From assembly GCA_017405785.1 (NCBI GenBank), contig JAFQZR010000001.1, positions 124,001 to 188,000 on the forward strand: 64,000 nt of DNA, written 5' to 3'. Shown piece after piece: positions 1 to 64,000 of this stretch (its first letter is position 1; the number at the start of each line of letters is the position of its first letter). A model generated the notes under the pieces. The model saw only the letters and a program-made list of their open reading frames with translations, had not been told where the DNA came from and did no database searches. Source of the stretch: Erysipelotrichaceae bacterium (GTDB taxonomy: Bacteria > Bacillota_I > Bacilli_A > Erysipelotrichales > Erysipelotrichaceae). The position numbers and the translations under genes were made by a program.

Positions 1-438
1 TGTCTCAACACCGACACCCCAGTCAACAGTTAAATCGCATATGTCACCAAAGTCACTGTGAACATCGGAAGTAATGCCTATGGTTCTGTGTCCCTTGGAC
101 TTTATCAGTTCCAGAGCTTCAATGGCGTTTGTGCTTCTGCCGCTCTGTGATACGACTACGATGAAGTCATCATCGTCAAAACCTTCATTGAAATAGGTGA
201 AAGTGAATGGCGGAATCAGCTTTACTTCCTTGCCCATGATCTTCTTCAGGAAAGGAAGACCGCACATTGATCCGTTGTGTGATGATCCGCAGGCTACGAT
301 AAGGATCCTCTTATAATCTCTCTTGAGATATTCATCTACCAGAGACTGTGTTAATTCCTTGCTTCTTTCAACATTGTATCTGACCTGTGCCGGTGTTTCC
401 TGCACAAAATCAATCATACTGACCTTCTTTTCAGTCAT
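1..438 (-). CDS. SIS-domain sugar isomerase/deglycase, C-terminus outside window
   Basis: Only the first 146 codons lie in the window; the gene runs off the left edge. The start ATG at 438 has a GGAGG site seven bases upstream. The N-terminal SIS (sugar isomerase) fold is recognisable: a glycine-rich phosphosugar loop reading VACGSSHNGS near residues 46-55 and the second signature VSQSGRSTNA near residues 96-105. SIS proteins bind phosphosugars and include GlmS-type, AgaS-type and FrlB/GfrF-type deglycases. It is the last gene of a mannose-family PTS cluster and lies behind an internal terminator. With the second SIS gene at 958-2061 the layout matches gfr operons, where two deglycases split glucoselysine- and fructoselysine-6-phosphate. 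The substrate is inference. Confidence 0.8.
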   Translation of the reverse strand, partial: MTEKKVSMIDFVQETPAQVRYNVERSKELTQSLVDEYLKRDYKRILIVACGSSHNGSMCGLPFLKKIMGKEVKLIPPFTFTYFNEGFDDDDFIVVVSQSGRSTNAIEALELIKSKGHRTIGITSDVHSDFGDICDLTVDWGVGVET

Positions 439-504
439 ATTTATGCCTCCTGTTATTGCGTTTTTCTTGTTTTTCTTATCAATATATGAACTTTTAGGTC
501 TCAT

Positions 505-527
505 AAAAAGGGATATCTCCCTTTTTT
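505..527. terminator. Intrinsic terminator inside the PTS operon
   Basis: Nine-base-pair stem AAAAAGGGA / TCCCTTTTT with a four-base loop, running into a T tract on the minus strand. It lies just after the EIIA stop and 67 bases before the last SIS gene, so it should lower expression of that gene relative to the PTS genes. Confidence 0.7.
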
Positions 528-532
528 AGTTT

Positions 533-961
533 TTAAAAGTCGTCTTCGTCCTCATTTGCAGCCTGGTTGGCGACTATGCCCATGCTGTACTGCTTAGCCA
601 GGTCAACCTTGCCAAGAATATCTTCAAGGGTACCCTCGTTGCTTGCTGCCAGTGCTGCTTCAATCAGTAATGGAAGATTAGCTCCATAAACGATATTGAT
701 CTTTTCATTTCCGGTACTTACCTTCATATCCAGTGCCTGGTTAAACGGTGTGCCGCTGAATAAGTCACAGAAGATTACGACTGCATCATAATCCTTTAAT
801 GCTTCAACAGCGTTTTCCAGTTTAACTCTGATGGAGTTGAAAGCAGATGCATCATCAAAATCACATGCGATAATGCCATCCTGAATACCTGTTACCAGGG
901 TAACTGCTGATGTCAGACCTGTAGCGAAATGCCCATGTCCGGTTACGATTAAACCTATCAT
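533..961 (-). CDS. PTS mannose/fructose/sorbose-family EIIA
   Basis: A 142-residue protein that begins with a short beta strand and the phosphorylation site region GLIVTGHGHFATGL; His9 is the expected phospho-histidine that takes the phosphate from HPr. Length and layout fit a stand-alone mannose-family EIIA domain (about 135-145 residues). It is cytoplasmic and passes phosphate to EIIB encoded at 2078-2560. Its ATG overlaps the stop of the upstream SIS gene by four bases (ATGA), so the two are probably translationally coupled. A terminator follows directly. Sugar specificity cannot be read from this subunit. Confidence 0.9.
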   Translation of the reverse strand: MIGLIVTGHGHFATGLTSAVTLVTGIQDGIIACDFDDASAFNSIRVKLENAVEALKDYDAVVIFCDLFSGTPFNQALDMKVSTGNEKINIVYGANLPLLIEAALAASNEGTLEDILGKVDLAKQYSMGIVANQAANEDEDDF

Positions 962-2061
962 TCTTCCTCCTGTAAATGGCCACTGACTTCTTTAAATGGC
1001 CAGATATTAGTGTCAATACCGATTTCTTTCGCTCCTTTTGCCGCTACAAACTGCATCGGTACGGTATATGCTAATGGAGCGATGTATTTGTTGTAATGTC
1101 CTTTAAAGATTATGTCTTTATCGGTAACATCCTTAATTAAGTCTCCGCAGGAGATTACATGGACTCTCTGAGTATAGTTCAGGAATGCCTTTCTTATCTG
1201 ATGCATTCTGTCCAGTTCTCTCTCATCAGAACCAATCATTATGATCGTGACATTGCTCTTGAGTGTTGTGGTTGCGCCATGCATGAATTCTTCAAGTTCA
1301 TATCCTACCGTCGGATAGCGTAACATCTCGGAGATCTTCAGCCAGCCTTCCAGCATCGAGCCGTAGTCAATGCCGTAGCCTAACACATAAATGCGGTCAC
1401 TGTTAAGAATGGTAGTCTTTACTCTGTCGTACCATGCTTCACTTTCCTTAACCACATCATCAAAGTCACTGATCAGTGTTTCCAGTTCACTGCAGTACCT
1501 ATTGTACTCTTCTTCTGAAATTGTCTTCAGTACTCTGGATAATTCAAGTGCCCAGAGGTAAACACTTATTAGCGATGTTGTATAGCCTTTTGTTTCCGGT
1601 GGTGTAAGTTCTGGTCCAACCAGAAGTTCGCATACAGCATCAACATGTTTTGTCAGTTCACTGGAAAGATTTGATGTCAGAGCCAGAGTTGAAAAACCCT
1701 CGTTTCTGGCATATTCCAGCATATTAACGGTTGAAATTGATGTCCCTGACTGCGATATGCCTACGCACAGGATCTGACTGTTCTTTACAAGATTATATCT
1801 GTTAGCACATTCATAATACTGATAAACCGTAGGATAATGAGCCTCGGCATCAATTCCAACCATATGCTTGAAATAATATGCAGCGATGTTGGAGACGTTA
1901 TAAGATGTGCCTGAGCCAAAGAAGATGATCTTCTTGATGTCATTTTTCAGGAAATACTCAATAAACGGTTTAACAAAGACTTCTTTTTTACGATATGTTC
2001 TGTCAAGCACTTCCGGCTGTGACTTCATGTAACCTAATACAGTTGGCTGGTCATTACTCAT
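958..2061 (-). CDS. SIS-domain deglycase-like protein, GfrE/FrlB/AgaS type
   Basis: A 367-residue protein with two SIS domains. The first holds the phosphosugar loop FFGSGTSYNVSN near residues 47-58 and the serine-rich strand CVGISQSGTSISTVN near residues 99-113. The second starts near residue 215 and contains VLGYGIDYGSMLEGWLKISEM. It lies between EIIB and EIIA genes, which is typical for enzymes that process the imported phosphorylated substrate. Family members include glucoselysine-6-P and fructoselysine-6-P deglycases and aminosugar deaminase/isomerases. Start chosen at 2061 with GGAGG six bases upstream. The reaction is inferred from context, with GfrE-like deglycase my preferred reading. 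Confidence 0.8.
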   Translation of the reverse strand: MSNDQPTVLGYMKSQPEVLDRTYRKKEVFVKPFIEYFLKNDIKKIIFFGSGTSYNVSNIAAYYFKHMVGIDAEAHYPTVYQYYECANRYNLVKNSQILCVGISQSGTSISTVNMLEYARNEGFSTLALTSNLSSELTKHVDAVCELLVGPELTPPETKGYTTSLISVYLWALELSRVLKTISEEEYNRYCSELETLISDFDDVVKESEAWYDRVKTTILNSDRIYVLGYGIDYGSMLEGWLKISEMLRYPTVGYELEEFMHGATTTLKSNVTIIMIGSDERELDRMHQIRKAFLNYTQRVHVISCGDLIKDVTDKDIIFKGHYNKYIAPLAYTVPMQFVAAKGAKEIGIDTNIWPFKEVSGHLQEEE

Positions 2062-2077
2062 AACATTCCTCCATTGC

Positions 2078-2560
2078 TTATAACTTCAACAGTTTTTCGT
2101 TGATTTCTTCTGGAACAACTTCAGGGGTTGTCTGCCAATAGAATCTGACTCCGCGGTTGATCATTTCCTTATAGGCAGCCAAGTCTTCTTTGCTGGCATA
2201 CAGTGTCTGTGAAATCTGAACAGAATCGACACCATTACTTGAGTTATTGCCACAGCAAACTTCCTTGATTTCTACACCTTTGTCCATTAATCCCAGTAAC
2301 CAAACTGGAGAATTGACGATTACGATGACGTTTGCTCCCTGGTCGACACCGGCATTTAACTTTTCAGCTGCCTTGTCAACAGGCCAGATAACCAGCTTTG
2401 CAGACTGAGGCATGCCAAGACGTAAAGCCATCTTTCTTGTCTCATTTACTGCAATGTTATCATCAACGATGATAGCTCTGTTGATTTTGAATTTAGGGAA
2501 CCATGTCATGTAAACCATTCCATGGATAAGACGGTCGTCAATTTTATACTGATGAATCAT
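2078..2560 (-). CDS. PTS mannose-family EIIB
   Basis: A 160-residue cytoplasmic EIIB. The family signature IDDRLIHGMV spans residues 7-16 and His13 is the expected phosphorylated residue. The rest of the fold, including AIIVDDNIA and the NSPVWLLGLMDKG segment, matches the usual mannose EIIB length (about 160 residues). It receives phosphate from the EIIA at 533-961 and transfers it to sugar carried by EIIC/EIID. The gene follows the EIID gene by 40 bases, and an AAAGG site precedes the ATG. Confidence 0.92.
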   Translation of the reverse strand: MIHQYKIDDRLIHGMVYMTWFPKFKINRAIIVDDNIAVNETRKMALRLGMPQSAKLVIWPVDKAAEKLNAGVDQGANVIVIVNSPVWLLGLMDKGVEIKEVCCGNNSSNGVDSVQISQTLYASKEDLAAYKEMINRGVRFYWQTTPEVVPEEINEKLLKL

Positions 2561-2600
2561 ACTATTTACCTTTCTAGAATTCTAAGCCTTTTTACTACGA

Positions 2601-3425
2601 TTAGCCGACGATTCTTAATACACCAAGTACGAAACCGATGAGAGCGAGAACCAGAGTGATCTTGCCTGAGCTCCAGCCCTTCTTGATCAGGCTGTATCCG
2701 CACAGAACACAAACTAATGGTAATAACTTAGGGAAGATTGAATCCAATGTTTCCTGAATAACGAATGTTTCACCGTTAACTTCGAACTGTAACGGGCAAG
2801 AAACACCGCACCACAGAGCGATCATACAACCTGCAGATACCATACCTAAGATACCGGCACAGTATGTGATAAGCTGTAATTTTCCGCTTGTTTCCAGTTC
2901 GCCCAGGAATTCCTGTCCTCTTGCATAACCGATCTTTAATGAATACCATCTGGTTAAGAAGTTAGGAATGTTGAATACTGCGAGCAGTACTAATGGAGCA
3001 ATTGGATTACCCTGCTGAGCGAAGCCTAATGCTAAGCCAGAAGCTAATAATTTGAAGATGCCCCAGAAGAATGCGTCACCAACACCGCTTAATGGGCCCA
3101 TCAGAGCGACCTTTACGGCGTTGATTGCTTCAAAGTCATAGTTTTCTTCTTCCTTAGCCTGTTCTTCCATAGCAATTGAGATGCCCATGATTAATGGTGC
3201 AGGTGCAACTGTCATGTTGAACGGAGCCAGGTGTCTCTGTAATGCCTTCTGATAATCGGCATCATCAGTCCAGATCTTTCTTAATACGTGCTGGATTGCA
3301 ATACAGAATCCAACGCCCTGCATCTTCATATAAGTGAAGTTTGCCTGCATTAAGAATGATAACCAGAAGATCTTTGTAAAGTCCTTCTTTGTGATATTGT
3401 TCTTTTTGCTTACGTATTCAGTCAT
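2601..3425 (-). CDS. PTS mannose-family EIID membrane subunit
   Basis: I place the start at 3425, giving 274 residues beginning MTEYVSKK. An in-frame ATG five codons earlier lies inside the EIIC coding end, and the GGGAGGA site is correctly spaced only for the 3425 start. The protein has the conserved EIID block FWLSFLMQANFTYMKMQGVGF, followed by GPLSGVGDAFFWG and hydrophobic C-terminal segments ending in GFVLGVLRIVG. EIID and EIIC together form the sugar channel. The EIIC stop is two bases upstream, so translation is probably coupled. Confidence 0.92.
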   Translation of the reverse strand: MTEYVSKKNNITKKDFTKIFWLSFLMQANFTYMKMQGVGFCIAIQHVLRKIWTDDADYQKALQRHLAPFNMTVAPAPLIMGISIAMEEQAKEEENYDFEAINAVKVALMGPLSGVGDAFFWGIFKLLASGLALGFAQQGNPIAPLVLLAVFNIPNFLTRWYSLKIGYARGQEFLGELETSGKLQLITYCAGILGMVSAGCMIALWCGVSCPLQFEVNGETFVIQETLDSIFPKLLPLVCVLCGYSLIKKGWSSGKITLVLALIGFVLGVLRIVG

Positions 3426-3427
3426 GA

Positions 3428-4210
3428 TTAGTCCTCCCATTCATCGGCTACAGCGGCTACTGCCTGCTTACCGCCGAATTTGTTGGCAATAATGTAGTAG
3501 ATCCATGCCAGAGCCAGACCAATTGCACCGATACCGATCATGTTGTATGCAGTACCTGCGAATGCTGCCAGAGTGTATCCAATCATGAAGAATGGGATCA
3601 GCTCTGTATCCATCATGATGGATAACAGCATAGCGAAACCATAAGAGTTCAGTAACTGTCCAGCGCCACCTAAGCCGTTTTCCAGCCAAGCCGGGAATTC
3701 AACGCTCATAGCTTCTGAGAATGCACCAGCGGCAAGTAACCATGCTAAGACAACTGCGAATTCAACTAATACTCTTAATACTGCAGCAACCATGAATGTT
3801 GAGAATACCTTGTTGTAAACACCGTTGGCTACGTCATTGTCAATCTTAACATCGAAGTAACCGAATGCAGTGTTCCACAGGCTTTCTGCGAACTGCATGA
3901 TCATTGATGCAGGTAATGCGAACAGCATTGCAGCTTCGAATCCCTTACCGGAAACTAAGGCAACAACTGTACCAAGGAAACCACCTGTAGTAACGTCAAG
4001 GTGAGCAACAGGGCCGATACCTGCAGTACCCATCCAGATCATCTCAAACTGAGCACCGATCTTAAGAGCTTCAGGAATGTTTCCTAAGATTAAGCCGACA
4101 AAGAAGCTTGTGCAGATTGGCTGACGGAACTTACATTCACCAAACCAACCACCTTCCATACGACAGAAGGCACAAGCAGCTGCCAGCAGCACCATTTGAA
4201 TAAAACTCAT
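3428..4210 (-). CDS. PTS mannose/sorbose-family EIIC membrane subunit
   Basis: A 260-residue polytopic membrane protein, the first gene of the leftward operon. It shows the EIIC start MSFIQMVLLAAACAFCRMEG, the EMIWMGTAGIGP block and several glycine- and alanine-rich membrane helices, and ends with a charged cytoplasmic tail. It forms the transport channel with EIID. A GAAGGAG site precedes the ATG. The promoter and operator-like repeats about 220-280 bases upstream make it the likely main target of the divergent GntR regulator. Confidence 0.92.
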   Translation of the reverse strand: MSFIQMVLLAAACAFCRMEGGWFGECKFRQPICTSFFVGLILGNIPEALKIGAQFEMIWMGTAGIGPVAHLDVTTGGFLGTVVALVSGKGFEAAMLFALPASMIMQFAESLWNTAFGYFDVKIDNDVANGVYNKVFSTFMVAAVLRVLVEFAVVLAWLLAAGAFSEAMSVEFPAWLENGLGGAGQLLNSYGFAMLLSIMMDTELIPFFMIGYTLAAFAGTAYNMIGIGAIGLALAWIYYIIANKFGGKQAVAAVADEWED

Positions 4211-4332
4211 TTTTCTTTCTCCTTCTATTCAATTTAATGTATGTTCTTTCAGTGATTTTCCACGGCTAAATCACTGTTAAAACCCTATTAATATAAAAAC
4301 AGTCTAATTCATTTTACTATGTAGTACCGGAT

Positions 4333-4394
4333 TTGTTAAGTATATGATTCATCTTAACAACAGTGAAACAAAAAGAGACAACCTCTTTTTGTTT
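4333..4394 (-). promoter_or_regulatory. Two inverted repeats in the long leader of the PTS operon
   Basis: The predicted transcript starts near 4423, so about 210 bases precede the EIIC start. In it lie a perfect 12-base-pair stem (4366-4377 with 4383-4394, five-base loop) whose 3' arm on the minus strand is U-rich, and a second perfect 8-base-pair inverted repeat, TTGTTAAG/CTTAACAA (4333-4340 with 4353-4360). They could be an attenuator or protein-binding sites. I see no antiterminator sequence of the BglG/LicT type. Confidence 0.5.
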
Positions 4395-4429
4395 GATTTG
4401 TAAAAACAACTGTTTCAATATATATACAA

Positions 4430-4458
4430 ATTATATTAAATGTATAGACAATTGTAAA
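4430..4458 (-). promoter_or_regulatory. Promoter of the PTS operon
   Basis: On the minus strand TTTACA (4458-4453) and TATAAT (4435-4430) are separated by 17 bases. The operator-like palindrome TGTATAGACA lies within the spacer, so a bound regulator would block RNA polymerase directly. Confidence 0.65.
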
Positions 4459-4487
4459 GATATGGGCATTTTCTCTGCTTAAATGTA

Positions 4488-4516
4488 TATACAATTATTC
4501 AAATAACAATTATACT
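4488..4516 (+). promoter_or_regulatory. Promoter of the GntR regulator gene
   Basis: TATACT at 4511-4516 with a weak TATACA 17 bases upstream at 4488-4493. The latter overlaps the perfect palindrome, consistent with autorepression. Confidence 0.4.
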
Positions 4517-4535
4517 ATATACAAAGGTAGCATTT

Positions 4536-5243
4536 ATGAAAGAATCAAAATACAGAATCATTGAAGAATACATCCTAAAACAGATCGAAAACGGTGAACT
4601 GTCGGTTGGCGATCAGATCATGACTGAGGAACAGCTGAGTCAGATGTTCTCTTTTTCCCGCATGACAGTCAATAAAGCTCTGAATCATCTTAATGAAGCA
4701 GGTTATATAAAAAGAATCCCCGGCAAGGGAAGCTTTGTTGCCACACCGGTCTACCATAAATCCTCCATCAGCATTTCCAGTTTCTCCGAGGATATGAAAC
4801 AGATTGGATTGAATGCCGGTTCAAAGCTCCTAACCTATCAGGTCGTCAAAGCCTCTGCTTTTCCTGACATCAGGGACAAACTGAATCTCAATAATGACGA
4901 CATGATACACTACTTCATCAGACTGCGTACAGGTAATAACATTCCCATTGCGATTAGCTACAACTATGTCAGTGCCAACATCGTTTCGGCAATTGACATC
5001 AGCCAGCTGAATCAGTCATTTTACGGATATCTTGATTCCCTGGGTATCATGCGAGTAGCCAAGGACATGGAATTAAGTGCCTACCTGCCGGATGAACAGC
5101 AGAAACAGTACCTTCAGATCGACAATACCGCACTTTTGGTGGCAACCCATGTCACCTACACTTCTGTTAACGGCAGAGAAGTCCCGTTTGAATACTGCAA
5201 GACCTGCTATAATGGAGACTCCTATTCATACACATTCAACTAA
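4536..5243 (+). CDS. GntR-family (HutC/UTRA) transcriptional regulator
   Basis: A 235-residue regulator. Residues 1-72 form the GntR winged helix-turn-helix, with TEEQLSQMFSFSRMTVNKAL as the recognition region and the wing IPGKGSFV. Residues from about 80 on form a UTRA ligand-binding domain, the typical partner for sugar-phosphate effectors. Length fits the HutC subfamily (about 235-245). It is transcribed divergently from the PTS/SIS operon and probably represses it until a phosphorylated substrate binds. Known gfr operons in enterobacteria use a LevR-type activator instead, so the control here differs. An AAAGG site precedes the ATG. Confidence 0.9.
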   Translation: MKESKYRIIEEYILKQIENGELSVGDQIMTEEQLSQMFSFSRMTVNKALNHLNEAGYIKRIPGKGSFVATPVYHKSSISISSFSEDMKQIGLNAGSKLLTYQVVKASAFPDIRDKLNLNNDDMIHYFIRLRTGNNIPIAISYNYVSANIVSAIDISQLNQSFYGYLDSLGIMRVAKDMELSAYLPDEQQKQYLQIDNTALLVATHVTYTSVNGREVPFEYCKTCYNGDSYSYTFN

Positions 5244-5249
5244 AGAAAA

Positions 5250-5269
5250 AAGAATGAACCATCATTCTT
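5250..5269. terminator. Bidirectional terminator between convergent genes
   Basis: Stem AAGAATGA / TCATTCTT with loop ACCA, with A/T runs on both sides. It serves the gntR gene and the convergent membrane-protein gene, whose stop codon lies inside the stem. Confidence 0.75.
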
Positions 5270-5930
5270 TTTCTTCGCTTAATTCCTCGTAGATCTGTTC
5301 TGTTTCCTTTTCATCATAAGGTTCATCTACGAATTCCTTTTCAAATCTTACCACGATGGAAGCCAGCTGCGCCGCTTCCATTTTTTCTTCTCTCAGGTTC
5401 TTGCCGTCATAAATGATCAGATCTGAGAGTTCCCAGATGAAGAACCATACCAGAATGACAATGAATTCATTGAAGAAATTGTCACTGGCCATCCTGTTGA
5501 CAAAGAAGAATATGACTGTAAATACCACCGCAATCACAAAGAAGGCGATGATACGCCAGGTAATGTTATTGAGTTCCATCTGCTTGTCACCAAGCTTCAG
5601 CTGATAGTAGTCCTGGATGGTCTCAACTATGGCACTACGCTGCCTGCGGCTGAACTTCATGCCGCAGATTTCCAGAACGATCGGATATTCCACCGGAATG
5701 TAGAAGGCATTGCTCTCGATGAAGCGGGCAAAGTGCTCATTCAGCCATTCATAGCCTTCGACGGAATATCGATCAATGATGTCATAATAATCAGAGACAT
5801 TACATGAAATGACCGCAATACCGTCTTCCAGATAGAAATCCTTGACATACCTGTTGTAGTCGATCTTCATCTTCCGGATCCTGCGCTTGTTTTCTTCCAG
5901 TCGTGATCTTCTTGACTTTCTAATTGCCAT
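5262..5930 (-). CDS. Membrane protein of unknown function with two central helices
   Basis: A 222-residue protein I do not recognise. The first 25 residues are very basic (RKSRRSRLEENKRRIRK). Residues 30-110 form a soluble domain with DGIAVISCNVSDYYDII. Two hydrophobic segments follow (about 126-144 and 152-170), then an acidic C-terminal tail rich in Glu and Asp. The topology suggests both ends in the cytoplasm with a short outside loop. A GGGAGG site precedes the ATG. It is monocistronic and flanked by terminators. A function cannot be inferred. Confidence 0.7.
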   Translation of the reverse strand: MAIRKSRRSRLEENKRRIRKMKIDYNRYVKDFYLEDGIAVISCNVSDYYDIIDRYSVEGYEWLNEHFARFIESNAFYIPVEYPIVLEICGMKFSRRQRSAIVETIQDYYQLKLGDKQMELNNITWRIIAFFVIAVVFTVIFFFVNRMASDNFFNEFIVILVWFFIWELSDLIIYDGKNLREEKMEAAQLASIVVRFEKEFVDEPYDEKETEQIYEELSEEKE

Positions 5931-5992
5931 AAAAACCTCCCGGGATATGTTACCATTTTTTTATATATAAATAAATATCCTTATAAACCAAA

Positions 5993-6030
5993 CAAAAAGG
6001 AAAGTGTGCTTTTAAAACAACTTCACTTTC
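5993..6030 (-). terminator. Terminator after the C69-like hydrolase
   Basis: Seven-base-pair stem GAAAGTG / CACTTTC with a 17-base loop, followed on the minus strand by CCTTTTTGTTT. The long loop makes it weaker than others in the window. Confidence 0.5.
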
Positions 6031-6031
6031 T

Positions 6032-7198
6032 TTATACTTTCTGCAGCGTTTTCTCAAATGCCTCGTTTTTCTTCTTCCAGTATCCTTTAAAACTGATCCG
6101 GTATTCAGCTTCTTCAAACGGATAGTTACACCATTTACTCAGGAATCCTTTTTCAGCCTCAAGAGCATCAGCGCCATTCTCGATGATCTTTCTTTCCAGA
6201 GCATCCCTTTCAGAATAGTATTCATCAGGGATCTGCTTACCCAATAGTTTTCTCTGCCTTTTTTCGGTTTCTTTCCAATACTGAGCATCATTATCCACGC
6301 CTTCGCTTATAATGCCGCCTGCTTCAAAGCCATACGGTTTGAACACGGAAAGACAAGGACGTGAACTGCCGGTAATATACACTTTTATCTGATCAGAAAG
6401 TTCAACGACCATCGAAGCAGTGGTCTGATCAGCAATAAGGTCCCCGGCATGCATGCATACAGATGAAACTGTTCCCCTGCACATCGGATCATCTACGGTA
6501 TGCTGACGCAACGCTGCAAACCGGTCAAATACATTATCAAGTTTATGGGTACAGGTAGTCTTCTGACGCAAAGCGGAGGCTGAAAACTTCGTAAACAGGA
6601 AGTCAGAATGTTTCTTCCGAAAATCACATCTGCCTTCAGAATAGACGTCACCGTCTTCCCCTATCGTCAGTCCGTTGGAAATAGAAGCTGCCTGTCCTTT
6701 GCGGTAAACCCAGTTCTTCCCTGCCGTTTCCAGCACATAGATCTCCTTACGGTCCATGATCAGGAAGGAATTGTCATATTCAAAGTTCTTATCATAGCCG
6801 CAGTTACCACCCTGACCGTATCTCTCCAGCAAGTCAGTAATAACCTTTACCGCTGAATAAGCATTATTTGCTCTTTCCAGAGCCAGTCGGAGCAGATCCA
6901 TTCCTATAAGCGATTCCTTACCGTATTTCCCTTTGGTAAACACTGCTTCATTACCGATGCAGACACCGTGTTCATTAACACCCATCTCACCGCCCCATAA
7001 CCATACCGGTCTGGACAGTATTATCGCATTTGTTTCCGGAACCTGATCAATTGATATGTAAGTGCATTTCACTGTTTTTTCAGCATGCTTTTCCCTTTTA
7101 TAAAACTCTACGACCTGAGGTTCATTAGGACTTCTGTCAGAATTCTTGGCAAACAGAGCCAGTTTTTCACTGACTATTCTTCCCATCGTATCGCACAT
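6032..7198 (-). CDS. C69/secernin-like Ntn hydrolase (dipeptidase-like)
   Basis: A 388-residue protein beginning MCDTMGR. After removal of Met1, Cys2 would be the N-terminal nucleophile, as in peptidase family C69 and the secernins. Other family-like blocks are FAKNSDRSPNEPQ near residues 17-29, the PVWLWGGEMGVNEHGVCIGNEAVF segment near 64-87 and the ISNGLTIGED turn. These enzymes cleave dipeptides or other small amides in the cytoplasm. There is no signal peptide. A GGGAGA site precedes the ATG. The substrate is unknown; bile-salt-hydrolase or acyltransferase relatives are less likely because the secernin-type WGGEMGVNEHGV block is clear. Confidence 0.8.
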   Translation of the reverse strand: MCDTMGRIVSEKLALFAKNSDRSPNEPQVVEFYKREKHAEKTVKCTYISIDQVPETNAIILSRPVWLWGGEMGVNEHGVCIGNEAVFTKGKYGKESLIGMDLLRLALERANNAYSAVKVITDLLERYGQGGNCGYDKNFEYDNSFLIMDRKEIYVLETAGKNWVYRKGQAASISNGLTIGEDGDVYSEGRCDFRKKHSDFLFTKFSASALRQKTTCTHKLDNVFDRFAALRQHTVDDPMCRGTVSSVCMHAGDLIADQTTASMVVELSDQIKVYITGSSRPCLSVFKPYGFEAGGIISEGVDNDAQYWKETEKRQRKLLGKQIPDEYYSERDALERKIIENGADALEAEKGFLSKWCNYPFEEAEYRISFKGYWKKKNEAFEKTLQKV

Positions 7199-7235
7199 AA
7201 CAATTATCTCCCTTCACTGAGATATCTACATTATA

Positions 7236-7260
7236 AAAGAAAAGTGATGAAATCATCACT
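7236..7260 (-). terminator. Terminator after the tandem NagA-like genes
   Basis: Stem AGTGATG / CATCACT with a four-base loop followed by TTTTCTTTT on the minus strand. The stem overlaps the stop codon of the upstream gene. Confidence 0.7.
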
Positions 7261-8419
7261 GTTTCTCATAGAATACCTTACCGTTTATGACTGTCTTTAA
7301 TACCTGATAGTCATCGTCCATCAGGATCAGGTCACTCTTTCTGCCGACTTCGATCTTGCCTCTGTCGCTTATTCTCAGGCATTTTGCCGGGTTTTCCGTA
7401 AACAGACTGCCTACTTCTTCTCTCGTTAAACCGACCTTCTGGTGGGCTGCTTTCATGATCTGGTTGCATGTCATGTTTCCGGAGAGAATGTGTCCGTCCG
7501 TACGCCAGTTGAACCCGTCTCTGGTTACGACTTTAGTACCGTCAGCCAGAATGTTATCACCGTCAGGCAGGCCTGAAACACTTGACAGGTCAGTAATACC
7601 ATAGCAGTTTTCAATTCCCTTTGTTTTAATAACCAGCTTGACCCAGGCCGGATTGACATGGAACCCATCCATGGTGATCTGTGCCTTGATTCTGTCATCC
7701 AGCATGATTCCGACTACCGCATTTGACTTGCGGTGATGCATCGGTTCATAGCCGTTGAAAATATGGGAACAGGTAGCCAGACCGTGGTCAGCGGCTTCGA
7801 TCATCTGTTCAGCCGTACACTTGGTATATCCGGCTTCAGGAATGACACCCTTGGAAACGACATAATCCATCCATTCCAGAGCTCCTTCCATCTCCGGAGC
7901 CACACAGATAAAACCGACATCAGAATAATCACCGCTGGTCAGAAAATCCGAATGTTCCTTTGTAGGCAGAGGATACTCTCCACCCTCTTCAATGTATCTG
8001 TCCAAAGTAAGATACGTACCTTCAAAGTGGAACTTCAGCAGATCAGCACCCTCAAGCGTACTTCTGATGGATCTGACGTGTCTTACCGCCTCCGCTTCTT
8101 CCCGGAAATTGGTCAGATCCATAGCCAGAGTCGGGAATACCGTGGTTACACCTGTTTCCGGCAGCTTCCTGGCCAGATATCTGACCTGCTCATCACGGCT
8201 GCCCGAACTGTCTGTACGGGTCTCATGGCCGAAACTGCGCATGAAACCGCCATGGCAATGGGCATCAATTACACCCGCATACAGATAAGCACCTTTGGCA
8301 TCGATTACTTCATCATCCTGCAGATCATTACCTATCTCCAGAATCTGTTTTTCATTGAACTTTACTTCCGTATCATGAAACTGACCGTCAATGAATACCT
8401 TTGCGTTCTTAATTAACAT
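7256..8419 (-). CDS. NagA-like N-acetylglucosamine-6-phosphate deacetylase, copy 1
   Basis: A 387-residue amidohydrolase. Metal ligands of the NagA family are in place: the HxH pair His54/His56 in IDAHCHGG, Glu133 in HFEGTYL, His219 in SHIFN, His254 in DGFHV and the catalytic Asp277 in ITDLSS. NagA removes acetate from GlcNAc-6-P in the cytoplasm. The DLSSxSGLP block differs from the usual DA-type block, so it belongs to a divergent branch and may act on another N-acylated sugar phosphate. It overlaps the stop of the paralogue upstream by seven bases. No nagB lies nearby. Confidence 0.82.
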   Translation of the reverse strand: MLIKNAKVFIDGQFHDTEVKFNEKQILEIGNDLQDDEVIDAKGAYLYAGVIDAHCHGGFMRSFGHETRTDSSGSRDEQVRYLARKLPETGVTTVFPTLAMDLTNFREEAEAVRHVRSIRSTLEGADLLKFHFEGTYLTLDRYIEEGGEYPLPTKEHSDFLTSGDYSDVGFICVAPEMEGALEWMDYVVSKGVIPEAGYTKCTAEQMIEAADHGLATCSHIFNGYEPMHHRKSNAVVGIMLDDRIKAQITMDGFHVNPAWVKLVIKTKGIENCYGITDLSSVSGLPDGDNILADGTKVVTRDGFNWRTDGHILSGNMTCNQIMKAAHQKVGLTREEVGSLFTENPAKCLRISDRGKIEVGRKSDLILMDDDYQVLKTVINGKVFYEKQ

Positions 8420-9600
8420 AACTGTTCTCCCAGGTATACAACCTTTCCCTTTAATATTGTCTTAATTACATTATACTCATCATCCATTATGACAAAATCA
8501 CTTCGGCGTCCTACTTCTATTTTACCTCTGTCCTTTATACCCAGACATCCGGCAACGTTTTCCGTGAAAATGGATCCTACTTCTTCCTTAGTCAGTCCGA
8601 CCAGATTGCGGGCCTTGTACATTATCTGATCCATGGTATTGTTACCGCTTTGGATCGTACCCTTTTCATCCCTGATGAACCCGTCTTTGGCAATAATGAT
8701 CCTGCCGTTTTCCAGATAATGAATTCCTTCCGGCAGTCCTGAATGGGATGACAGGTCGGTAAGTCCGTAGATATTGTCAAGTCCCTTGACCTTGATCAGG
8801 AATCTGCACCAGTAAGGTGAGACATGATATGAGTCCAGAGTCAGCTGACACTTGATTCTGTCATCGATCATGATGCCCACATCTGGCCCGTCAATGCGGT
8901 GATGCATCGGTTCAAAGCTGTTGAACATGTGCGTGGTCTGATCCAGTCCCCTGTCGGCTGCCCGGGTAATGGTCGAGGCTGAAGCCTTGGTATAACCTGC
9001 TTCGGCATGAACATCTGTTTCAGAACATAACCACTCCAGATATTCCATTGACCCTTCCATTTCCGGAGCTATTCCAATCAAGCAGACATCGCTTAGATCA
9101 TTATCTGTCATAGCCAGGGTATGTTCCCTGGATGGCAATGTATCGTGGTTATGCATGAATGAAGAATGATGCTGAGGATTCTGATAAGCTCCTTCAAAAT
9201 GGAACATGAACGGATCGGCACCTTCTACATCCTTTCTGATCTCTCTGATCAGCCTGACACATTCAACATACTCATCAACAGTCAAATCACCTATGGTCGG
9301 CATGATGCTGGTGACACCGTTTTCCAATACCTTGCGGCAGATATAGCGGGCCTGCCGTTCAGGCTCACCGTATTTCTCCCAGGTTTCCTTTTTGACATTG
9401 GCCTGGAAGCTGCGCATGAAACCGCCGTGAATATGGCAGTCAATTATACCGGCATAAAGATCTTTACCTTCAGCATCGATGACTTCTTCACCTTCGGTAT
9501 CAAGGTCTTTCCCTATCTTAAGGATCTGTTTTTCATCAAAAAGAACATCACTTTGTTCAAACTTCCCGTTTCGGAAAATATTGGCATTTTTAATTATCAT
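8413..9600 (-). CDS. NagA-like N-acetylglucosamine-6-phosphate deacetylase, copy 2
   Basis: A 395-residue paralogue of the next gene, with the same catalytic set: His56/His58 in IDCHIHGG, Glu in HFEGAYQ, His in THMFN and SYHV, and Asp in LTDLSSHSGLPEG. The two proteins are alike along their full length, for example HGGFMRSF, APEMEG and EVGSIFTEN/EVGSLFTEN, so they arose by tandem duplication. An AAAGGA site precedes the ATG. Only the two genes share the transcript, which ends at the terminator near 7240. Different residues in the substrate loops suggest related but distinct substrates. Confidence 0.82.
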   Translation of the reverse strand: MIIKNANIFRNGKFEQSDVLFDEKQILKIGKDLDTEGEEVIDAEGKDLYAGIIDCHIHGGFMRSFQANVKKETWEKYGEPERQARYICRKVLENGVTSIMPTIGDLTVDEYVECVRLIREIRKDVEGADPFMFHFEGAYQNPQHHSSFMHNHDTLPSREHTLAMTDNDLSDVCLIGIAPEMEGSMEYLEWLCSETDVHAEAGYTKASASTITRAADRGLDQTTHMFNSFEPMHHRIDGPDVGIMIDDRIKCQLTLDSYHVSPYWCRFLIKVKGLDNIYGLTDLSSHSGLPEGIHYLENGRIIIAKDGFIRDEKGTIQSGNNTMDQIMYKARNLVGLTKEEVGSIFTENVAGCLGIKDRGKIEVGRRSDFVIMDDEYNVIKTILKGKVVYLGEQLC

Positions 9601-9702
9601 AGTCGCTATCCTTTTTCTTCATTATAGAAAAAGAATCTGGCGAAAAAAAGCCTAATGACTTTTACCCTGTGCTAGAATATCTGTATAGGACGAGGACATA
9701 CA

Positions 9703-10914
9703 ATGAGCGAAGTAAAAAAACACAGACTGAGAAGATTTGACGGTAAGACCGTAAGTCTCACTGCTATTGACGGTAACATATTTGAAGGAATATGTGAGTA
9801 CAACAGCCGTGATTACAATTATCATGAATTCGGTTACGATGAAGACGGACTGCAGATGGTCAACTTCCTTTTCATCAACAGTAACATTGTCAAGATCAAA
9901 TCTCTGGAGGATGTTGAAGGTCCTTACGGACATTTCAGCGCCCCATATGGGACTTTGGAGGAAATGAATCTGACAGATGATATTGATCTGCTTGAAGACT
10001 GGTATGACGAAGGTGATGATATCGAAGTGTTCCGCATGCTTAACTGTCTGGAAGACCACCTGGTCAGAAACGACAGAAAACGGGAGATCATTGATGTATT
10101 AAGGAAACTGCATAAGGTCAATGCTTCCCCGGCTGTAAAAGCCAGGATCGCCGACATTCTTTATCCTGTTGACTACTATGCTCAGATCTTCCGCCGCAAG
10201 TCCTTCCATATCTTCAAGGATACGGGAGAAATCTCAGATGAAGATCTCAGAGAGCTGAAACTTTTCATTACCACTGTTACTCCTCTTTATCCTGAAATAA
10301 GAACAGAAATCACTGTTGTCCCGCAGAGTGAAACAACCTGTAAGCGCGGGCGGCAGTACTGCATCACGTTTTACAGTGAACCGAAAGAAGGTTATCTGCG
10401 TAACATCGGCTACATCGGTGAACAGATCGATCTTTATTTAACTCAGCACAATATAGGAGCTTTATGGTTCGGCATCGGCAAGCCTGAAGAACCGTCACCA
10501 CAGGGTATGGAATACGTGATCATGATCGCCATTTCCGCCATGGCTGAGGATAAATTCCGCAAGGACATGTTCAAGGCCAAAAGAAAATCTCTTGAAGAGA
10601 TCTGGAGCGGTGATACTCTGAATGTTGCGGAAATTGTCCGCTTTACACCAAGTGCCTGCAACACCCAGCCTTGGATCACGGAAAATAACGGTAATGAGCT
10701 GACTGTTTACCGCTATAAGAAACCGGGTAAAAGAGGCATCATGCCGGCGGCAGCTGTCCAGTTCTATAACCGCATCGACATGGGCATCTATCTGTTCATG
10801 CTGGAAACATGTCTCAAACACGAAGGTTACCGATTTGAAAGAACACTGTTTGAAGACGACGGTTCTGAAAACGAAAAAACACTCACTGCCAAATATCAGA
10901 TAAAGAAAGCATAA
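9703..10914 (+). CDS. Fusion of an LSm-like domain and a nitroreductase-family domain
   Basis: A 403-residue two-part protein. Residues 5-70 resemble an Sm-like beta barrel (DGKTVSLTAIDGNIFEGICEY and INSNIVKIKSLE). Residues 75-160 are an acidic, mostly helical linker. From about 163 on it resembles the TM1586-type nitroreductases: RRKSFHIFK at the flavin-site start, a duplicated half and SACNTQPWITENN near residue 315. Such enzymes bind FMN and reduce small molecules. Joining an LSm-like module to a flavin enzyme is unusual; both domain calls rest on motif reading only. A GAGG site precedes the ATG. Confidence 0.65.
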   Translation: MSEVKKHRLRRFDGKTVSLTAIDGNIFEGICEYNSRDYNYHEFGYDEDGLQMVNFLFINSNIVKIKSLEDVEGPYGHFSAPYGTLEEMNLTDDIDLLEDWYDEGDDIEVFRMLNCLEDHLVRNDRKREIIDVLRKLHKVNASPAVKARIADILYPVDYYAQIFRRKSFHIFKDTGEISDEDLRELKLFITTVTPLYPEIRTEITVVPQSETTCKRGRQYCITFYSEPKEGYLRNIGYIGEQIDLYLTQHNIGALWFGIGKPEEPSPQGMEYVIMIAISAMAEDKFRKDMFKAKRKSLEEIWSGDTLNVAEIVRFTPSACNTQPWITENNGNELTVYRYKKPGKRGIMPAAAVQFYNRIDMGIYLFMLETCLKHEGYRFERTLFEDDGSENEKTLTAKYQIKKA

Positions 10915-10917
10915 ATA

Positions 10918-10941
10918 AAGAATACCCGCGCAGGTATTCTT
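10918..10941. terminator. Bidirectional terminator
   Basis: Perfect 9-base-pair stem AAGAATACC / GGTATTCTT with a six-base loop, flanked by A/T runs. It separates two convergent genes. Confidence 0.85.
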
Positions 10942-10947
10942 TTTACG

Positions 10948-12444
10948 TTATGACTGTTTTACCAACACGCCGCAGGCAGGAGGCAGTGTATCTTTTATTT
11001 CTGCCGAACTGATGATCTTCTTACCGGTGAAGGCATACTCCCTGTCAGAGAAATTGACGATCAGGCGGTATCTGCCACGCTCGAAGGTCAGCACTCTTCC
11101 ACTTTCCATTATTCCCCACTCTGAATCTGTCAGATCTTTAATCTTCTTTCTTAAGGAAATCAGTTCACAGATGAAATGATACAACGATTCAGGATCTTTT
11201 TGTGCCGATTCAGCAGATAATGTATTCTCCCGGACAAAAGGCAGATAAGTCTTTCCTTCTGTATGAGAAAATCCGTGATAAGGTTCCTCATCAGTCCAGA
11301 CCATAGGCAGACGGGTTCCCGTACGCTGATATCCACCGTCAACGGAATCAATATGGTCTGTCTTCATTTCTATCTCATCGCCATAGAGCACAAACGGAAT
11401 GCCAGGTAAGGTAAATAGCATCAGATAGAACAGCTTAAGCTGTGATCTGTTGAGATAGTTGGCTATTCTCCAGGTATCGTGGTTGCCGCTGATAAGCGCC
11501 AGATAACCTTTCTGCTTTTCCGCTTCCCGGAATCTTTCCCTCATGTCCTTTAACATGAACTGCATGTCCATGCCGCCGTTGATGATAGCAGTGCCTCTGG
11601 TGGAGTAGTTGCTGCGGAACAGACGGTGATAGAAGTTATCCCAGTGATCAAGGACGAAGTCAGCGTCAAATCCGGCTTCCAGAGACTGGTTAGGCGCCGA
11701 CCATTCACTGACAAAGAAAGCGTCTGGATATTCTTTTCTGATCCTGCGGAACATCCACCTCCACACTTCTCCGGTGGCCTTCTTGTCATCGTCGTTTTTG
11801 ACCAGTGAATCAGCCATGTCCACACGGAAGCCGTCTGCCCCGTTGCTTAACCAGAATCTCATGACATTCAGCATGTAATTACGGGCGGCAAAAGTTCTTT
11901 CATCCTTATATGACATCTGCCATGAAGGATAGTCTATTCTCTTGAAGCCGTAGTTGAAGGCTGGCTGATGAGCAAAAAAGTTGACCATGTAACAGCCGTT
12001 ACGTTGATACATACCGGAGATAAGTCTTAAACCCGGTTCCAGATTCCAGACATTGTCATTCCAGATGAACAGATCGCTGTTTTCATTACGCTGCGGTTCC
12101 CGGCTTTTCAGGAAATCTTTATTTAAGAAGGAAGCATGTCCGGCAACCAGATCGCACAGGATCTTAATCCCCTTTTCATGAGCTTTCTGACATAATTCAC
12201 GGAAATCATCCATGGTTCCGAAACGGGGATCAACATCAAAGAAATCCTCAACGTCATAACCGCCGTCTTTGAACGGTGACAGATAGAACGGATTGAGCCA
12301 GATGGCGTTGAAACCCATGTTCCGGATATAATCTAGTTTCTCAATTATGCCCTTAAGATCACCGACACCGTCATCATTACTATCACGGAAAGAAGTCGGA
12401 TAGATTTCATATACGATCAGATTACGGAATGATTTCTTGCTCAT
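10948..12444 (-). CDS. GH13 alpha-glucosidase/alpha-amylase family enzyme
   Basis: A 498-residue cytoplasmic GH13 enzyme without signal peptide. The conserved regions are all present: YEIYPTSFRDSNDDGVGDL at the start, DLVAGH (region I), GFRVDMADS with the nucleophile Asp (region II), FVSEWS with the acid/base Glu (region III) and ISGNHDT (region IV). The DxNxDGxGDL motif is typical of oligo-1,6-glucosidase-like and related enzymes that bind calcium there. It probably hydrolyses imported alpha-glucosides. Linkage specificity cannot be fixed. An AAGAGG site precedes the ATG. Confidence 0.88.
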   Translation of the reverse strand: MSKKSFRNLIVYEIYPTSFRDSNDDGVGDLKGIIEKLDYIRNMGFNAIWLNPFYLSPFKDGGYDVEDFFDVDPRFGTMDDFRELCQKAHEKGIKILCDLVAGHASFLNKDFLKSREPQRNENSDLFIWNDNVWNLEPGLRLISGMYQRNGCYMVNFFAHQPAFNYGFKRIDYPSWQMSYKDERTFAARNYMLNVMRFWLSNGADGFRVDMADSLVKNDDDKKATGEVWRWMFRRIRKEYPDAFFVSEWSAPNQSLEAGFDADFVLDHWDNFYHRLFRSNYSTRGTAIINGGMDMQFMLKDMRERFREAEKQKGYLALISGNHDTWRIANYLNRSQLKLFYLMLFTLPGIPFVLYGDEIEMKTDHIDSVDGGYQRTGTRLPMVWTDEEPYHGFSHTEGKTYLPFVRENTLSAESAQKDPESLYHFICELISLRKKIKDLTDSEWGIMESGRVLTFERGRYRLIVNFSDREYAFTGKKIISSAEIKDTLPPACGVLVKQS

Positions 12445-12496
12445 GATAAAAGCCTCTTTTCTTTACTATATTGTAACATAACCGGAGACGGTCTAT

Positions 12497-13414
12497 TTAC
12501 TGCCAGTTGTGTGTCTTTATGAACTGCCATACCTCATCAGCAGTCGGTATACCGCTTCTGCCGCCGATCTTGGTGCACTTGAGAGCTGCCGTTGCGGAAG
12601 CGAACCTGATGCATTCTTCGATGCTGAAACCTTTGTAATATCCATATACGAAGGCGCCATGGAAGACATCACCGGCACCGGTAGTATCCGCAACATCAAC
12701 CTTATAAGCATCAAAATACCTGATTTCATTATCGATCAAAGCAGCACATCCCTTATCACCCAGAGTGGTGATCAGAACCTTCATGCCATACTTCGACAGT
12801 TCACGCATGTTTTCTTCCAGTGTCTTTTTACCGCATACTTTGGCCGGATAATCAGCACTGGTAATCACAATCTCACATAACGGTAATAATCTGCAGCCGT
12901 TCTTGATCTCTCTGTCACCACGGCAGGCATCATAGGAAACCGTAACACCCTTTTCTCTGGCATATCGGGCAATACGGATATCGTCTTCATAATGACCGCC
13001 ATCGATATGGAGTATTTCAGCATTGTCAATCAGCTGTTTTCTGATATCGGTAAGTTCTATTGCCGGAGTGTTTTCCTTATTAGCCAGGAATGTTCGAGAG
13101 CCGGTTTTACTGTTAATAAGCACATAGGAAACCGTGTTGACATAACCCGGCAACATTTCCACACCGTCAACGTTGATTCCTTCATCGATAAGTCCCTGTA
13201 GTATCTTTCTGCCGGTATCATCATCACCTAGATTACCGAAGAAAGCACAGTTAACTCCCAGACGTGATACGGCAGCCATGGCTGTGGCAGTCATGCCTCC
13301 GCCCTGAGTCTTCTGTTCAATTACTCCCGCTGCTTCGTCCTCTACCGGAAAGTTAGTAAGCTTCAGCAGAATATCATATACGGCAGTTCCGGTTCCTACT
13401 ACTGGTATCTTCAT
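12497..13414 (-). CDS. PfkB/ribokinase-family sugar kinase
   Basis: A 305-residue carbohydrate kinase of the PfkB family. The N-terminal glycine motif (TQGGGMTATAMAAVSRLG, near residues 36-53) and the C-terminal anion-hole motif DTTGAGDVFHGAFVYG with the catalytic Asp (near residues 245-260) are intact. It would phosphorylate a sugar or nucleoside with ATP in the cytoplasm. It precedes the GH13 gene on the same strand by 52 bases and may be cotranscribed with it. Substrate unknown; ketohexokinase-like or ribokinase-like readings are both possible. Confidence 0.85.
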   Translation of the reverse strand: MKIPVVGTGTAVYDILLKLTNFPVEDEAAGVIEQKTQGGGMTATAMAAVSRLGVNCAFFGNLGDDDTGRKILQGLIDEGINVDGVEMLPGYVNTVSYVLINSKTGSRTFLANKENTPAIELTDIRKQLIDNAEILHIDGGHYEDDIRIARYAREKGVTVSYDACRGDREIKNGCRLLPLCEIVITSADYPAKVCGKKTLEENMRELSKYGMKVLITTLGDKGCAALIDNEIRYFDAYKVDVADTTGAGDVFHGAFVYGYYKGFSIEECIRFASATAALKCTKIGGRSGIPTADEVWQFIKTHNWQ

Positions 13415-13512
13415 TTAAATCACTCCCTGTTACCATATTAGCACAAATAATGGTTCACTGAGGTGTTTAGTAAGGCGGTATTGTTATATACTTGTAGTGT
13501 GAGGTTATAAAC

Positions 13513-14079
13513 ATGAAAAAGTACTGTCTGAAAGTTGCCGGATTAAAGAGAGAACTGCCGTTTGTGGACATTAATGAAGAACTTGCTTTTGCCAGCTTCG
13601 TGGTCATTTCCGATACCGAACTTGTCAGTGCGGCTGGGAAACTGCTGGCTGAAAAGATCGGTGAGTGCGATGCGATAGTCACCGCAGAAGCCAAGGGCAT
13701 TGCCTTAAGCTATGAGATCAGCAGACAATTGGGTCACAAAAACTTCATCGTAGCCCGCAAATCAGAAAAGAGCTACATGAAAGATACGATTGAAACATCA
13801 GTCAAGTCCATTACCACCATTTCCAAACAGCATCTCTACCTGGATGGCAGTGACATTGAAAAAATCAGAGGCAGAAAAGTTTGCCTTATTGATGACGTTG
13901 TTTCCACCGGCCAGTCTCTGGCTGCCCTGGAAGAACTGGTCATCAAAGCCGGAGCGGATGTAGTGCGGAAAGCCTGCATCCTGGCTGAAGGAGAAGCTGC
14001 AGACAGAAGTGATATCATTTACCTGGAGAAACTGCCTTTATTCCGTAAGGTATCCCAGGGAGAATATGAGGTGATATAA
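13513..14079 (+). CDS. Adenine/xanthine-type phosphoribosyltransferase
   Basis: A 188-residue type I phosphoribosyltransferase. The PRPP-binding motif VCLIDDVVSTGQSL is near residues 122-135, and AEAKGIALSYEISRQLG matches the adenine/xanthine PRTase branch. It would salvage a purine base to its nucleotide. It overlaps the next gene by one base (TAATG), and the two genes after it perform the last steps of IMP synthesis, so the operon joins salvage and de novo purine steps. A GTGAGG site precedes the ATG. Base specificity is not certain. Confidence 0.78.
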   Translation: MKKYCLKVAGLKRELPFVDINEELAFASFVVISDTELVSAAGKLLAEKIGECDAIVTAEAKGIALSYEISRQLGHKNFIVARKSEKSYMKDTIETSVKSITTISKQHLYLDGSDIEKIRGRKVCLIDDVVSTGQSLAALEELVIKAGADVVRKACILAEGEAADRSDIIYLEKLPLFRKVSQGEYEVI

Positions 14080-14744
14080 TGACAGACATCTTTGAGTATT
14101 TATCAGATAACGCCTATCCGGGCCGCGGCATCATAGCCGGACACTATAATGGCGAATGCGTCATTGCCTATTTCATCATGGGCCGCAGTGCCAACTCCCG
14201 TAACCGCATCTTTGCCAGAGAAGACGGCATGATCGTTACCAGAGCCTTCGATGAATCAAAGGTTACCGACCCTTCCCTGATCATCTATCATGCTTTCAAT
14301 AAAGTCAATGATAGTCTGGTCATTACCAACGGTGCCCAGACAGATGCCATCTGCCGGTCCATTAAAGAAGGAAAAAACATGGCCAAGGCTCTGAAAACCT
14401 GGGAATATGAACCTGATGCACCTAACTATACCCCTCGCATTTCAGCCGTACTGACAGAAAAGACATGTCAGATTTCAATACTGAAGAATGAAAACGGCAG
14501 ATGTCTCAGAAAGTATTATCATTACAAGGCAGCAGATGGTATTGCCCATTTCATTTCAACCTATGACCATGACGGTAATCCGCTTCCGTCTTTCTCACAG
14601 AAACCAATAAAACTTATAATCAATGAAGATATCGAAGAATTTGCTCATCATCTGTACAACAGCCTGAACTATGATAACAAGATCAGTCTGTATGTCAGAT
14701 TCGGCGACAGAGATATTATCCTTAACAAGAACGAAGGTGACTGA
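14079..14744 (+). CDS. PurO-like IMP cyclohydrolase
   Basis: A 221-residue protein resembling the archaeal-type IMP cyclohydrolase PurO: YPGRGIIAGHYNGECVIAYF at residues 13-32, MGRSANSRNRIF with the family arginines, TNGAQTDAI and PNYTPRISAVL. PurO closes the FAICAR ring to give IMP, the step done by the N-terminal domain of bifunctional PurH in most bacteria. The next gene encodes only the PurH transformylase domain, so the pair would replace one PurH. Some Bacillota are known to use this split arrangement. Two bases separate it from the next gene. Confidence 0.8.
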   Translation: MTDIFEYLSDNAYPGRGIIAGHYNGECVIAYFIMGRSANSRNRIFAREDGMIVTRAFDESKVTDPSLIIYHAFNKVNDSLVITNGAQTDAICRSIKEGKNMAKALKTWEYEPDAPNYTPRISAVLTEKTCQISILKNENGRCLRKYYHYKAADGIAHFISTYDHDGNPLPSFSQKPIKLIINEDIEEFAHHLYNSLNYDNKISLYVRFGDRDIILNKNEGD

Positions 14745-14746
14745 AA

Positions 14747-15931
14747 ATGAAGGAAATACAGCTTAAATACGGTTGCAATCCCAACCAGAAACCTTCCCGC
14801 ATATATCTGGAAGACGGCAGTGAACTCCCTCTTGAGGTTTTAAGCGGCCGTCCGGGATATATCAACTTCCTGGATGCTCTTAACGGCTGGCAATTAGTCA
14901 GGGAACTGAAGGAAGCCCTTGGCATACCAGCTGCTGCCAGCTTCAAGCACGTTTCACCGGCCGGAGCTGCCATCGGACTCAAGCTCAGTGAAAAGCAGAA
15001 AAAAGCCTTCTTTGTCGATGACATTGAAGGACTTGATGATTCTCCTTTGGCCTGTGCTTATGCCCGTGCCAGAGGCACTGACCGCTTAAGTTCCTACGGT
15101 GACTTCATTGCCCTGTCAGATACCTGCGATGTCACTACTGCCAGACTGATCAGAAGAGAAGTCTCAGACGGAGTCATCGCACCTGGTTATGATGAAGAAG
15201 CCCTGGCTATTCTACGTCTGAAGAAAAACGGCAATTATAACATCATAAAGATCGATCCTGACTATAACTGCCGGGAAATTGAAACCAAACAGGTATTCGG
15301 TATTACCTTTGAGCAGAAACATAATGACTTCAAGATCAATGAGGAATTATTAAAAGACATTGTTACTGAGAATAAGGTATTTACACCGGAAGCCGTTAGA
15401 GATCTTATCGTAGCATTAATAACTCTTAAATATACTCAGTCAAATTCAGTTGTCTTTGCCTATGACGGACAGACAACCGGTGTCGGTGCCGGACAGCAGT
15501 CCCGAATCCACTGTACCCGCTTGGCCGGGACAAAGAATGACACCTGGTTTATGCGTCAGCATGACAAGGTTCTGAATCTTCCTTTCAGGGCTGATCTCAG
15601 CCGTGCGGAAAGAGACAACGTCATTGACGGCTACATCAATCAAAATGAAAGCGATGTTACAGCCCCGGAAAACTGGACCAAGTATTTCACGGAAAGACCT
15701 GAACCTTTAAGTGTACGGGAAATCAGGGAATTCCTTGACTCATTAGACAATGTATCCCTGGGTTCCGATGCCTTCTTCCCTTTCGGAGATAATATTGAAC
15801 GAGCTCATAACAGCGGTGTCCGTTATGTAGCCCAGCCGGGAGGCTCGATCAGAGATGACAATGTCATCGCAACCTGTGATCAATACGGAATAGTAATGTG
15901 CTTTACCCACATGAGACTGTTCCATCATTAA
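14747..15931 (+). CDS. Stand-alone AICAR transformylase (PurH C-terminal domain)
   Basis: A 394-residue protein that holds only the AICAR formyltransferase part of PurH. It begins directly with KYGCNPNQKPS, the usual start of the domain, and carries SFKHVSPAGAA with the catalytic Lys-His pair near residues 66-67, ACAYARARGTD, GVGAGQQSR and FFPFGDNIERA. The reaction adds a formyl group from 10-formyltetrahydrofolate to AICAR. The upstream PurO-like gene would complete IMP synthesis. The missing N-terminal cyclohydrolase domain is not a truncation artefact, since the gene has its own start two bases after its neighbour. Confidence 0.88.
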   Translation: MKEIQLKYGCNPNQKPSRIYLEDGSELPLEVLSGRPGYINFLDALNGWQLVRELKEALGIPAAASFKHVSPAGAAIGLKLSEKQKKAFFVDDIEGLDDSPLACAYARARGTDRLSSYGDFIALSDTCDVTTARLIRREVSDGVIAPGYDEEALAILRLKKNGNYNIIKIDPDYNCREIETKQVFGITFEQKHNDFKINEELLKDIVTENKVFTPEAVRDLIVALITLKYTQSNSVVFAYDGQTTGVGAGQQSRIHCTRLAGTKNDTWFMRQHDKVLNLPFRADLSRAERDNVIDGYINQNESDVTAPENWTKYFTERPEPLSVREIREFLDSLDNVSLGSDAFFPFGDNIERAHNSGVRYVAQPGGSIRDDNVIATCDQYGIVMCFTHMRLFHH

Positions 15932-15942
15932 AAGAGAAAAAC

Positions 15943-17001
15943 ATGTCCATAGAAAAAGAAGTTTTCATGAAGTCCCTGATCAACACGGACCGGCTGATAC
16001 CCTTTGGCTTTACTCAGGAAGAAAACTGCTATTACTACAGTGAACTTTTTCATGACGGCCGTTTCTCAGCCAGAGTAACCGTTGATGAACAAGGTTCACT
16101 GAAAGCTCTGGTCTGGGACATCGACAGTGATGAGGAATATCTGCCTGTCCGCATTGATACTGCTACCGGAGAATTTGTCAGCATAATACGTCAGGAGTTT
16201 ACGGAAATCCTGGAGAAGATCCATACAGAGTGTGCCATACCTCAGTCCTTTCTTTATCCGCAGGCTAATCGCATAAAGGAACTGATAAAACTGAAATACG
16301 ATGAAGAACCTGACTTTCCTTTCAAGAAACTGTCTGATTACGGTGTATTCCGTTATCCGGATAACCAGAAATGGTATGCTCTGATCATGAACATACCATT
16401 CAATAAGATGTTTTCGGGTGACAGTGAGGAAATCATAGAAATCTTGAATGTTAAAATCAGAACACAGGACAGAAATACCCTTCTGAATACACCGGGAATT
16501 TATGACTGTTATCACATGAACCGCAATAGCTGGGTCTCGATCCTTCTGAATGAGTCCTTAAGTGACGAAAGAATCATGGAACTGGTAGATGTCAGCCGTG
16601 ATCTGATCAAGGGAAATGCCACTGTACCAACAGTCAGCAACATCTGGATCGTACCGGCCAATCCGCATTATTATGACATCGACACTGCTTTTCTTAAGAA
16701 AAAAGGTGTCGTCTGGAAGCAGAGCAGCGCCATTAATAAAGGTGACATTGTCTACATGTATGTCGGTGCACCTGTATCCGCTGTCAGATACAAATGCATC
16801 GTTACTGAACCTTATATTCCTTATGAATACTCTGATGAAAATCTCTCCATGAAATACCTCATGAGAATGGATGTTATAAAAGAATATCTACCTGAATACT
16901 GTCCTTTTGCCAAGTTAGGTGAATTCGGTATCAAAGCAGTAAGAGGACCGCGCAGAGTACCGGCAAACCTTGACGAATACCTCAATGCATATGAACGTTA
17001 A
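15943..17001 (+). CDS. MmcQ/YjbR domain fused to an EVE/PUA-like domain
   Basis: I use the ATG at 15943 (352 residues); an earlier in-frame ATG lies inside the transformylase gene. Residues 1-100 are an unassigned beta-rich region. Residues 110-225 match the YjbR/MmcQ fold (FPFKKLSDYGVFRYPDNQKWYALIM and CYHMNRNSWVSILL). Residues 240-350 look like an EVE/PUA-type domain (NIWIVPANPHYYDIDTAF, KGDIVYMYVGAP), which in other proteins binds modified bases. Its role could be nucleic-acid related. The Shine-Dalgarno site is weak (AGAG), so it may depend on translation of the purine gene 11 bases upstream. Confidence 0.68.
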   Translation: MSIEKEVFMKSLINTDRLIPFGFTQEENCYYYSELFHDGRFSARVTVDEQGSLKALVWDIDSDEEYLPVRIDTATGEFVSIIRQEFTEILEKIHTECAIPQSFLYPQANRIKELIKLKYDEEPDFPFKKLSDYGVFRYPDNQKWYALIMNIPFNKMFSGDSEEIIEILNVKIRTQDRNTLLNTPGIYDCYHMNRNSWVSILLNESLSDERIMELVDVSRDLIKGNATVPTVSNIWIVPANPHYYDIDTAFLKKKGVVWKQSSAINKGDIVYMYVGAPVSAVRYKCIVTEPYIPYEYSDENLSMKYLMRMDVIKEYLPEYCPFAKLGEFGIKAVRGPRRVPANLDEYLNAYER

Positions 17002-17023
17002 AAACAGCTCTTCGAGCTGTTTT
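17001..17023. terminator. Bidirectional terminator
   Basis: Perfect 10-base-pair stem AAAACAGCTC / GAGCTGTTTT with a three-base loop. It ends both the purine operon and the convergent small-membrane-protein cluster. Confidence 0.85.
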
Positions 17024-17510
17024 ATTCATTATTCGTGGGTTCAACAGTGACCGTATAACCATTGGCTTTACTGCCGCTTATTTTTATATCATATATCTTC
17101 CCAAAATCTGCTGTCCAGGCTATTTCATTGCATCTTTCCGTGATTTCTTCCGGATAAAAATTAGCAAAAGTCGGATCTGTATACTCAGTTATGATTCTGA
17201 ACCGGAACCAAAGATCCACTTTATCATCATGACAGTTAAGTTCCTGTTTATTCCAGACACTGGTCAGTACCTCATCATGTTTTAACAGCGATTTATCAGC
17301 ATTTGATACACCACCGCCGAAATCATGGCCATTGGCTGTATAATCATAGACCAGCAGACCTATATCTTCTTTCAGATCAAGCTTTATGCGTAAAGCAATC
17401 TCATCTTCCTTGACGATGTACTCGTCCGGGTTAAGCCATTTCCACAGAATAACCATACAGAGCACAGCAGCAATCGCAACAGCAGTAATTACAATTTTCT
17501 TTTTATTCAT
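17022..17510 (-). CDS. Small membrane-anchored protein, unknown
   Basis: A 162-residue protein not recognised as a known family. Residues 6-24 form a hydrophobic helix (IVITAVAIAAVLCMVILWKW) after a lysine-rich start, an uncleaved anchor or signal. The remainder is a predicted extracellular domain with DFGGGVSNADKSLLKHD and a C-terminal strand region. It follows a similar small anchored protein by nine bases and belongs to the XRE-DUF2975 cluster. Both small proteins contain a LLVYD/LIIID strand followed by a glycine-rich turn, so they may be distant paralogues. Confidence 0.65.
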   Translation of the reverse strand: MNKKKIVITAVAIAAVLCMVILWKWLNPDEYIVKEDEIALRIKLDLKEDIGLLVYDYTANGHDFGGGVSNADKSLLKHDEVLTSVWNKQELNCHDDKVDLWFRFRIITEYTDPTFANFYPEEITERCNEIAWTADFGKIYDIKISGSKANGYTVTVEPTNNE

Positions 17511-17519
17511 CTGTTATAC

Positions 17520-17978
17520 TCAGTTGTCCCATTCACACACATACAGCAGCTTTTTATCTGCCTCATACATGGCAAATACAAAGTTTTTGTATTCTGAAAC
17601 ATCTTCGTTTCCACTGTTTTTGTTCTCAAAAAAGTAATAACCTGCTTTTGGTATGTCAACAGCCGGAAAAGTTGAATGAGTTCTAATATCCCACATGACC
17701 ATCGCCATATTATCAGATACCGGCTGATCCTTTAATTTCCCAAAATCAGTCAGTCCTCCCGTTTCACTGAAGTCAATTATGATCAGCCTCAATCCGTCTC
17801 CGTCAAGACCGCCGTGACTGTCATCATATGAAATGAGCTTCCCAGAATTAAGATCGATATCAAGCTTTTCTGAATACTTCTTGATGTAGTATTTCCGGGG
17901 ATCTCTTGGCCAAAGCCCAACAAGACCAATGATAATCCCTGTTACAATTAACAATACCAGGATTTTCCACTTTTTCAA
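17520..17978 (-). CDS. Small membrane-anchored protein, unknown
   Basis: A 152-residue protein of unknown function. MKKWKILVLLIVTGIIIGLVG is a basic start plus one transmembrane helix (about residues 5-22). The outside part contains ISYDDSHGGLDGDGLRLIIIDF and a C-terminal FAMYEADKKLLYVCEWDN. Its ATG overlaps the stop of the XRE regulator by four bases (ATGA). Its neighbours suggest a role in an envelope- or stress-linked unit controlled by that regulator. No enzymatic motif is visible. Confidence 0.65.
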   Translation of the reverse strand: MKKWKILVLLIVTGIIIGLVGLWPRDPRKYYIKKYSEKLDIDLNSGKLISYDDSHGGLDGDGLRLIIIDFSETGGLTDFGKLKDQPVSDNMAMVMWDIRTHSTFPAVDIPKAGYYFFENKNSGNEDVSEYKNFVFAMYEADKKLLYVCEWDN

Positions 17979-18205
17979 AAATTCTGTTCCTCCTTTGCTG
18001 GTCTGTATTCAAGCAGATCTCCCGGCTGACATTCCAGCACTTCACACAGTCTGGCCAAAGTGCTGACTTTGACTGCTTTGGCCTTTCCTGTCTTAAGAAT
18101 GGACATGTTGGTTATGGTGATGCCCACCTTTTCTGACAGTTCTGTAAGACTCATCTTTCTTTTGGCCAGCATGACATCAATGTTGAAAATGATCTCTCCA
18201 TCCAT
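17975..18205 (-). CDS. XRE-family helix-turn-helix regulator (YozG-like)
   Basis: A 76-residue DNA-binding protein made of a single Cro/CI-type helix-turn-helix: MSLTELSEKVGITITNMSIL and KVSTLARLCEVLECQPGDLL. The small YozG-like branch commonly lies next to DUF2975 membrane proteins, as it does here (10 bases after the DUF2975 gene). It probably controls its own operon. It overlaps the following gene by four bases. Confidence 0.85.
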   Translation of the reverse strand: MDGEIIFNIDVMLAKRKMSLTELSEKVGITITNMSILKTGKAKAVKVSTLARLCEVLECQPGDLLEYRPAKEEQNF

Positions 18206-18215
18206 ATGCCATACC

Positions 18216-18695
18216 TCAGATCGTCAGATCGCTTTCCTGCTGCAGATCTGCAGCCTTTTTAACCAGGTGGGAAAGCGTTGCTGCTGCTATTGTTACTGCT
18301 ATACCAATGAATACTATTACTAATGACCGCAGTATTACCCCTGCGTGATTCATATTCATAAACATTAAGACTATGTTACCAATAAAGAGAAACCGTGAAT
18401 CACTTCCGGCTAACAGGGAGATCCACTTGAAATAGTCTGCATTCTGTAGGCAGAACGACTGATCCTTTCCAATGTTGTCCACTATCTTCCAGCAGAAATA
18501 AACTATGATAAAACATGGTATCGCAAACAGCCAGCTGAATATCAGCCACGGCCAGTATCTGTTGGCGAATTCCGGCCATTCTTCTACAGTTGATTTACCG
18601 ATGGCAGGTACAATCATAAAGAAGACAATCAGTCCGCATATCGTTACTCCGATTAATATGACTTTAAGCCATTTGGCAAGTGTTTTCTGTTCCAT
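18216..18695 (-). CDS. DUF2975-family membrane protein
   Basis: A 159-residue polytopic membrane protein with four hydrophobic segments (about residues 12-31, 50-69, 92-113 and 119-140). The order of helices, the DNIGKDQSFCLQNADYFKWIS loop between helices two and three, and the adjacent XRE regulator fit the DUF2975 family. Function is not established for the family; it is often found in pairs with a small XRE protein that controls it. An AGAGGTG site precedes the ATG, so this is the first gene of a four-gene unit. Confidence 0.8.
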   Translation of the reverse strand: MEQKTLAKWLKVILIGVTICGLIVFFMIVPAIGKSTVEEWPEFANRYWPWLIFSWLFAIPCFIIVYFCWKIVDNIGKDQSFCLQNADYFKWISLLAGSDSRFLFIGNIVLMFMNMNHAGVILRSLVIVFIGIAVTIAAATLSHLVKKAADLQQESDLTI

Positions 18696-18787
18696 AAGAT
18701 AATCACCTCTTTTACCAACAGTATATTCTTGTGATTTTTGATTTTCAACTATTTTTTATCGAATTGCGATAAATTATCCATAATTCG

Positions 18788-18812
18788 CAAAAAAAGAGGG
18801 CTTTCGCCCTCT
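18788..18812 (-). terminator. Terminator after the aldo/keto reductase gene
   Basis: Stem AGAGGGC / GCCCTCT with a GAAA loop and a run of seven T on the minus strand. Confidence 0.9.
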
Positions 18813-18838
18813 GTTATTTATCCTTATAATCCGTTCTG

Positions 18839-20026
18839 TTATTTCATGTTAAGGTCGCGTTTGATAGCTTCATGTCTTCCCTTGACATCTCTGGACCAGT
18901 TAGGACCCCGGGCATACAGATCCGCCAGTTCTGCCAGGGCTGCCGGGACATCAATTCCCTGCGGGCAGGCATGAGCACACTGACCGCATCCGATGCACAT
19001 TGAAGGCTTCTTGTCTTCATCAAGTGCATCCATTCTCATGCCGGCAGACATGGATGCTGCATATTTATAATCGTTGTAGCATTCCAGCAGATAAGGAATG
19101 TTCAGACCCATTGGACAGCCTTCACAGCAGTATCTGCATCCGGTGCAAGGTACACCCTTTTTCAACCCCTCAGCGATCTGCATCAGAGTATCAACTTCGT
19201 TTTCATTCAGTCCATCATAGTGGTCAAATGTATTCAGGTTATCCTCAACCTGACTTACTTCATTCATGCCCGAAAGAATGACCTTGACATTATCCAGTCC
19301 CTGCAGATAACGGAAAGCAAATGAAGCATCTGTAGCACTCGGTCTTAACCGCTGTAGTTTCTCATGGTTTTCATCACTTAAAACTGCCAGCTTGCCGCCG
19401 CGGCAAGGCTCCATGATCCAGACACCCAAACCGTGCTTGGTGATAATGTCGTATTTTTCCTTAGCCTTCTGTAAGGTCCAGTCCAGGTAGTTGCACTGGA
19501 TCTGTACAAATTCAAACATGCCTTCATACTGTGTCAGAAGACGTTCCAGCAGTTCGGGACCGCCATGGAATGAGAAACCCAGATGTCTGATCTTCCCTTC
19601 TTCCTTCATCTTCAGAACATCAGGAATGATATGGTATTCTTCACTTTCATAGATCTTAATCGACCATTCCGTAATGTTATGAAGCAGATAGAAATCAAAG
19701 TAATCAGTCTGACATCTCTGCAGTGAAATGTTGAACAGAGCGATGTTGTCAACCGGTCCCGGCAGTGAATGTCCCGGGAACTTGTCTGCCAGGTAATAGC
19801 TGTCACGCGGATATCGTCCTAAGGCCTTGGCAACGGCACCTTCGGATTTACCGTTTAAATACGGATAGGCTGTGTCAAAGTAATTGACGCCTTTTTCAAT
19901 TGCCAGATCAAACATGGCATTGACTTTTTCCTGATCTACTTCCCCTGTTTCAGGATCAGTTCTGAAACGCATGCATCCAAAACCCAGTCTGGACAGTTTA
20001 AGCCCGTGAAAGTCGCTGTATATCAT
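18839..20026 (-). CDS. Aldo/keto reductase with C-terminal 4Fe-4S clusters
   Basis: Start chosen at 20026 (395 residues), because AAGGAGA is well placed for it; an ATG eight codons upstream precedes that site. Residues 1-270 form the aldo/keto reductase barrel (LGFGCMRFR, NYFDTAYPYLNGKSE with the catalytic Asp and Tyr, FSFHGG). The C-terminal part holds a ferredoxin-like domain with CTGCRYCCEGCPMGLNIP and CIGCGQCAHACPQGID, each with four cysteines. This type is common in anaerobes and is thought to link NAD(P)H and iron-sulfur electron transfer. It is monocistronic. The substrate is unknown. Confidence 0.88.
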   Translation of the reverse strand: MIYSDFHGLKLSRLGFGCMRFRTDPETGEVDQEKVNAMFDLAIEKGVNYFDTAYPYLNGKSEGAVAKALGRYPRDSYYLADKFPGHSLPGPVDNIALFNISLQRCQTDYFDFYLLHNITEWSIKIYESEEYHIIPDVLKMKEEGKIRHLGFSFHGGPELLERLLTQYEGMFEFVQIQCNYLDWTLQKAKEKYDIITKHGLGVWIMEPCRGGKLAVLSDENHEKLQRLRPSATDASFAFRYLQGLDNVKVILSGMNEVSQVEDNLNTFDHYDGLNENEVDTLMQIAEGLKKGVPCTGCRYCCEGCPMGLNIPYLLECYNDYKYAASMSAGMRMDALDEDKKPSMCIGCGQCAHACPQGIDVPAALAELADLYARGPNWSRDVKGRHEAIKRDLNMK

Positions 20027-20214
20027 ATTGGTATGTCTCCTTTTCTTCATTATATATTGTCAAAAACCGGCGTGCAAACGAACTGAAAAACAACATATTT
20101 ACCTGTTTTCAGAAAATTTCTTTCTGTGCGCAGATATTTTTTCTTTTCTCTCTATTTACAAAAAACACATATTGTCAAATAATGATTTACTAAGCATTTG
20201 GGGGAAGGTGTATC

Positions 20215-20754
20215 ATGCAGTCAGGCAGTAAGAAAGCATACAGTAATCTGAATGACATCAGAAACTTCAATTTCAGCCGTCCTTCCAGGTATTTCAAGGA
20301 TGCCAGACGGTTTTTCATGCCGTTTCAGCAGGGTGTAGCCAGCAGTGAGAACTTCTTTGAGAACACAATCGTCCTGTTTACCGAAACGGACAAACCGAAC
20401 AGGGATCCGGACTACGCTTCCCCTTCCGGCAGTGTCTACTGGTATACGGATGAGGGTGTCATCAGAGGCGCTGATCACTGGGGCAACGGTGTAGACACCT
20501 GCGACTGGGCACTGAAGCTTAATAACGGAAAAACCATTTACGGTGTCAACAGCTGGGATGTCAAATGTATTAAAGAATACAAATACGGCTTTGCCAGATG
20601 GGATGACTTCGTTTTGAAGACCAGAACCATTGAAATAGACAGCAAGCCTGTAGATATAACCTTCAACAATTCCAAAGGACACGACACCATTGTCCATAAC
20701 GGCAAGAAATATCACCGTGTGATCGTCGAATCCTGGGAACCGGAAGAAGCATAG
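20215..20754 (+). CDS. Conserved-looking cytoplasmic protein, unknown
   Basis: A 179-residue protein that I do not recognise. It has no signal peptide or membrane helix. It is rich in aromatic residues and Asp/Gly, with VYWYTDEGVIRGADHWGNGV and GVNSWDVKCIKEYKYGFARW as the most distinctive blocks, which suggest a compact beta-rich fold. A strong GGGGGAAGG site precedes the ATG. It is monocistronic between the aldo/keto reductase (divergent) and the pyrophosphatase (convergent). No function can be assigned. Confidence 0.7.
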   Translation: MQSGSKKAYSNLNDIRNFNFSRPSRYFKDARRFFMPFQQGVASSENFFENTIVLFTETDKPNRDPDYASPSGSVYWYTDEGVIRGADHWGNGVDTCDWALKLNNGKTIYGVNSWDVKCIKEYKYGFARWDDFVLKTRTIEIDSKPVDITFNNSKGHDTIVHNGKKYHRVIVESWEPEEA

Positions 20755-20755
20755 T

Positions 20756-20780
20756 AAAAGATGGGATCAACCCATCTTTT
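20756..20780. terminator. Bidirectional terminator
   Basis: Perfect 10-base-pair stem AAAAGATGGG / CCCATCTTTT with loop ATCAA, with a T run on the plus strand. Confidence 0.88.
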
Positions 20781-20787
20781 TTCTTTA

Positions 20788-22878
20788 TTAATGCAGAATC
20801 GACATTGTCAGGAACAATGTTGACAATAAGGAAGCAACCAGGGAGATAACCGTGATCTGAGTATTGATGCTCGGACCGGCTGTATCCTTGAACGGGTCAC
20901 CTACCGTGTCTCCGACAACGGCAGCCTTATGAGCTTCAGAGCCCTTACCGCCTTCATTGCCTGCTTCAACATACTTCTTTGCGTTGTCCCATAAGCCGCC
21001 GGCATTGGACATGAACAGTGACAGTAACAGACCTGACAGAATGTTACCTACCAGGAAGCCGCCGATGGCGTAGACACCGCCGATGAAACCGACAGCGATT
21101 GTTGACATGATGGCTACCAGACCAGCAGGGATCAGTTCTCTGATGGCACCGGAAGTTGCAATGTCAATGCACTTGTTATATTCAGGGTCAACCTTGCCTT
21201 CCTTAAGACCGTCTATGGTATTGAACTGGCGGTGGATCTCCTCGACCATTCTCTGAGCGTTACGGTCAACTCCCAGCATCAGCATGGCTGAGAAGACAGC
21301 CGGAATAGCCGCACCTACCAGCATGCCGAAGAATACCAGCGGATCCATGACGTCAAAGCCCTTGACCAGTTCCATTCCCAGTTCCAGAGCAGCGTCGTTT
21401 ACTTCTGACATGAATGTGCCTAACAGAGCGATAACAGTCAGACCAGCTGCGGAAATTGAGAAGCCCTTTGTGATGGCTTTTACCGTATTGCCGGCAGAGT
21501 CGAGTTCGTCGGTGATCTCCAGAACTTCATCACCCAAACCGCCCATTTCAGCCAGACCTCTGGCATTGTCAACGATTGGACCGTAGGCGTCATTGGAGAC
21601 TATCATGCCGACGATTGACAGCATGCCGACTGCCGCAATGGAAATACCGAATAAAGCATATTCACTGGAGAATGCCGGATCGATGGATTCGCACAGTTTA
21701 TAGGAAATCATAGTTGAGATTCCGGTACCGATCATAGCTGGTAAACTGGACATGAAGCCGTATGAAATACCGGAAAGAATGGTGAATGCCGGACCGGAAG
21801 CCGAGGCATGAGCCACTAAGTGTACCGGTTTCTTGGTATCGTCAGTAAAGTAGTCAGTGGTAAAGCCGATAACAACGCCGACCAGCAAACCTAAGATGCA
21901 GGCAGCCCAGACTTTCCAGGAAAATCCGAACACTGCCGTGGCAATGGCCGTTAATACGGCATAGATACCGGTTGTAACATATGTACTGGAATTCAAAGCG
22001 CTTGTCGGGTTGCCGTTTTTACCGATCTTGGCAGTCATGACACCCAGGACAGAAGCTAACAGACCTAAAGCTGCATAGCAGAATACCGTAATGACATTAT
22101 TGTGATGGCCTGAAACCAGGTCGAGCTTCCGGGCAATTACCAGAGCAGCTGCCAGGGAAGCAACGTTGGAGTCAAACAGGTCAGCACCCATGCCGGCAAC
22201 ATCACCGACGTTGTCACCGACGTTATCAGCGATAACTGCCGGGTTACGAGGGTCGTCTTCCGGAATGCCTAACTCAACCTTGCCGGTCAAGTCTGCCGCA
22301 ATGTCAGCAGTCTTGGTAAAGATACCGCCGCCGACCTTGGCAAACAGAGCCAGGGAACTGGCACCGAAGCTGAAGCACAGAACAGCCTGAGTATCACCTG
22401 TTACCAGGTAAACCAGCGAAACACCGAGAACACAGGCACCGACAACAGCCATGCCCATGACTGCGCCGCCTCTGAATCCGACCATGAATGACGGTTTCAG
22501 ACCCTTCTGAGCAGCTTCTGCACTTCTGCCGTTAGCCAGAGTAGCTACTTCAATGCCGATCTTGCCGCTTAAAGCTGACAGAACCGTACCGCACAGGTAG
22601 GAAATTGCATTGATGAGGTTCTTTGAGAATGAACCTTTCCATACCGGTGATGGTAAAAACAGCAGAATGATGACAGCGACACCGCCCGCAAAGGCCAGCA
22701 GTATCTGGTCCTGTCTCTTCAAGAATGCTCTGGCACCCTGCTGAATCAGACCGGAAACCTTAGTAATCACAGCATTTTCCTGAGGCTGTTTCTTGACCCA
22801 GACAAACAGCCAGGCAGCATATCCGAAAGCCACAAAACTTACCAGAATGCTTAACAATAACATTACCGATAGAGTCAT
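20788..22878 (-). CDS. hppA: Proton-pumping membrane pyrophosphatase, K+-independent type
   Basis: A 696-residue integral membrane pump of about 16 helices that couples pyrophosphate hydrolysis to ion export. I use the ATG at 22878, which has GGAGGG seven bases upstream; a TTG five codons earlier includes that site and is unlikely. The active-site blocks DDPRNPAVIADNVGDNVGD, MGADLFDSNVA and the C-terminal GDTVGDPFKDTAGPS are intact. The segment GNTVKAITKGF carries Lys and Thr at the two positions known to make the enzyme K+-independent (Ala and Gly/Ala in the K+-dependent class). It is monocistronic with its own promoter. Confidence 0.95.
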   Translation of the reverse strand: MTLSVMLLLSILVSFVAFGYAAWLFVWVKKQPQENAVITKVSGLIQQGARAFLKRQDQILLAFAGGVAVIILLFLPSPVWKGSFSKNLINAISYLCGTVLSALSGKIGIEVATLANGRSAEAAQKGLKPSFMVGFRGGAVMGMAVVGACVLGVSLVYLVTGDTQAVLCFSFGASSLALFAKVGGGIFTKTADIAADLTGKVELGIPEDDPRNPAVIADNVGDNVGDVAGMGADLFDSNVASLAAALVIARKLDLVSGHHNNVITVFCYAALGLLASVLGVMTAKIGKNGNPTSALNSSTYVTTGIYAVLTAIATAVFGFSWKVWAACILGLLVGVVIGFTTDYFTDDTKKPVHLVAHASASGPAFTILSGISYGFMSSLPAMIGTGISTMISYKLCESIDPAFSSEYALFGISIAAVGMLSIVGMIVSNDAYGPIVDNARGLAEMGGLGDEVLEITDELDSAGNTVKAITKGFSISAAGLTVIALLGTFMSEVNDAALELGMELVKGFDVMDPLVFFGMLVGAAIPAVFSAMLMLGVDRNAQRMVEEIHRQFNTIDGLKEGKVDPEYNKCIDIATSGAIRELIPAGLVAIMSTIAVGFIGGVYAIGGFLVGNILSGLLLSLFMSNAGGLWDNAKKYVEAGNEGGKGSEAHKAAVVGDTVGDPFKDTAGPSINTQITVISLVASLLSTLFLTMSILH

Positions 22879-22913
22879 ATAATATCCCTCCAAAACAAAA
22901 ACACTTTGGTACC

Positions 22914-22942
22914 ATTGTATAACTTTGACCCTTCATTGACAA
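22914..22942 (-). promoter_or_regulatory. hppA promoter
   Basis: On the minus strand TTGTCA (22942-22937) and TACAAT (22919-22914) are separated by 17 bases, about 36 bases before the ATG. Confidence 0.6.
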
Positions 22943-23030
22943 TTTATATGACAGATAAATGTATTTTTTTGATACTCCTTCTTACTTTTGAATGATATAT
23001 TAGAACTGAAATATGACAAGGAGAACAGTT

Positions 23031-23858
23031 ATGCTGACAGGAAACATCTATACTGCTGAAAAGATCACCGACATCATCACCAGAATAAGGATGCCGGGCA
23101 ATGTCTTTGCCTATATTGCCGAAGGAAGTGAAAGAGCTGCTGTAATCGACACGGGATTTGGACTTGGACCTTTCCGTGAATACGTGGAAGAAAAACTGCA
23201 GGGCAAACCTTATGATCTCATTCTGACTCACGGGCATTTGGACCATGCCGGAGGTGCTGCTCAGTTTGATCAGGTTTATATGAATCTGCGGGATCTGGAA
23301 GTAGCCCGAGCTCATACCGAAAAGAAACTGAGAGCCGGCTTCATGAAAGGCAGCGGACTGGAGTTTGAAGACAGCGATCTGGCTGATGAGAAAGCTGAAG
23401 GCTATACCCCTCTGCAATACGGTCAGAAGTTTGATCTGGGGAATGAAGTTCTTGAGATCGTTAACTTGGGCGGTCATACTCCCGGCAGTGTCGGCATTCT
23501 GTTCACGGAAGAAAGAATCCTTCTGGCCGGTGATGCCTGCTGTTCCTTTACGCTGTTATTTGGCGGCAAGGAATCTCTGAGTGTCCGCGAATACCGCAAT
23601 AACCTCATTGAGACATGGGAAAAGTATCATGACAGATTTGACACCATGATCTATTCTCACCCTCATAACTACGGCGGTCCGGAAGTTATGACTCAGATGA
23701 TCGAACTGTGCAATGAGATCCTTGAAGGCAGGGATGACCGCATTGAAAAACCCGGCATGTTCGGCCAGCATTCCTACATTGCCAAGGCAACAGATCAGTT
23801 CGGACGACGTCCGGACGGCAAGATTGCCAACCTGCAGTACGCCGCTGATACAGTATAA
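23031..23858 (+). CDS. Metallo-beta-lactamase-fold hydrolase
   Basis: A 275-residue MBL-fold enzyme. The ATG at 23031 is preferred because AAGGAGA precedes it at the right distance; an ATG six codons earlier comes before that site. The zinc-binding motif THGHLDHAGG (HxHxDH), a further His in LGGHTPGSVG, Asp in LAGDACC and His in IYSHPHNYGG are all present, so it should bind two metals. Such enzymes cleave esters, thioesters or phosphodiesters. It has no signal peptide. The substrate cannot be inferred. Confidence 0.85.
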   Translation: MLTGNIYTAEKITDIITRIRMPGNVFAYIAEGSERAAVIDTGFGLGPFREYVEEKLQGKPYDLILTHGHLDHAGGAAQFDQVYMNLRDLEVARAHTEKKLRAGFMKGSGLEFEDSDLADEKAEGYTPLQYGQKFDLGNEVLEIVNLGGHTPGSVGILFTEERILLAGDACCSFTLLFGGKESLSVREYRNNLIETWEKYHDRFDTMIYSHPHNYGGPEVMTQMIELCNEILEGRDDRIEKPGMFGQHSYIAKATDQFGRRPDGKIANLQYAADTV

Positions 23859-23867
23859 AAAAGAAAG

Positions 23868-24830
23868 CTATTCCCAGCTTTCCAGTATTTCTTCCGTTAT
23901 CTTAATGTAGCGAATCGACTTCTCCGGAGTTACCACCGGGGAAGTTTTCTTTCCGGCCAGAATGCAGTCACTGTAGTGCTGCAGTTCATAGCACATTTCA
24001 TAATCTACAGGATGTGATATGGTCTTTACCAGTTCACCATTCTGGTAGACATACCGCTTACGGGCTTTCCAGTAATCAGGTATGACTATTCTGGCCTTTT
24101 CCAGGTAGATGACCAGACCGTTGTCAAAAAGGATATCTGTGGAAACATTGCTGCTGGCGATCACATTATCCTGCAGCAGCAGTGTTACACTCATCTGGTC
24201 TTCAACATCGTAGCTGCCAAAAGCCGGTAAACCAACATATTTCTCGATTCTGCCGCAAAACAGTTCACATACTGACAGAAAATAGGCCTCATTGCCTCTG
24301 AGTACTCCCCCACCGTGTTTTTTCTGTTTATGCCAGCCTCCGGCATAGCGGCTCTCGACATAGGACTGATGGAATTCCAGAAAACGGATCCTGCCGTATT
24401 CACCCGAATCAACGATCTGTTTCACTTCCAATATGGTCGGCAGAAACAGTACCTTTATGGCTTCACAGATGAACAGGCCCTTTTCTTCAGCTACTCTGAA
24501 CAATTCTTCCCGCTGTCGGGAAGTCATGGTCATCGGTTTCTCCACTATCACATGTTTACTGTGTTCCAGGGCCTTCAGGGCACACGGATAATGCAGAGAA
24601 TTCACTGTCGGCACATATACGGCATCAATGTCAGGATCTTCATACAGTTCGTCATAACTGCCGTAGGCTTTTTCCAGACCATTTTTCAGTGCAAATTCCC
24701 TGGCTTTGGCCAGATCACGCGATGCCACGGCTGTAAAAACACTGTTATCAGTATTCAAAGATGCCCTGATGAAACGCGGAGCAATGCCGGCTGTTGAAAT
24801 GATTCCGTATCTGACTTTTCTGTTTTCCAT
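23868..24830 (-). CDS. Gfo/Idh/MocA-family oxidoreductase
   Basis: A 320-residue NAD(P)-dependent oxidoreductase. The N-terminal Rossmann fold starts with VRYGIISTAGIAPRFI, followed by AVASRDLAKAREFA and the catalytic-site motif VIVEKPMTM with the conserved Glu-Lys-Pro near residues 96-98. The C-terminal half is the typical alpha/beta substrate domain (HGGGVLRGNEAYFLSVCELF). Members oxidise or reduce sugars, cyclitols or dihydrodiols. A GGGGAAA stretch precedes the ATG. Its stop is ten bases from the convergent MBL gene. Substrate unknown. Confidence 0.87.
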   Translation of the reverse strand: MENRKVRYGIISTAGIAPRFIRASLNTDNSVFTAVASRDLAKAREFALKNGLEKAYGSYDELYEDPDIDAVYVPTVNSLHYPCALKALEHSKHVIVEKPMTMTSRQREELFRVAEEKGLFICEAIKVLFLPTILEVKQIVDSGEYGRIRFLEFHQSYVESRYAGGWHKQKKHGGGVLRGNEAYFLSVCELFCGRIEKYVGLPAFGSYDVEDQMSVTLLLQDNVIASSNVSTDILFDNGLVIYLEKARIVIPDYWKARKRYVYQNGELVKTISHPVDYEMCYELQHYSDCILAGKKTSPVVTPEKSIRYIKITEEILESWE

Positions 24831-24924
24831 ATGTATTTCCCCATATAAAGTATACCATCAATAAATGATAACTCCTCAAATGACACTCATCATATTATAA
24901 TGTTACTGTCAGGAGGTTTCTTTC

Positions 24925-25713
24925 ATGCCTTATTTACATATTCATAACATCGATCTTCACTATGAAGTGGTCGGAGAAGGATATCCGTTTATCTTCCTTC
25001 ACGGTCTGGGCAATGACTGCAGTCAGACCATGGAGATGTATAAGCCCCGGGAAAACATTCAGTGTATCTACCCGGAGCAGAAAGGTCATGGGCTGAGCAG
25101 CTGCGATGACCATATTACTTTTGATGATTTCACCAATGACATCATCGCCCTGGCGGATCATCTGGGATTACAGGAGTTTATCCTCGGGGGCATATCCATG
25201 GGTGCTGCTGCTACCATTCATACTTATCTGCAGTATCCTGAAAGAATCAAGGCTCTGATCCTGATTCGCAATGCCTGGGCTGGGGAAACCATGAACAGAG
25301 AAAACGCCAATCTTTTCATTGCCCTATCTGAAGCATTGAAGGAAAAATCACCGGAAAAACTGAAAGAATCAGAAGCTTATAAGGAATATTTATTAATCGA
25401 GGAAGAGACTGCTGTTTCCATGGTCGGCTTTTTCGAAGAGCCGGCAGCTCTGAGATATCCTGAAAAATTTGCCAGAATACCAGTTCAGGCACCGTTTGAA
25501 TCACTGGATGCTCTGAAGGAAATAAAAGTTCCTACTCTTGTACTTGCCAACAGGCAGGACAGCATCCATCCTTTCCACAGCAGCGAACTCATTCATGAGG
25601 CCATAAAAGGTTCCGTTTTCCATGAAATCGCCTGCAAGAAAGCTGACAGAAAAGGTTATTATCATGACCTTGACGTCTACATCAATGAATTCATAAATTC
25701 ACTTGAACTGTAA
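24925..25713 (+). CDS. Alpha/beta hydrolase
   Basis: A 262-residue alpha/beta hydrolase without signal peptide. The oxyanion segment FLHGLGNDC lies near residues 33-41, the nucleophile elbow GGISMGAA near residues 89-96 (Ser in GISMG), and the acid residue in LANRQDSIHPF. The last His of the triad is probably in YYHDLDVY. It may act on an ester or lactone. A strong AGGAGG site precedes the ATG. It is monocistronic and followed by a terminator that faces the RNA gene on the other strand. Confidence 0.85.
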   Translation: MPYLHIHNIDLHYEVVGEGYPFIFLHGLGNDCSQTMEMYKPRENIQCIYPEQKGHGLSSCDDHITFDDFTNDIIALADHLGLQEFILGGISMGAAATIHTYLQYPERIKALILIRNAWAGETMNRENANLFIALSEALKEKSPEKLKESEAYKEYLLIEEETAVSMVGFFEEPAALRYPEKFARIPVQAPFESLDALKEIKVPTLVLANRQDSIHPFHSSELIHEAIKGSVFHEIACKKADRKGYYHDLDVYINEFINSLEL

Positions 25714-25734
25714 ACATCAGCAAGGATGTTTTTT
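25712..25734 (+). terminator. Terminator after the alpha/beta hydrolase gene
   Basis: Seven-base-pair stem AAACATC / GATGTTT followed by four T and then A. Confidence 0.6.
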
Positions 25735-25740
25735 ACCGGC

Positions 25741-25770
25741 AAGAAAAGAAAAAGCAGTCATTTCTGACTG
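25741..25770 (-). terminator. Terminator of the structured RNA
   Basis: On the minus strand CAGTCA-GAAA-TGACTG is followed by CTTTTTCTTTTCTT. The GAAA loop and the T tract fix the strand of the RNA gene upstream of it. Confidence 0.85.
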
Positions 25771-25915
25771 TTGAACTACCTATATGTGATCGTCGCTTGA
25801 GGAGGACGTTTTTCCTGTATGTAACGTCCTTAACCCGGACGATAGGTTATATATGTTAACGTTGTTTTCCAACGGTTTAAGGTGTATGTGAATCGGTCTG
25901 TTTCAACCGAGTAGT
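25745..25915 (-). ncRNA. Structured small RNA of unknown family, about 170 nt
   Basis: No gene is found between 25714 and 26062, but the minus strand carries a promoter, many paired elements and a terminator. The ends pair (AACUAC at 25916-25911 with GUAGUU at 25779-25774). Inside are hairpins UCGGU/ACCGA (25910-25906 with 25897-25893), CGUUG/CAACG (25874-25870 with 25864-25860) and an 8-base-pair AGGACGUU/AACGUCCU (25830-25823 with 25810-25803). A further arm pairs ACCUAU/AUAGGU and AUCGUC/GACGAU. CCUUAA (25882-25877) can pair with UUAAGG (25833-25828) as a pseudoknot. UCACAUA occurs twice in single-stranded positions. I see none of the signatures of tmRNA, RNase P or SRP RNA; 6S RNA cannot be excluded. 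Confidence 0.75.
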
Positions 25916-25917
25916 TA

Positions 25918-25946
25918 ATAATACCTGATTCAAAAACCTTTTGCAA
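25918..25946 (-). promoter_or_regulatory. Promoter of the structured RNA
   Basis: TTGCAA (25946-25941) and TATTAT (25923-25918) on the minus strand with a 17-base spacer. Transcription should start near 25911, at the 5' arm of the closing helix. Confidence 0.75.
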
Positions 25947-26008
25947 GAACTTTTTTACAAATTTTTAAACTTTTTTCTGCATCTTAAAAGTGCAGAAAAC
26001 TGACACGG

Positions 26009-26042
26009 AAAAAGGAGTTTTTCTTCGGAAAAACTCCTTTTT
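26009..26042. terminator. Strong bidirectional terminator with UUCG loop
   Basis: A 15-base-pair stem closed by a C(TTCG)G tetraloop, with poly-A and poly-T on either side. It separates the orphan EIIB gene from the RNA gene, so the RNA is not the 3' end of that transcript. Confidence 0.92.
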
Positions 26043-26062
26043 TTCCTATCTTTTCAGCCTTA

Positions 26063-26368
26063 TCAGCGGATATGGAATTCGTCTTCTGTCTCAGCCAGGG
26101 CCTTATCCATTTTCTCGGTCAGTTCCTTCATGTCCATGATCTTAAACAGCTCAACAATGCGCGGATACTGACGGCACTGATAGACAATGTCACGGGCTAC
26201 TACCAGCAGATCAAACTTCTGAGCAGACAGTTCACCAAGAGAGACATGTTCAACTTCAATGTCCTTTATGCCCCTCTGCTTGAGATATTTCTGAACATTC
26301 AGCTTAACCATGAAAGAACTGCCCATTCCTCCACCGCAGCAGCACATTATGTGTTTTATTTCAGCCAT
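26063..26368 (-). CDS. Orphan PTS EIIB, lactose/ascorbate (UlaB)-like
   Basis: Start placed at 26368 (101 residues) with AAAGGAAG upstream; an in-frame TTG seven codons earlier lies before that site. The P-loop-like phosphocysteine region IKHIMCCCGGGMGSSFMVKL matches the ascorbate/galactitol EIIB type, where the first Cys of C-x-x-G-x-G-S-S is phosphorylated; here three cysteines stand in a row. The rest (VEHVSLGELSAQKFDLLVVARDI) fits the small Rossmann-like fold. No EIIA or EIIC is encoded nearby, so it may work with a distant permease or be regulatory. TATAAT at 26411-26406 could be its own -10. Confidence 0.8.
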   Translation of the reverse strand: MAEIKHIMCCCGGGMGSSFMVKLNVQKYLKQRGIKDIEVEHVSLGELSAQKFDLLVVARDIVYQCRQYPRIVELFKIMDMKELTEKMDKALAETEDEFHIR

Positions 26369-26420
26369 AACTACCAAACTTCCTTTCAATACTATTACTG
26401 TCTTTATTATAACGCAGATT

Positions 26421-27827
26421 TCAGAATCTGCTCAGTATTTCTCGTTCCCGCATGCCTAACCTGCCGTTGGTCTCCCGGTCATAATCAACCATGGAACATT
26501 CATCGGCTGCCAGTCTCATTGCCAATTCTCTTTCATCATACGGCAGCCATTCACTTAATCCTTCACCGTTAGGATCTCCCGTTTTCGCAAAGTTAGCCCA
26601 GTAACTCTGCATTTTCTCTGAAAGCTGCCAGTCCTTTTTCTCATACGGTCTCCAGCAGCCATCCAGTGTACCGAACTGATAGCGGTTATCACAGGAATGC
26701 GGAACACCGGCATCATCTCCCGGCTGAGGACGGTCAAAAACATATTCATAGACATTCTTTCTTCCCTGTTCAACCAGAACTCTGCCAAAGGCACGCGCCT
26801 GCCGACAGGTATTTGAATGGAACATTGGTTCTTTTTCATTGGCACCTTCATCAACGGTACAGCCAATGATGACATCAGCCTTACCGGTTTCTCCTTGAAT
26901 TATCATATGATCTATAGTGTCCGGCAGAACATAACCGTCGTTATACATGCCAAAACCGTAAAAGAAACCGAGTTTTTCATCGTTTATGTCTCTTAAGACC
27001 TGCCAGTCAAGTTTACGCATTTCCTCAATACTGCTGCATCCCAGACTTTCCATTATCATGGTGCCTTTTCTTTCCAGATTATCTCTGGTCTCTTCATTCA
27101 TCATTGAGCCGATACCGCCGGCTGACTGGATGGAAACATGTCTGATCAGATCACGCGATAACGGTGAACAGAACAGTGCCAGTGAGCTTCTTCCTCCGGA
27201 AGACTGACCAAATACCGTAATGTTGTCAGGATCACCGCCGAATCCGGAGATATTCTCATGGACCCATTTCAGAGCCCGGATCTGATCCTGCAGGCCGTAG
27301 TTCCCGGCCGATCCATGTTCGTTCTCCAAAGCCAGTTCAGGATGAACATAGTAACCGAATATATTCAGACGATAGGTAATCGATACCACAATACAGCCAT
27401 GACGGCATAATCCGTCTCCGCAGTATTCATAGTCTGAACCGTACCACTGCTGTAAACCGCCGCCGTGAATGTACATCATGACCGGCAGCTTATCGTTTTC
27501 ACTTTCGGCCGGAGTATAGATATTAAGGTATAAACAGTCCTCTGACATCTTCGGTGGATACGGATAGTTTTCCATCATTACATAAGGATGGTCGCTGTCA
27601 TCATTGATGTCGTCAACGGCATCATTCCAGCGGTCAAACTGAGCGCAGGCATCACCATATTTATCGCATAATCTTACCCCTACCCAGCTTTCCGGTTCTT
27701 CAGGCGCTTTCCACCTTAACTCACCTACCGGCGGCTTGGCATATGGCACACCGCGGAAAAGCGCAAATCCGCCATTGGATCTGACACCTTCAACCCATCC
27801 GTATTTTGTCAGGACTCTGTTTATCAT
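26421..27827 (-). CDS. Type-B carboxylesterase
   Basis: Start placed at 27827 (468 residues), after GGGAGGA. The protein shows the type-B carboxylesterase marks: FRGVPYAKPPVGELRWK near the start, EDCLYLNIYTPAESEND, the oxyanion hole IHGGGLQ, and the nucleophile GQSSGGRSS. The triad Glu is likely in DEGANEKEP and the His in GVPHSCDNR. It lacks a signal peptide, so it acts in the cytoplasm on esters brought into the cell. It shares strong likeness with the carboxylesterase at 37963-39555, so the two are paralogues within one sugar locus. Exact acyl group unknown. Confidence 0.9.
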   Translation of the reverse strand: MINRVLTKYGWVEGVRSNGGFALFRGVPYAKPPVGELRWKAPEEPESWVGVRLCDKYGDACAQFDRWNDAVDDINDDSDHPYVMMENYPYPPKMSEDCLYLNIYTPAESENDKLPVMMYIHGGGLQQWYGSDYEYCGDGLCRHGCIVVSITYRLNIFGYYVHPELALENEHGSAGNYGLQDQIRALKWVHENISGFGGDPDNITVFGQSSGGRSSLALFCSPLSRDLIRHVSIQSAGGIGSMMNEETRDNLERKGTMIMESLGCSSIEEMRKLDWQVLRDINDEKLGFFYGFGMYNDGYVLPDTIDHMIIQGETGKADVIIGCTVDEGANEKEPMFHSNTCRQARAFGRVLVEQGRKNVYEYVFDRPQPGDDAGVPHSCDNRYQFGTLDGCWRPYEKKDWQLSEKMQSYWANFAKTGDPNGEGLSEWLPYDERELAMRLAADECSMVDYDRETNGRLGMREREILSRF

Positions 27828-27895
27828 AGTCGTTTCCTCCCATTCCATTTTCGCACACAATGGATTTCAAATGGTATCAACTCATTTCAAAAATG

Positions 27896-27923
27896 TAAAA
27901 ACCCCATATCAGAGATACAGGGT
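27896..27923 (-). terminator. Terminator after the BD-FAE-like esterase
   Basis: Ten-base-pair stem (two G-T pairs) between 27914-27923 and 27901-27910 with a three-base loop, then TTTTT on the minus strand. Confidence 0.75.
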
Positions 27924-27946
27924 CTCATACTTATAAATTATTTCTG

Positions 27947-28909
27947 TCAGATATGCTTTTCCAGCCAGCCTTCGCACAACAGAGCCCACTTGTGGACCTG
28001 CGGAATATCCATGGCCAGATCATTGTGACCGTCAGCCATTGCCAGACCGTGTACACCTTCAGGGAACAGGTGCATTTCAAACGGAATGCCTACCGCTGTC
28101 AGAGCGCTGCCCAGAGTAAAGGAGTTACGAGGGTCATCACTGTTGGTCTGCCAGATAAAGAACGGCGGAGTCTGTCTGGTGATGTTCACTTCCGGTGAAT
28201 AGTAAATAAGTTCTTCCTTATTCGCAAAGAACGGATTTCTGATGTGATCGCTGAACGGGTCAACAAAGAAGCCGCCCGTCATACCGGCAAACGCAAAGGC
28301 ACCGTAACCTAAAACAGCTCCGTCAGGACGGCAGGATTCCCTTTCAACCGGATCTTCGGCTTCCTTATTGCCGTAGTCAAAATGGGTAGCAGCATTGCCT
28401 GACAACATGCCGCCGGCTGAGAAGCCCATGCAGATGACCTTATCGGTAACACCCAGCTCATCCTTTTTGCTTCTGATGAGTCTGATGGCTCTCTGCATGT
28501 CATCCAAGGCATCCTTGCGGCCATAAGGCTGCAGACGGTATGTCAGTACGGCCGTATTGAATCCGGCTGTAGCGAAATACTCAGCGACGTTGAAACCTTC
28601 ACATCCTGTTCTGGTGGAGAAACCTCCCCCGCAGGCTACAATGATGGTTCCTCTTTTTTCTGTCATGTTCTGGCCCGGAACGAAGATGATCGACGGTTCA
28701 GTCTGCAGAGGATCTCTGTTATCCCAGTTAGGAGTCTGCCCTTCAGGCCATAGTGGAATAGCATCAAATCTTTTAACAGCGTTGTTCCAGGTTTCCATGT
28801 TCAGCTCCCTGTTCATGGAACCGTCTTCCTTGCGGTGACGGGAAATATTGATGACAACACCGTCTTCAGCTACCAGTTTTCTTATCTCTTCATAGTTGTT
28901 CTGATACAT
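27947..28909 (-). CDS. Alpha/beta hydrolase, acetyl-xylan-esterase/BD-FAE-like
   Basis: Start at 28909 (320 residues) with AAAGGAGA upstream; an earlier ATG lies in the terminator region. The protein has VACGGGFSTRTGCEGFNVAEYF as an oxyanion-type loop, YRLQPYGRKDALDDMQRAIR and the nucleophile CMGFSAGGMLSG. The acid and base are probably in WQTNSDDPRN and PEGVHGLAMA. This arrangement is that of intracellular or secreted acetyl-xylan esterases and feruloyl esterases of the lipase-like branch; no signal peptide is present here. It is in a series of esterase genes and probably removes acetyl or acyl groups from imported sugars. Confidence 0.85.
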   Translation of the reverse strand: MYQNNYEEIRKLVAEDGVVINISRHRKEDGSMNRELNMETWNNAVKRFDAIPLWPEGQTPNWDNRDPLQTEPSIIFVPGQNMTEKRGTIIVACGGGFSTRTGCEGFNVAEYFATAGFNTAVLTYRLQPYGRKDALDDMQRAIRLIRSKKDELGVTDKVICMGFSAGGMLSGNAATHFDYGNKEAEDPVERESCRPDGAVLGYGAFAFAGMTGGFFVDPFSDHIRNPFFANKEELIYYSPEVNITRQTPPFFIWQTNSDDPRNSFTLGSALTAVGIPFEMHLFPEGVHGLAMADGHNDLAMDIPQVHKWALLCEGWLEKHI

Positions 28910-28922
28910 ATATATCTCCTTT

Positions 28923-28957
28923 GAAAAAAGTCCATACCCCTCCCAGGGCATGGACTT
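28923..28957 (-). terminator. Terminator after the sugar ABC ATPase gene
   Basis: Stem AAGTCCAT / ATGGACTT with an inner GC-rich part, followed by six T on the minus strand. Confidence 0.85.
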
Positions 28958-28968
28958 CAGTATGTTTA

Positions 28969-30168
28969 CTAAATCAGATTCTTCTCTGTCTCAGCGTCAA
29001 AGACGTGGATCAGGTTAGGATTGAAGTTGAATGTGAACTCCTTGCCTAAGGAAACGCTCTCCAGATCGAGGTTGGCTGTCGGGATAACAGCTACGATATC
29101 GTCACCGTTGAGGTTGATGTGCAGGTGCACTTCGGAACCCATCATTTCTGATACTTCGATAACACCGGTGAATCCGTCTTCAGCCATTTCAATGTGAACA
29201 GGTCTGACACCGACGACAACTCTCTTTTCAGGTACATTGTTAGCCTTCAGGGCTGTCTGATACTTTTCAGCCAGTCTGATGCCTCTGTTCTGAATGGTAA
29301 TGTAGTAATCACCGTCTACGATTGATAACGGAATATTGTGGAAGAAGTTGATCTGAGGTGTACCGATGAAGCCGGCAACGAAGACGTTATCAGGATGGTT
29401 GAATACTTCCTGAGGAGTACCTACCTGCTGAATGAAGCCGTCTCTCATGACGACGATTCTGTCACCTAAGGTCATGGCTTCGACCTGGTCATGGGTAACA
29501 TATACGAATGTTGTGTCGATCTTCTGACGCAGTCTGATGATCTCGGAACGCATCTGGCCACGCAGCTTGGCGTCCAGGTTACTCAGAGGTTCGTCCATCA
29601 GGATGACCTGAGGCTGTCTGACGATGGCACGGCCGATGGCGACACGCTGTCTCTGACCGCCGGAAAGAGCCTTTGGCAGACGTTCGAGGATCTCAGTGAT
29701 CTCGAGAGTCTTGGCGGCCTCTCTGACCTTTCTGTCGATCTCGTCTTTCGGCAGCTTGGCCAGTTTCAGTGAGAAGGCCATGTTGTCATAAACAGTCATA
29801 TGAGGATACAGTGAGTAGTTCTGGAAGACCATTGCGATGTTCCTGTCTCTCGGTGAGATGACATTGGACAGCACATCACCGATGTACAGTTCACCTTCGG
29901 TGATCTCTTCCAGACCGGCGATCATACGTAATGTAGTGGACTTGCCGCATCCGGAAGGTCCGACTAATACGACGAATTCCTTGTCCTTAATGAACAGATT
30001 GAACTCCTGAACGGCTACAACGCCTTCATCAGTGATCTGCAGATTAGGAACGAACCCTTCTTCAGGTGGAAGATCCTTTGCCTTCTTGGCAGCTCTCTTG
30101 TTGGATCTGATCTCCTCCCGGGTGATAGGGTAGATCTTCTTGATGTTCTTTAATGTAATACTTGCCAT
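28969..30168 (-). CDS. MsmK/UgpC-type sugar ABC transporter ATPase
   Basis: A 399-residue ATPase with Walker A GPSGCGKST, the ABC signature LSGGQRQR, Walker B VILMDEP and the C-terminal regulatory domain typical of sugar importers (VGVRPVHIEMAEDGFTG). It probably powers several CUT1 importers. Compared with the usual family it has about 30 extra residues (about 14-45, rich in Lys, Arg and Glu) between the first two strands; the second ATPase at 50510 has a similar insertion. No Shine-Dalgarno site lies at the right distance from the ATG; the leader upstream is strongly structured (30176-30273), which suggests RNA-level control. Confidence 0.92.
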   Translation of the reverse strand: MASITLKNIKKIYPITREEIRSNKRAAKKAKDLPPEEGFVPNLQITDEGVVAVQEFNLFIKDKEFVVLVGPSGCGKSTTLRMIAGLEEITEGELYIGDVLSNVISPRDRNIAMVFQNYSLYPHMTVYDNMAFSLKLAKLPKDEIDRKVREAAKTLEITEILERLPKALSGGQRQRVAIGRAIVRQPQVILMDEPLSNLDAKLRGQMRSEIIRLRQKIDTTFVYVTHDQVEAMTLGDRIVVMRDGFIQQVGTPQEVFNHPDNVFVAGFIGTPQINFFHNIPLSIVDGDYYITIQNRGIRLAEKYQTALKANNVPEKRVVVGVRPVHIEMAEDGFTGVIEVSEMMGSEVHLHINLNGDDIVAVIPTANLDLESVSLGKEFTFNFNPNLIHVFDAETEKNLI

Positions 30169-30175
30169 GTGTTTT

Positions 30176-30273
30176 GCTCTGGCAGCTCAGCCTCCGCCTT
30201 ACTGCCTCATCTTAAACCGACACGAAGGATTTAAGACATTCTCAGTATGTCTCCACGATACTGACCCGCGAGC
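30176..30273 (-). promoter_or_regulatory. Structured mRNA leader of the sugar ABC ATPase
   Basis: Directly upstream of the ATG at 30168 the minus strand folds into three adjacent hairpins: UCAGUAU/AUACUGA (30264-30258 with 30248-30242), UCUUAAAUC/GGUUUAAGA (30236-30228 with 30218-30210) and GGCAG/CUGCC (30206-30202 with 30185-30181). A short GCUC/GAGC helix (30273-30270 with 30179-30176) can close the whole. The third loop contains GGAGG, which is 22 bases from the ATG. A fourth hairpin UACUGC/GCAGUA lies further upstream (30322-30317 with 30301-30296). The layout resembles a cis-regulatory RNA. An RNA motif upstream of msiK, the actinobacterial counterpart, is known. Confidence 0.65.
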
Positions 30274-30276
30274 CAC
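30199..30276 (-). CDS. Possible 25-codon leader ORF upstream of the ABC ATPase
   Basis: GTG at 30276 has a perfect AAGGAGG six bases upstream and opens a frame of 25 codons that begins MARGSVSWRH and ends FKMRQ, with TAA at 30199-30201. The stop falls inside the third leader hairpin, so a translating ribosome would melt the first two hairpins and part of the third. The frame could be real, or a by-product of a conserved RNA. It is 30 bases from the ATPase start, close enough for reinitiation. Confidence 0.4.
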   Translation of the reverse strand: MARGSVSWRHTENVLNPSCRFKMRQ

Positions 30277-30501
30277 GGTATTCCTCCTTTTCTTTTACTG
30301 CATAGGAAAGTGGAGAGCAGTATTTCAATCATATTATGACAAATTAAAGGCTGTTTGCCTTGTAAATATGTAAACATCACATGCAAAAAAAACTGAATTG
30401 ACTTCAAGAATAGAAAATCAAAACAGTAAAGTTCATTTTTTATTCTTTTGACAGTTATGGCAATGATATGCTGAAAATGGATTAAAAGGAGCTGTAATAA
30501 T

Positions 30502-31362
30502 ATGCACGAAATTAAGACCGTAAATGTTAATGGTGTTACCCTGGCCTACAGAGAATACGGCACAGGTGACAAATATCTTTTATCAACTCAGAACTTCTTC
30601 TTCAAGGATTCACACATGGCCTTGCTGGGACAGCCGCCATATGACTATCACTGCTTCCTGGTATACATGAGAGGCTACGGTGAATCAGATCATATATTCG
30701 ATCAGACCCTGCGTGATTATGCCACGGTATGGGGTGAAGACCTGATCGCCTTTGCCGAAACAATGGGAATTCCGTCATTCTACTATACGGGCATTTCCCA
30801 TGGTAACTGGGCTGCCTGGTACATCGCCTTCCACAGACCTGAACTCATCAGAGCCTATGTCTGCTGCGACGGTATCACCCAGTATCACGAACAGAGAGAT
30901 TTACCTGCTCCGTTAGCCAAGATGAGAGATCACGCTGATGAATTCGTCGGCAACGAAGAGCAGTTAAGAAAAACTGCATGGATCGAATTATGGCCAACCC
31001 AGAACCCGGAAAGGCTGGCCAGAAGACAGGCCAACTTTGAAGAACACCTCGACATTCTGATGCACAGAAAAGCCGAAGAATTCGGCCTTCCGATGCTGGG
31101 CGACATGACCGGCTGCAATGCCAAAAGTCAGGAAGAACTATTGGAAAGACTCCATGAGATCAACTTCCCTGTCATGATCTGGGAAGGCGGTCTTGACCCG
31201 TTAGCCACTCCGGAAGCAGCCCTGGAAGTTGCCAAGGCCATTCCTGGTGCTCATTACCTGATGTATCAGCACTTAGGCCATGGCGGCGCTGATGAAATGC
31301 CGGAATTAACGGCCCGTGACTGCGACCGCTTCTTCAAGGATGTCGAAGGCAGAATCCTGTAG
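30502..31362 (+). CDS. Alpha/beta hydrolase, first gene of the esterase-phosphorylase operon
   Basis: A 286-residue alpha/beta hydrolase. VYMRGYGESDHIFDQTLRDY, the nucleophile YTGISHGNWAAWY near residues 94-106, and the late segment HLGHGGADEMPEL with the triad His are seen. The triad acid is probably in WEGGLDPLATP. It has no signal peptide and acts inside the cell. TTGACA at 30448-30453 may be the -35 of the operon promoter, though the -10 is unclear. The gene starts a rightward run of six closely spaced genes. Confidence 0.85.
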   Translation: MHEIKTVNVNGVTLAYREYGTGDKYLLSTQNFFFKDSHMALLGQPPYDYHCFLVYMRGYGESDHIFDQTLRDYATVWGEDLIAFAETMGIPSFYYTGISHGNWAAWYIAFHRPELIRAYVCCDGITQYHEQRDLPAPLAKMRDHADEFVGNEEQLRKTAWIELWPTQNPERLARRQANFEEHLDILMHRKAEEFGLPMLGDMTGCNAKSQEELLERLHEINFPVMIWEGGLDPLATPEAALEVAKAIPGAHYLMYQHLGHGGADEMPELTARDCDRFFKDVEGRIL

Positions 31363-31374
31363 GAGTAAACAATT

Positions 31375-32949
31375 ATGAAACTCAATGTGGCTGCTCTCTT
31401 CGGGGAACACATGATCCTGCAGAGAGACAGCGAACTTAAGATATGGGGTACCGGTGCCGAAAATGACACCGTTACTGTTGAACTGAATGAGCAGAAAGCA
31501 TCTGCACCCGTTATTAACGGTGAGTGGATGGTAGTTTTGAAACCGGAAGAAGCCTGTTTCAGGACAACAATGACCATAAGTTCCGTAATTACCGAAGAAG
31601 TCATCAGTTTCCACGATGTAGCCATCGGCGAAGTATGGCTGGCTACCGGTCAGTCCAACATGGAATTTCTGATGAAATACGATTATGATCTTCCGGAAAC
31701 AAAGGAATTACCGGATGATGAATATCTGCGCTGCTATACCACACCGCAGAGTGCCTATCTGGGCTATCTGGAACTTGACAGTAAGCCTGCTCAGGGTTTC
31801 TGGCGCAAGTGGACCAGCTATGACAACCGCATCAACTTCTCTGCCGTGGGAGCCTACATGGGCATGATCCTAAGACAGAAGCTCAATGTTCCTGTCGGTA
31901 TCATTTCCTGTAACTGGGGCGGCAGCCCTGTCGCTGCCTGGACAGCCATGGAAGATCTCAAGGCTAATCCGGCTTTAAAACCAATACTGAAGTGGCATCA
32001 GGATGCCTGTGACTCAACCGACTGGGAAAAGTACATGGCTGCTTCTGATGTCAAACCGGCTCCGATCTCACCTCAGCAGCAGCGGTTCAACGACCGCTTC
32101 ATGATGGGTGAGGACATGAGTGAGTTCTTCAAGAACTTTGACCCTTCCAAATTGCCGAAAGTCGACTATGCTCCTTATAATCCGGGACCGCGTTCCATTG
32201 TCAGACCGGCCGGTTTATATGAAAACATGCTGAAGAAAACCGCACCATACGCCATTAAGGGTGTTATCTGGTATCAGGGTGAAGATGATGATGCCAGAGA
32301 CTGGGTTGATTTCTATGATGAAAGCATGAAAACCATGGTGGCCTGCTGGCGTAAGCTATGGGGCTGGAAGTTCCCATTCTTCCAGATCGAACTGGCACCT
32401 TTCAGAGGCGTAGGAATTACCGGTGCCAAGAAATATGATATTTTAAGACAGAAGCAGCATATAGCATCCATGAATACTCCTGATATGTATAATGTCTGTA
32501 TTCTCGATGCCGGAGAGGAATTCAATATTCATCCACGCCACAAGAAAATTGTGGGTGAACGCCTTGGCCGCATGGTCATGAAACATGTCTACGGTGATAA
32601 TTCACTGGTAGCGGATTGTCCGGAATTCAAGAGCGCCACAGGCAGTGACGGTATCTTAGTTATACGTTTCATTAACACTGCTGAAGGTCTGAAAGTCAAA
32701 GGAGACCTGAAACAACGGTTGAAGTTATATGGTGACGATAAATCGGGTGATCAACAGCCAGAATGGGATTATCAGTATTTAGTTGAAGGCGATAAACTTA
32801 TCCTTACCGGAAAATGGGAATACCCTCCATTTGTAAAATACTGTGAGGAAAACTACTGTCCTGCAGTTTTGTTCAATTCTGAAGATAATCCTGTTTTCGA
32901 GTTTTCTATACCATATTGGGGTATCTATTATGGAGATTTTAAAGAATGA
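31375..32949 (+). CDS. Sialate O-acetylesterase-like SGNH esterase
   Basis: A 524-residue protein with the sialate O-acetylesterase layout: N-terminal FGEHMILQRDSELKIWGTG, the SGNH nucleophile loop ATGQSNMEF (Ser94), ISCNWGGSPVAAW and GVIWYQGEDD, with late His in FNIHPRHK. These enzymes remove O-acetyl groups from sialic acids, but many family members act on acetylated xylan or other glycans. It lacks a signal peptide, unusual for the family, so deacetylation should be cytoplasmic. It is 12 bases after the previous gene, with AGGAG upstream, and overlaps the next by four bases. Confidence 0.88.
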   Translation: MKLNVAALFGEHMILQRDSELKIWGTGAENDTVTVELNEQKASAPVINGEWMVVLKPEEACFRTTMTISSVITEEVISFHDVAIGEVWLATGQSNMEFLMKYDYDLPETKELPDDEYLRCYTTPQSAYLGYLELDSKPAQGFWRKWTSYDNRINFSAVGAYMGMILRQKLNVPVGIISCNWGGSPVAAWTAMEDLKANPALKPILKWHQDACDSTDWEKYMAASDVKPAPISPQQQRFNDRFMMGEDMSEFFKNFDPSKLPKVDYAPYNPGPRSIVRPAGLYENMLKKTAPYAIKGVIWYQGEDDDARDWVDFYDESMKTMVACWRKLWGWKFPFFQIELAPFRGVGITGAKKYDILRQKQHIASMNTPDMYNVCILDAGEEFNIHPRHKKIVGERLGRMVMKHVYGDNSLVADCPEFKSATGSDGILVIRFINTAEGLKVKGDLKQRLKLYGDDKSGDQQPEWDYQYLVEGDKLILTGKWEYPPFVKYCEENYCPAVLFNSEDNPVFEFSIPYWGIYYGDFKE

Positions 32950-33821
32950 AGATCAAAGATGTAATTAAGCGGATCCTGGCTTACCATCCTGACATTCCAA
33001 ACTATCACGGATGCGATGACTACAAATGCGGTAATCCGGAAGACGAATGTACAGGTATCGTAACAGCCTTAAGTCCTAACATTCATGTAATCAGGGAAGC
33101 AATCAAGCTGAATGCCAACCTGATCATCGTCCATGAACCGACCTTCTACACTTCGGCAGATGAGCCGGGATGGAATGAACCTTTTGAAAACTCCGTTTAC
33201 GAAGAAAAAAAGAAACTGCTGGATGATCATGGAATCGTGGTATGGAGAGACCATGACCACATGCACTTCCATAATCCGGATTCCATCTTTACCGGGGTAC
33301 TTAAGTATCTGGGCTGGGAAGACAAGGCGGAAGTTGATTACGATACCGGTCTGTTTGCCCACTATTATATAAAGCTCGAACCAACAACTGTAAAACAGTT
33401 ATCAGAATACATTATTGATAAGATCGGACTCAACGGTGCCAGAATCATCGGCAATCCTGATGATGTCGTTTCATCAATTGCCTTTGTCGGTCACCTTTAT
33501 CCGATGGATTATCACAAAAAAGACGGTACCAGCGGCGAATACTCCGTCAGCATCATCGACGTACTGGAAAGAAAAGCCGATGTAATCTTACCTGGTGAGG
33601 TAATTGACTGGACCGTACTGTCATATGTCAGAGACGCTGTTGAACTAGGCAAAGCCAAAGCTGTCATCAACATCGGACATTTCAACTGGGAAGAACTGGG
33701 AATGAAGTATTACAAGGACTGGCTGCCTGACCTGATCGACAACCGGGTACCGGTAACTTATGTTCCTAGTAAAGATATGTACAGATTCGTAGTCAAGGGA
33801 GGAATTGAAAATGAAGATTAA
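32946..33821 (+). CDS. NIF3-like metal-binding protein
   Basis: A 291-residue protein resembling the NIF3/YqfO family of ring-forming dinuclear-metal proteins: NLIIVHEPTFYT (first metal His-Glu), WRDHDHMHFHNPD with several histidines, IAFVGHLYPM and the late INIGHFNWEELGMKYY (metal His and Glu). Most genomes have one housekeeping copy elsewhere; this copy is embedded in a sugar-esterase operon, overlapping its neighbours on both sides. It could be an enzyme for a sugar or acylated intermediate. The biochemical role of the family is poorly known. Confidence 0.78.
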   Translation: MKIKDVIKRILAYHPDIPNYHGCDDYKCGNPEDECTGIVTALSPNIHVIREAIKLNANLIIVHEPTFYTSADEPGWNEPFENSVYEEKKKLLDDHGIVVWRDHDHMHFHNPDSIFTGVLKYLGWEDKAEVDYDTGLFAHYYIKLEPTTVKQLSEYIIDKIGLNGARIIGNPDDVVSSIAFVGHLYPMDYHKKDGTSGEYSVSIIDVLERKADVILPGEVIDWTVLSYVRDAVELGKAKAVINIGHFNWEELGMKYYKDWLPDLIDNRVPVTYVPSKDMYRFVVKGGIENED

Positions 33822-34899
33822 TGAACTGCTTCCATTAGCCAAAATACATGGACGTACTGTCTATGACGAAGAAAAAGAAGCCCTGTACTGCAACTGGACC
33901 TGTTCAGGTTTTACGGTTGGCGTAACAGGCAAATATCTTAAGGCCAAGGTCATCGCTGACAGCGATCAGATTGCCGGATTCCCTGGCGGCCCTACCCCAC
34001 CGGCTGACTGGCCATGCATCGGTGCCGAAGTAAACGGTGAACTCATCAACCGCCATGAATGCCGCAACACAGAGCCTGAGTGGCTGACCATGTGGGAATC
34101 AGAAGAAGAAACAACCGTCAACGTCAGAGTAATGAAACTGTCAGAAAATGCCAGAGGCAAGCTGGCTGTTCTGGAAGTTGAAACTGACGGTGAATTCCAC
34201 AAATACGAAGACAATAAAAAGACCATTGAGCTGGTCGGTGACTCCATCACCTGCGGCTTCGGCATCGAAGCACCGGACAATGCCTTCATGTTCAAGACCT
34301 CTGAGGAAAACGGCTGGATCACCTACGGTGCTTTAGCAGCCAGAGAACTCGGTTATGAATATTCAATGATCTGTGAATCAGGCATCAACGCTGCCAGACC
34401 GGAACATCCTTTATGGGAGATGCATGCCATGGAAGATGTCTATGAATACACCGATGAGCTCTATGCCAAGAAATACGGAAAGCCACTGGAAAAGTGGGAC
34501 TTTGAAGCTCATCACAATGACATCGTCGTTCTCAACCTGGGAACTAATGACAACAACCCAATCAAGTTCTACCGTAACTTCAATGACATTGAACCGATGG
34601 AAAACTGGTTCCATGCCAGATATAAGGAATTTGTCAAGCAGGTAAGAAGATGCAACGGTCCGGAAACCGTCATCATCTGCTCATTGGGCTCAATTGATAC
34701 TTATCTGTATCACCACATCAAGGAAGTCGTTGCCGAACTCAGACAGGAAACCGGTGATGAAAAGCTGTTCTGCTTCGAATACATTCCTCTGAATGTCATG
34801 ATGGAGGGAATCGGCGCAGCCGGCCACCCAAGTGCCAAAACTCATGTCCGCATGGGCAAGGAACTGGCTAACTACATCCGCAAGTTCTTAGGAGAATAA
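33811..34899 (+). CDS. CE2-like SGNH acetylesterase with N-terminal jelly-roll domain
   Basis: Start placed at 33811 (362 residues) with GGGAGGA upstream; it overlaps the previous gene by 11 bases. Residues 1-130 form a beta-sandwich like the N-terminal domain of CE2 esterases (YCNWTCSGFTVGVTGKYLKA). The SGNH part has the nucleophile block VGDSITCGFG (Ser145), VLNLGTNDNN and the terminal GHPSAKTH with the catalytic His. CE2 enzymes remove acetate from xylan, mannan or glucose esters, preferring position O-6. There is no signal peptide. Its intracellular location points to imported acetylated sugars. Confidence 0.88.
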   Translation: MKINELLPLAKIHGRTVYDEEKEALYCNWTCSGFTVGVTGKYLKAKVIADSDQIAGFPGGPTPPADWPCIGAEVNGELINRHECRNTEPEWLTMWESEEETTVNVRVMKLSENARGKLAVLEVETDGEFHKYEDNKKTIELVGDSITCGFGIEAPDNAFMFKTSEENGWITYGALAARELGYEYSMICESGINAARPEHPLWEMHAMEDVYEYTDELYAKKYGKPLEKWDFEAHHNDIVVLNLGTNDNNPIKFYRNFNDIEPMENWFHARYKEFVKQVRRCNGPETVIICSLGSIDTYLYHHIKEVVAELRQETGDEKLFCFEYIPLNVMMEGIGAAGHPSAKTHVRMGKELANYIRKFLGE

Positions 34900-34900
34900 T

Positions 34901-35821
34901 ATGTTAAAGGAAAAACTGTTAAAGCTGCGTGAGGGAGTCGAAGGATGGGTACCGCCGGTACTCTCTGAAGACATGCCTCACGGAGACATGCCGGGTGACA
35001 AGATCCGGATCAATGAAACACATATTGCCAAGGCATCAAAGATCTTCCCTGCCCTGATCGATGAAATGGTTAAAACCGACAGAGAGAAGATCGTTGTCTC
35101 CGTCTTCGGCGGATCAGGAGTCGGTAAAAGCGAAATAGCTTCACTTTTAGCCTATTACCTGCAGTCATGCGGCATCGGAGCCTATGTAATGTCCGGTGAC
35201 AACTATCCAAGAAGAATACCTTTATACAATGATGCGGAAAGAGCATCAATCTTCCGCTCGGAAGGTTTGAAGGGCTTATTAAAACAGGGAGCCTATACTC
35301 CTGATAACCAGAAAGTTCTGGATGAATTATGGGCCCATGAAACTGATGCTGATCCAAAGAAGACTGAAACATATCCATGGCTGACTTTCTATCAGCAGTA
35401 CGGACGTGCCGCATTGGCCCAGTATCTGGGAACTTATAAGGAACAGGACTACGATCAGGTCAACTGGATCATCAATGCCTTCAAGGAAGGTGCCGAAGAC
35501 ATCTTCATGAAGAGAATGGGACGTTCCGAAGACGCCAGATGGTATGATCCTGTCGATTTCAGAAAAATTAATGTTCTGATCATTGAATGGACCCATGGCG
35601 GCAATGAAAATCTCAAGGGTATTGATATCCCTGTTCTGCTGAACTCAACACCTGAGGAAACCAGAGAACACCGTCGCTTAAGAGCCCGTGACGGCAAGAC
35701 TGACTCCGCATTTACAACCATGGTTCTGGAGATCGAACAGGCCGAACTGGACAGCCGTGCCAGATTTGCTAAGATCATCATCTCCAAAGCCGGAGAATTC
35801 CTGAATCCTGAAGACTTTTAA
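34901..35821 (+). CDS. P-loop kinase of unknown substrate (uridine/adenylylsulfate-kinase-like)
   Basis: A 306-residue protein with a Walker A motif VFGGSGVGKSEIAS near residues 68-81 and VMSGDNYPRR, a lid-like block EHRRLRARDGKT and a strand LIIEWTHGGNENL. The fold resembles uridine kinase and APS kinase, but length and inserts (residues 120-200) differ from both. It lies one base after the CE2 gene and 13 bases before the phosphorylase gene. Phosphorylation of the sugar or polyol released by the phosphorylase is a reasonable idea. I do not recognise a characterised relative. Confidence 0.72.
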   Translation: MLKEKLLKLREGVEGWVPPVLSEDMPHGDMPGDKIRINETHIAKASKIFPALIDEMVKTDREKIVVSVFGGSGVGKSEIASLLAYYLQSCGIGAYVMSGDNYPRRIPLYNDAERASIFRSEGLKGLLKQGAYTPDNQKVLDELWAHETDADPKKTETYPWLTFYQQYGRAALAQYLGTYKEQDYDQVNWIINAFKEGAEDIFMKRMGRSEDARWYDPVDFRKINVLIIEWTHGGNENLKGIDIPVLLNSTPEETREHRRLRARDGKTDSAFTTMVLEIEQAELDSRARFAKIIISKAGEFLNPEDF

Positions 35822-35834
35822 AGGAGGACTTGTT

Positions 35835-37493
35835 ATGGAACAGAAGAAAATGAGTATTGGAACTTTACTTAATGCCTATCCTGACAGTATCGGCGGAAAG
35901 CTCTCCGATATCATTTCCCTGCTGAAAAAGGAAGAATTCAAAGACACTTTCCAGTCGTTCTACATCCTGCCAAGTGTCTTCAATACCGACCTGGACAGAG
36001 GCTTCTCATTAATTGACTATGAGATCAGTGAGACCTTAGCCGGTAAAAATGACATCAACGACCTGCATGAACTCAACATCGATCTGATGATGGACTTCAT
36101 CCTCAACCACATTTCCGTACTGTCCCATCAGTTCCAGGACATCATCAAAAACGGTGACCGGTCGAAATACCGTGATTTCTTCATCGACTGGAACAAGTTC
36201 TGGGATGGCTGCGGTGAGATGACTGAGGGCGGTTACATTCAGCCTGATCAGAAGTACATCAAAGACATGTTCTTCCGTAAGGCCGGACTGCCTATTCTGA
36301 TGGTCAGATTCCCGGACGGACGCGATGTTCCTTACTGGAATACCTTCTATCAGGAAGTAATCTATAATCCGATTGATCCGTTGGCTCTTGTAAAACAGCA
36401 CAACCTGCAGTATCAGACCGCCGTTGAGATCAGCAAGATCGTCAACAAGGCTCTGAAAGAGAAGAAAAAGCCTGAAGACATCGACTTCGGACAGTGGGAA
36501 GAATATGCACCAATAGTCAGAGAATACCTGCAGGCCAACAGAAGCTATCTGGGCCAGATGGACCTGAATATTAAATCTCCTCTGGTATGGGACTACTACC
36601 GTCAGACTCTGAAGAAACTCTCTGATTACGGCGTAGCCATCGTCAGACTGGATGCCTTTGCCTATGCTCCTAAGGAACCGGGCGAAAGAAACTTCCTGAA
36701 TGACCCTGGTACCTGGGATCTGTTACAGAAGATCGATGACATCGCCAGTGAATATGGACTGACCCTGTTGCCGGAGATCCATGCCAGCTACGGTGAAAAG
36801 ACCTACAAGCTGTTAGCTGATAAGGGCTACATGGTATATGACTTCTTCCTGCCTGGCTTACTGATCGATGCCTTCATCAGAAAGAACGGCATCTATCTGA
36901 AGAAATGGGCTGATGAGATCATTGAAAACAACATCCGCACCGTCAACATGCTGGGCTGCCATGACGGCATTCCTCTGCTTGACTTAAAGGGATTGTTGCC
37001 GGAAGAAGACATTCAGACCATGATTGATACCGTTGTCGGCCGCGGCGGCTATGTCAAGGACCTCCACGGTGCCAAAAACGTATACTATCAGGTCAATGCC
37101 ACATATTACAGTGCCTTAGGTGAAAGCGAAAGAAGAATGTTAATGGCCAGAGCCATTCAGCTGTTTATGCCGGGCAAGCCGCAGATCTGGTATCTGGACC
37201 TGTTTGCCGGTAAGAATGACTACGAAGCCATGAGAAGAGCCGGTGTGGGCGGACATAAGGAGATCAACAGAACCAACCTGTCTTTAGAAGAAACTGAAGA
37301 ACTGCTGAAGACCAATGTCGTCAAGAAACAGCTGGAACTGTTAAGATTCAGAAATACCTGCCCTGTCTTCACGGAAGATGCCGACATTGCCGTCTACTGC
37401 AATGAAACGGAATTCATTATCAAGTGGACCAATGTCCATGGACGGGTCAAGCTTACGGTGGATTTCGAAAAGGAAACCTATACAATCGAATAA
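35835..37493 (+). CDS. GH13_18 phosphorylase (sucrose-phosphorylase-like)
   Basis: A 552-residue enzyme of GH13 subfamily 18. DFILNH, VRLDAFAY (nucleophile Asp273), LLPEIHA (acid/base Glu314) and GCHDGIPLLDLKG (Asp377) are intact, as are INATYYSALG-like QVNATYYSALG and LDLFAGKNDYEA, which mark the sucrose phosphorylase group. Members use phosphate to split sucrose, sucrose-6'-phosphate, glucosylglycerate or glucosylglycerol. The acceptor-site loops differ from classic sucrose phosphorylase, so the substrate is open. It is the last gene of the operon, has AAAGGAGG upstream, and is cytoplasmic. Confidence 0.88.
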   Translation: MEQKKMSIGTLLNAYPDSIGGKLSDIISLLKKEEFKDTFQSFYILPSVFNTDLDRGFSLIDYEISETLAGKNDINDLHELNIDLMMDFILNHISVLSHQFQDIIKNGDRSKYRDFFIDWNKFWDGCGEMTEGGYIQPDQKYIKDMFFRKAGLPILMVRFPDGRDVPYWNTFYQEVIYNPIDPLALVKQHNLQYQTAVEISKIVNKALKEKKKPEDIDFGQWEEYAPIVREYLQANRSYLGQMDLNIKSPLVWDYYRQTLKKLSDYGVAIVRLDAFAYAPKEPGERNFLNDPGTWDLLQKIDDIASEYGLTLLPEIHASYGEKTYKLLADKGYMVYDFFLPGLLIDAFIRKNGIYLKKWADEIIENNIRTVNMLGCHDGIPLLDLKGLLPEEDIQTMIDTVVGRGGYVKDLHGAKNVYYQVNATYYSALGESERRMLMARAIQLFMPGKPQIWYLDLFAGKNDYEAMRRAGVGGHKEINRTNLSLEETEELLKTNVVKKQLELLRFRNTCPVFTEDADIAVYCNETEFIIKWTNVHGRVKLTVDFEKETYTIE

Positions 37494-37529
37494 AAAAAAG
37501 ATCTCAGCTGATCAGTTGAGATCTTTTTT
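37494..37529. terminator. Strong bidirectional terminator
   Basis: Perfect 13-base-pair stem AAAAAAGATCTCA / TGAGATCTTTTTT with a ten-base loop. It ends the rightward operon and the convergent DUF3237 gene. Confidence 0.93.
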
Positions 37530-37540
37530 CGTGTTTTATT

Positions 37541-37963
37541 CTAGTGTTCTATTTCGTAGAATCTGATCCACAGACCATCCTGCTCGACTTTGCCTTCACC
37601 GACAAACTGATTGCGGTGGAGATAAGGAGCCAAAAGCCTGCTGTCGGTATAGAAAGTCGGAACAGACTTGAAGGTCATATGCGGCTTGTCATCAGTAAAG
37701 AACGCGTTGTTTTCAACGTATATGTGACAGTCCTGACCGTCCTTGTCTTTTCCCGTTAACAGATAACGGGCTGACATGTGTCTTACTCCGGCCTGGTTGA
37801 GGATCTGAGTATCTACACCCCACGGTTCAACTATACCGCTGAAAAGTTCACCGTAAACCTTGCCGTAGAACGGAATCATGACTACATCGCCCTGTTCCGT
37901 CTGCATCTTAAAGCCCGGCTGATCAAACTCAACCTTGACTTCAAGTATCGGTTTTCCTTCCAT
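37541..37963 (-). CDS. DUF3237-family protein
   Basis: A 140-residue protein matching the DUF3237 family (MIPFYGKVYGELFSGIVEPWGVDTQ and HMSARYLLTGKDKDGQDCHIYVEN). The fold is probably a lipocalin-like beta barrel, with no assigned enzyme activity. In other genomes these genes often sit beside carboxylesterases, as here, where it overlaps the esterase stop by one base (TAATG). It may bind or release the hydrophobic acyl or aglycone part of the substrate; this is inference. Confidence 0.8.
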   Translation of the reverse strand: MEGKPILEVKVEFDQPGFKMQTEQGDVVMIPFYGKVYGELFSGIVEPWGVDTQILNQAGVRHMSARYLLTGKDKDGQDCHIYVENNAFFTDDKPHMTFKSVPTFYTDSRLLAPYLHRNQFVGEGKVEQDGLWIRFYEIEH

Positions 37964-39555
37964 TATGCTTCTTCCTTTGAATCGAACTTAGCCAGGCCGA
38001 ACAGTCTTACGACATAATTGTTGGTTCCCAGCTTGTCATAGAAGTAGTGATACTTTTCCTGCTGTGCTTCATCCATCATACCGGAATTGTTATTGAGGTT
38101 GATGATGTCAAAGCTCTTTTCATATTTCTTCCATTCAGGCATGCCTTCACCGTTAGGATTGCCTGTGGCAGCGAAGTTATACCAGTAGCCCTGGATCAGT
38201 TCCATGAAGTCATAGTCAGCGCCTACCCAGTGATATGGGAAGAACGGGTTTCTTTCACCATGGTCTACACGGCCGAAGACATATGGCATTTCTGCGCAGT
38301 GAGGAGAACCGTCGTTATGGCCTCTTTCGGTCTCGTTTTCCTTGCTCATTAACCAGACATAGGCATTTCTGCCGAACTTGTTGGTAATTTCGCCTAACTT
38401 GGCAGAACCTAATAACATGATATCGGAAGCGATTGATGAAGCCCGCTTGGCTGCCTCAATGTTATTGGTGGCAGGATACCATCTCTTCATATCTTCCACT
38501 GCATCAGGGAAAGCCTCTGCCAGATAATCATGGAAGTTTTCAACAGAGAATTCGCTGGCTCTGACAGCCGGGAATTCCTGAGCACATGATCCGATCATGA
38601 CATCGAAATCATTGAATTCACCGGAATCGATGATTTCTGAATATGGCTTAGGAATGAATTCACCGTCAACACAGAAACTGAAGCCAAAGTGACCCATGTT
38701 CTTGCTTCTGACGAATTCCTCGTACTTGTCAAATAACTCCCAGGCATCTCTCTTTCTTAATTCTTCAATTGACTTGCAGCCAACATAGTTCATGTATTCA
38801 ACACCGAGATCTTCCATGGTCTTTCTTGGACCAGGCTGCATGAATCCCCAGTAAATAGGACCGCTTTCGATGGAAACACGGTTGATGATGCCCTTCATTA
38901 ACGGTGATGCATGTAATGCACCTGTTCCGGCTGCACCGCCGGACTGACCGGCAACGGTAATTCTGTCAGGGTCACCGCCGAACTTGGCAATGTTTTCCTT
39001 GACCCACTGGCAGGCCTTGCGCATGTCGTATAAAGCGTAGTTACCGCTTGTTCCGCCAGCCTCAGCTGTCAGTTCAGGATGTGCAAAGAATCCGAAGAAA
39101 CCTAAGCGGTAGTTGATGGTAACAACAACGATATCTTTTCTCTTGGCAAAACCGATACCGTCGCAGACAACTTCGCAGCCGCTTCCGGCGACCATGCCGC
39201 CACCATGGATCCAGATGAATACCGGCAGCTTGTCTTCTTCTGTCTTGGCAGGTGTCCAGACATTCAGATACAGGCAGTCTTCTTCATACTGAGAAGGAGC
39301 TAAGAACTGAGGTACACCGTGAACGTTTGCCGGCATGTCTTCAATTTCCATGACATGCTGAACAGCTGCAGCACTGTACTGTACAGCCTTACGTACGCCA
39401 CGCCATTTTCCCGGATCTTCAGGATGTTTGAAACGGCGAGAACCTACAGGTGGAGCAGCATAAGGAATACCCTTGAAAACCTTGACGTTATCCTGGATAT
39501 AGCCCTGCAGCCATCCCTGTTTGACCAACACTTTTGCATTTTCAAAATTTGACAT
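37963..39555 (-). CDS. Type-B carboxylesterase, second copy
   Basis: A 530-residue carboxylesterase. FKGIPYAAPPVGSRRFK, EEDCLYLNVWTPAKTEED, the oxyanion hole WIHGGGMVAG, the nucleophile AGQSGGAAGTG and late SPHCAEMPYVFG with the catalytic His are present. It lacks a signal peptide. A GGGAGGA site precedes the ATG. It is divergent from the ABC binding-protein gene, the two sharing a 304-base control region. Relative to the paralogue at 26421-27827 it is about 60 residues longer, mostly before and after the nucleophile region. Its place suggests action on the substrate brought in by the neighbouring importer. Confidence 0.9.
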   Translation of the reverse strand: MSNFENAKVLVKQGWLQGYIQDNVKVFKGIPYAAPPVGSRRFKHPEDPGKWRGVRKAVQYSAAAVQHVMEIEDMPANVHGVPQFLAPSQYEEDCLYLNVWTPAKTEEDKLPVFIWIHGGGMVAGSGCEVVCDGIGFAKRKDIVVVTINYRLGFFGFFAHPELTAEAGGTSGNYALYDMRKACQWVKENIAKFGGDPDRITVAGQSGGAAGTGALHASPLMKGIINRVSIESGPIYWGFMQPGPRKTMEDLGVEYMNYVGCKSIEELRKRDAWELFDKYEEFVRSKNMGHFGFSFCVDGEFIPKPYSEIIDSGEFNDFDVMIGSCAQEFPAVRASEFSVENFHDYLAEAFPDAVEDMKRWYPATNNIEAAKRASSIASDIMLLGSAKLGEITNKFGRNAYVWLMSKENETERGHNDGSPHCAEMPYVFGRVDHGERNPFFPYHWVGADYDFMELIQGYWYNFAATGNPNGEGMPEWKKYEKSFDIINLNNNSGMMDEAQQEKYHYFYDKLGTNNYVVRLFGLAKFDSKEEA

Positions 39556-39859
39556 AATTTCCTCCCAATTAATTATCTAAATTTCAAAATCATTTCCCAT
39601 CTGAACGATAGCTGAAACCCTTCTTTCCTGAAGGTATTCGGACATAATGAAAATCCCATAACTATCTGATTCTATTGTAATAAAGGTCCTCTGTCATTAA
39701 TATTAAAAAAGTGTTTTGGACTTTTGACTTTCACTTTTTGTACAAAAACAAAGTATTATTATCTAAAACAAAAGTGAGTTTTTTGAAAGAAATGTGAAAT
39801 CGTATGTGTTTTAATTTAATCAGAGAGAAAGAACTCAACAATAGGGAGGAAATAAAATA
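39556..39859. promoter_or_regulatory. Control region between the carboxylesterase and the ABC binding-protein gene
   Basis: This 304-base gap has no gene. It contains an inverted repeat AAAAAGTG / CACTTTTT (39706-39713 with 39732-39739), AT-rich tracts with TATTAT near 39754, and TGAAATCGTA at 39795-39804, which partly fits the core of a CcpA cre site. A small stem CCTTC/GAAGG lies near 39618-39633. I cannot place the promoters with certainty. Confidence 0.4.
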
Positions 39860-41350
39860 ATGAAAAAACTATTAGTTCTTTTACTGGCTGCTATGATGCT
39901 TTTAGCACCTCTGGCAGGCTGCTCCAAGGATAACGGCGGCGGCGAACAGGAGATTTCAACTATCACATTGGATATGTCAACACTGTTCATCGTTCCAAAC
40001 CTGGAAGCAACACAGAAAGTTGAAGATGTTCTGAATGACTATCTGTTAAACACATTACATGAAACATTCAAGGTTCATCTGATTATCACTGCAATTTCTG
40101 ACTATTTCCAGAAGATTCCTATGGAATTAGCCAGCGGCGGCGATGATGCACCAGACGTAGTTCAGGTATTCAGCATGGCTGACTGGGTAAACAACGGCTA
40201 CATCCTGGCTCTGGATGACTATCTGGGCAAGGAACTGAAACCGACAGTTGACCTGATCGGCAACGTTCTCGGTTCAGGTAAGATGGCTGGCCATACATAC
40301 ATGATTCCTCGTTACTTCGGTACAGTTCTTGACTGGAAGTTCATCTACAACAAGAAGCTGGTTGAAGATGCAGGCGTTGATGTAACAAAGGCAACCAACA
40401 TCGACAATTTAGGTGATGTATTAGCTGAATTAAAGACAGCTTATCCTGATGAGCACTTCTTAGTATACTGCGACCAGTTCAACAGACTGTATGGCTTAAT
40501 GGACCACACTTCAGTAGTAGGTACATATGCTGCAACAGTTGGCACAAGTACAACTCTTAAGAACTACTATGAAACAGATGCTTACAAGAATGCTATCTAC
40601 AAAGCTTATGAATTCCGTCAGAAAGGCTATGCTGACCCAGAAGGCTCAGCCAACACCTTATCACATGACGCAGTTGTCATGGGCGGTTCAAGCAAGGGCG
40701 TTATCATGGGCCACTCAGCTCAGGCAGACGGCATTGCTTCAATGTTCACAAAGACAAATACCTACGGTGCAGAATTCGGTGCTGTTACAATCGGTATCGA
40801 TGACCTGTCAACAGATACATTAGGTATCGGTATTGCTCACTACTGCAAGGACCCTGCAGCTGCAGCACGTTTCATCAACCTGTTATACACTGATGAATTC
40901 GTATGGATCACAATCATCTACGGTGCTGAAGGCCAGGACTATGTATGGAATGCTGACCACACAAAGGTTAAATATCCTGATGGCATGGACTTCAACTCTG
41001 TACCATACAACTGCATCTACTCCTGCGGTATGATCGGTAACGGTTTCCAGGGTCTCGAATATGAAACATCCGATGAATCTGGTTCAGACCGTAGCTATGG
41101 TAAGGAATTAATGAACAAGGCATGGTGCCCACCTCTGTATGGTTTCACTCCTACAACTGTTAATGTTATGAATGAAATCGCTGCAGTATCTAACGTTGTT
41201 GACCAGTACAATAAAGTTCTGATCTATGGTGACGTTAACCCTGACGAAGTTTATCCACAGTTCCTGGCTGCTCTGAAGGAAGCCGGCATTGAAAAGATCG
41301 TTGCTGACTACCAGGCACAGGCTGATGAATGGCTGAGAGCAAACGGCTAA
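39860..41350 (+). CDS. Sugar ABC transporter substrate-binding lipoprotein
   Basis: A 496-residue extracellular binding protein. The N-terminal signal MKKLLVLLLAAMMLLAPLAG ends in the lipobox LAGC, so Cys21 would be lipidated. The mature part resembles large CUT1 binding proteins of the LplA/YtcQ type (DAPDVVQVFSMADWVNNGYI, MIPRYFGTVLDWKFIYNKK). It should deliver an oligosaccharide to the permeases at 45468-47363. Its codon use differs from nearby genes, with many GCA, ACA and TCA codons, a pattern fitting strong expression. A GGGAGG site lies upstream. A hairpin follows, isolating it from the kinase genes. Confidence 0.92.
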   Translation: MKKLLVLLLAAMMLLAPLAGCSKDNGGGEQEISTITLDMSTLFIVPNLEATQKVEDVLNDYLLNTLHETFKVHLIITAISDYFQKIPMELASGGDDAPDVVQVFSMADWVNNGYILALDDYLGKELKPTVDLIGNVLGSGKMAGHTYMIPRYFGTVLDWKFIYNKKLVEDAGVDVTKATNIDNLGDVLAELKTAYPDEHFLVYCDQFNRLYGLMDHTSVVGTYAATVGTSTTLKNYYETDAYKNAIYKAYEFRQKGYADPEGSANTLSHDAVVMGGSSKGVIMGHSAQADGIASMFTKTNTYGAEFGAVTIGIDDLSTDTLGIGIAHYCKDPAAAARFINLLYTDEFVWITIIYGAEGQDYVWNADHTKVKYPDGMDFNSVPYNCIYSCGMIGNGFQGLEYETSDESGSDRSYGKELMNKAWCPPLYGFTPTTVNVMNEIAAVSNVVDQYNKVLIYGDVNPDEVYPQFLAALKEAGIEKIVADYQAQADEWLRANG

Positions 41351-41390
41351 AAATTCATTAATAACTATTAATCATCATTATCATTAAAAA

Positions 41391-41420
41391 ACATGGCGGG
41401 TAAAAAACTACCCGCCATGT
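41391..41420 (+). other. Stable hairpin after the binding-protein gene
   Basis: A perfect 12-base-pair stem ACATGGCGGGTA / TACCCGCCATGT with loop AAAAAC. No T tract follows, so it is more likely an mRNA 3'-end stabiliser or a partial terminator that lets the binding protein be made in excess over the kinase and permeases. Confidence 0.7.
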
Positions 41421-41446
41421 TATAATATATAAGATAAGGTAATCTA

Positions 41447-43159
41447 ATGAAGACATCATGGGTCAGGAATATCATCATTCTGCTTGTTAGCATACTGATT
41501 GCATCAGTGCTCTTTTTTGCGGTTGTCTCCCTGGCCTACAGCAGAGTTTACCAGCAGGTTATTCTTAACAACAATAACAACGCTGCCTCCCGTTGGACTT
41601 CTTCCATAGATACCAGACTTAACACTATTTACGAACACGTATACGATCTTACCGTAACTATATACCGCAATACACCTATCAACGAAGGAAGCCTTCCTGC
41701 CGATTACCAGATAACTCAGACTCTGCAGGACAGCATGAACAACAAGATGATGGCTTCCAATGACATAACCTGTCTGTTTATTCTGGATAGTGAAAGTGAT
41801 CTGTTTCTTTATGTAAGCAACCCTAACCTGTCCCAGCAGATGGCTTATAACCTGAAATTATATACCAAATCATACTGTCTGGAATCAAACTCCCCTCTTA
41901 ACGCCCGTAAATGGGATCTGCTCAACCTGCTGGAACGCGGGTATTACTATAAGGCCATTAAAATGGGTAAATACATTATCGGCGCCATGAGCGACTGCTC
42001 ATATTACACTCCTGAGAACATGCCGTCTAACAACAATGAGAGCACTACCACTTTCATCAAGGGAGATCAGCGGATGGTTTTATGCAAAGGTGAAAACGAT
42101 CTGGATTACCTGATTGATCCGGACAGAACCGATGATTATTTTTATGGTGAATATGCCATTTCCACTACTGAACAGCAGTCAGCACTGGCTTACACCGTCT
42201 ATATAACCAAACCTCAGGGTTTCTCTACACCGTGGAAACTGGCTTCACTGTTTTTGATCGTCGACAGTGCCCTGTGCGTTCTGATGGTCGTACTGTTAAT
42301 TGCCAGCATGAACAAGTATGTCCGCAGACCTGTTAAGGAACTTGTCGAAGCCAATCAGGAACTGTCTAAAGGCAATCTTGATTATAAGCTTGATCCTGAA
42401 GAAGCCGGATCAGCCGAATTCGAAGAGCTCTATACCAGCTTCAACGACATGAGTTCCAAGATAGACCAGCTGACCATTGAATCATATGACCTGAAATTAA
42501 AAAGAGAAGAAAACCGTCTGAAGATGTTAAGGGCTCAGATGAAGCCTCATACCTTCCTCAACGGCATTACCACTATTTCCAATATGACATATACCTCCAA
42601 ACCGGAGGAAATAAGAGAATACATTGCTTCCTTTGCCAGATTTACCCGCTACATGCTGAATAAGTCCAACGACTGGACCACGGTACGTGAAGAGCTGCGG
42701 AACATCGAAAGCTATGTCAAGATGCAGAAGATCCGCTTCCCTAACAGTATTGAAATATCCTACGAATGTGATGAAGATATCATGGATGAAAAGGTTCCGT
42801 ATCTGGTCCTGTTCTCCCTTGTTGAAAACTCCTTCAAGCATGCCATGACCCTGGTAAACACCATGTATATCAGAATAAGCGGCAGCTATTATGAGGAAGA
42901 AGGATTTAAGGGAATTAAACTGATAGAAGAAGATAACGGTTCCGGTTTCTCCGAAAATGCACTGGAAAAACTGGCTGAGCCGGAACGGGACGATCTGTTT
43001 ACCAAGGAACATCTTGGCCTGACAAATGTACGCTACAGTCTTAATATGATATATAACAGAGATGACCTTTTAAGACTGTCAAATAAAGAAGAAGGCGGAG
43101 CCCGCATTGAACTGCTGATTCCGTCACAGGAGAAAGAAAATGAAACTGCTGGTATGTGA
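41447..43159 (+). CDS. YesM-like sensor histidine kinase
   Basis: A 570-residue membrane kinase. Two hydrophobic helices (about residues 7-29 and 264-285) flank an extracellular sensing region of about 235 residues; a HAMP linker follows (KYVRRPVKELVEANQELSKG), then the His_kinase region LRAQMKPHTFLNGITT with the phosphorylated His and an ATPase domain with VPYLVLFSLVENSFKHAM and DNGSGF. It is partner to the next gene, which it overlaps by 20 bases. In such loci the pair senses the external sugar or the loaded binding protein and activates transporter genes. Confidence 0.92.
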   Translation: MKTSWVRNIIILLVSILIASVLFFAVVSLAYSRVYQQVILNNNNNAASRWTSSIDTRLNTIYEHVYDLTVTIYRNTPINEGSLPADYQITQTLQDSMNNKMMASNDITCLFILDSESDLFLYVSNPNLSQQMAYNLKLYTKSYCLESNSPLNARKWDLLNLLERGYYYKAIKMGKYIIGAMSDCSYYTPENMPSNNNESTTTFIKGDQRMVLCKGENDLDYLIDPDRTDDYFYGEYAISTTEQQSALAYTVYITKPQGFSTPWKLASLFLIVDSALCVLMVVLLIASMNKYVRRPVKELVEANQELSKGNLDYKLDPEEAGSAEFEELYTSFNDMSSKIDQLTIESYDLKLKREENRLKMLRAQMKPHTFLNGITTISNMTYTSKPEEIREYIASFARFTRYMLNKSNDWTTVREELRNIESYVKMQKIRFPNSIEISYECDEDIMDEKVPYLVLFSLVENSFKHAMTLVNTMYIRISGSYYEEEGFKGIKLIEEDNGSGFSENALEKLAEPERDDLFTKEHLGLTNVRYSLNMIYNRDDLLRLSNKEEGGARIELLIPSQEKENETAGM

Positions 43160-44723
43160 TGATGACATTTCCACAATAGACGTAATACAGAGTCAGCTGG
43201 ACTGCCGTCAGTTAGGCATTTCCACCATTTTACGTGCCTATAACGGTGTAATGGCCAAGGAGATCATTGACAGAGATGAGCCTGATCTGATCCTTTGTGA
43301 CATCGGCATGCCTCTTTCCAACGGCCTTGATGTCCTGAAATACGTTTATGAAAAGAATCCGGATATTGAGTTCTCCTTTTTAACCTGCTATGAAAAGTTT
43401 GAATATGCCCAGATAGCCATAAAATACGGTGTTACAAGCTATCTGTTAAAGCCTTTTGATCTGGATGAGGTACGTGTCTGCATTCAGAAAATGATTGCCA
43501 ATGTTGAGAAAAAGAGACGGAGCCATGATACTCAGCCTCAGAACCGGTATGACTCCCTGATGTCTTCCGTTTTCAGACAGGCCTGTGACGGTTTGTTAGG
43601 CAATAACCGTGAACTGGTAGATGCCGGATTAAGACTCAACGGCGTTAATTTCAATGCTGACAGCTTATGGCGCATTGTCTATACCTGCGCTGATACGACA
43701 GATGCCATCAGAAAGACCTGGAGTAAAGACCTTCTGATGTTTACTGCTTCCCGAATTCACGATGAAGCGCTTGTTCAATATGTCGGTTCAGCTCATACGG
43801 TTGTCAATGCCGATGACCGTTACCTGTGGAGTTTCTGTTTTGTCCCAGGAAATATCAGTGATGAGGAACTGCGTCAGCGCAGCCAGAACCTGATTGATTT
43901 CGGCAATGCTCACATGTCAATAAATCCTGTAATTCTGATCAGTGAACCATTCAGTTTTTATCAGGCTTCTGACGTTGTGCTTTCCCTCTATGACCAGATG
44001 CGCAAACTGCGTTTCCATGAAGGAAAGATCTTCTTCCGGAACCAGCAGCACACCTTTGACAACCTGCAGGATGTCTCACCTAATGAGAATCAGATCCTGT
44101 GGTATCTCAAGAAAAAGGATGAACAAGGATATAAAGAATATATTAGTTCGCTGATTGAGCGCATCAGGCCGGATGAAGCCGATTTTGAGCAGTTCAGAAA
44201 GGAACTGATCAACATCTTCGTCACTCATTTCCGTGATAACGGCATGAGTTCCAACCTGATCTTCATGGATCCGACCATCGTAGCATTAGACGAAAAAGCG
44301 TCTTCAGGTAAGAGTGCCATGCTGGCATATGCCGAAGGGCTGTTTACCCTGCAGCAGTCCAAGCAGCAGGAACTGTTGGATTCTGAAGATATCATTGTCA
44401 GAGCCAGAAAATACATTGACGAAAACTACCATGACAATATCGACCGTAACGATGTCGCTGCCGTGGCTTTCGTAACCCCTAACTATCTTTCAAAGCTGTT
44501 CAAGAACTCCATGAACATGAATCTGCGCGAATACATCAATCAGCTGCGTGTGGAAGAAGCCAAGCGTCTGCTTCTGTCTACTTCCATGAGTGTCAGTGAA
44601 ATAGCTTCCTATGTCGGTTATTTCAATATTTCCTATTTCTCAACCGTGTTCCATAAGATGGTAGGCGTTTCACCTTTTGACTGGCGCCGGGATAAGGGAG
44701 GCAACTACGATGAAACTAAGTGA
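43140..44723 (+). CDS. YesN-like response regulator with AraC-type DNA-binding domain
   Basis: A 527-residue regulator. The receiver domain spans residues 1-120 with the acidic pocket DDD at 7-9, the phosphorylated Asp54 in LILCDIGMP and Lys in YLLKPFD. A long middle region follows, and the last 100 residues form two AraC helix-turn-helix units (DRNDVAAVAFVTPNYLSKLF and MSVSEIASYVGYFNISYFST). It is the likely activator of the importer and esterase genes. AGGAG upstream of its ATG lies within the end of the kinase gene. Confidence 0.93.
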   Translation: MKLLVCDDDISTIDVIQSQLDCRQLGISTILRAYNGVMAKEIIDRDEPDLILCDIGMPLSNGLDVLKYVYEKNPDIEFSFLTCYEKFEYAQIAIKYGVTSYLLKPFDLDEVRVCIQKMIANVEKKRRSHDTQPQNRYDSLMSSVFRQACDGLLGNNRELVDAGLRLNGVNFNADSLWRIVYTCADTTDAIRKTWSKDLLMFTASRIHDEALVQYVGSAHTVVNADDRYLWSFCFVPGNISDEELRQRSQNLIDFGNAHMSINPVILISEPFSFYQASDVVLSLYDQMRKLRFHEGKIFFRNQQHTFDNLQDVSPNENQILWYLKKKDEQGYKEYISSLIERIRPDEADFEQFRKELINIFVTHFRDNGMSSNLIFMDPTIVALDEKASSGKSAMLAYAEGLFTLQQSKQQELLDSEDIIVRARKYIDENYHDNIDRNDVAAVAFVTPNYLSKLFKNSMNMNLREYINQLRVEEAKRLLLSTSMSVSEIASYVGYFNISYFSTVFHKMVGVSPFDWRRDKGGNYDETK

Positions 44724-45381
44724 GCAGATAAAAAAAGACAGACAGCAGCTGGCTGAGTTTTCCAGCCTCTCCCAGAAACTGACTTTCATATGGGATTATT
44801 ATAAAGCGCTGGTAATAGCAGTTGCGGCCATCATACTGGTCTCTCTGATTTCCTTTGTCAGCAACATCGGACGTGAAAACATCAATTTATATGTCGTGCT
44901 CCTTAATAACGATACCCTTGTGGCTGAGTATGAAGAAAGCTTTTTCAATGACACAATGTCCCGCCGGGGCATTGATATGAAAGGAAAAACCTCCAGCGTC
45001 AACACTGAACTCTCATTGGGACTCAGTAATAACGAAGCCGCCGACATGGAAACCATGCAGGTGCTTACCGCCCTTTTCTCCATCAGTGATCTGGACGTAT
45101 ATGTTGCCCCGGAAGAATACTTTGAATACTTTGCCGCCAACAATGGCTTCGCTGATCTCAGCGTCCTTATCGATGCCGGTCTGTTAGAAAAAGAAGACCT
45201 TTACCGCTATGATAACGGTACTGAAAACCAACCTGTTCAGGGTATAATTCTGCACGATGGCTCCCCTCTCCACAAGGCTGGGTACTATCATGATGATGTC
45301 ATAATCGGTGTTGTGGGAAATGCGACAAATCTTGATGAAGCAATCGCTTTAGTCACGCAGTTATTAAGAGATAGAAATTGA
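44710..45381 (+). CDS. Membrane protein of unknown function in the importer operon
   Basis: Start placed at 44710 (223 residues) with GGGAGG upstream, overlapping the regulator by 14 bases. A cytoplasmic N-terminal helix (MKLSEQIKKDRQQLAEFSSL) leads to one membrane helix (about residues 33-54, ALVIAVAAIILVSLISFV), and the rest is predicted outside: NLYVVLLNNDTLVAEYEESF, then SISDLDVYVAPEEYFEYFAA. This outer part looks like a small alpha/beta fold. I do not recognise it. It sits between the two-component system and the permeases and could be an accessory subunit. Confidence 0.7.
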   Translation: MKLSEQIKKDRQQLAEFSSLSQKLTFIWDYYKALVIAVAAIILVSLISFVSNIGRENINLYVVLLNNDTLVAEYEESFFNDTMSRRGIDMKGKTSSVNTELSLGLSNNEAADMETMQVLTALFSISDLDVYVAPEEYFEYFAANNGFADLSVLIDAGLLEKEDLYRYDNGTENQPVQGIILHDGSPLHKAGYYHDDVIIGVVGNATNLDEAIALVTQLLRDRN

Positions 45382-45411
45382 CAAAAGTATCGTACTTTTT
45401 TTAATGTATGA
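45378..45411 (+). promoter_or_regulatory. Possible promoter with overlapping small hairpin before the permease genes
   Basis: TTGACA lies at 45378-45383. A weak stem AAAAGTA/TACTTTT follows, then a run of T. The -10 is uncertain (TAATGT at an 18-base spacer or TATGAT at 22). The element may end the upstream transcript and start the permease transcript. Confidence 0.35.
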
Positions 45412-45467
45412 TATTTTTTTTATAGTTAATATGAATATGGATAATTATACAGTAAAGGAGTGTTTTT

Positions 45468-46436
45468 ATGTCTGAAAAGAATAAAACTCACAGCGCTGAA
45501 TTTGATGATGTTTTGCAGGAACAGATCAAACTGCGGCGCAAGGAAAAATTCAAAAACGACTTCCCGCTGTATCTCATGATGTTACCTGGAATTCTTTATC
45601 TGATTGCCAACAACTACCTGCCAATGTTCGGTATTCTGCTGGCATTCAAGAGAATCAACTATTCCATTGGTATCTTCAAGAGCCCGTGGGTAGGTCTGGC
45701 AAACTTTGAATACCTCTTCAAGACCAAGGACGCCTTCATAATGGTCAGAAACACCATCCTCTACAATGCGTGCTGGATCATTATGGACCTTTGTATTGCG
45801 GTATTCATTGCCCTGTGCATGAACGAAATAGCTCAGAGAAAGATTGCCAAGGTCATACAGCCGGTTATCTGCTTCCCTTCAATGGTATCAGCAGTAATCC
45901 TGTCGTTCCTTGTCTATGCCTTCTTAAGCCAGAGCTACGGTTATCTGAACTCAACAATCTTCAAGGATAACCCTGTCATGTGGTATCAGAATGCCAAATA
46001 CTGGCCATTCATCCTGACAATCGTTCACATCTGGCAGGGAGCCGGTCAGTCATCAATCATTTACATGGCCAGCATCGGCGGTATTGATAAAGGTCTGTAT
46101 GAATCAGCCCGTATCGATGGCGCCAACAAGTGGGAACAGATCCGCTATATCACCCTGCCTCTGTTAAAGCCAATGATCACCATGATGCTGTTACTGTCAA
46201 TTGGACGTATCTTCAACTCTGACTTCGGTCTGTTCTATCAGGTACCGTTAGGAAACGGTCTGCTGTATTCAACGACCCAGACAATTGATACTTACGTCTA
46301 CCGTGCCCTGATGGTCTCCAATAACGTCGGTCAGTCATCTGCTGCCTCCGTATTCCAGGCCGTCATCGGATTCTTCCTCGTTCTGTTCTCTAACCTGCTT
46401 GTTCGTAAGATCAACCCAGAGAACTCATTATTCTAG
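45468..46436 (+). CDS. CUT1-type sugar ABC permease (LplB-like)
   Basis: A 322-residue permease with six membrane helices. The EAA coupling loop YESARIDGANKWEQIRYITL near residues 205-224 contacts the ATPase. The N-terminal charged 35 residues and KRINYSIGIFKSPWVGL before the first periplasmic loop fit the LplB/YtcP-linked group, which imports oligosaccharides or complex glycosides. An AAAGGAG site precedes the ATG. It works with the next permease and the ATPase at 50510 or 28969. Confidence 0.93.
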   Translation: MSEKNKTHSAEFDDVLQEQIKLRRKEKFKNDFPLYLMMLPGILYLIANNYLPMFGILLAFKRINYSIGIFKSPWVGLANFEYLFKTKDAFIMVRNTILYNACWIIMDLCIAVFIALCMNEIAQRKIAKVIQPVICFPSMVSAVILSFLVYAFLSQSYGYLNSTIFKDNPVMWYQNAKYWPFILTIVHIWQGAGQSSIIYMASIGGIDKGLYESARIDGANKWEQIRYITLPLLKPMITMMLLLSIGRIFNSDFGLFYQVPLGNGLLYSTTQTIDTYVYRALMVSNNVGQSSAASVFQAVIGFFLVLFSNLLVRKINPENSLF

Positions 46437-46448
46437 GAGGACGTAATT

Positions 46449-47363
46449 ATGGCAAAAGCAAAAAATAAAATCGTCATGATGAAGGGCGAACGGACGTTCC
46501 ACTACATCGCATTGGTCGTAATGATCTCTCTTATGATCTTCTGCGTCGTACCTCTGATCCTGATGTGCGTCGTATCATTCTCATCCGAGAACTCACTGCT
46601 GCATGGCTACCGTTTCATTCCTGATGAATGGTCACTGGATGCCTATGCCTTCATGTGGGCCAAGAGAGCTACAATCTCCCGTGCCTACGGCTTAACCATT
46701 CTGGTTACCGTTGTCGGTACCACAATGTCACTGTTATTAACTTCATTATTCGCATATCCACTGTCAAGAAAGGATTTCAAGCCGAGAAATACCATCGCCT
46801 TCATCCTGTTCTTCACAATGCTGTTTAACGGTGGTATGACTGCTTCATATATCGTCTGGTCTCGATTGTTCCATATCAAGGAAACCCTGTGGGCTTACCT
46901 GCTTCCAGGTTCCCTGATGAGCGGTATGAACGTAATGCTGGTTAGAAACTACTTCAATGCCAACATTCCTTATTCAATCGTTGAAGCAGCACGTATTGAC
47001 GGCGCCAATGACTGGACTATCTACTCCAAGATCATGGTACCTCTGTCAAAACCAATCATGACCACTATTGGTCTGTTCTCAGCCTTAGGTTACTGGAACA
47101 ACTGGTCAGCCGGTCTGTACTACATCAACAACCCTAAACTCTATACCATTCAGGTATATCTGAAGAAACTGATGGACAGCATTCAGTTTTTAAGGACGAC
47201 CGACCTTCAGGACGAAGCCATCTTACTGGCTCAGCGCAGCTTACCAACAGAGTCCGCACGTATGGCGGTCGCCATCATTGCCCTGATCCCTATCCTTCTG
47301 GTATATCCATTCATTCAGCAGGAACTTATCAAAGGCATGGTCGTCGGCGGCGTCAAAGGATAA
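46449..47363 (+). CDS. CUT1-type sugar ABC permease (LplC/YtcP-like)
   Basis: A 304-residue permease, partner of the upstream one. The coupling loop reads VEAARIDGANDWTIYSKIMV near residues 178-197, and the C-terminus FIQQELIKGMVVGGVKG is typical of the LplC/YtcP branch. Six helices are visible. An AGGAGGA site precedes the ATG, 12 bases after the previous stop. The next gene, an esterase of beta-lactamase fold, begins 18 bases later on the same transcript, linking transport and cleavage. Confidence 0.94.
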   Translation: MAKAKNKIVMMKGERTFHYIALVVMISLMIFCVVPLILMCVVSFSSENSLLHGYRFIPDEWSLDAYAFMWAKRATISRAYGLTILVTVVGTTMSLLLTSLFAYPLSRKDFKPRNTIAFILFFTMLFNGGMTASYIVWSRLFHIKETLWAYLLPGSLMSGMNVMLVRNYFNANIPYSIVEAARIDGANDWTIYSKIMVPLSKPIMTTIGLFSALGYWNNWSAGLYYINNPKLYTIQVYLKKLMDSIQFLRTTDLQDEAILLAQRSLPTESARMAVAIIALIPILLVYPFIQQELIKGMVVGGVKG

Positions 47364-47381
47364 AAGGAAAGGCACTGAACT

Positions 47382-48881
47382 ATGCAATATCGTAAACCTT
47401 TTGATAAGGCCAGACCGGAAGAAGTCGGCATTCCAAGCCGTCTGATTCTGGAATACATTGACAATCTGGAACACAGCCAGACTGAAATGCATGGTCTGAT
47501 GATCATGCGTCATAACAAGATGGTCGCTGAGGGATGGTGGGCACCTTATGGTCCTAACCTGCGTCATGGCTTACAGAGCCACACCAAGACCTATGCTGCT
47601 ACCGCTGTAGGTATTGCCTACACCGAAGGCATCTTAAAGCTTGATGAAAGACTGATCGACATCTTCCCTGATGAATCACCTGAAGAACCAAGCGAAAACC
47701 TGAAACTGTTAACTGTCCGCGATGTCTTATGCATGGGTTGCGGCATGGATACAATGCCTTGGAACTCCGAACACTGGATCAAGGACTTCATGCATACACC
47801 TGTCAATCACAAGCCTGGCACAACCTACATGTACAACTCTACAGGTTCAACCCTGTTAGGTGCCATCGTCCGTAAGAAAACCGGACTGGGTTTACATGAT
47901 TATCTGACACCGAGACTGTTTAACAAGATCGGCATCAATCCTGACAACCTGCGCTGGATGTGCATGGCTGACGGCATGGAAGTCGGCGGTGGCGGATTAT
48001 ATGCCACTACTGAGGACAACTTCCGCTTAATGAAGCTTTACGCTGACGGCGGCGTCTGGGAAGGCGAAAGAATTCTGGCTGAAGACTATGTCAAATTAGC
48101 TACTACCAACCAGAATGACTCTGCTTCTGAATCAATCAACAACCCTGAAGCTTTCGATAATTTCTTAGGCTATGGTTTCCAGATCTGGATGTGCAAGCCT
48201 AAACACACTTACCGTGCAGACGGTGCCATGGGTCAGTTTACGATCGTATTCCCTGACCTGGACATGGAAATCGCCATCAATGAAACAGCCGTCGGTGCCC
48301 ACTGGGCTCAGAGCACTCTGGACATCACCTGGAAGTTCATTGAACAGATCAAGGCAGAAGGACCGATTGAAGCTGATGACGAAGGCTATGACAGATTATG
48401 CCGCAAGTTAAGAACTCTTAACATCGGCAACCCGGCCTGCCAGCCATTCTCACCGACGATCGAAGAGATCTCCGGCAAGAAGTTCAAGGTCGAAAGCGGA
48501 GACTTCACTCCATTCGGCGGCAACTTCATGATCGGAGCCGGACCTGACGGCATCGATACCTTCTCACTGGATTTCGATGATTATGGATTCCTGTGGAACT
48601 TCACAACCAGAAACGGAAGACAGGAAAAGATCAGATTCACCACTAACGGCACCAGATTCACCAACTATCTGGGTAAGCCTGAGGATCTGACTCAGATATA
48701 CCTGGGTGATGCTTACTGGAAAGAAGACAATGTTCTGGTAATGCATGGCAGATGGGTAGAAACCTGCATCGAGGATACTTATAATCTGGTATTTGAAGGT
48801 GATGGATTCAGAGTTGAATCTGATAATACTTCAGCATTCAGATTCTTCAAACCTAAACCGATCTACGGTAAGAAAGTTTAA
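47382..48881 (+). CDS. Serine hydrolase of beta-lactamase (class C/esterase) fold
   Basis: A 499-residue protein. The catalytic SxxK tetrad is SHTK at residues 66-69, and the YxN-type motif is YMYNSTGS near residue 152. The core (about 1-330) resembles class-C beta-lactamase-like esterases; residues 360-499 form an extra beta-rich domain with lipocalin-like repeats (FGGNFMIGAGPDGIDTFSLD). No signal peptide is present, so this is not a resistance enzyme or a wall peptidase but probably an intracellular esterase. It follows the permease genes in the same operon. Confidence 0.85.
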   Translation: MQYRKPFDKARPEEVGIPSRLILEYIDNLEHSQTEMHGLMIMRHNKMVAEGWWAPYGPNLRHGLQSHTKTYAATAVGIAYTEGILKLDERLIDIFPDESPEEPSENLKLLTVRDVLCMGCGMDTMPWNSEHWIKDFMHTPVNHKPGTTYMYNSTGSTLLGAIVRKKTGLGLHDYLTPRLFNKIGINPDNLRWMCMADGMEVGGGGLYATTEDNFRLMKLYADGGVWEGERILAEDYVKLATTNQNDSASESINNPEAFDNFLGYGFQIWMCKPKHTYRADGAMGQFTIVFPDLDMEIAINETAVGAHWAQSTLDITWKFIEQIKAEGPIEADDEGYDRLCRKLRTLNIGNPACQPFSPTIEEISGKKFKVESGDFTPFGGNFMIGAGPDGIDTFSLDFDDYGFLWNFTTRNGRQEKIRFTTNGTRFTNYLGKPEDLTQIYLGDAYWKEDNVLVMHGRWVETCIEDTYNLVFEGDGFRVESDNTSAFRFFKPKPIYGKKV

Positions 48882-48891
48882 CAGAAACTGC

Positions 48892-48917
48892 AGAGGTCCA
48901 CACAGGTGGACCTCTTT
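48892..48917 (+). terminator. Intrinsic terminator or attenuator between hydrolase genes
   Basis: Perfect 10-base-pair stem AGAGGTCCAC / GTGGACCTCT with loop ACAG, followed by TTCTT. The T tract is interrupted, so some read-through into the deacetylase gene is likely. Confidence 0.7.
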
Positions 48918-48934
48918 CTTAAAGGAGAACAAAC

Positions 48935-49786
48935 ATGGGAAAAAGATTTGACATACTCCTGTTCCCTGGCGGCACCAGCAAGGCTTTCACCTTAAGCTAT
49001 GATGACGGTGTCGTTCAGGACAGAAGACTGGTTGAGATTTTCAACAAATACCACGTAAAATGTACTTTCAACCTGGGATACGGTGTTCTGGGATATAAGG
49101 GAGATCCTAAATTCCCGATCGATATCTCACGTGTTGAGACAAGTGAAGTGAAAGAATTATATAAAGGCCATGAAGTCGGAGGTCACCGGTTATACCATTC
49201 CGATGTATCTTCCCTGGGAGCTCCGTACTCCATGTATGAGATCCTGGAAGATAAGGCTCAGCTGGAAAAACTGGTAGGTTATCCGCTGAAGATGTTTGCC
49301 TACCCTTTCGGCTTCTTCAATGAAAAGACCAAGGAATACCTGAAGATCGCCGGCTATAAAGGTGCCCGCACCATCAAGTCGACATTCAGTTTTGATCTGC
49401 CTGAAGATCCGTATGAGCTGAACCCGACCTGTCATCACACTGATAAGGAACTGATGGAACTGGCAGAGAAGTTCGTCACCATGCGTACCATTAAACCATC
49501 GATGTTCTATGTATGGGGTCATGGATATGAATTTGACGGCGGCAAGAACTGGGATCTGATCGAAAAACTGGTCAGCTACATGAGTGAAAACGGTAAAGAT
49601 ATCTGGTTTGCGACAAATGGCGAAATTTTGGATTATATCCAGGCCTATCAGATGTTAGAATATAGTGTAGATGGATCCATGATCTATAACCCTAGTGCTA
49701 TAGATGTAGAGATCATGACCGCCTTTGGTCAGAAAGAAATACTGAAGGCCGGTAAGATCACGGAAATAGGAGAAACACCTTTATAA
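48935..49786 (+). CDS. CE4-type polysaccharide deacetylase-like protein, cytoplasmic
   Basis: A 283-residue protein of the NodB/CE4 fold. The catalytic Asp pair is in TLSYDDGVVQDRR (Asp23-Asp24), the metal histidines are probably in GHEVGGHRLYHSD, and the later FAYPFGFFN and VWGHGYEFD blocks belong to the same fold. CE4 enzymes remove N- or O-acetyl groups from sugars. Most are exported; this one lacks any signal peptide, so it would act on imported sugars. AAAGGAG lies upstream, and the next gene follows by one base. Confidence 0.85.
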   Translation: MGKRFDILLFPGGTSKAFTLSYDDGVVQDRRLVEIFNKYHVKCTFNLGYGVLGYKGDPKFPIDISRVETSEVKELYKGHEVGGHRLYHSDVSSLGAPYSMYEILEDKAQLEKLVGYPLKMFAYPFGFFNEKTKEYLKIAGYKGARTIKSTFSFDLPEDPYELNPTCHHTDKELMELAEKFVTMRTIKPSMFYVWGHGYEFDGGKNWDLIEKLVSYMSENGKDIWFATNGEILDYIQAYQMLEYSVDGSMIYNPSAIDVEIMTAFGQKEILKAGKITEIGETPL

Positions 49787-49787
49787 A

Positions 49788-50510
49788 ATGAATTACAACA
49801 GTCCTTTCATAAAGTTTCTGGAAACGATCGCTAACATGATAATAGTCAGTATGTTATGGCTGATCTTTTGTCTGCCGGTCGTTACGATAGTGCCGTCAAG
49901 CTGTGCCCTGTATCATACAACCGCCAAGATCATCTTCGGCCCGGGCAAAGGCAACGGCGTTTTAAAGGACTTCTTCAATTCCTATAAGGATAATATCGTT
50001 CCGGGTATCAAGCTTACTCTGATATTACTGGTAGCCCGGTTCTTCATCTTTGAAGGTCTGTGGACCGGATGGCAGTTCTGGAAAGTAAGCATCTTGGGAA
50101 TGTTATACTTCGGATTAGGTATCATCATAACCGCAGCAGTAACAACAGCTGTCATTTACATCCCGCCGGTACTGTCCCGTTTTGATGCCCCGATACTGTC
50201 AATCATCAGAATTGCGGTTTATTTTGTCATGAAGCATCCGTTACGCAGCATCTTCAATGTAGCTCTGCTGGCAGTTTTATCTTTTATGGTGGAGATGTTC
50301 CCATTGGCACTGTTAATCGTGCCGGGGCTGTACAGTGATTTGATCAGACTGCCTCTGGAGAAGGATCTGCAGCGGTTTGTGGAAGAAAACGGATTACGGG
50401 AAGCCAATGAAACAGAGACTGTTGAAAAAGAAGAAATACCGGAAGAAACTGAGTCAGTATATGATCTGAACCGGAAGCTTTCCCGTGAAAGAAAGAGCGG
50501 TAAGAAATAA
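49788..50510 (+). CDS. YesL-like DUF624 membrane protein
   Basis: A 240-residue protein with five or six membrane helices in the first 195 residues and a charged Glu-rich tail. LIFCLPVVTIVPSSCALYHT near the start and the arrangement of helices match the YesL/DUF624 family, which is found almost only in sugar-importer loci next to LplB/LplC-type permeases. Its exact role is unknown. It starts one base after the deacetylase and overlaps the ATPase gene by one base (TAATG). Confidence 0.85.
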   Translation: MNYNSPFIKFLETIANMIIVSMLWLIFCLPVVTIVPSSCALYHTTAKIIFGPGKGNGVLKDFFNSYKDNIVPGIKLTLILLVARFFIFEGLWTGWQFWKVSILGMLYFGLGIIITAAVTTAVIYIPPVLSRFDAPILSIIRIAVYFVMKHPLRSIFNVALLAVLSFMVEMFPLALLIVPGLYSDLIRLPLEKDLQRFVEENGLREANETETVEKEEIPEETESVYDLNRKLSRERKSGKK

Positions 50511-51670
50511 TGCCTGATATCCGTCTTAACGATGTTGCGATGATCTATCCATTCCAGAAGGTTACCGGGCTGTTTGACCGTAAGCAGAAACAGCTGATTT
50601 TAGAACAGCAGAAGGCCATGCCATATACTTCCAATGAAGGCGTCATCGCTTTACAGCACTTCAGTGCCGAAATAAAAAACGGTGAATTTGTCGTGGTTCT
50701 GGGACCTTCAGGTTCCGGAAAGAGTACCCTTTTAAGAATCATATCCGGACTGGAAAGACCGGTTGTGGGAGACATCTATTTCGATAATAAAGATTACAAG
50801 TTCGTCCCGGCTCAGGACCGTGATACCGCCATGGTATTCCAAAACTATGCACTTTATCCTAATCAGACCGTTTACCGGAATATCGCCTTTCCTCTGGAAG
50901 TAAAGCATGTTCCAAGAGAAGAGATTGAACCGCAGGTCAGAAAGATGGCCCGGATGCTGGAGCTGGAAGACAAGCTGAACCGGTTCCCGCACGAACTTTC
51001 CGGCGGTGAAAAACAGCGTGTCGCCATTGCCCGTTCCCTGATAAAGGATCCTTCGGTTCTGTTACTGGATGAACCTTTCGCCAATCTGGACCCATTAATG
51101 CGCGGTAAGCTGAGAAAACAGCTGAAGGAACTGCATCAGGCATTTAATACGACATTCATCTATGTTACTCATGATCAGTATGATGCCCTTTCCCTGGCTG
51201 ACAGGATAATTATTCTCAAAGATGGCATAATGCAGATGGATGATACTACTGCCAATGTCTATAACTATCCGGCCAACCGTTTTTGCGCAGAATTTGTCGG
51301 CTCCCCTGCCATGAACTTCTTTGAAGCTGTCAAGGTCAGCCGCAACAATACCATCAGTATCCTGGGCCGTGAGTATCATCTGACCACGGGACAGCAGAAA
51401 AAAATCAGAAAAAATACCGGCATTGACGTCGGCATCCGCGGTGTTGATATCACGATAAAGGATGAAGGATATCCGGCAGTTGTCAGTTATACGGAGATCA
51501 TCGAATCAGACATTATCATCCATGTAACAGTCGACGAAGGTAAGGAACTGACTGTTGTTGAGAAGCTGAACAACGCTGACGAGATGAAATATCTTGCAGG
51601 ACAGGAAGTTCATCTGGTAGCTGACATGGACAGACTACATCTGTTTGACAGTGACGGTGACAGAATCTGA
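50510..51670 (+). CDS. Sugar ABC transporter ATPase, second UgpC/MsmK-type copy
   Basis: A 386-residue ATPase with Walker A GPSGSGKST, signature LSGGEKQR, Walker B VLLLDEP and a C-terminal regulatory domain. It is the last gene of the importer operon, so it is probably the dedicated ATPase for the permeases at 45468-47363. Like the ATPase at 28969 it has an insertion of about 25 residues after the first strand (about 15-45, FQKVTGLFDRKQKQLILEQQ). The two share this feature but differ in sequence. The last residues before the stop form a short acidic tail. Confidence 0.92.
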   Translation: MPDIRLNDVAMIYPFQKVTGLFDRKQKQLILEQQKAMPYTSNEGVIALQHFSAEIKNGEFVVVLGPSGSGKSTLLRIISGLERPVVGDIYFDNKDYKFVPAQDRDTAMVFQNYALYPNQTVYRNIAFPLEVKHVPREEIEPQVRKMARMLELEDKLNRFPHELSGGEKQRVAIARSLIKDPSVLLLDEPFANLDPLMRGKLRKQLKELHQAFNTTFIYVTHDQYDALSLADRIIILKDGIMQMDDTTANVYNYPANRFCAEFVGSPAMNFFEAVKVSRNNTISILGREYHLTTGQQKKIRKNTGIDVGIRGVDITIKDEGYPAVVSYTEIIESDIIIHVTVDEGKELTVVEKLNNADEMKYLAGQEVHLVADMDRLHLFDSDGDRI

Positions 51671-51691
51671 TAAGAATCATATAAACCACGA

Positions 51692-51715
51692 AAAAACGCA
51701 GTTGTCTGCGTTTTT
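51692..51715. terminator. Bidirectional terminator
   Basis: Perfect 10-base-pair stem AAAAACGCAG / CTGCGTTTTT with loop TTGT. It ends the importer operon and overlaps the stop of the convergent CBS gene. Confidence 0.9.
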
Positions 51716-52139
51716 ATTTTCTTTTTCTCAGATAGGCAATGACATCCTGTCTGGTAATGATTCCCATTAATACACCATAGTCATCAATGACCGGAACGAA
51801 GTTCTGAGCCATTACCCTGTCTACCAGATCCTCAATATGCGCATCTACTCTGACGGCAGGATTGAAATCCGGGCGGATAATATCCGCCAGACGGTACTTT
51901 TCCTGGCTGTAGATACTGTAATCCTCCTTGTTCAGCACATGCCAGAGAAAGTCACCTTCAGAAACCGTGCCTGTATATATGCCTTTTTCATTAATAACCG
52001 GTAAAGCAGTATAGCCGTAATGACGCATTTTTTCCAGAGCCTGTCTTAAGGTCCAGCTCTCTACCAGATAACAGATGGAGATCTTAGGCTTAAGCAGAAA
52101 CAGGATACTGTCATTAACCAAATTCATATTGTCTGTCAT
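51714..52139 (-). CDS. CBS-domain protein
   Basis: A 141-residue protein made of a pair of CBS domains (residues 20-70 and 90-138): HYGYTALPVINEKGIYTGTVSEGDFLW and NFVPVIDDYGVLMGIITRQDVIAYL. Such Bateman modules bind adenine nucleotides and act as sensors, here without an attached enzyme domain. I start it at 52139 because residues further upstream are unlike the family. No Shine-Dalgarno site precedes the ATG; TATAAT at 52151-52146 is exactly six bases before it, so the mRNA may be leaderless. Confidence 0.82.
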   Translation of the reverse strand: MTDNMNLVNDSILFLLKPKISICYLVESWTLRQALEKMRHYGYTALPVINEKGIYTGTVSEGDFLWHVLNKEDYSIYSQEKYRLADIIRPDFNPAVRVDAHIEDLVDRVMAQNFVPVIDDYGVLMGIITRQDVIAYLRKRK

Positions 52140-52145
52140 GATTTG

Positions 52146-52151
52146 ATTATA
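52146..52151 (-). promoter_or_regulatory. -10 hexamer of the CBS gene, six bases before ATG
   Basis: TATAAT on the minus strand with six bases to the ATG at 52139. No clear -35; transcription would start at or next to the start codon. Confidence 0.5.
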
Positions 52152-52189
52152 GTTTAGAAATATGAAATCAACGTGAACATGTATTCCGG

Positions 52190-52942
52190 TTATCTGATGC
52201 TGTCCTGAGCCAGCAGGAATTCTCTGATGGCAGCACACATTTCACCTATCTGTCCTTCAAATCCGTGGTTGGCACCTTCAACTGTAACCAATGTCCGGTC
52301 ATGATACAGCTGTCTGAGCCAGTAGGAATATCCGACATCAACAGCCTGATCCCGGGTTCCATGTACCAGCAGGACCGGTTTACGGTACTTCATAACAAAT
52401 TCCTCTACATGTATGGTCTGAGCGGTACGTAGATAGTTTCCGTTCAGTTTTCCGCCAAAGAAATCCAGTATATCAGGAATATGATCAGGATCAAATTTCA
52501 TACCCAGAATGCCTCCTCCTCTGGCAACTTCCGGAATCATTACCGCCGCAGACAGCGGAATTATGGCCCTGAAGGTATCCGGCAGTAATCCACCAATCAG
52601 AACAGTAAGCAATCCGCCCTGGGAGTGGCCGCAAAGATACATGTCGGTAACAAAATCCAGAGTCTTGGCATAACTGACAACATCCAGCATATTGTTGATC
52701 CATTTATAAAGAGTATGGTCTTCAAATTTACCTTCACTCTTGCCGTGACCGTACATCTCGACTCTCAGGGAAGCAAATCCGATCTCATTAGCTGTATCAG
52801 CTGCTGCCTTGATGTGTACCTCATCCATGTGTCCGGTCAATCCATGTACCACTATCAGTAAAGGACACTTCTTTTTGTTTTCAGGCATCTGCAGTATGGC
52901 ATGCAGCTTAATGCCGTCACTGTTAATATAGAATTCTTTCAT
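52190..52942 (-). CDS. Alpha/beta hydrolase (esterase of the YqiA/BAAT-like serine hydrolase type)
   Basis: Start at 52942 (250 residues) with AGGAGA upstream. The protein starts with INSDGIKLHAILQMP, has VHGLTGHMDEVH, RVEMYGHGKSEG, the nucleophile LCGHSQGGLL near residues 102-111 (Ser of GHSQG), LVHGTRDQAVDV with the acid residue and EGANHGFEG with the triad His. It resembles bacterial cinnamoyl/feruloyl esterases such as those of Lactobacillus and Butyrivibrio, so a phenolic ester is one possible substrate. It has no signal peptide. Confidence 0.85.
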   Translation of the reverse strand: MKEFYINSDGIKLHAILQMPENKKKCPLLIVVHGLTGHMDEVHIKAAADTANEIGFASLRVEMYGHGKSEGKFEDHTLYKWINNMLDVVSYAKTLDFVTDMYLCGHSQGGLLTVLIGGLLPDTFRAIIPLSAAVMIPEVARGGGILGMKFDPDHIPDILDFFGGKLNGNYLRTAQTIHVEEFVMKYRKPVLLVHGTRDQAVDVGYSYWLRQLYHDRTLVTVEGANHGFEGQIGEMCAAIREFLLAQDSIR

Positions 52943-52960
52943 AATATGTCTCCTATACAT

Positions 52961-52989
52961 GAAAACCCAGGCAAAACACCTGGATTTTC
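52961..52989 (-). terminator. Terminator after psuG
   Basis: Stem GAAAATCCAGG / CCTGGGTTTTC (one mismatch-like G-T pair) with a seven-base loop. Confidence 0.75.
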
Positions 52990-52997
52990 ATTCATAA

Positions 52998-53918
52998 TTA
53001 ATCTAATTTACTGTATTCAACCGCAATACGGCTGGCAACTCTGGCGTTGTTATAAGCCAGCTGCAGGTTACTGGCAAAGGAAACACCCTTGGTCATGTCC
53101 TTAATGGTAGCCAGTAAGAACGGTGTGATGTTCTTGCCTCTGATGCCTTTTTCATCAGCCATCCTGATGGCTTCGTCAATGACGCTTTCCATCTCCTTGA
53201 AGTCCAGAGCGTATTCATCCGGAATAGGATTGCCGATGACGACTCCGCCCTTTAAGCCCAGATCCCACTTGGTCTTCATGATTCTGGCGACTTCCTCTTC
53301 ATTTTTGCAGTTGTAGTCCAGCTTATATCCGGAACTCTTGCAGTAGAAAGCCGGGAATTCATCGGTCTGGAAACCTAATACAGGTACACCATAAGTTTCC
53401 AGGTATTCCAGGGTTCTGCCGATATCCAGGATCTGCTTGGCACCGGCTGTTACTACAGCTACCGGTGTGTTGGCGAATTCCTGCAGGTCTGCAGAAATAT
53501 CCATGGTATACTGTCCGTTTCTGTGAACACCGCCGATACCGCCGGTGGCAAAGATCTTAACGCCGGCCAGTGAAGCAATCAGCATTGTAGTAGCTACGGT
53601 CGTGGCACCGGTCTGGCCGGTTACCAGATAAGTAGCAACGTCTCTTCTGGAGACCTTGCCGACACCTTCGCCCTTGCACATGATGTCCAGTTCTTCCGGT
53701 GTCAGACCGACTTTCAGCTTGCCGCCGATGATAGCAGTGGTTGCCGGAATGGCTCCCTCGCCTCTGACGATCTCTTCAACCTTGTGAGCAAACTCAACGT
53801 TTTCCGGGAATGGCATGCCATGAGACAGAATTGTGCTTTCCAAGGCAACAACAGGCTTTCCCCGGGCAACTGCTTCCTGAATTTCCGGTGTTACAGATAA
53901 ATACTTTTCCAAATTCAT
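52998..53918 (-). CDS. psuG: Pseudouridine-5'-phosphate glycosidase
   Basis: A 306-residue enzyme of the PsuG/IndA family. Recognised by VVALESTILSHGMPFPEN, IPATTAIIGGKLKVGL, the active-site VSRRDVATYLVTGQTGATTVATTM and GGIGGVHRNGQYTMDISADLQ. It splits the C-glycosidic bond of pseudouridine-5'-phosphate into uracil and ribose-5-phosphate, using a metal and a lysine. It overlaps the kinase gene psuK by four bases, so the two steps of pseudouridine breakdown are coupled. An AAGGAGAG site precedes the ATG. Confidence 0.95.
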   Translation of the reverse strand: MNLEKYLSVTPEIQEAVARGKPVVALESTILSHGMPFPENVEFAHKVEEIVRGEGAIPATTAIIGGKLKVGLTPEELDIMCKGEGVGKVSRRDVATYLVTGQTGATTVATTMLIASLAGVKIFATGGIGGVHRNGQYTMDISADLQEFANTPVAVVTAGAKQILDIGRTLEYLETYGVPVLGFQTDEFPAFYCKSSGYKLDYNCKNEEEVARIMKTKWDLGLKGGVVIGNPIPDEYALDFKEMESVIDEAIRMADEKGIRGKNITPFLLATIKDMTKGVSFASNLQLAYNNARVASRIAVEYSKLD

Positions 53919-54859
53919 ACTCTTCTCTCCTTCAAGATCTCTTCTATTAATTCCAGACTGATATTTCTGTTGATGGTATCTTCAGACATTACTGCTGCCA
54001 TACCGGCACCGCAGGCATATTCCAGAGCCTTTTCAACAGTAAACTGATTCATTTTCGCATACAGGATCATGGCCATGAAGGCGTCTCCTGCTCCTGTAAC
54101 ATTTACTACCTCATCAAGGGGCAGCAGATGAGAATACATCTTATTTCCTTCTCTGTCAAGATACAGACAGCCATCTTTTCCCAAAGATACATACACTTCT
54201 TTCATGCCTCTGTTTATCAGGACTTCAGCTGCTCTTTCCAGACTCTCACTATCAGTGATTTCCGTATCGCTTAACAGACCGCATTCCATGGCGTTTGGCT
54301 TGCACATCATGACGCGTCCTATATAATCCTTTACCGTCTTTGCATATGCAACCGATACCGGATCAAGACAGACATTGTCATAATTATCAAGCAGGTACCC
54401 GATAACTTCAATGCCTACCGAAGGATCGGTAACGATCAGGGAAGCATTTCTTAAGATATCCTCGTTTTCACGCAGATAATCAACAGACAGATTCTTCATG
54501 ATGTTCATATCGCTTAAGGACAGAGCCAGATCACCGTTACTGTCCAGTATTGACATGTATGTGGATGACACAGTATTTCTGACTGTCAGTACATGCGATA
54601 CATCTATCCCGGCTTTTTCACTTTCACTCAGAATCTTGTGCCCGTAAATGTCATCTCCTACCACACTTAAAAGAACAGCGTTTCCACCCAGTCGGGCATA
54701 ATTCTCCAGAATGTTTCTGGTAACGCCGCCAACGGAAACATGCATGTATCCGGGATTGGAATCGTGATAGTTGACAGGAGCATTACTGTGGCCGTTGATG
54801 TCGACATTTGCCGCTCCTATTCCTGCAATATAACCGCTGTTTTTCATCTGCTTTTCCAT
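53915..54859 (-). CDS. psuK: Pseudouridine kinase (PfkB family)
   Basis: A 314-residue PfkB kinase directly upstream of psuG, which is the standard arrangement. The motifs NPGYMHVSVGGVTRNILEN near residues 34-52 and the C-terminal VNVTGAGDAFMAMILY with the catalytic Asp are intact. It phosphorylates pseudouridine. There is no Shine-Dalgarno site; TGG-TACAAT (extended -10) sits exactly six bases before the ATG, which suggests a leaderless message. In some genomes a nucleoside transporter gene is adjacent; none is seen here. Confidence 0.92.
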   Translation of the reverse strand: MEKQMKNSGYIAGIGAANVDINGHSNAPVNYHDSNPGYMHVSVGGVTRNILENYARLGGNAVLLSVVGDDIYGHKILSESEKAGIDVSHVLTVRNTVSSTYMSILDSNGDLALSLSDMNIMKNLSVDYLRENEDILRNASLIVTDPSVGIEVIGYLLDNYDNVCLDPVSVAYAKTVKDYIGRVMMCKPNAMECGLLSDTEITDSESLERAAEVLINRGMKEVYVSLGKDGCLYLDREGNKMYSHLLPLDEVVNVTGAGDAFMAMILYAKMNQFTVEKALEYACGAGMAAVMSEDTINRNISLELIEEILKERRV

Positions 54860-54865
54860 ACTGTT

Positions 54866-54871
54866 ATTGTA
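54866..54871 (-). promoter_or_regulatory. Extended -10 of psuK, six bases before ATG
   Basis: TACAAT preceded by TGG on the minus strand, with AACAGT and then ATG. There is no convincing -35, as expected of an extended -10. Confidence 0.5.
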
Positions 54872-55007
54872 CCATTTACAAGGTCTTTACTGAACCTCTT
54901 TCCTGCTTATTTACACAGATTCTGACAGTGATTTTTTCAACACGGTCAATCATATGTCTTTATCAATAATCCCTGTCAGAAGGCTCCTGTAAAGCCCTGA
55001 AATGGCA

Positions 55008-55029
55008 AAGGCACCCATCAGGGCGCCCT
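55008..55029. terminator. Terminator after the glycosyltransferase gene
   Basis: Nine-base-pair GC-rich stem AAGGCACCC / GGGCGCCCT with two G-T pairs (as RNA) and a four-base loop. A T-rich tract follows on the plus strand; on the minus strand only a short T run follows. Confidence 0.55.
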
Positions 55030-55061
55030 ATATTTTTATTTTATATTATGAGATGATCAGA

Positions 55062-56381
55062 TCACCGTTCTTCTTTCTTAACCGTGACCTTCTTTAAATT
55101 CTCCAGTATTCTGTGCTGTATTTCCTGATACTGCTGTATCTCTTCACTGCTTAATCCCTGATAACAGACGGACAGGAAATCGTCGCTGATTCTGCAAAGC
55201 AGTTCATCCAGTTTTCCTTTCTGATAGACATAGCTGATCTTCTTTTCACCAAACAGATCGACATCGGTTATCCTTAGATAACCCAGTGCTGCCATCTTCG
55301 TTAATGAAATAGTGCAGACAGGAACGGAAAGTCCGGTTAACGATGATATCTCATCAAGGGTACATATACGGTCGGTACGGTAGAGACAGTACAGGATCCT
55401 GACATCATTGACTTCCAGTTTACTCTGCAGGGCTACCGTATTTAAAAGTTTCATGAACAGGCTTTCACTCAGATAATTCAGCATGATGGCTGTATCATCC
55501 AGGTTTTCATCATAATAGACCTTACTGCCCTCTTCTTCACCCAGCTTGCGGGTATCGGATAACAGCGGAATCGCAAAGGCATCAGTGCTGACCGCTACCA
55601 GATAACTGTAGATGATCGGCTTTCTGGCTTCATAATCATCTTCATTGAGAATATGACGGTAGAAGTCATTATAGTACTTTATGACACTGGTCTTCATCCT
55701 GACAGTTTTCTCAATGCTGAGATTCTGCCGTACCAGGGAACCTTCCGTTTTCACATAATAATAGACAGGAGCTTTAAGCACCGCAACATTTTCAACATGC
55801 AGGAGATATTCCAGGTTAAATATGACATCTTCGCAGTATGTGATGTTCTCATCCATTCTGATGTGGTATTTCTCAATGATATCTTTGCGATACAGCTTGT
55901 TCCACAGAACACCGTAATAGAAATCAGCCGGTGTCAGCATCATCTTATCGGCATATTCATTACGGGTAATGACACCTCCGTCCTTTATTGAACCCTTGCG
56001 GGAAACCATCTCATCAACAACACGGTAAAAGTCCCCGATCACCAGCTGTACACCTTTTTTTTCCATCTCCCTGACCATCAGCTTGGTCGAATCAAACGGG
56101 ATCCAGTCATCGGCATCAAGAAACTGAATGTAGTCGCCCTGAGCCAGTGATAAGGCCAGATTGCGGGTGGATGAAACACCGCCGTTTTCCTTGTGAACGG
56201 TTTTTACCCTTTTATCGGTTTCCGCATATCTGGTTATGATTTCCAGTGAACTGTCTTTACTGCCATCATCAACCAGTATGACTTCGATATCCTCATAGTC
56301 CTGCTTGAGAATGCTGTCAATGCATCTGCCGATAGCTTTTTCGGCATTATAGACCGGAACTATGATACTGACTTTGCTCAT
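55062..56381 (-). CDS. GT2 glycosyltransferase fused to a MarR-like DNA-binding domain
   Basis: A 439-residue protein. Residues 1-230 form a GT-A glycosyltransferase (VSIIVPVYNAEKAIGRCIDS, VILVDDGSKDSS, metal-binding FLDADDW and a later CEDVIFNLEYLL). Residues from about 305 to 435 read like a whole MarR-family winged-helix protein: LEVNDVRILYCLYRTDRICT, LDEISSLTGLSVPVCTISLT as recognition helix, ALGYLRITDVDLFGEKK as wing and LSSEEIQQYQEIQHRILENL as C-terminal helices. Such a union is rare. It is probably cytoplasmic and follows the GtrA gene by three bases. Confidence 0.82.
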   Translation of the reverse strand: MSKVSIIVPVYNAEKAIGRCIDSILKQDYEDIEVILVDDGSKDSSLEIITRYAETDKRVKTVHKENGGVSSTRNLALSLAQGDYIQFLDADDWIPFDSTKLMVREMEKKGVQLVIGDFYRVVDEMVSRKGSIKDGGVITRNEYADKMMLTPADFYYGVLWNKLYRKDIIEKYHIRMDENITYCEDVIFNLEYLLHVENVAVLKAPVYYYVKTEGSLVRQNLSIEKTVRMKTSVIKYYNDFYRHILNEDDYEARKPIIYSYLVAVSTDAFAIPLLSDTRKLGEEEGSKVYYDENLDDTAIMLNYLSESLFMKLLNTVALQSKLEVNDVRILYCLYRTDRICTLDEISSLTGLSVPVCTISLTKMAALGYLRITDVDLFGEKKISYVYQKGKLDELLCRISDDFLSVCYQGLSSEEIQQYQEIQHRILENLKKVTVKKEER

Positions 56382-56384
56382 TCT

Positions 56385-56909
56385 TTACTTCTCCTTGAAT
56401 AATACATACTTTTCCAGTGGGAACAGCACAGCTACCTGTACCACACCGGCAGCAAAGGCTGCGATGGTGCGGGAAGCCCCGGCTAATGAGGTATTTGCCA
56501 GCATGGCAGTGATATAACCCTGCAGCCATGTCGTAAACAGGATCAAAGCTGTCAGTACCGCAAAGTATCCTATCAAACCCCGCTTGGTTCCCTTTCCTTT
56601 GAAAGTGGTCTTCATGTTGACAAAATAACCGTAAACATTCGCTATGAAATTGGAAAGGAAAAACGGCAGGACATAACCCCAGGTCACCGCTCCATCTACC
56701 ACATACTTGCTTTCCCCTTCAAACAGAACATCCGGATTGAAGATGCCCTGCAGAAAGGCAGGCAGTGTGGTCTGAACATTATCAAATATCAGAGGCAGCA
56801 GATTTGCCAGCAATAACTGAACCGCTGTGATTGACAGACTGACCAGATTGAACTTTACAAACTGCCAGATGCCATTGTTGCCGAATTTCTCATCAAGTTT
56901 CTTAAACAT
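56385..56909 (-). CDS. GtrA-family membrane protein
   Basis: A 174-residue protein with four membrane helices. QFVKFNLVSLSITAVQLLLAN and the FLSNFIANVYGYFVNMKTTF block are typical of GtrA, which is thought to move lipid-linked sugars (undecaprenyl-phosphate-sugar) across the membrane. GtrA genes commonly sit beside GT2 glycosyltransferases, as here. The pair would modify a cell-surface polymer. An AGGAGG site precedes the ATG. Confidence 0.88.
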   Translation of the reverse strand: MFKKLDEKFGNNGIWQFVKFNLVSLSITAVQLLLANLLPLIFDNVQTTLPAFLQGIFNPDVLFEGESKYVVDGAVTWGYVLPFFLSNFIANVYGYFVNMKTTFKGKGTKRGLIGYFAVLTALILFTTWLQGYITAMLANTSLAGASRTIAAFAAGVVQVAVLFPLEKYVLFKEK

Positions 56910-56965
56910 AAGCTTTCCTCCTTATGCGTACAACATCATTTTACTCTTATCTCAGGCAGGAAAAA

Positions 56966-56987
56966 AGGCAGATATTCAAATCTGCCT
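56966..56987 (-). terminator. Terminator after gap
   Basis: Stem AGGCAGAT / ATCTGCCT with a six-base loop, followed by TTTTTT on the minus strand. Confidence 0.88.
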
Positions 56988-57015
56988 CTTCAGAAAAATC
57001 AGGAATTTTTCGCGA

Positions 57016-58026
57016 TTACTTTAATTCAGCTAAGTACTTGATAGTTCTTACCATCTGTGATGTGTAAGAGTTCTCATTGTCATACCATGAAACTACCTGT
57101 ACTTCATAGCAGCCGTCAGCAATCTTGGCAACCATTGTCTGAGTTGCGTCGAAGATTGAACCAGCAGTTGATCCGATGATATCGCTTGATACGATTGGAT
57201 CAGTGTTGTATTCGAATGATTCAGTTGCTTCAGCCTTCATAGCAGCGTTAACAGAATCAACTGTTACATCTTCACCCTTAACAACTGCAACTAAGATTGT
57301 TGTTGAGCCTGTAGGTACTGGAACACGCTGTGCAGAACCGATTAACTTGCCATTGAGTTCAGGGATTACCAGACCGATAGCCTTTGCAGCACCTGTGCTG
57401 TTAGGAACGATGTTGGCAGCGCCTGCTCTTGCACGTCTCTTGTCGCCTTTTCTGTGTGGTCCGTCAAGAATCATCTGGTCACCAGTGTAAGCATGTACTG
57501 TTGTCATGATACCAGCCTGAATTGGGAACGCATCGTTTAAGGCCTTTGCCATTGGAGCTAAGCAGTTAGTTGTGCAGCTTGCTGCAGAAATAACTGTATC
57601 TTCTGGCTTTAATGTCTTATGGTTGACATTGTAAACGATTGTAGGTAAGTCATTGCCTGCTGGAGCAGAGATGACAACCTTCTTGGCGCCTGCTTCAATG
57701 TGTGCTGAAGCTTTTGCCTTGCTTGTATAGAAACCGGTGCACTCTAATACTACATCGATGTCTAATTCTTTCCAAGGTAAGTTGTGAGCATCTGCTTCCT
57801 TGTAGATAGTGATTTCCTTGCCATCTACTGTGATTGAGTTCTCGCCTGCTTCAACTGGATGATTGTAACGTCCCTGAGCTGTGTCATACTTTAATAAGTG
57901 AGCTAACATATCTGGGCTTGTTAAATCGTTGATAGCGACAACTTCGTATCCCTCTGCCTGCCACATCTGTCTGAATGCCAGACGGCCGATACGTCCAAAA
58001 CCGTTAATTGCGACTCTTACTGTCAT
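57016..58026 (-). CDS. gap: Glyceraldehyde-3-phosphate dehydrogenase
   Basis: A 336-residue glycolytic enzyme. The Rossmann motif [14 protein letters not shown], catalytic Cys151 in [12 protein letters not shown] and [15 protein letters not shown] are intact. Asp34 in AINDLTSP points to NAD+ rather than NADP+. Codon use is strongly biased (many GAA, GCT, AAC, GTT), consistent with high expression. It has a strong promoter (TTGACT-18-TATAAT), AGGAGG upstream of the ATG and a terminator of its own, so it is monocistronic; no cggR, pgk or tpiA gene lies nearby. Confidence 0.97.
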
Positions 58027-58055
58027 GTAAAAAATCCTCCTATGTTTCCAGTTAA

Positions 58056-58085
58056 ATTATAAGATTTTTTTGGGTATTAAGTCAA
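58056..58085 (-). promoter_or_regulatory. gap promoter
   Basis: TTGACT (58085-58080) and TATAAT (58061-58056) on the minus strand, 18-base spacer, about 30 bases before the start codon. Confidence 0.8.
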
Positions 58086-58095
58086 TTGAATACCC
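58072..58095. promoter_or_regulatory. Palindromic operator candidate over the gap -35
   Basis: Inverted repeat GGGTATT (58072-58078) and AATACCC (58089-58095) with a ten-base spacer that contains the -35 hexamer. A dimeric repressor bound here would block the promoter. It does not resemble the CggR operator. Confidence 0.45.
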
Positions 58096-58276
58096 TGTGT
58101 TTAAACACAAAAAAGGAAGAGTTTCCGGTCCTTTTCTACACTTTGAATTAAGAGACGATACAGGTAAAAAACTCGATCCTACAGATCTTTTGATTTCGGT
58201 ATTGCAATATATACGACAAAGGAACATCGTCCGTTTAGCCTGTTTCCAAAGAGAACGAGAGATAATCAAGAAATGA
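58073..58276 (+). pseudogene. C-terminal remnant of an M23-type peptidase
   Basis: About 67 codons remain on the plus strand. The frame contains GRVSGPFLHFELRDDTGKKL followed by DPTDLL, the well-known end of LytM/M23 endopeptidases (S-G-x-x-L-H-F-E with the zinc His, then D-P). The upstream two thirds, including the first zinc site, are missing: going upstream one meets the gap promoter and a stop. No start codon with ribosome site exists. A perfect hairpin with the features of a terminator lies exactly at its end, so the terminator of the lost gene seems to survive. Confidence 0.6.
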
Positions 58277-58305
58277 AGCCCATCAGTCTATTTCTGATGG
58301 GCTTT
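58276..58305 (+). terminator. Terminator after the M23 remnant
   Basis: Perfect 11-base-pair stem AAGCCCATCAG / CTGATGGGCTT with a seven-base loop and a short T/A run on the plus strand. Confidence 0.75.
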
Positions 58306-58343
58306 AAAATAATAACTTTTGGAAATCTTTTCTTCTTGTATTC

Positions 58344-58979
58344 TTATAAATACCTTACCGCTGTTCCATACATTTGTAGGTAGAAGTACTGGAACAAGTT
58401 TGTATCTAAGTCTAGATCATACCTCATGCCTATCACTGCATCTGCTCCTAAACGAGCAGCCCTTTCTTTTAATTCCTCAACAGCTATGAAAAAGGCTTTA
58501 TCAAACTGATTGTGAGCTATTGTCGCCGCATTGGTAATGAACAGAGTTTGAAACACTTCCCAACCTGTAATCCTGTCTCCGGACAATTGGGCCAATTGTT
58601 CTTTTGTAGAAAACAGATCTTCATACTTTTTTGAAAGAGTCGAGAACTGGTCTCCTCTGTTGTTGACTTGAAAATAAACAGGGGCAATGATTTCATAATC
58701 TTGTTTTATGTCACACGTTGAGACAATAATGTTCTTTTTTTTAGCTAAAATCTCTTTTTCATGATTAGCTTCAATTATTCTCTCTTCCTCTTCATCATTG
58801 GATTTTTTTTGCCATTCTTCGATTGTCAAATTACGGAATTTCTGTCTTTCACTTTCTTTCAATGTATGGGGTGTTTTATTAAAAACACGCTGTAAGCAAT
58901 CGTCACACACCAGACCGTCTTTGAACTCTACGCTGTTATCAGAGAAAACCATTTTTTTACATATAGAGCATTTCTCCAT
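58344..58979 (-). CDS. Zinc-ribbon protein with YbjQ-like domain
   Basis: A 211-residue protein. Residues 1-32 form a zinc ribbon (CSICKKMVFSDNSVEFKDGLVCDDC). Residues 50-80 are a charged helix. Residues 85-211 resemble the YbjQ/DUF74 fold (IIVSTCDIKQDYEIIAPVYFQV, EELKERAARLGADAVIGMRYDLD, LQMYGTAVRYL), which forms pentamers and is proposed to bind metals. There is no signal peptide. The function is unclear. GAGGAGG precedes the ATG. Confidence 0.8.
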   Translation of the reverse strand: MEKCSICKKMVFSDNSVEFKDGLVCDDCLQRVFNKTPHTLKESERQKFRNLTIEEWQKKSNDEEEERIIEANHEKEILAKKKNIIVSTCDIKQDYEIIAPVYFQVNNRGDQFSTLSKKYEDLFSTKEQLAQLSGDRITGWEVFQTLFITNAATIAHNQFDKAFFIAVEELKERAARLGADAVIGMRYDLDLDTNLFQYFYLQMYGTAVRYL

Positions 58980-59087
58980 GTGTATTTCCTCCTCGTTTTG
59001 TTATAGACAACGGATTCATTTTTTTAAATTATCATAAATTAGGCAAAAGAACACAAAGAAACACGATGTATTCTCTTCCTTAAACTT

Positions 59088-59627
59088 TTAATACTCTTCT
59101 ACACAGACTTCAAAATATGACTGAGGATGTGCACATACAGGGCAGACTACCGGAGGTTTCTTACCGAAATACAGGTGTCCGCAGTTACGGCATTTCCAGC
59201 ATGTTTCTGATACTTTTTCGAAGACTTCCTTCTGTTCGACCAGTTCTGCCAGTCTCAGATATCTCTCTTCATGATGCTTTTCAATGGCAGCTACGCCTTC
59301 CATCTGTCTGGCGATTGCTTCGAAGCCTTCTTCTCTGGCTTCCTTAGCCATTCTTACATACATGTCAGTCCATTCTTCATGTTCACCGGCTGCAGCAGCC
59401 TTCAGGTTGTCGATTGTGCCAGGAACCTTGCCGCCGCATAAATGCTTGAACCATAACTTGGCATGTTCCTTTTCGTTATCTGCTGTTTCCTGGAAAATGG
59501 CGGCTATCTGTTCATATCCATCCTTCTTGGCCTGAGAAGCGAAATAAGTATACTTGTTTCTGGCCTGTGATTCACCGGCAAAAGCTTCCCATAAATTCTT
59601 TTCAGTCTTTGATCCTTTTAACTCCAT
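59088..59627 (-). CDS. Rubrerythrin
   Basis: A 179-residue iron protein. The N-terminal four-helix bundle carries the diiron ligands (ESQARNKYTYFA, DNEKEHAKLWF, AIEKHHEERY) and the C-terminal rubredoxin domain has CWKCRNCGHLYFG and CPVCAHPQSYFE, so all four iron cysteines are present. Rubrerythrin reduces hydrogen peroxide with electrons from NADH via rubredoxin-type carriers and is a mark of anaerobes. An AAAGGAGA site precedes the ATG; the gene is monocistronic. Confidence 0.96.
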   Translation of the reverse strand: MELKGSKTEKNLWEAFAGESQARNKYTYFASQAKKDGYEQIAAIFQETADNEKEHAKLWFKHLCGGKVPGTIDNLKAAAAGEHEEWTDMYVRMAKEAREEGFEAIARQMEGVAAIEKHHEERYLRLAELVEQKEVFEKVSETCWKCRNCGHLYFGKKPPVVCPVCAHPQSYFEVCVEEY

Positions 59628-59679
59628 GATATTTCTCCTTTTTCTTTATTCTACCATATTTACATGGTTAGGTGCATTT

Positions 59680-60588
59680 CTAAAACTCCTCATTGACAGA
59701 CAGCGGAATACCTGAGGCATTCAGGGCTTCCGTAGTAGATGTGGCATTATATTCAAACAGGCTGTTATACAAAGTAAGGTTGTTGACCTTGGCCAGAATC
59801 TGCGGCTGCAGTCTGTATTTGGCTTCCGGTATCAGCATGTTCAGATTCTCGTGTTCCGATACCATTACCGTCATCTTATCCTTGTACTTGAAGCCATAGC
59901 ACAGTAATCTCACCAGAGCTTCTCCGGTAAGATAGACGATCTCGTCCACGTAGACGTTTGACTGGTTTATCGCAAATACCATGTAACCCTCTACCTCATT
60001 ATTACCGTTACGGTAAACAACGGTATTGTATTTTCTGTACTTGAAGGTTTCAAATCTGGATACCCAGTATTCGTAGTCTCTCTCATAATAACCGTTGAAG
60101 TTGGCCATGAAACTGCGGTACACATTGGTTATTTCCCTGACGGTAAAACTGCGGTCGATCCCGTCAAATGATCTGTTGGCCAGATCACTGCGGTTAAGGG
60201 AATAACGGCGGCGGTTATATACCGGTTCAAAACCCAGGCTGACAAAGTCAGACGGCGTATCCGTTATGGCCAGAGAGATCAGAACCTTGTGTATCAGTTC
60301 ATCATCCACATCTTTCAGAAGTTCTGCCAGATAACTGCGGTTATTACGGTCTGCTATGCAGGCTGTAATGGTTCCTGCTGCCATGCGGTAATCATTGACG
60401 CGAAGTGTATGATAGTTTACCTGACAGCTGGCCGCTACGTGCCCGTTGATCTCATTTACGATGATGTTATTCGCATTAAAATATCTGGCAAAATATATCT
60501 CCATGTCATCATATTCACCCAGGTTTACCCACCGGGAATGAAGGTCGTAAATGGCCTGACGGTCAGACAGCTGTCCCTCTCTAATCAT
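59680..60588 (-). CDS. Eis-like GNAT acetyltransferase
   Basis: A 302-residue protein beginning with a GNAT fold (MIREGQLSDRQAIYDLHSRW, MAAGTITACIADRNNRS with the acetyl-CoA loop region). The second half continues with FTVREITNVYRSFMANFNGYYERD and EGYMVFAINQSNVYVDEIVY, the second GNAT-like unit of Eis-type enzymes. The C-terminal sterol-carrier-like domain of the large Eis proteins seems absent or short. The substrate is unknown. Its start overlaps the end of the small membrane-protein gene upstream by eight bases. Confidence 0.78.
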   Translation of the reverse strand: MIREGQLSDRQAIYDLHSRWVNLGEYDDMEIYFARYFNANNIIVNEINGHVAASCQVNYHTLRVNDYRMAAGTITACIADRNNRSYLAELLKDVDDELIHKVLISLAITDTPSDFVSLGFEPVYNRRRYSLNRSDLANRSFDGIDRSFTVREITNVYRSFMANFNGYYERDYEYWVSRFETFKYRKYNTVVYRNGNNEVEGYMVFAINQSNVYVDEIVYLTGEALVRLLCYGFKYKDKMTVMVSEHENLNMLIPEAKYRLQPQILAKVNNLTLYNSLFEYNATSTTEALNASGIPLSVNEEF

Positions 60589-60865
60589 TTTTCTCTTCTT
60601 CGGCTTCCTTTACCTTGTATTCAGCATCAATAACCTTGTTTTCAACAGGGACTTTTTCCTTTTCCCTCTCTTCAAACTGCTTGGCGAAGTATTCAGCCGG
60701 GTTGGCTTCGATATCTTTCTTGGTTGACATACTCTGGAAGAATATATACCGGGCAAATATCAGTGCTACGACCAGCAGGAAAGAAAGCAGCTGCCCGATG
60801 ACAGGCATCAGCTTTAATCCGACAAATACGATGATCGCAAATCCGATCCATTCCTTTATACCCAT
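60581..60865 (-). CDS. Small membrane protein with charged tail, unknown
   Basis: A 94-residue protein. I take the ATG at 60865 because the GAGG site is eight bases away; an ATG two codons earlier is too close to it. One or two hydrophobic segments (residues 5-42, IGFAIIVFVGLKLMPVIGQL and LLVVALIFARYIFF) are followed by a Lys/Glu-rich helix (DIEANPAEYFAKQFEEREKE). It may be a coiled-coil tail. The acetyltransferase gene overlaps its end. No family recognised. Confidence 0.65.
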   Translation of the reverse strand: MGIKEWIGFAIIVFVGLKLMPVIGQLLSFLLVVALIFARYIFFQSMSTKKDIEANPAEYFAKQFEEREKEKVPVENKVIDAEYKVKEAEEEKND

Positions 60866-60895
60866 ATTCATGACCTCACATTTAATTCTATCACA

Positions 60896-61669
60896 TTAAG
60901 GAAGCTTCTGCTGTTTCTTCCAGATTTTCATAACCTGTCCGTGCGGAACGATCTTGCATAATAAAGCCTGTCCGCGGGCAATGAAACCGTAGATGCTGAC
61001 ATCGTTGCCCTTTGCCAGATCCTTCCAGGCCTGAGCAATGATCTGTTCAGGCTTGTACATTACCACGTACTTCCTGACGATCGGAGCCTTGTCCTTATCG
61101 ATGGCACGGTCAAAGAACCTGGTCTTGGTCCAATACGGACATACAGCCATGCATCTGATGCCTCTGCTTTCCAGCTCGCTGTTAAGAGCGCGGGAGAAGC
61201 TCAGGACAAAAGCCTTGGTTGCGGCATAGATGTTGATGTACGGAACCGGCTGTAAGGCAGCCATTGAGGCAATGTTAATGATGCTGGAACCGATGTGCAT
61301 GTACGGTATTACGGTCTTGATCATCTTGACCAGACCCTTGACGTTAAGATCGATCATGCCTTCAATGTTTTCCAGCGTCGTATTCTCAAAGGAATCAAAG
61401 ATGCCATAACCTGATGCGTTGATCAGCAGTGCTACGTTGATCTCTTCCTTCTTCAGCTCCTGCCGTAAGACATCAAAGCTGTCAGCCTTGCTCAGATCCA
61501 TAGGAAGCGATCTGACAACCGTATTGATCTGCGGTTTCAGATCTTCAAGGTTCTTCAGAGTACGGGCAATGACCCAGATCTCATCAAACTGTCCATGCTC
61601 GGTAGCTGTCAGGGCAAATTCACGGCCCATTCCGGAACTGGCTCCGGTAATAATGGCGATATTCTTCAT
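60896..61669 (-). CDS. Short-chain dehydrogenase/reductase
   Basis: A 257-residue SDR enzyme. The cofactor motif TGASSGMGREF is at residues 8-18, ASGYG near 84-88, the catalytic Ser in INIASMAAL and the YAATK motif near residues 153-157. It lies in the YvcK-WhiA operon, overlapping whiA by four bases, so its expression follows these division/carbon-flux genes. The C-terminal 60 residues form a helical extension (VSIYGFIARGQALLCKIVPH) seen in DltE-like SDRs that sit at the membrane. Substrate unknown. Confidence 0.87.
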   Translation of the reverse strand: MKNIAIITGASSGMGREFALTATEHGQFDEIWVIARTLKNLEDLKPQINTVVRSLPMDLSKADSFDVLRQELKKEEINVALLINASGYGIFDSFENTTLENIEGMIDLNVKGLVKMIKTVIPYMHIGSSIINIASMAALQPVPYINIYAATKAFVLSFSRALNSELESRGIRCMAVCPYWTKTRFFDRAIDKDKAPIVRKYVVMYKPEQIIAQAWKDLAKGNDVSIYGFIARGQALLCKIVPHGQVMKIWKKQQKLP

Positions 61670-62616
61670 GCGGACTCCTTTCTGCTGCGGTATTTATCCG
61701 CCAGATCAATGATCTTTATAAATCTGTGTCTGATACCGGACTTGCTGAGAACCTGTCCGGTCTTCTTTTCATATATCTGTGAAAGCTCAACGAAGCCGGC
61801 TTCCGGATTTTCATATCTTACCATGGCGATTTCCTGGTCTTTTTCTGACAGTTTTATGATGTTTCCTGACTCCACCAGATATTCCACGGCTTCATACTGC
61901 TTGCGGGCAGCAGCCAGGCTTTTGGCATCATTGGCGATCTCACAGTTGTTCCATCTGGATAAGCTGTTGACAAAGTCTCTCTGAATTCTGACATCCTCAA
62001 AGGTGAAGATGGCATCGGAAGCCCCCATCAGTCTTAAGAAGTCGGATATCTGCTCACTGGCCTTCAGGTAAACCACGTAACGGTCTCTTCTGGTGGTGAT
62101 CTTCCGGGTGATGAAGTATCTTTCCAGCAGTCTTACCAGAAAACGGGCATATTCTTCGGAAATGCAGCTGATTTCCAGATGGTAATTGGTCGTATTCGGA
62201 GAGTTTATGCTTCCGGTTGCCAGAAAGCTTCCGGTAATAAAGGCTCTGATCATGTTGTCATTTTTCAGAAACTTCATACGCGGGTATTCCCGGATGCCTC
62301 CATCACGCCATAAGTCCAGATCTTCCAGAATATCAGTGACATTCTTTCTGATGACAACGGCATAGATGTTGTTTTTATACAGTTTGTTTTCCTTGACGAC
62401 CTCTATTTCCGGTTTGGTACTGTAAAGATCCTGAACAAACTGGGAGATCATCCTTATGATGACCGCATTCTTGCTGCGGACGCGCAGTGAAAGTCCCCTG
62501 CTGGAAATGTTCATTACCGACAGCAGTTTCAGGATAGCGGAAAGCTCGGCTTTTTTAGCATCGCTGTTTATTTCCTGTCTGGCTACTTCTTCCTTGACTT
62601 CACTGGCAAAAGACAT
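61666..62616 (-). CDS. whiA: WhiA-family DNA-binding protein
   Basis: A 316-residue protein: an N-terminal homing-endonuclease-like (LAGLIDADG) fold (FITGSFLATGSINSPNTTNYHLEI) and a C-terminal helix-turn-helix (VELSQIYEKKTGQVLSKSGIRHRFIKI). The catalytic acids of the endonuclease fold are not expected in WhiA. In Bacillota WhiA affects cell division and membrane composition. Its start shares one base with the yvcK stop, with GGAGG upstream. It belongs to the conserved yvcK-whiA pair. Confidence 0.93.
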   Translation of the reverse strand: MSFASEVKEEVARQEINSDAKKAELSAILKLLSVMNISSRGLSLRVRSKNAVIIRMISQFVQDLYSTKPEIEVVKENKLYKNNIYAVVIRKNVTDILEDLDLWRDGGIREYPRMKFLKNDNMIRAFITGSFLATGSINSPNTTNYHLEISCISEEYARFLVRLLERYFITRKITTRRDRYVVYLKASEQISDFLRLMGASDAIFTFEDVRIQRDFVNSLSRWNNCEIANDAKSLAAARKQYEAVEYLVESGNIIKLSEKDQEIAMVRYENPEAGFVELSQIYEKKTGQVLSKSGIRHRFIKIIDLADKYRSRKESA

Positions 62617-63557
62617 CAGTATTCCTCCATCACTCTGGCAAAGCTCTCCGATACCTTATCGGCATCATGTCTGACCATTCCGGTCGCAAAGCTTAACAGC
62701 GGATGCTCAATGACGACATACGGATGTTCACTGTCTCTTATACCCACTACCCGGGCATTTTCAGCCTTGTAGTTAGCCAGAATATCATCAGGTATTTCAT
62801 CATTGGCCTTTACCACTATATCGACGATATCCTTACCCAGATGCTTATGTAAAGCCGCAACATGATCTTCCAGGTAATAGTTGTCGGTCTCGCCCTCTTC
62901 AGTCATGCAGTTACAGTAATAGATAACTCTGGCCTTGGTCTCACATAAAGCCTTTCTGATGTCGTCAATGATGATGTTAGGCATGATGCTGGTATACAAA
63001 GATCCGATACCTAAGATGATGTAATCAGCTTCCCGGATCTTTTCCAGAGCCTTTGGATTGGCTGCGACGTTTTCCCGGTAGAATACGTCAGCCACCTTAC
63101 GGTGAGCAGCGGTAATGTTATGTTCACCTACTACAACACTCCCGTCAGTCATGTTGGCACACAGAGTGACATTATCAATCGTGCTTGGCACAATAAGACC
63201 TCTGACCTTCAGAACATTTGACAGGTCAACAATGGCCTGTATCAGACTGTCTGACTTACGGGTCAGAGCAGATAACATTATATTGCCCAGATTATGGCCG
63301 GACATCTGTCCGCAGTTATCATCAAAACGGTAGTTCATCAGCGTGTTCATGATCGTTTCCGATTCCGCCAGTGCCAGCATGACGTTGCGTATATCTCCCA
63401 TCGCAGGAATGTTAAGATCACTGCGAAGTCTTCCCGTACTTCCTCCATCATCCGCAACCGTCACGATCGTTGTTAATTTGATATCTTCTATTTTTTTCAG
63501 GCCTCTCAACAGAGCAGACTGCCCTGTTCCGCCTCCTATGACTACTACTTTTTTCAT
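62616..63557 (-). CDS. yvcK: YvcK/CofD-like protein, gluconeogenesis factor
   Basis: I start at 63557 (313 residues, MKKVVVIGGGTGQSALLRGL). The UDP-sugar-binding motif GGGTGQSALL, TVADDGGSTGRLR, MGDIRNVMLALAE and GLGxGSLY-like ILGIGSLYTSIMPNI are intact. YvcK binds UDP-GlcNAc and directs carbon into the cell wall. Usually rapZ precedes it; here the upstream gene is unrelated and a terminator separates the two. No Shine-Dalgarno site; TGG-TATCAT lies six bases before the ATG, so the mRNA may be leaderless. Confidence 0.93.
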   Translation of the reverse strand: MKKVVVIGGGTGQSALLRGLKKIEDIKLTTIVTVADDGGSTGRLRSDLNIPAMGDIRNVMLALAESETIMNTLMNYRFDDNCGQMSGHNLGNIMLSALTRKSDSLIQAIVDLSNVLKVRGLIVPSTIDNVTLCANMTDGSVVVGEHNITAAHRKVADVFYRENVAANPKALEKIREADYIILGIGSLYTSIMPNIIIDDIRKALCETKARVIYYCNCMTEEGETDNYYLEDHVAALHKHLGKDIVDIVVKANDEIPDDILANYKAENARVVGIRDSEHPYVVIEHPLLSFATGMVRHDADKVSESFARVMEEY

Positions 63558-63563
63558 ACTTAA

Positions 63564-63569
63564 ATGATA
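63564..63569 (-). promoter_or_regulatory. Extended -10 of yvcK, six bases before ATG
   Basis: TATCAT preceded by TGG on the minus strand, then TTAAGT and ATG. The T tract of the preceding terminator falls where a -35 would be, so the promoter likely relies on the extended -10. Confidence 0.5.
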
Positions 63570-63585
63570 CCATATACTGCACACC

Positions 63586-63618
63586 GAAAAAAGTGGACAG
63601 ATTGATTTCTGTCCACTT
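63586..63618 (-). terminator. Terminator upstream of the yvcK promoter
   Basis: Perfect 10-base-pair stem AAGTGGACAG / CTGTCCACTT with an eight-base loop, followed by TTTT on the minus strand. Confidence 0.88.
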
Positions 63619-63633
63619 GTTGCTGGTTTCTTT

Positions 63634-64000
63634 TTATGAGTATTCCAGAGGATTTGGATATCCCTGAGAAGCTATTCTTTCAATTTCATCTTCGCTTAGT
63701 CCCGGAAGAATGAAGTGTGCTTCATCATATTTCTCCAGGGAACTGACATCGATCTCCTTCAGGAAATCCTGATAGGAAATGGTTGCCAGCCTCTTTCTTT
63801 TCTGCATTGAGGTCAGTGAAGCCACAAACAGATCACATTCAATTGGATCACCGGTTCTGGCATCTCTGGCAAACGGTGAAGGATGCCGTTTATAAGGCAA
63901 TACCGTATCAGTTGATGCCACAATGGCATAGGCTCCAAACAGCTTTCCTTCCTTATCGTTATAAAGTATCGGACTGGCATAATAGAGATCTCTTTCCTGC
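63634..64000 (-). CDS. Unknown protein, N-terminus outside window
   Basis: The reading frame stays open to the right edge, so the start lies beyond it. The visible 121 residues show a PAS/GAF-like or antitoxin-like strand region ERDLYYASPILYNDKEGKLF and GAYAIVAST, then an acidic, helical C-terminus (YQDFLKEIDVSSLEKYDEAH, LPGLSEDEIERIASQGYPNP). No family is recognised. A strong terminator follows the stop and separates it from yvcK. Confidence 0.6.
   Translation of the reverse strand, partial: QERDLYYASPILYNDKEGKLFGAYAIVASTDTVLPYKRHPSPFARDARTGDPIECDLFVASLTSMQKRKRLATISYQDFLKEIDVSSLEKYDEAHFILPGLSEDEIERIASQGYPNPLEYS

Follow-up and report, generated by a model that had tools for sequence, protein, structure and literature searches.

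A narrowly distributed small RNA family of Erysipelotrichaceae outside Rfam 15, with regularly spaced ACAUAYA motifs

A stretch of 64,000 nucleotides from the genome of a gut-type Erysipelotrichaceae bacterium, referred to here as the window, carries on its minus strand the gene of a small RNA of about 165 nt. The RNA belongs to a new, narrowly distributed family that lies outside Rfam 15 and is of the sponge-like or redundant-site kind; its members so far come from three species of a single genus. It has its own promoter and terminator, contains no open reading frame and is independent of its neighbours, as befits a stand-alone small RNA gene. In the alignment with its homologues, conservation is highest in a repeated short motif, ACAUAYA, which is predicted to be exposed. 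In outline such a design is known, but not with this motif or in this host group. Small RNAs of the Erysipelotrichaceae have hardly been described, and only passing mentions were found in the literature on the family and on small regulatory RNAs.

The gene can be placed at 25911..25745 of the minus strand, with its start taken from the promoter spacing and its end from the terminator. A first-pass annotation, made from the letters of this DNA, had proposed a minus-strand promoter, TTGCAA-17-TATTAT, and this is indeed present at 25946-25918; transcription is expected to start at about 25911, seven bases past the -10 box. Immediately 5′ of the -35 box stands AAAAAAGTNC, the end of an A-rich, UP-element-like stretch (25947..25976, minus strand) recognised by blastn homology and by alignment of the upstream DNA with that of the relatives. 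The RNA ends in an intrinsic terminator with the GAAA loop that had been described, CAGUCA-GAAA-UGACUG followed by a T-rich tail (25770-25741, minus strand). The upstream EIIB gene has a separate terminator hairpin, also proposed earlier and found at 26007..26044 (strand not assigned), outside the RNA gene. Along the minus strand the order is the end of the EIIB gene, the EIIB terminator, the A-rich stretch, the promoter, the RNA and the RNA terminator; the convergent alpha/beta hydrolase gene (24925-25713, plus strand) ends 30 bp from the latter. No AUG was found ahead of the terminator hairpin in the approximately 140 bases scanned, so the RNA holds no small ORF, as the annotation had it. 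No inverted repeats of the kind found at mobile-element ends border the gene. Judged from the sequence, the RNA is probably expressed.

The RNA is built of successive modules, in which a short hairpin that opens and closes with CG precedes a single-stranded segment carrying U(U)MACAUAYA. Four ACAUAYA motifs are present in the window copy; they start at 25889, 25856, 25822 and 25787 (all elements of the RNA are on the minus strand) and are spaced by 33, 34 and 35 nt. Each relative has three, spaced by 35 and 36 nt; hairpin 4 stays there, and motif 4 is gone. Hairpin 1 (UCGGUU-GAAACA-GACCGA, 25893..25910) is followed by motif 1 (ACAUACA, 25883..25889, in UUCACAUACAC). Hairpin 2 (CGUUG-GAAAA-CAACG, 25860..25874), in which one pair is changed on both sides in the relatives (U-A to C-G), is followed by motif 2 (ACAUAUA, 25850..25856, in UUAACAUAUA), and both motifs are predicted to be unpaired. 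Hairpin 3 (CGUCC-GGGUUAA-GGACG, 25825..25841) competes in the window with an alternative fold, in which hairpins 3 and 4 give way to one longer hairpin by pairing of GGACGUU with AACGUCC. Motif 3 (ACAUACA, 25816..25822; UUACAUACA in the window, UUAACAUACA in the relatives) would then lie in the loop, and it is predicted to be unpaired in both alternatives. Hairpin 4 (CGUC-N10-GACG, 25791..25808; CGUUUC-GAAGCG in the relatives) precedes motif 4 (ACAUAUA, 25781..25787, in AUCACAUAUA), which is found in the window copy only and is absent in the two relatives.

Dinucleotide shuffling of the three RNAs (20,000 shuffles) never gave more than two ACAUAYA in any of them. Within the 443 kb of this genome that were sampled, the cluster of the RNA is the sole one outside open reading frames; the other motif pairs lie inside ORFs, and a non-coding target site with paired motifs was not seen. 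The annotation had pointed to two copies of UCACAUA in unpaired positions as a sign of conserved contacts; this idea is borne out and extended, with the correction that UCACAUA belongs to an array of four ACAUAYA motifs (three per relative).

Between the window and the relatives, 29 of 30 motif columns are identical, compared with 34 of 44 in the stems and 30 of 57 among the other unpaired columns (motif versus other unpaired columns, Fisher p 1e-5). The predicted probability of being unpaired is 0.85-0.97 for the motifs, motif 4 lying outside the folded stretch, vs. 0.54-0.61 for the whole RNA. The predicted fold is stronger than chance, with z from about -3.1 to -3.6 (-3.45 for the gene as delimited here) and none of 200 shuffles equal to it. 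The alignment comprises three sequences, of which two are about 95% alike. Standard pairs fill 98.5% of its pair cells, a value as high in 17 of 500 shuffles and falling to 26-47% when slid. Only two pairs are changed on both sides, and 51 of 500 shuffles give as many. Three sequences are too few for a proof of the fold by covariation. Two features of the earlier fold were not retained: the helix of the two ends (AACUAC/GUAGUU) relies mostly on bases 5′ of the likely start site and does not occur in the homologues, and the pseudoknot CCUUAA/UUAAGG meets non-complementary letters in them.

Homologues of the RNA were detected by blastn and with a covariance model in two genomes of the same genus, G003 and G005, with covariance-model E values from 1e-27 to 1e-22. 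The relatives that carry it are CAMOMM010000162 (a MAG contig of an uncultured Firmicutes) and SVBJ01000005 (Erysipelotrichaceae bacterium SIG225), and a pattern scan of genome contigs for modules 1-2 returned these two contigs only. By blastn, positions 25816-25976 of the window are homologous to the loci L110 and L112. The two relatives' copies of the RNA are about 95% alike; in coding DNA these relatives share only about 75-81% identity with the window. The covariance model, R1, was built from the three sequences and run on 273 genomes of the family and 316 of the order. Beyond G003 and G005 it found the RNA in no other of the 316 order genomes, and in the remaining six genomes of the genus the RNA is absent even with laxer filters. 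The RNA is thus carried by three of the nine genus genomes, and so it is not essential to the genus. It was not found on plasmids, and the matches in phages were all short and reached the promoter-side end of the query. The loci L035, L036 and L108 were considered as members and rejected at 22-26 bits; L035 and L036, which were inspected, have no motif array or retain few of the pairs. Viral contigs and the 316 genomes of the order gave further single matches to the module pattern, which look like chance and several of which are evidently in coding sequence; the model applied to the pattern-matched viral loci gave a best E of 0.28.

In the relatives the RNA occupies a different locus: a glutamine amidotransferase gene lies on one side of it, and a 38-aa membrane ORF and a gene for a phosphodiester glycosidase on the other. 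The hydrolase-EIIB block is present in G005 too (HppA 94%, EIIB 86% and hydrolase 53% identical to the window), but its gap holds no RNA. The RNA is thus a stand-alone gene, tied to neither neighbourhood. The relatives' promoter reads TTGCAA-17-TAATAT, and in the window and the relatives alike seven nucleotides follow the -10 box before UCGG; promoter boxes, 17-base spacer and the seven bases to hairpin 1 are kept, and the terminators are swapped for unrelated ones in the same place. The earlier notion of an independent RNA gene is supported by these homologues at another locus, which share the promoter geometry and have terminators of their own.

Some minor features of these loci may be recorded. 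The hydrolase encoded at 24925-25713 (plus strand) is 53% identical to the syntenic copy of G005, compared with 62-94% for most neighbouring genes. In the window, nothing but the terminator and the RNA follows EIIB, whereas G005 appears to have a small acidic ORF at that place (L109 10320-10500, minus strand). G005 also contains a perfect 15-bp inverted repeat with a 40-nt spacer (L110 8291-8360), located between its RNA and the 38-aa membrane ORF.

The annotation had recognised no known class in the RNA, and this stands: the models of Rfam 15 gave no match at the gathering cut-off, what they matched at E up to 10 was at chance level, and a search of the homologous loci in the relatives gave no match either. 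Conservation peaks in a single-strand motif at regular spacing, which points to a defined partner, and an array of identical exposed sites with unlike hairpins between them would be expected if one RNA were to bind the same partner several times over. Our analysis leads us to prefer, tentatively, the reading that this stand-alone RNA of about 165 nt is regulatory and that its motifs would bind several copies of one partner, probably a protein, as in an RsmZ-like sponge. Transcription would proceed from its own constitutive-looking promoter, the hairpins would act as spacers that hold the motifs single-stranded, and the motifs would be the working sites. Each motif, with the foot of the preceding hairpin, would bind one copy of the same RNA-binding protein, and one RNA could then titrate several protein copies, as RsmZ does with RsmE via GGA motifs.

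RsmZ, a 127-nt RNA, is the nearest design described so far; it holds several RsmE dimers through eight GGA motifs, which lie in loops and single-stranded segments (PMC12047976). The RNA studied here resembles RsmZ, RsmY and CsrB in being a short stand-alone RNA with its own promoter and terminator and a short motif repeated in loops and between hairpins. However, their motif is (A)NGGA and lies mostly in loops, whereas ACAUAYA lies between hairpins and conserved GGA loops are lacking. Repeated ANGGA loop motifs, the mark of CsrB and RsmZ, are not seen: the window copy has a loop GGA in hairpin 2 alone, and the relatives have none. A literature search found no binding protein for ACAUAYA, and none of the neighbours of the three copies (hydrolase, EIIB, GATase, NAGPA) encodes an RNA-binding partner. 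A broader proposal, which we regard as doubtful, is that the Bacillota have protein-sponge RNAs of a new class, in which hairpin-spaced UUMACAUAYA sites would titrate a sequence-specific RNA-binding regulator, in a Csr/Rsm-like circuit with a different protein and a different motif. The motif array can be used as bait to test for such a Csr-like titration circuit in Erysipelotrichaceae gut bacteria and, if the circuit is real, the motif would be a handle for finding the regulated mRNAs.

Multivalent binding could also serve mRNAs. The RNA would then be a base-pairing sRNA with redundant seeds, whose ACAUAYA pairs with UAUGU-containing stretches at mRNA start codons and blocks translation in the manner of LhrC; we consider this unlikely. 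Redundant unpaired seeds do have a precedent in LhrC of Listeria, an sRNA of low-GC Gram-positive bacteria with redundant unpaired UCCC sites (PMC4132741), and the reverse complement of the motif, URUAUGU, can contain a start codon. Both RNAs come from low-GC Gram-positive hosts and repeat the same short site in unpaired parts; however, the present RNA has no UCCC or CU-rich sites (UCCC occurs in none of the three copies), its repeat mismatches the Shine-Dalgarno sequence, and no target is supported. A duplex of -18.5 kcal/mol is predicted between the motif-4 linker and the start of a response-regulator gene at window position 43140, but 2.7% of shuffled linkers reach this value (uncorrected for four linkers) and the non-conserved motif 4 is used. 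At 340 gene starts, about a quarter of the genome, URUAUGU is not in excess over similar words and duplex energies are no better than with shuffled linkers. Since the complement is not enriched and the linkers do no better than shuffled ones, a protein, tentatively, is preferred as the partner over antisense pairing, which seems unlikely.

An improbable alternative is a cis-acting leader (attenuator or riboswitch-like) of a downstream gene, moved off its gene in the window species. The RNA of G003 and G005 does lie, with its terminator, just upstream of the 38-aa membrane ORF and the phosphodiester glycosidase gene and in the same orientation as these. In the window, however, the downstream gene is convergent and 30 bp away, so there is no cis control there and a leader function would be possible in the relatives only. 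Moreover, the repeated motif and the swapped terminators are atypical of leaders, and the predicted folds show no antiterminator pairing.

It is quite improbable that the locus makes no functional RNA and that promoter and terminator surround conserved DNA by chance. Few homologues and little covariation would fit such a view, but the same promoter geometry, the motif array and equivalent terminators recur at an unrelated locus in relatives with about 75-81% coding identity.

Tandem units of 33-36 nt with a fixed single-strand motif also recall type III toxin-antitoxin systems (ToxI, CptI, TenpI), in which the antitoxin RNA is cut into units by the toxin nuclease; the units of ToxI-type antitoxins are about 35 nt long. 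A remnant or orphan of such an antitoxin is nevertheless very improbable, as the units here are not near-identical, their stems differ, and Pfam analysis of the genes flanking the three copies reveals none that resembles a toxin.

The divergent 6S RNA that the first-pass annotation had named as the main alternative shares with our RNA the length class (about 165 nt) and an own promoter, but this identity is rejected as next to impossible, because a better 6S candidate lies elsewhere in the window genome and in seven other genus genomes, some of them without the studied RNA, because the RF00013 model gives no score at the RNA even at E 10, and because the fold is a string of short hairpins and not a long hairpin with a central bubble. 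The 6S-like locus G000:C9:99883-99985 (L261 384-486, minus strand) scores 36 bits, and counterparts of this candidate occur in eight of the nine genus genomes (33.9-40.7 bits), with or without the studied RNA. At its curated cut-off of 46.4 the Rfam 6S model appears to miss this lineage. Elsewhere in the window, a malK-I RNA (RF03069, 85.4 bits) was found at 30163-30333 (minus strand), at the start of a gene for a MalK-type ABC transporter ATPase (28969-30168, minus strand).
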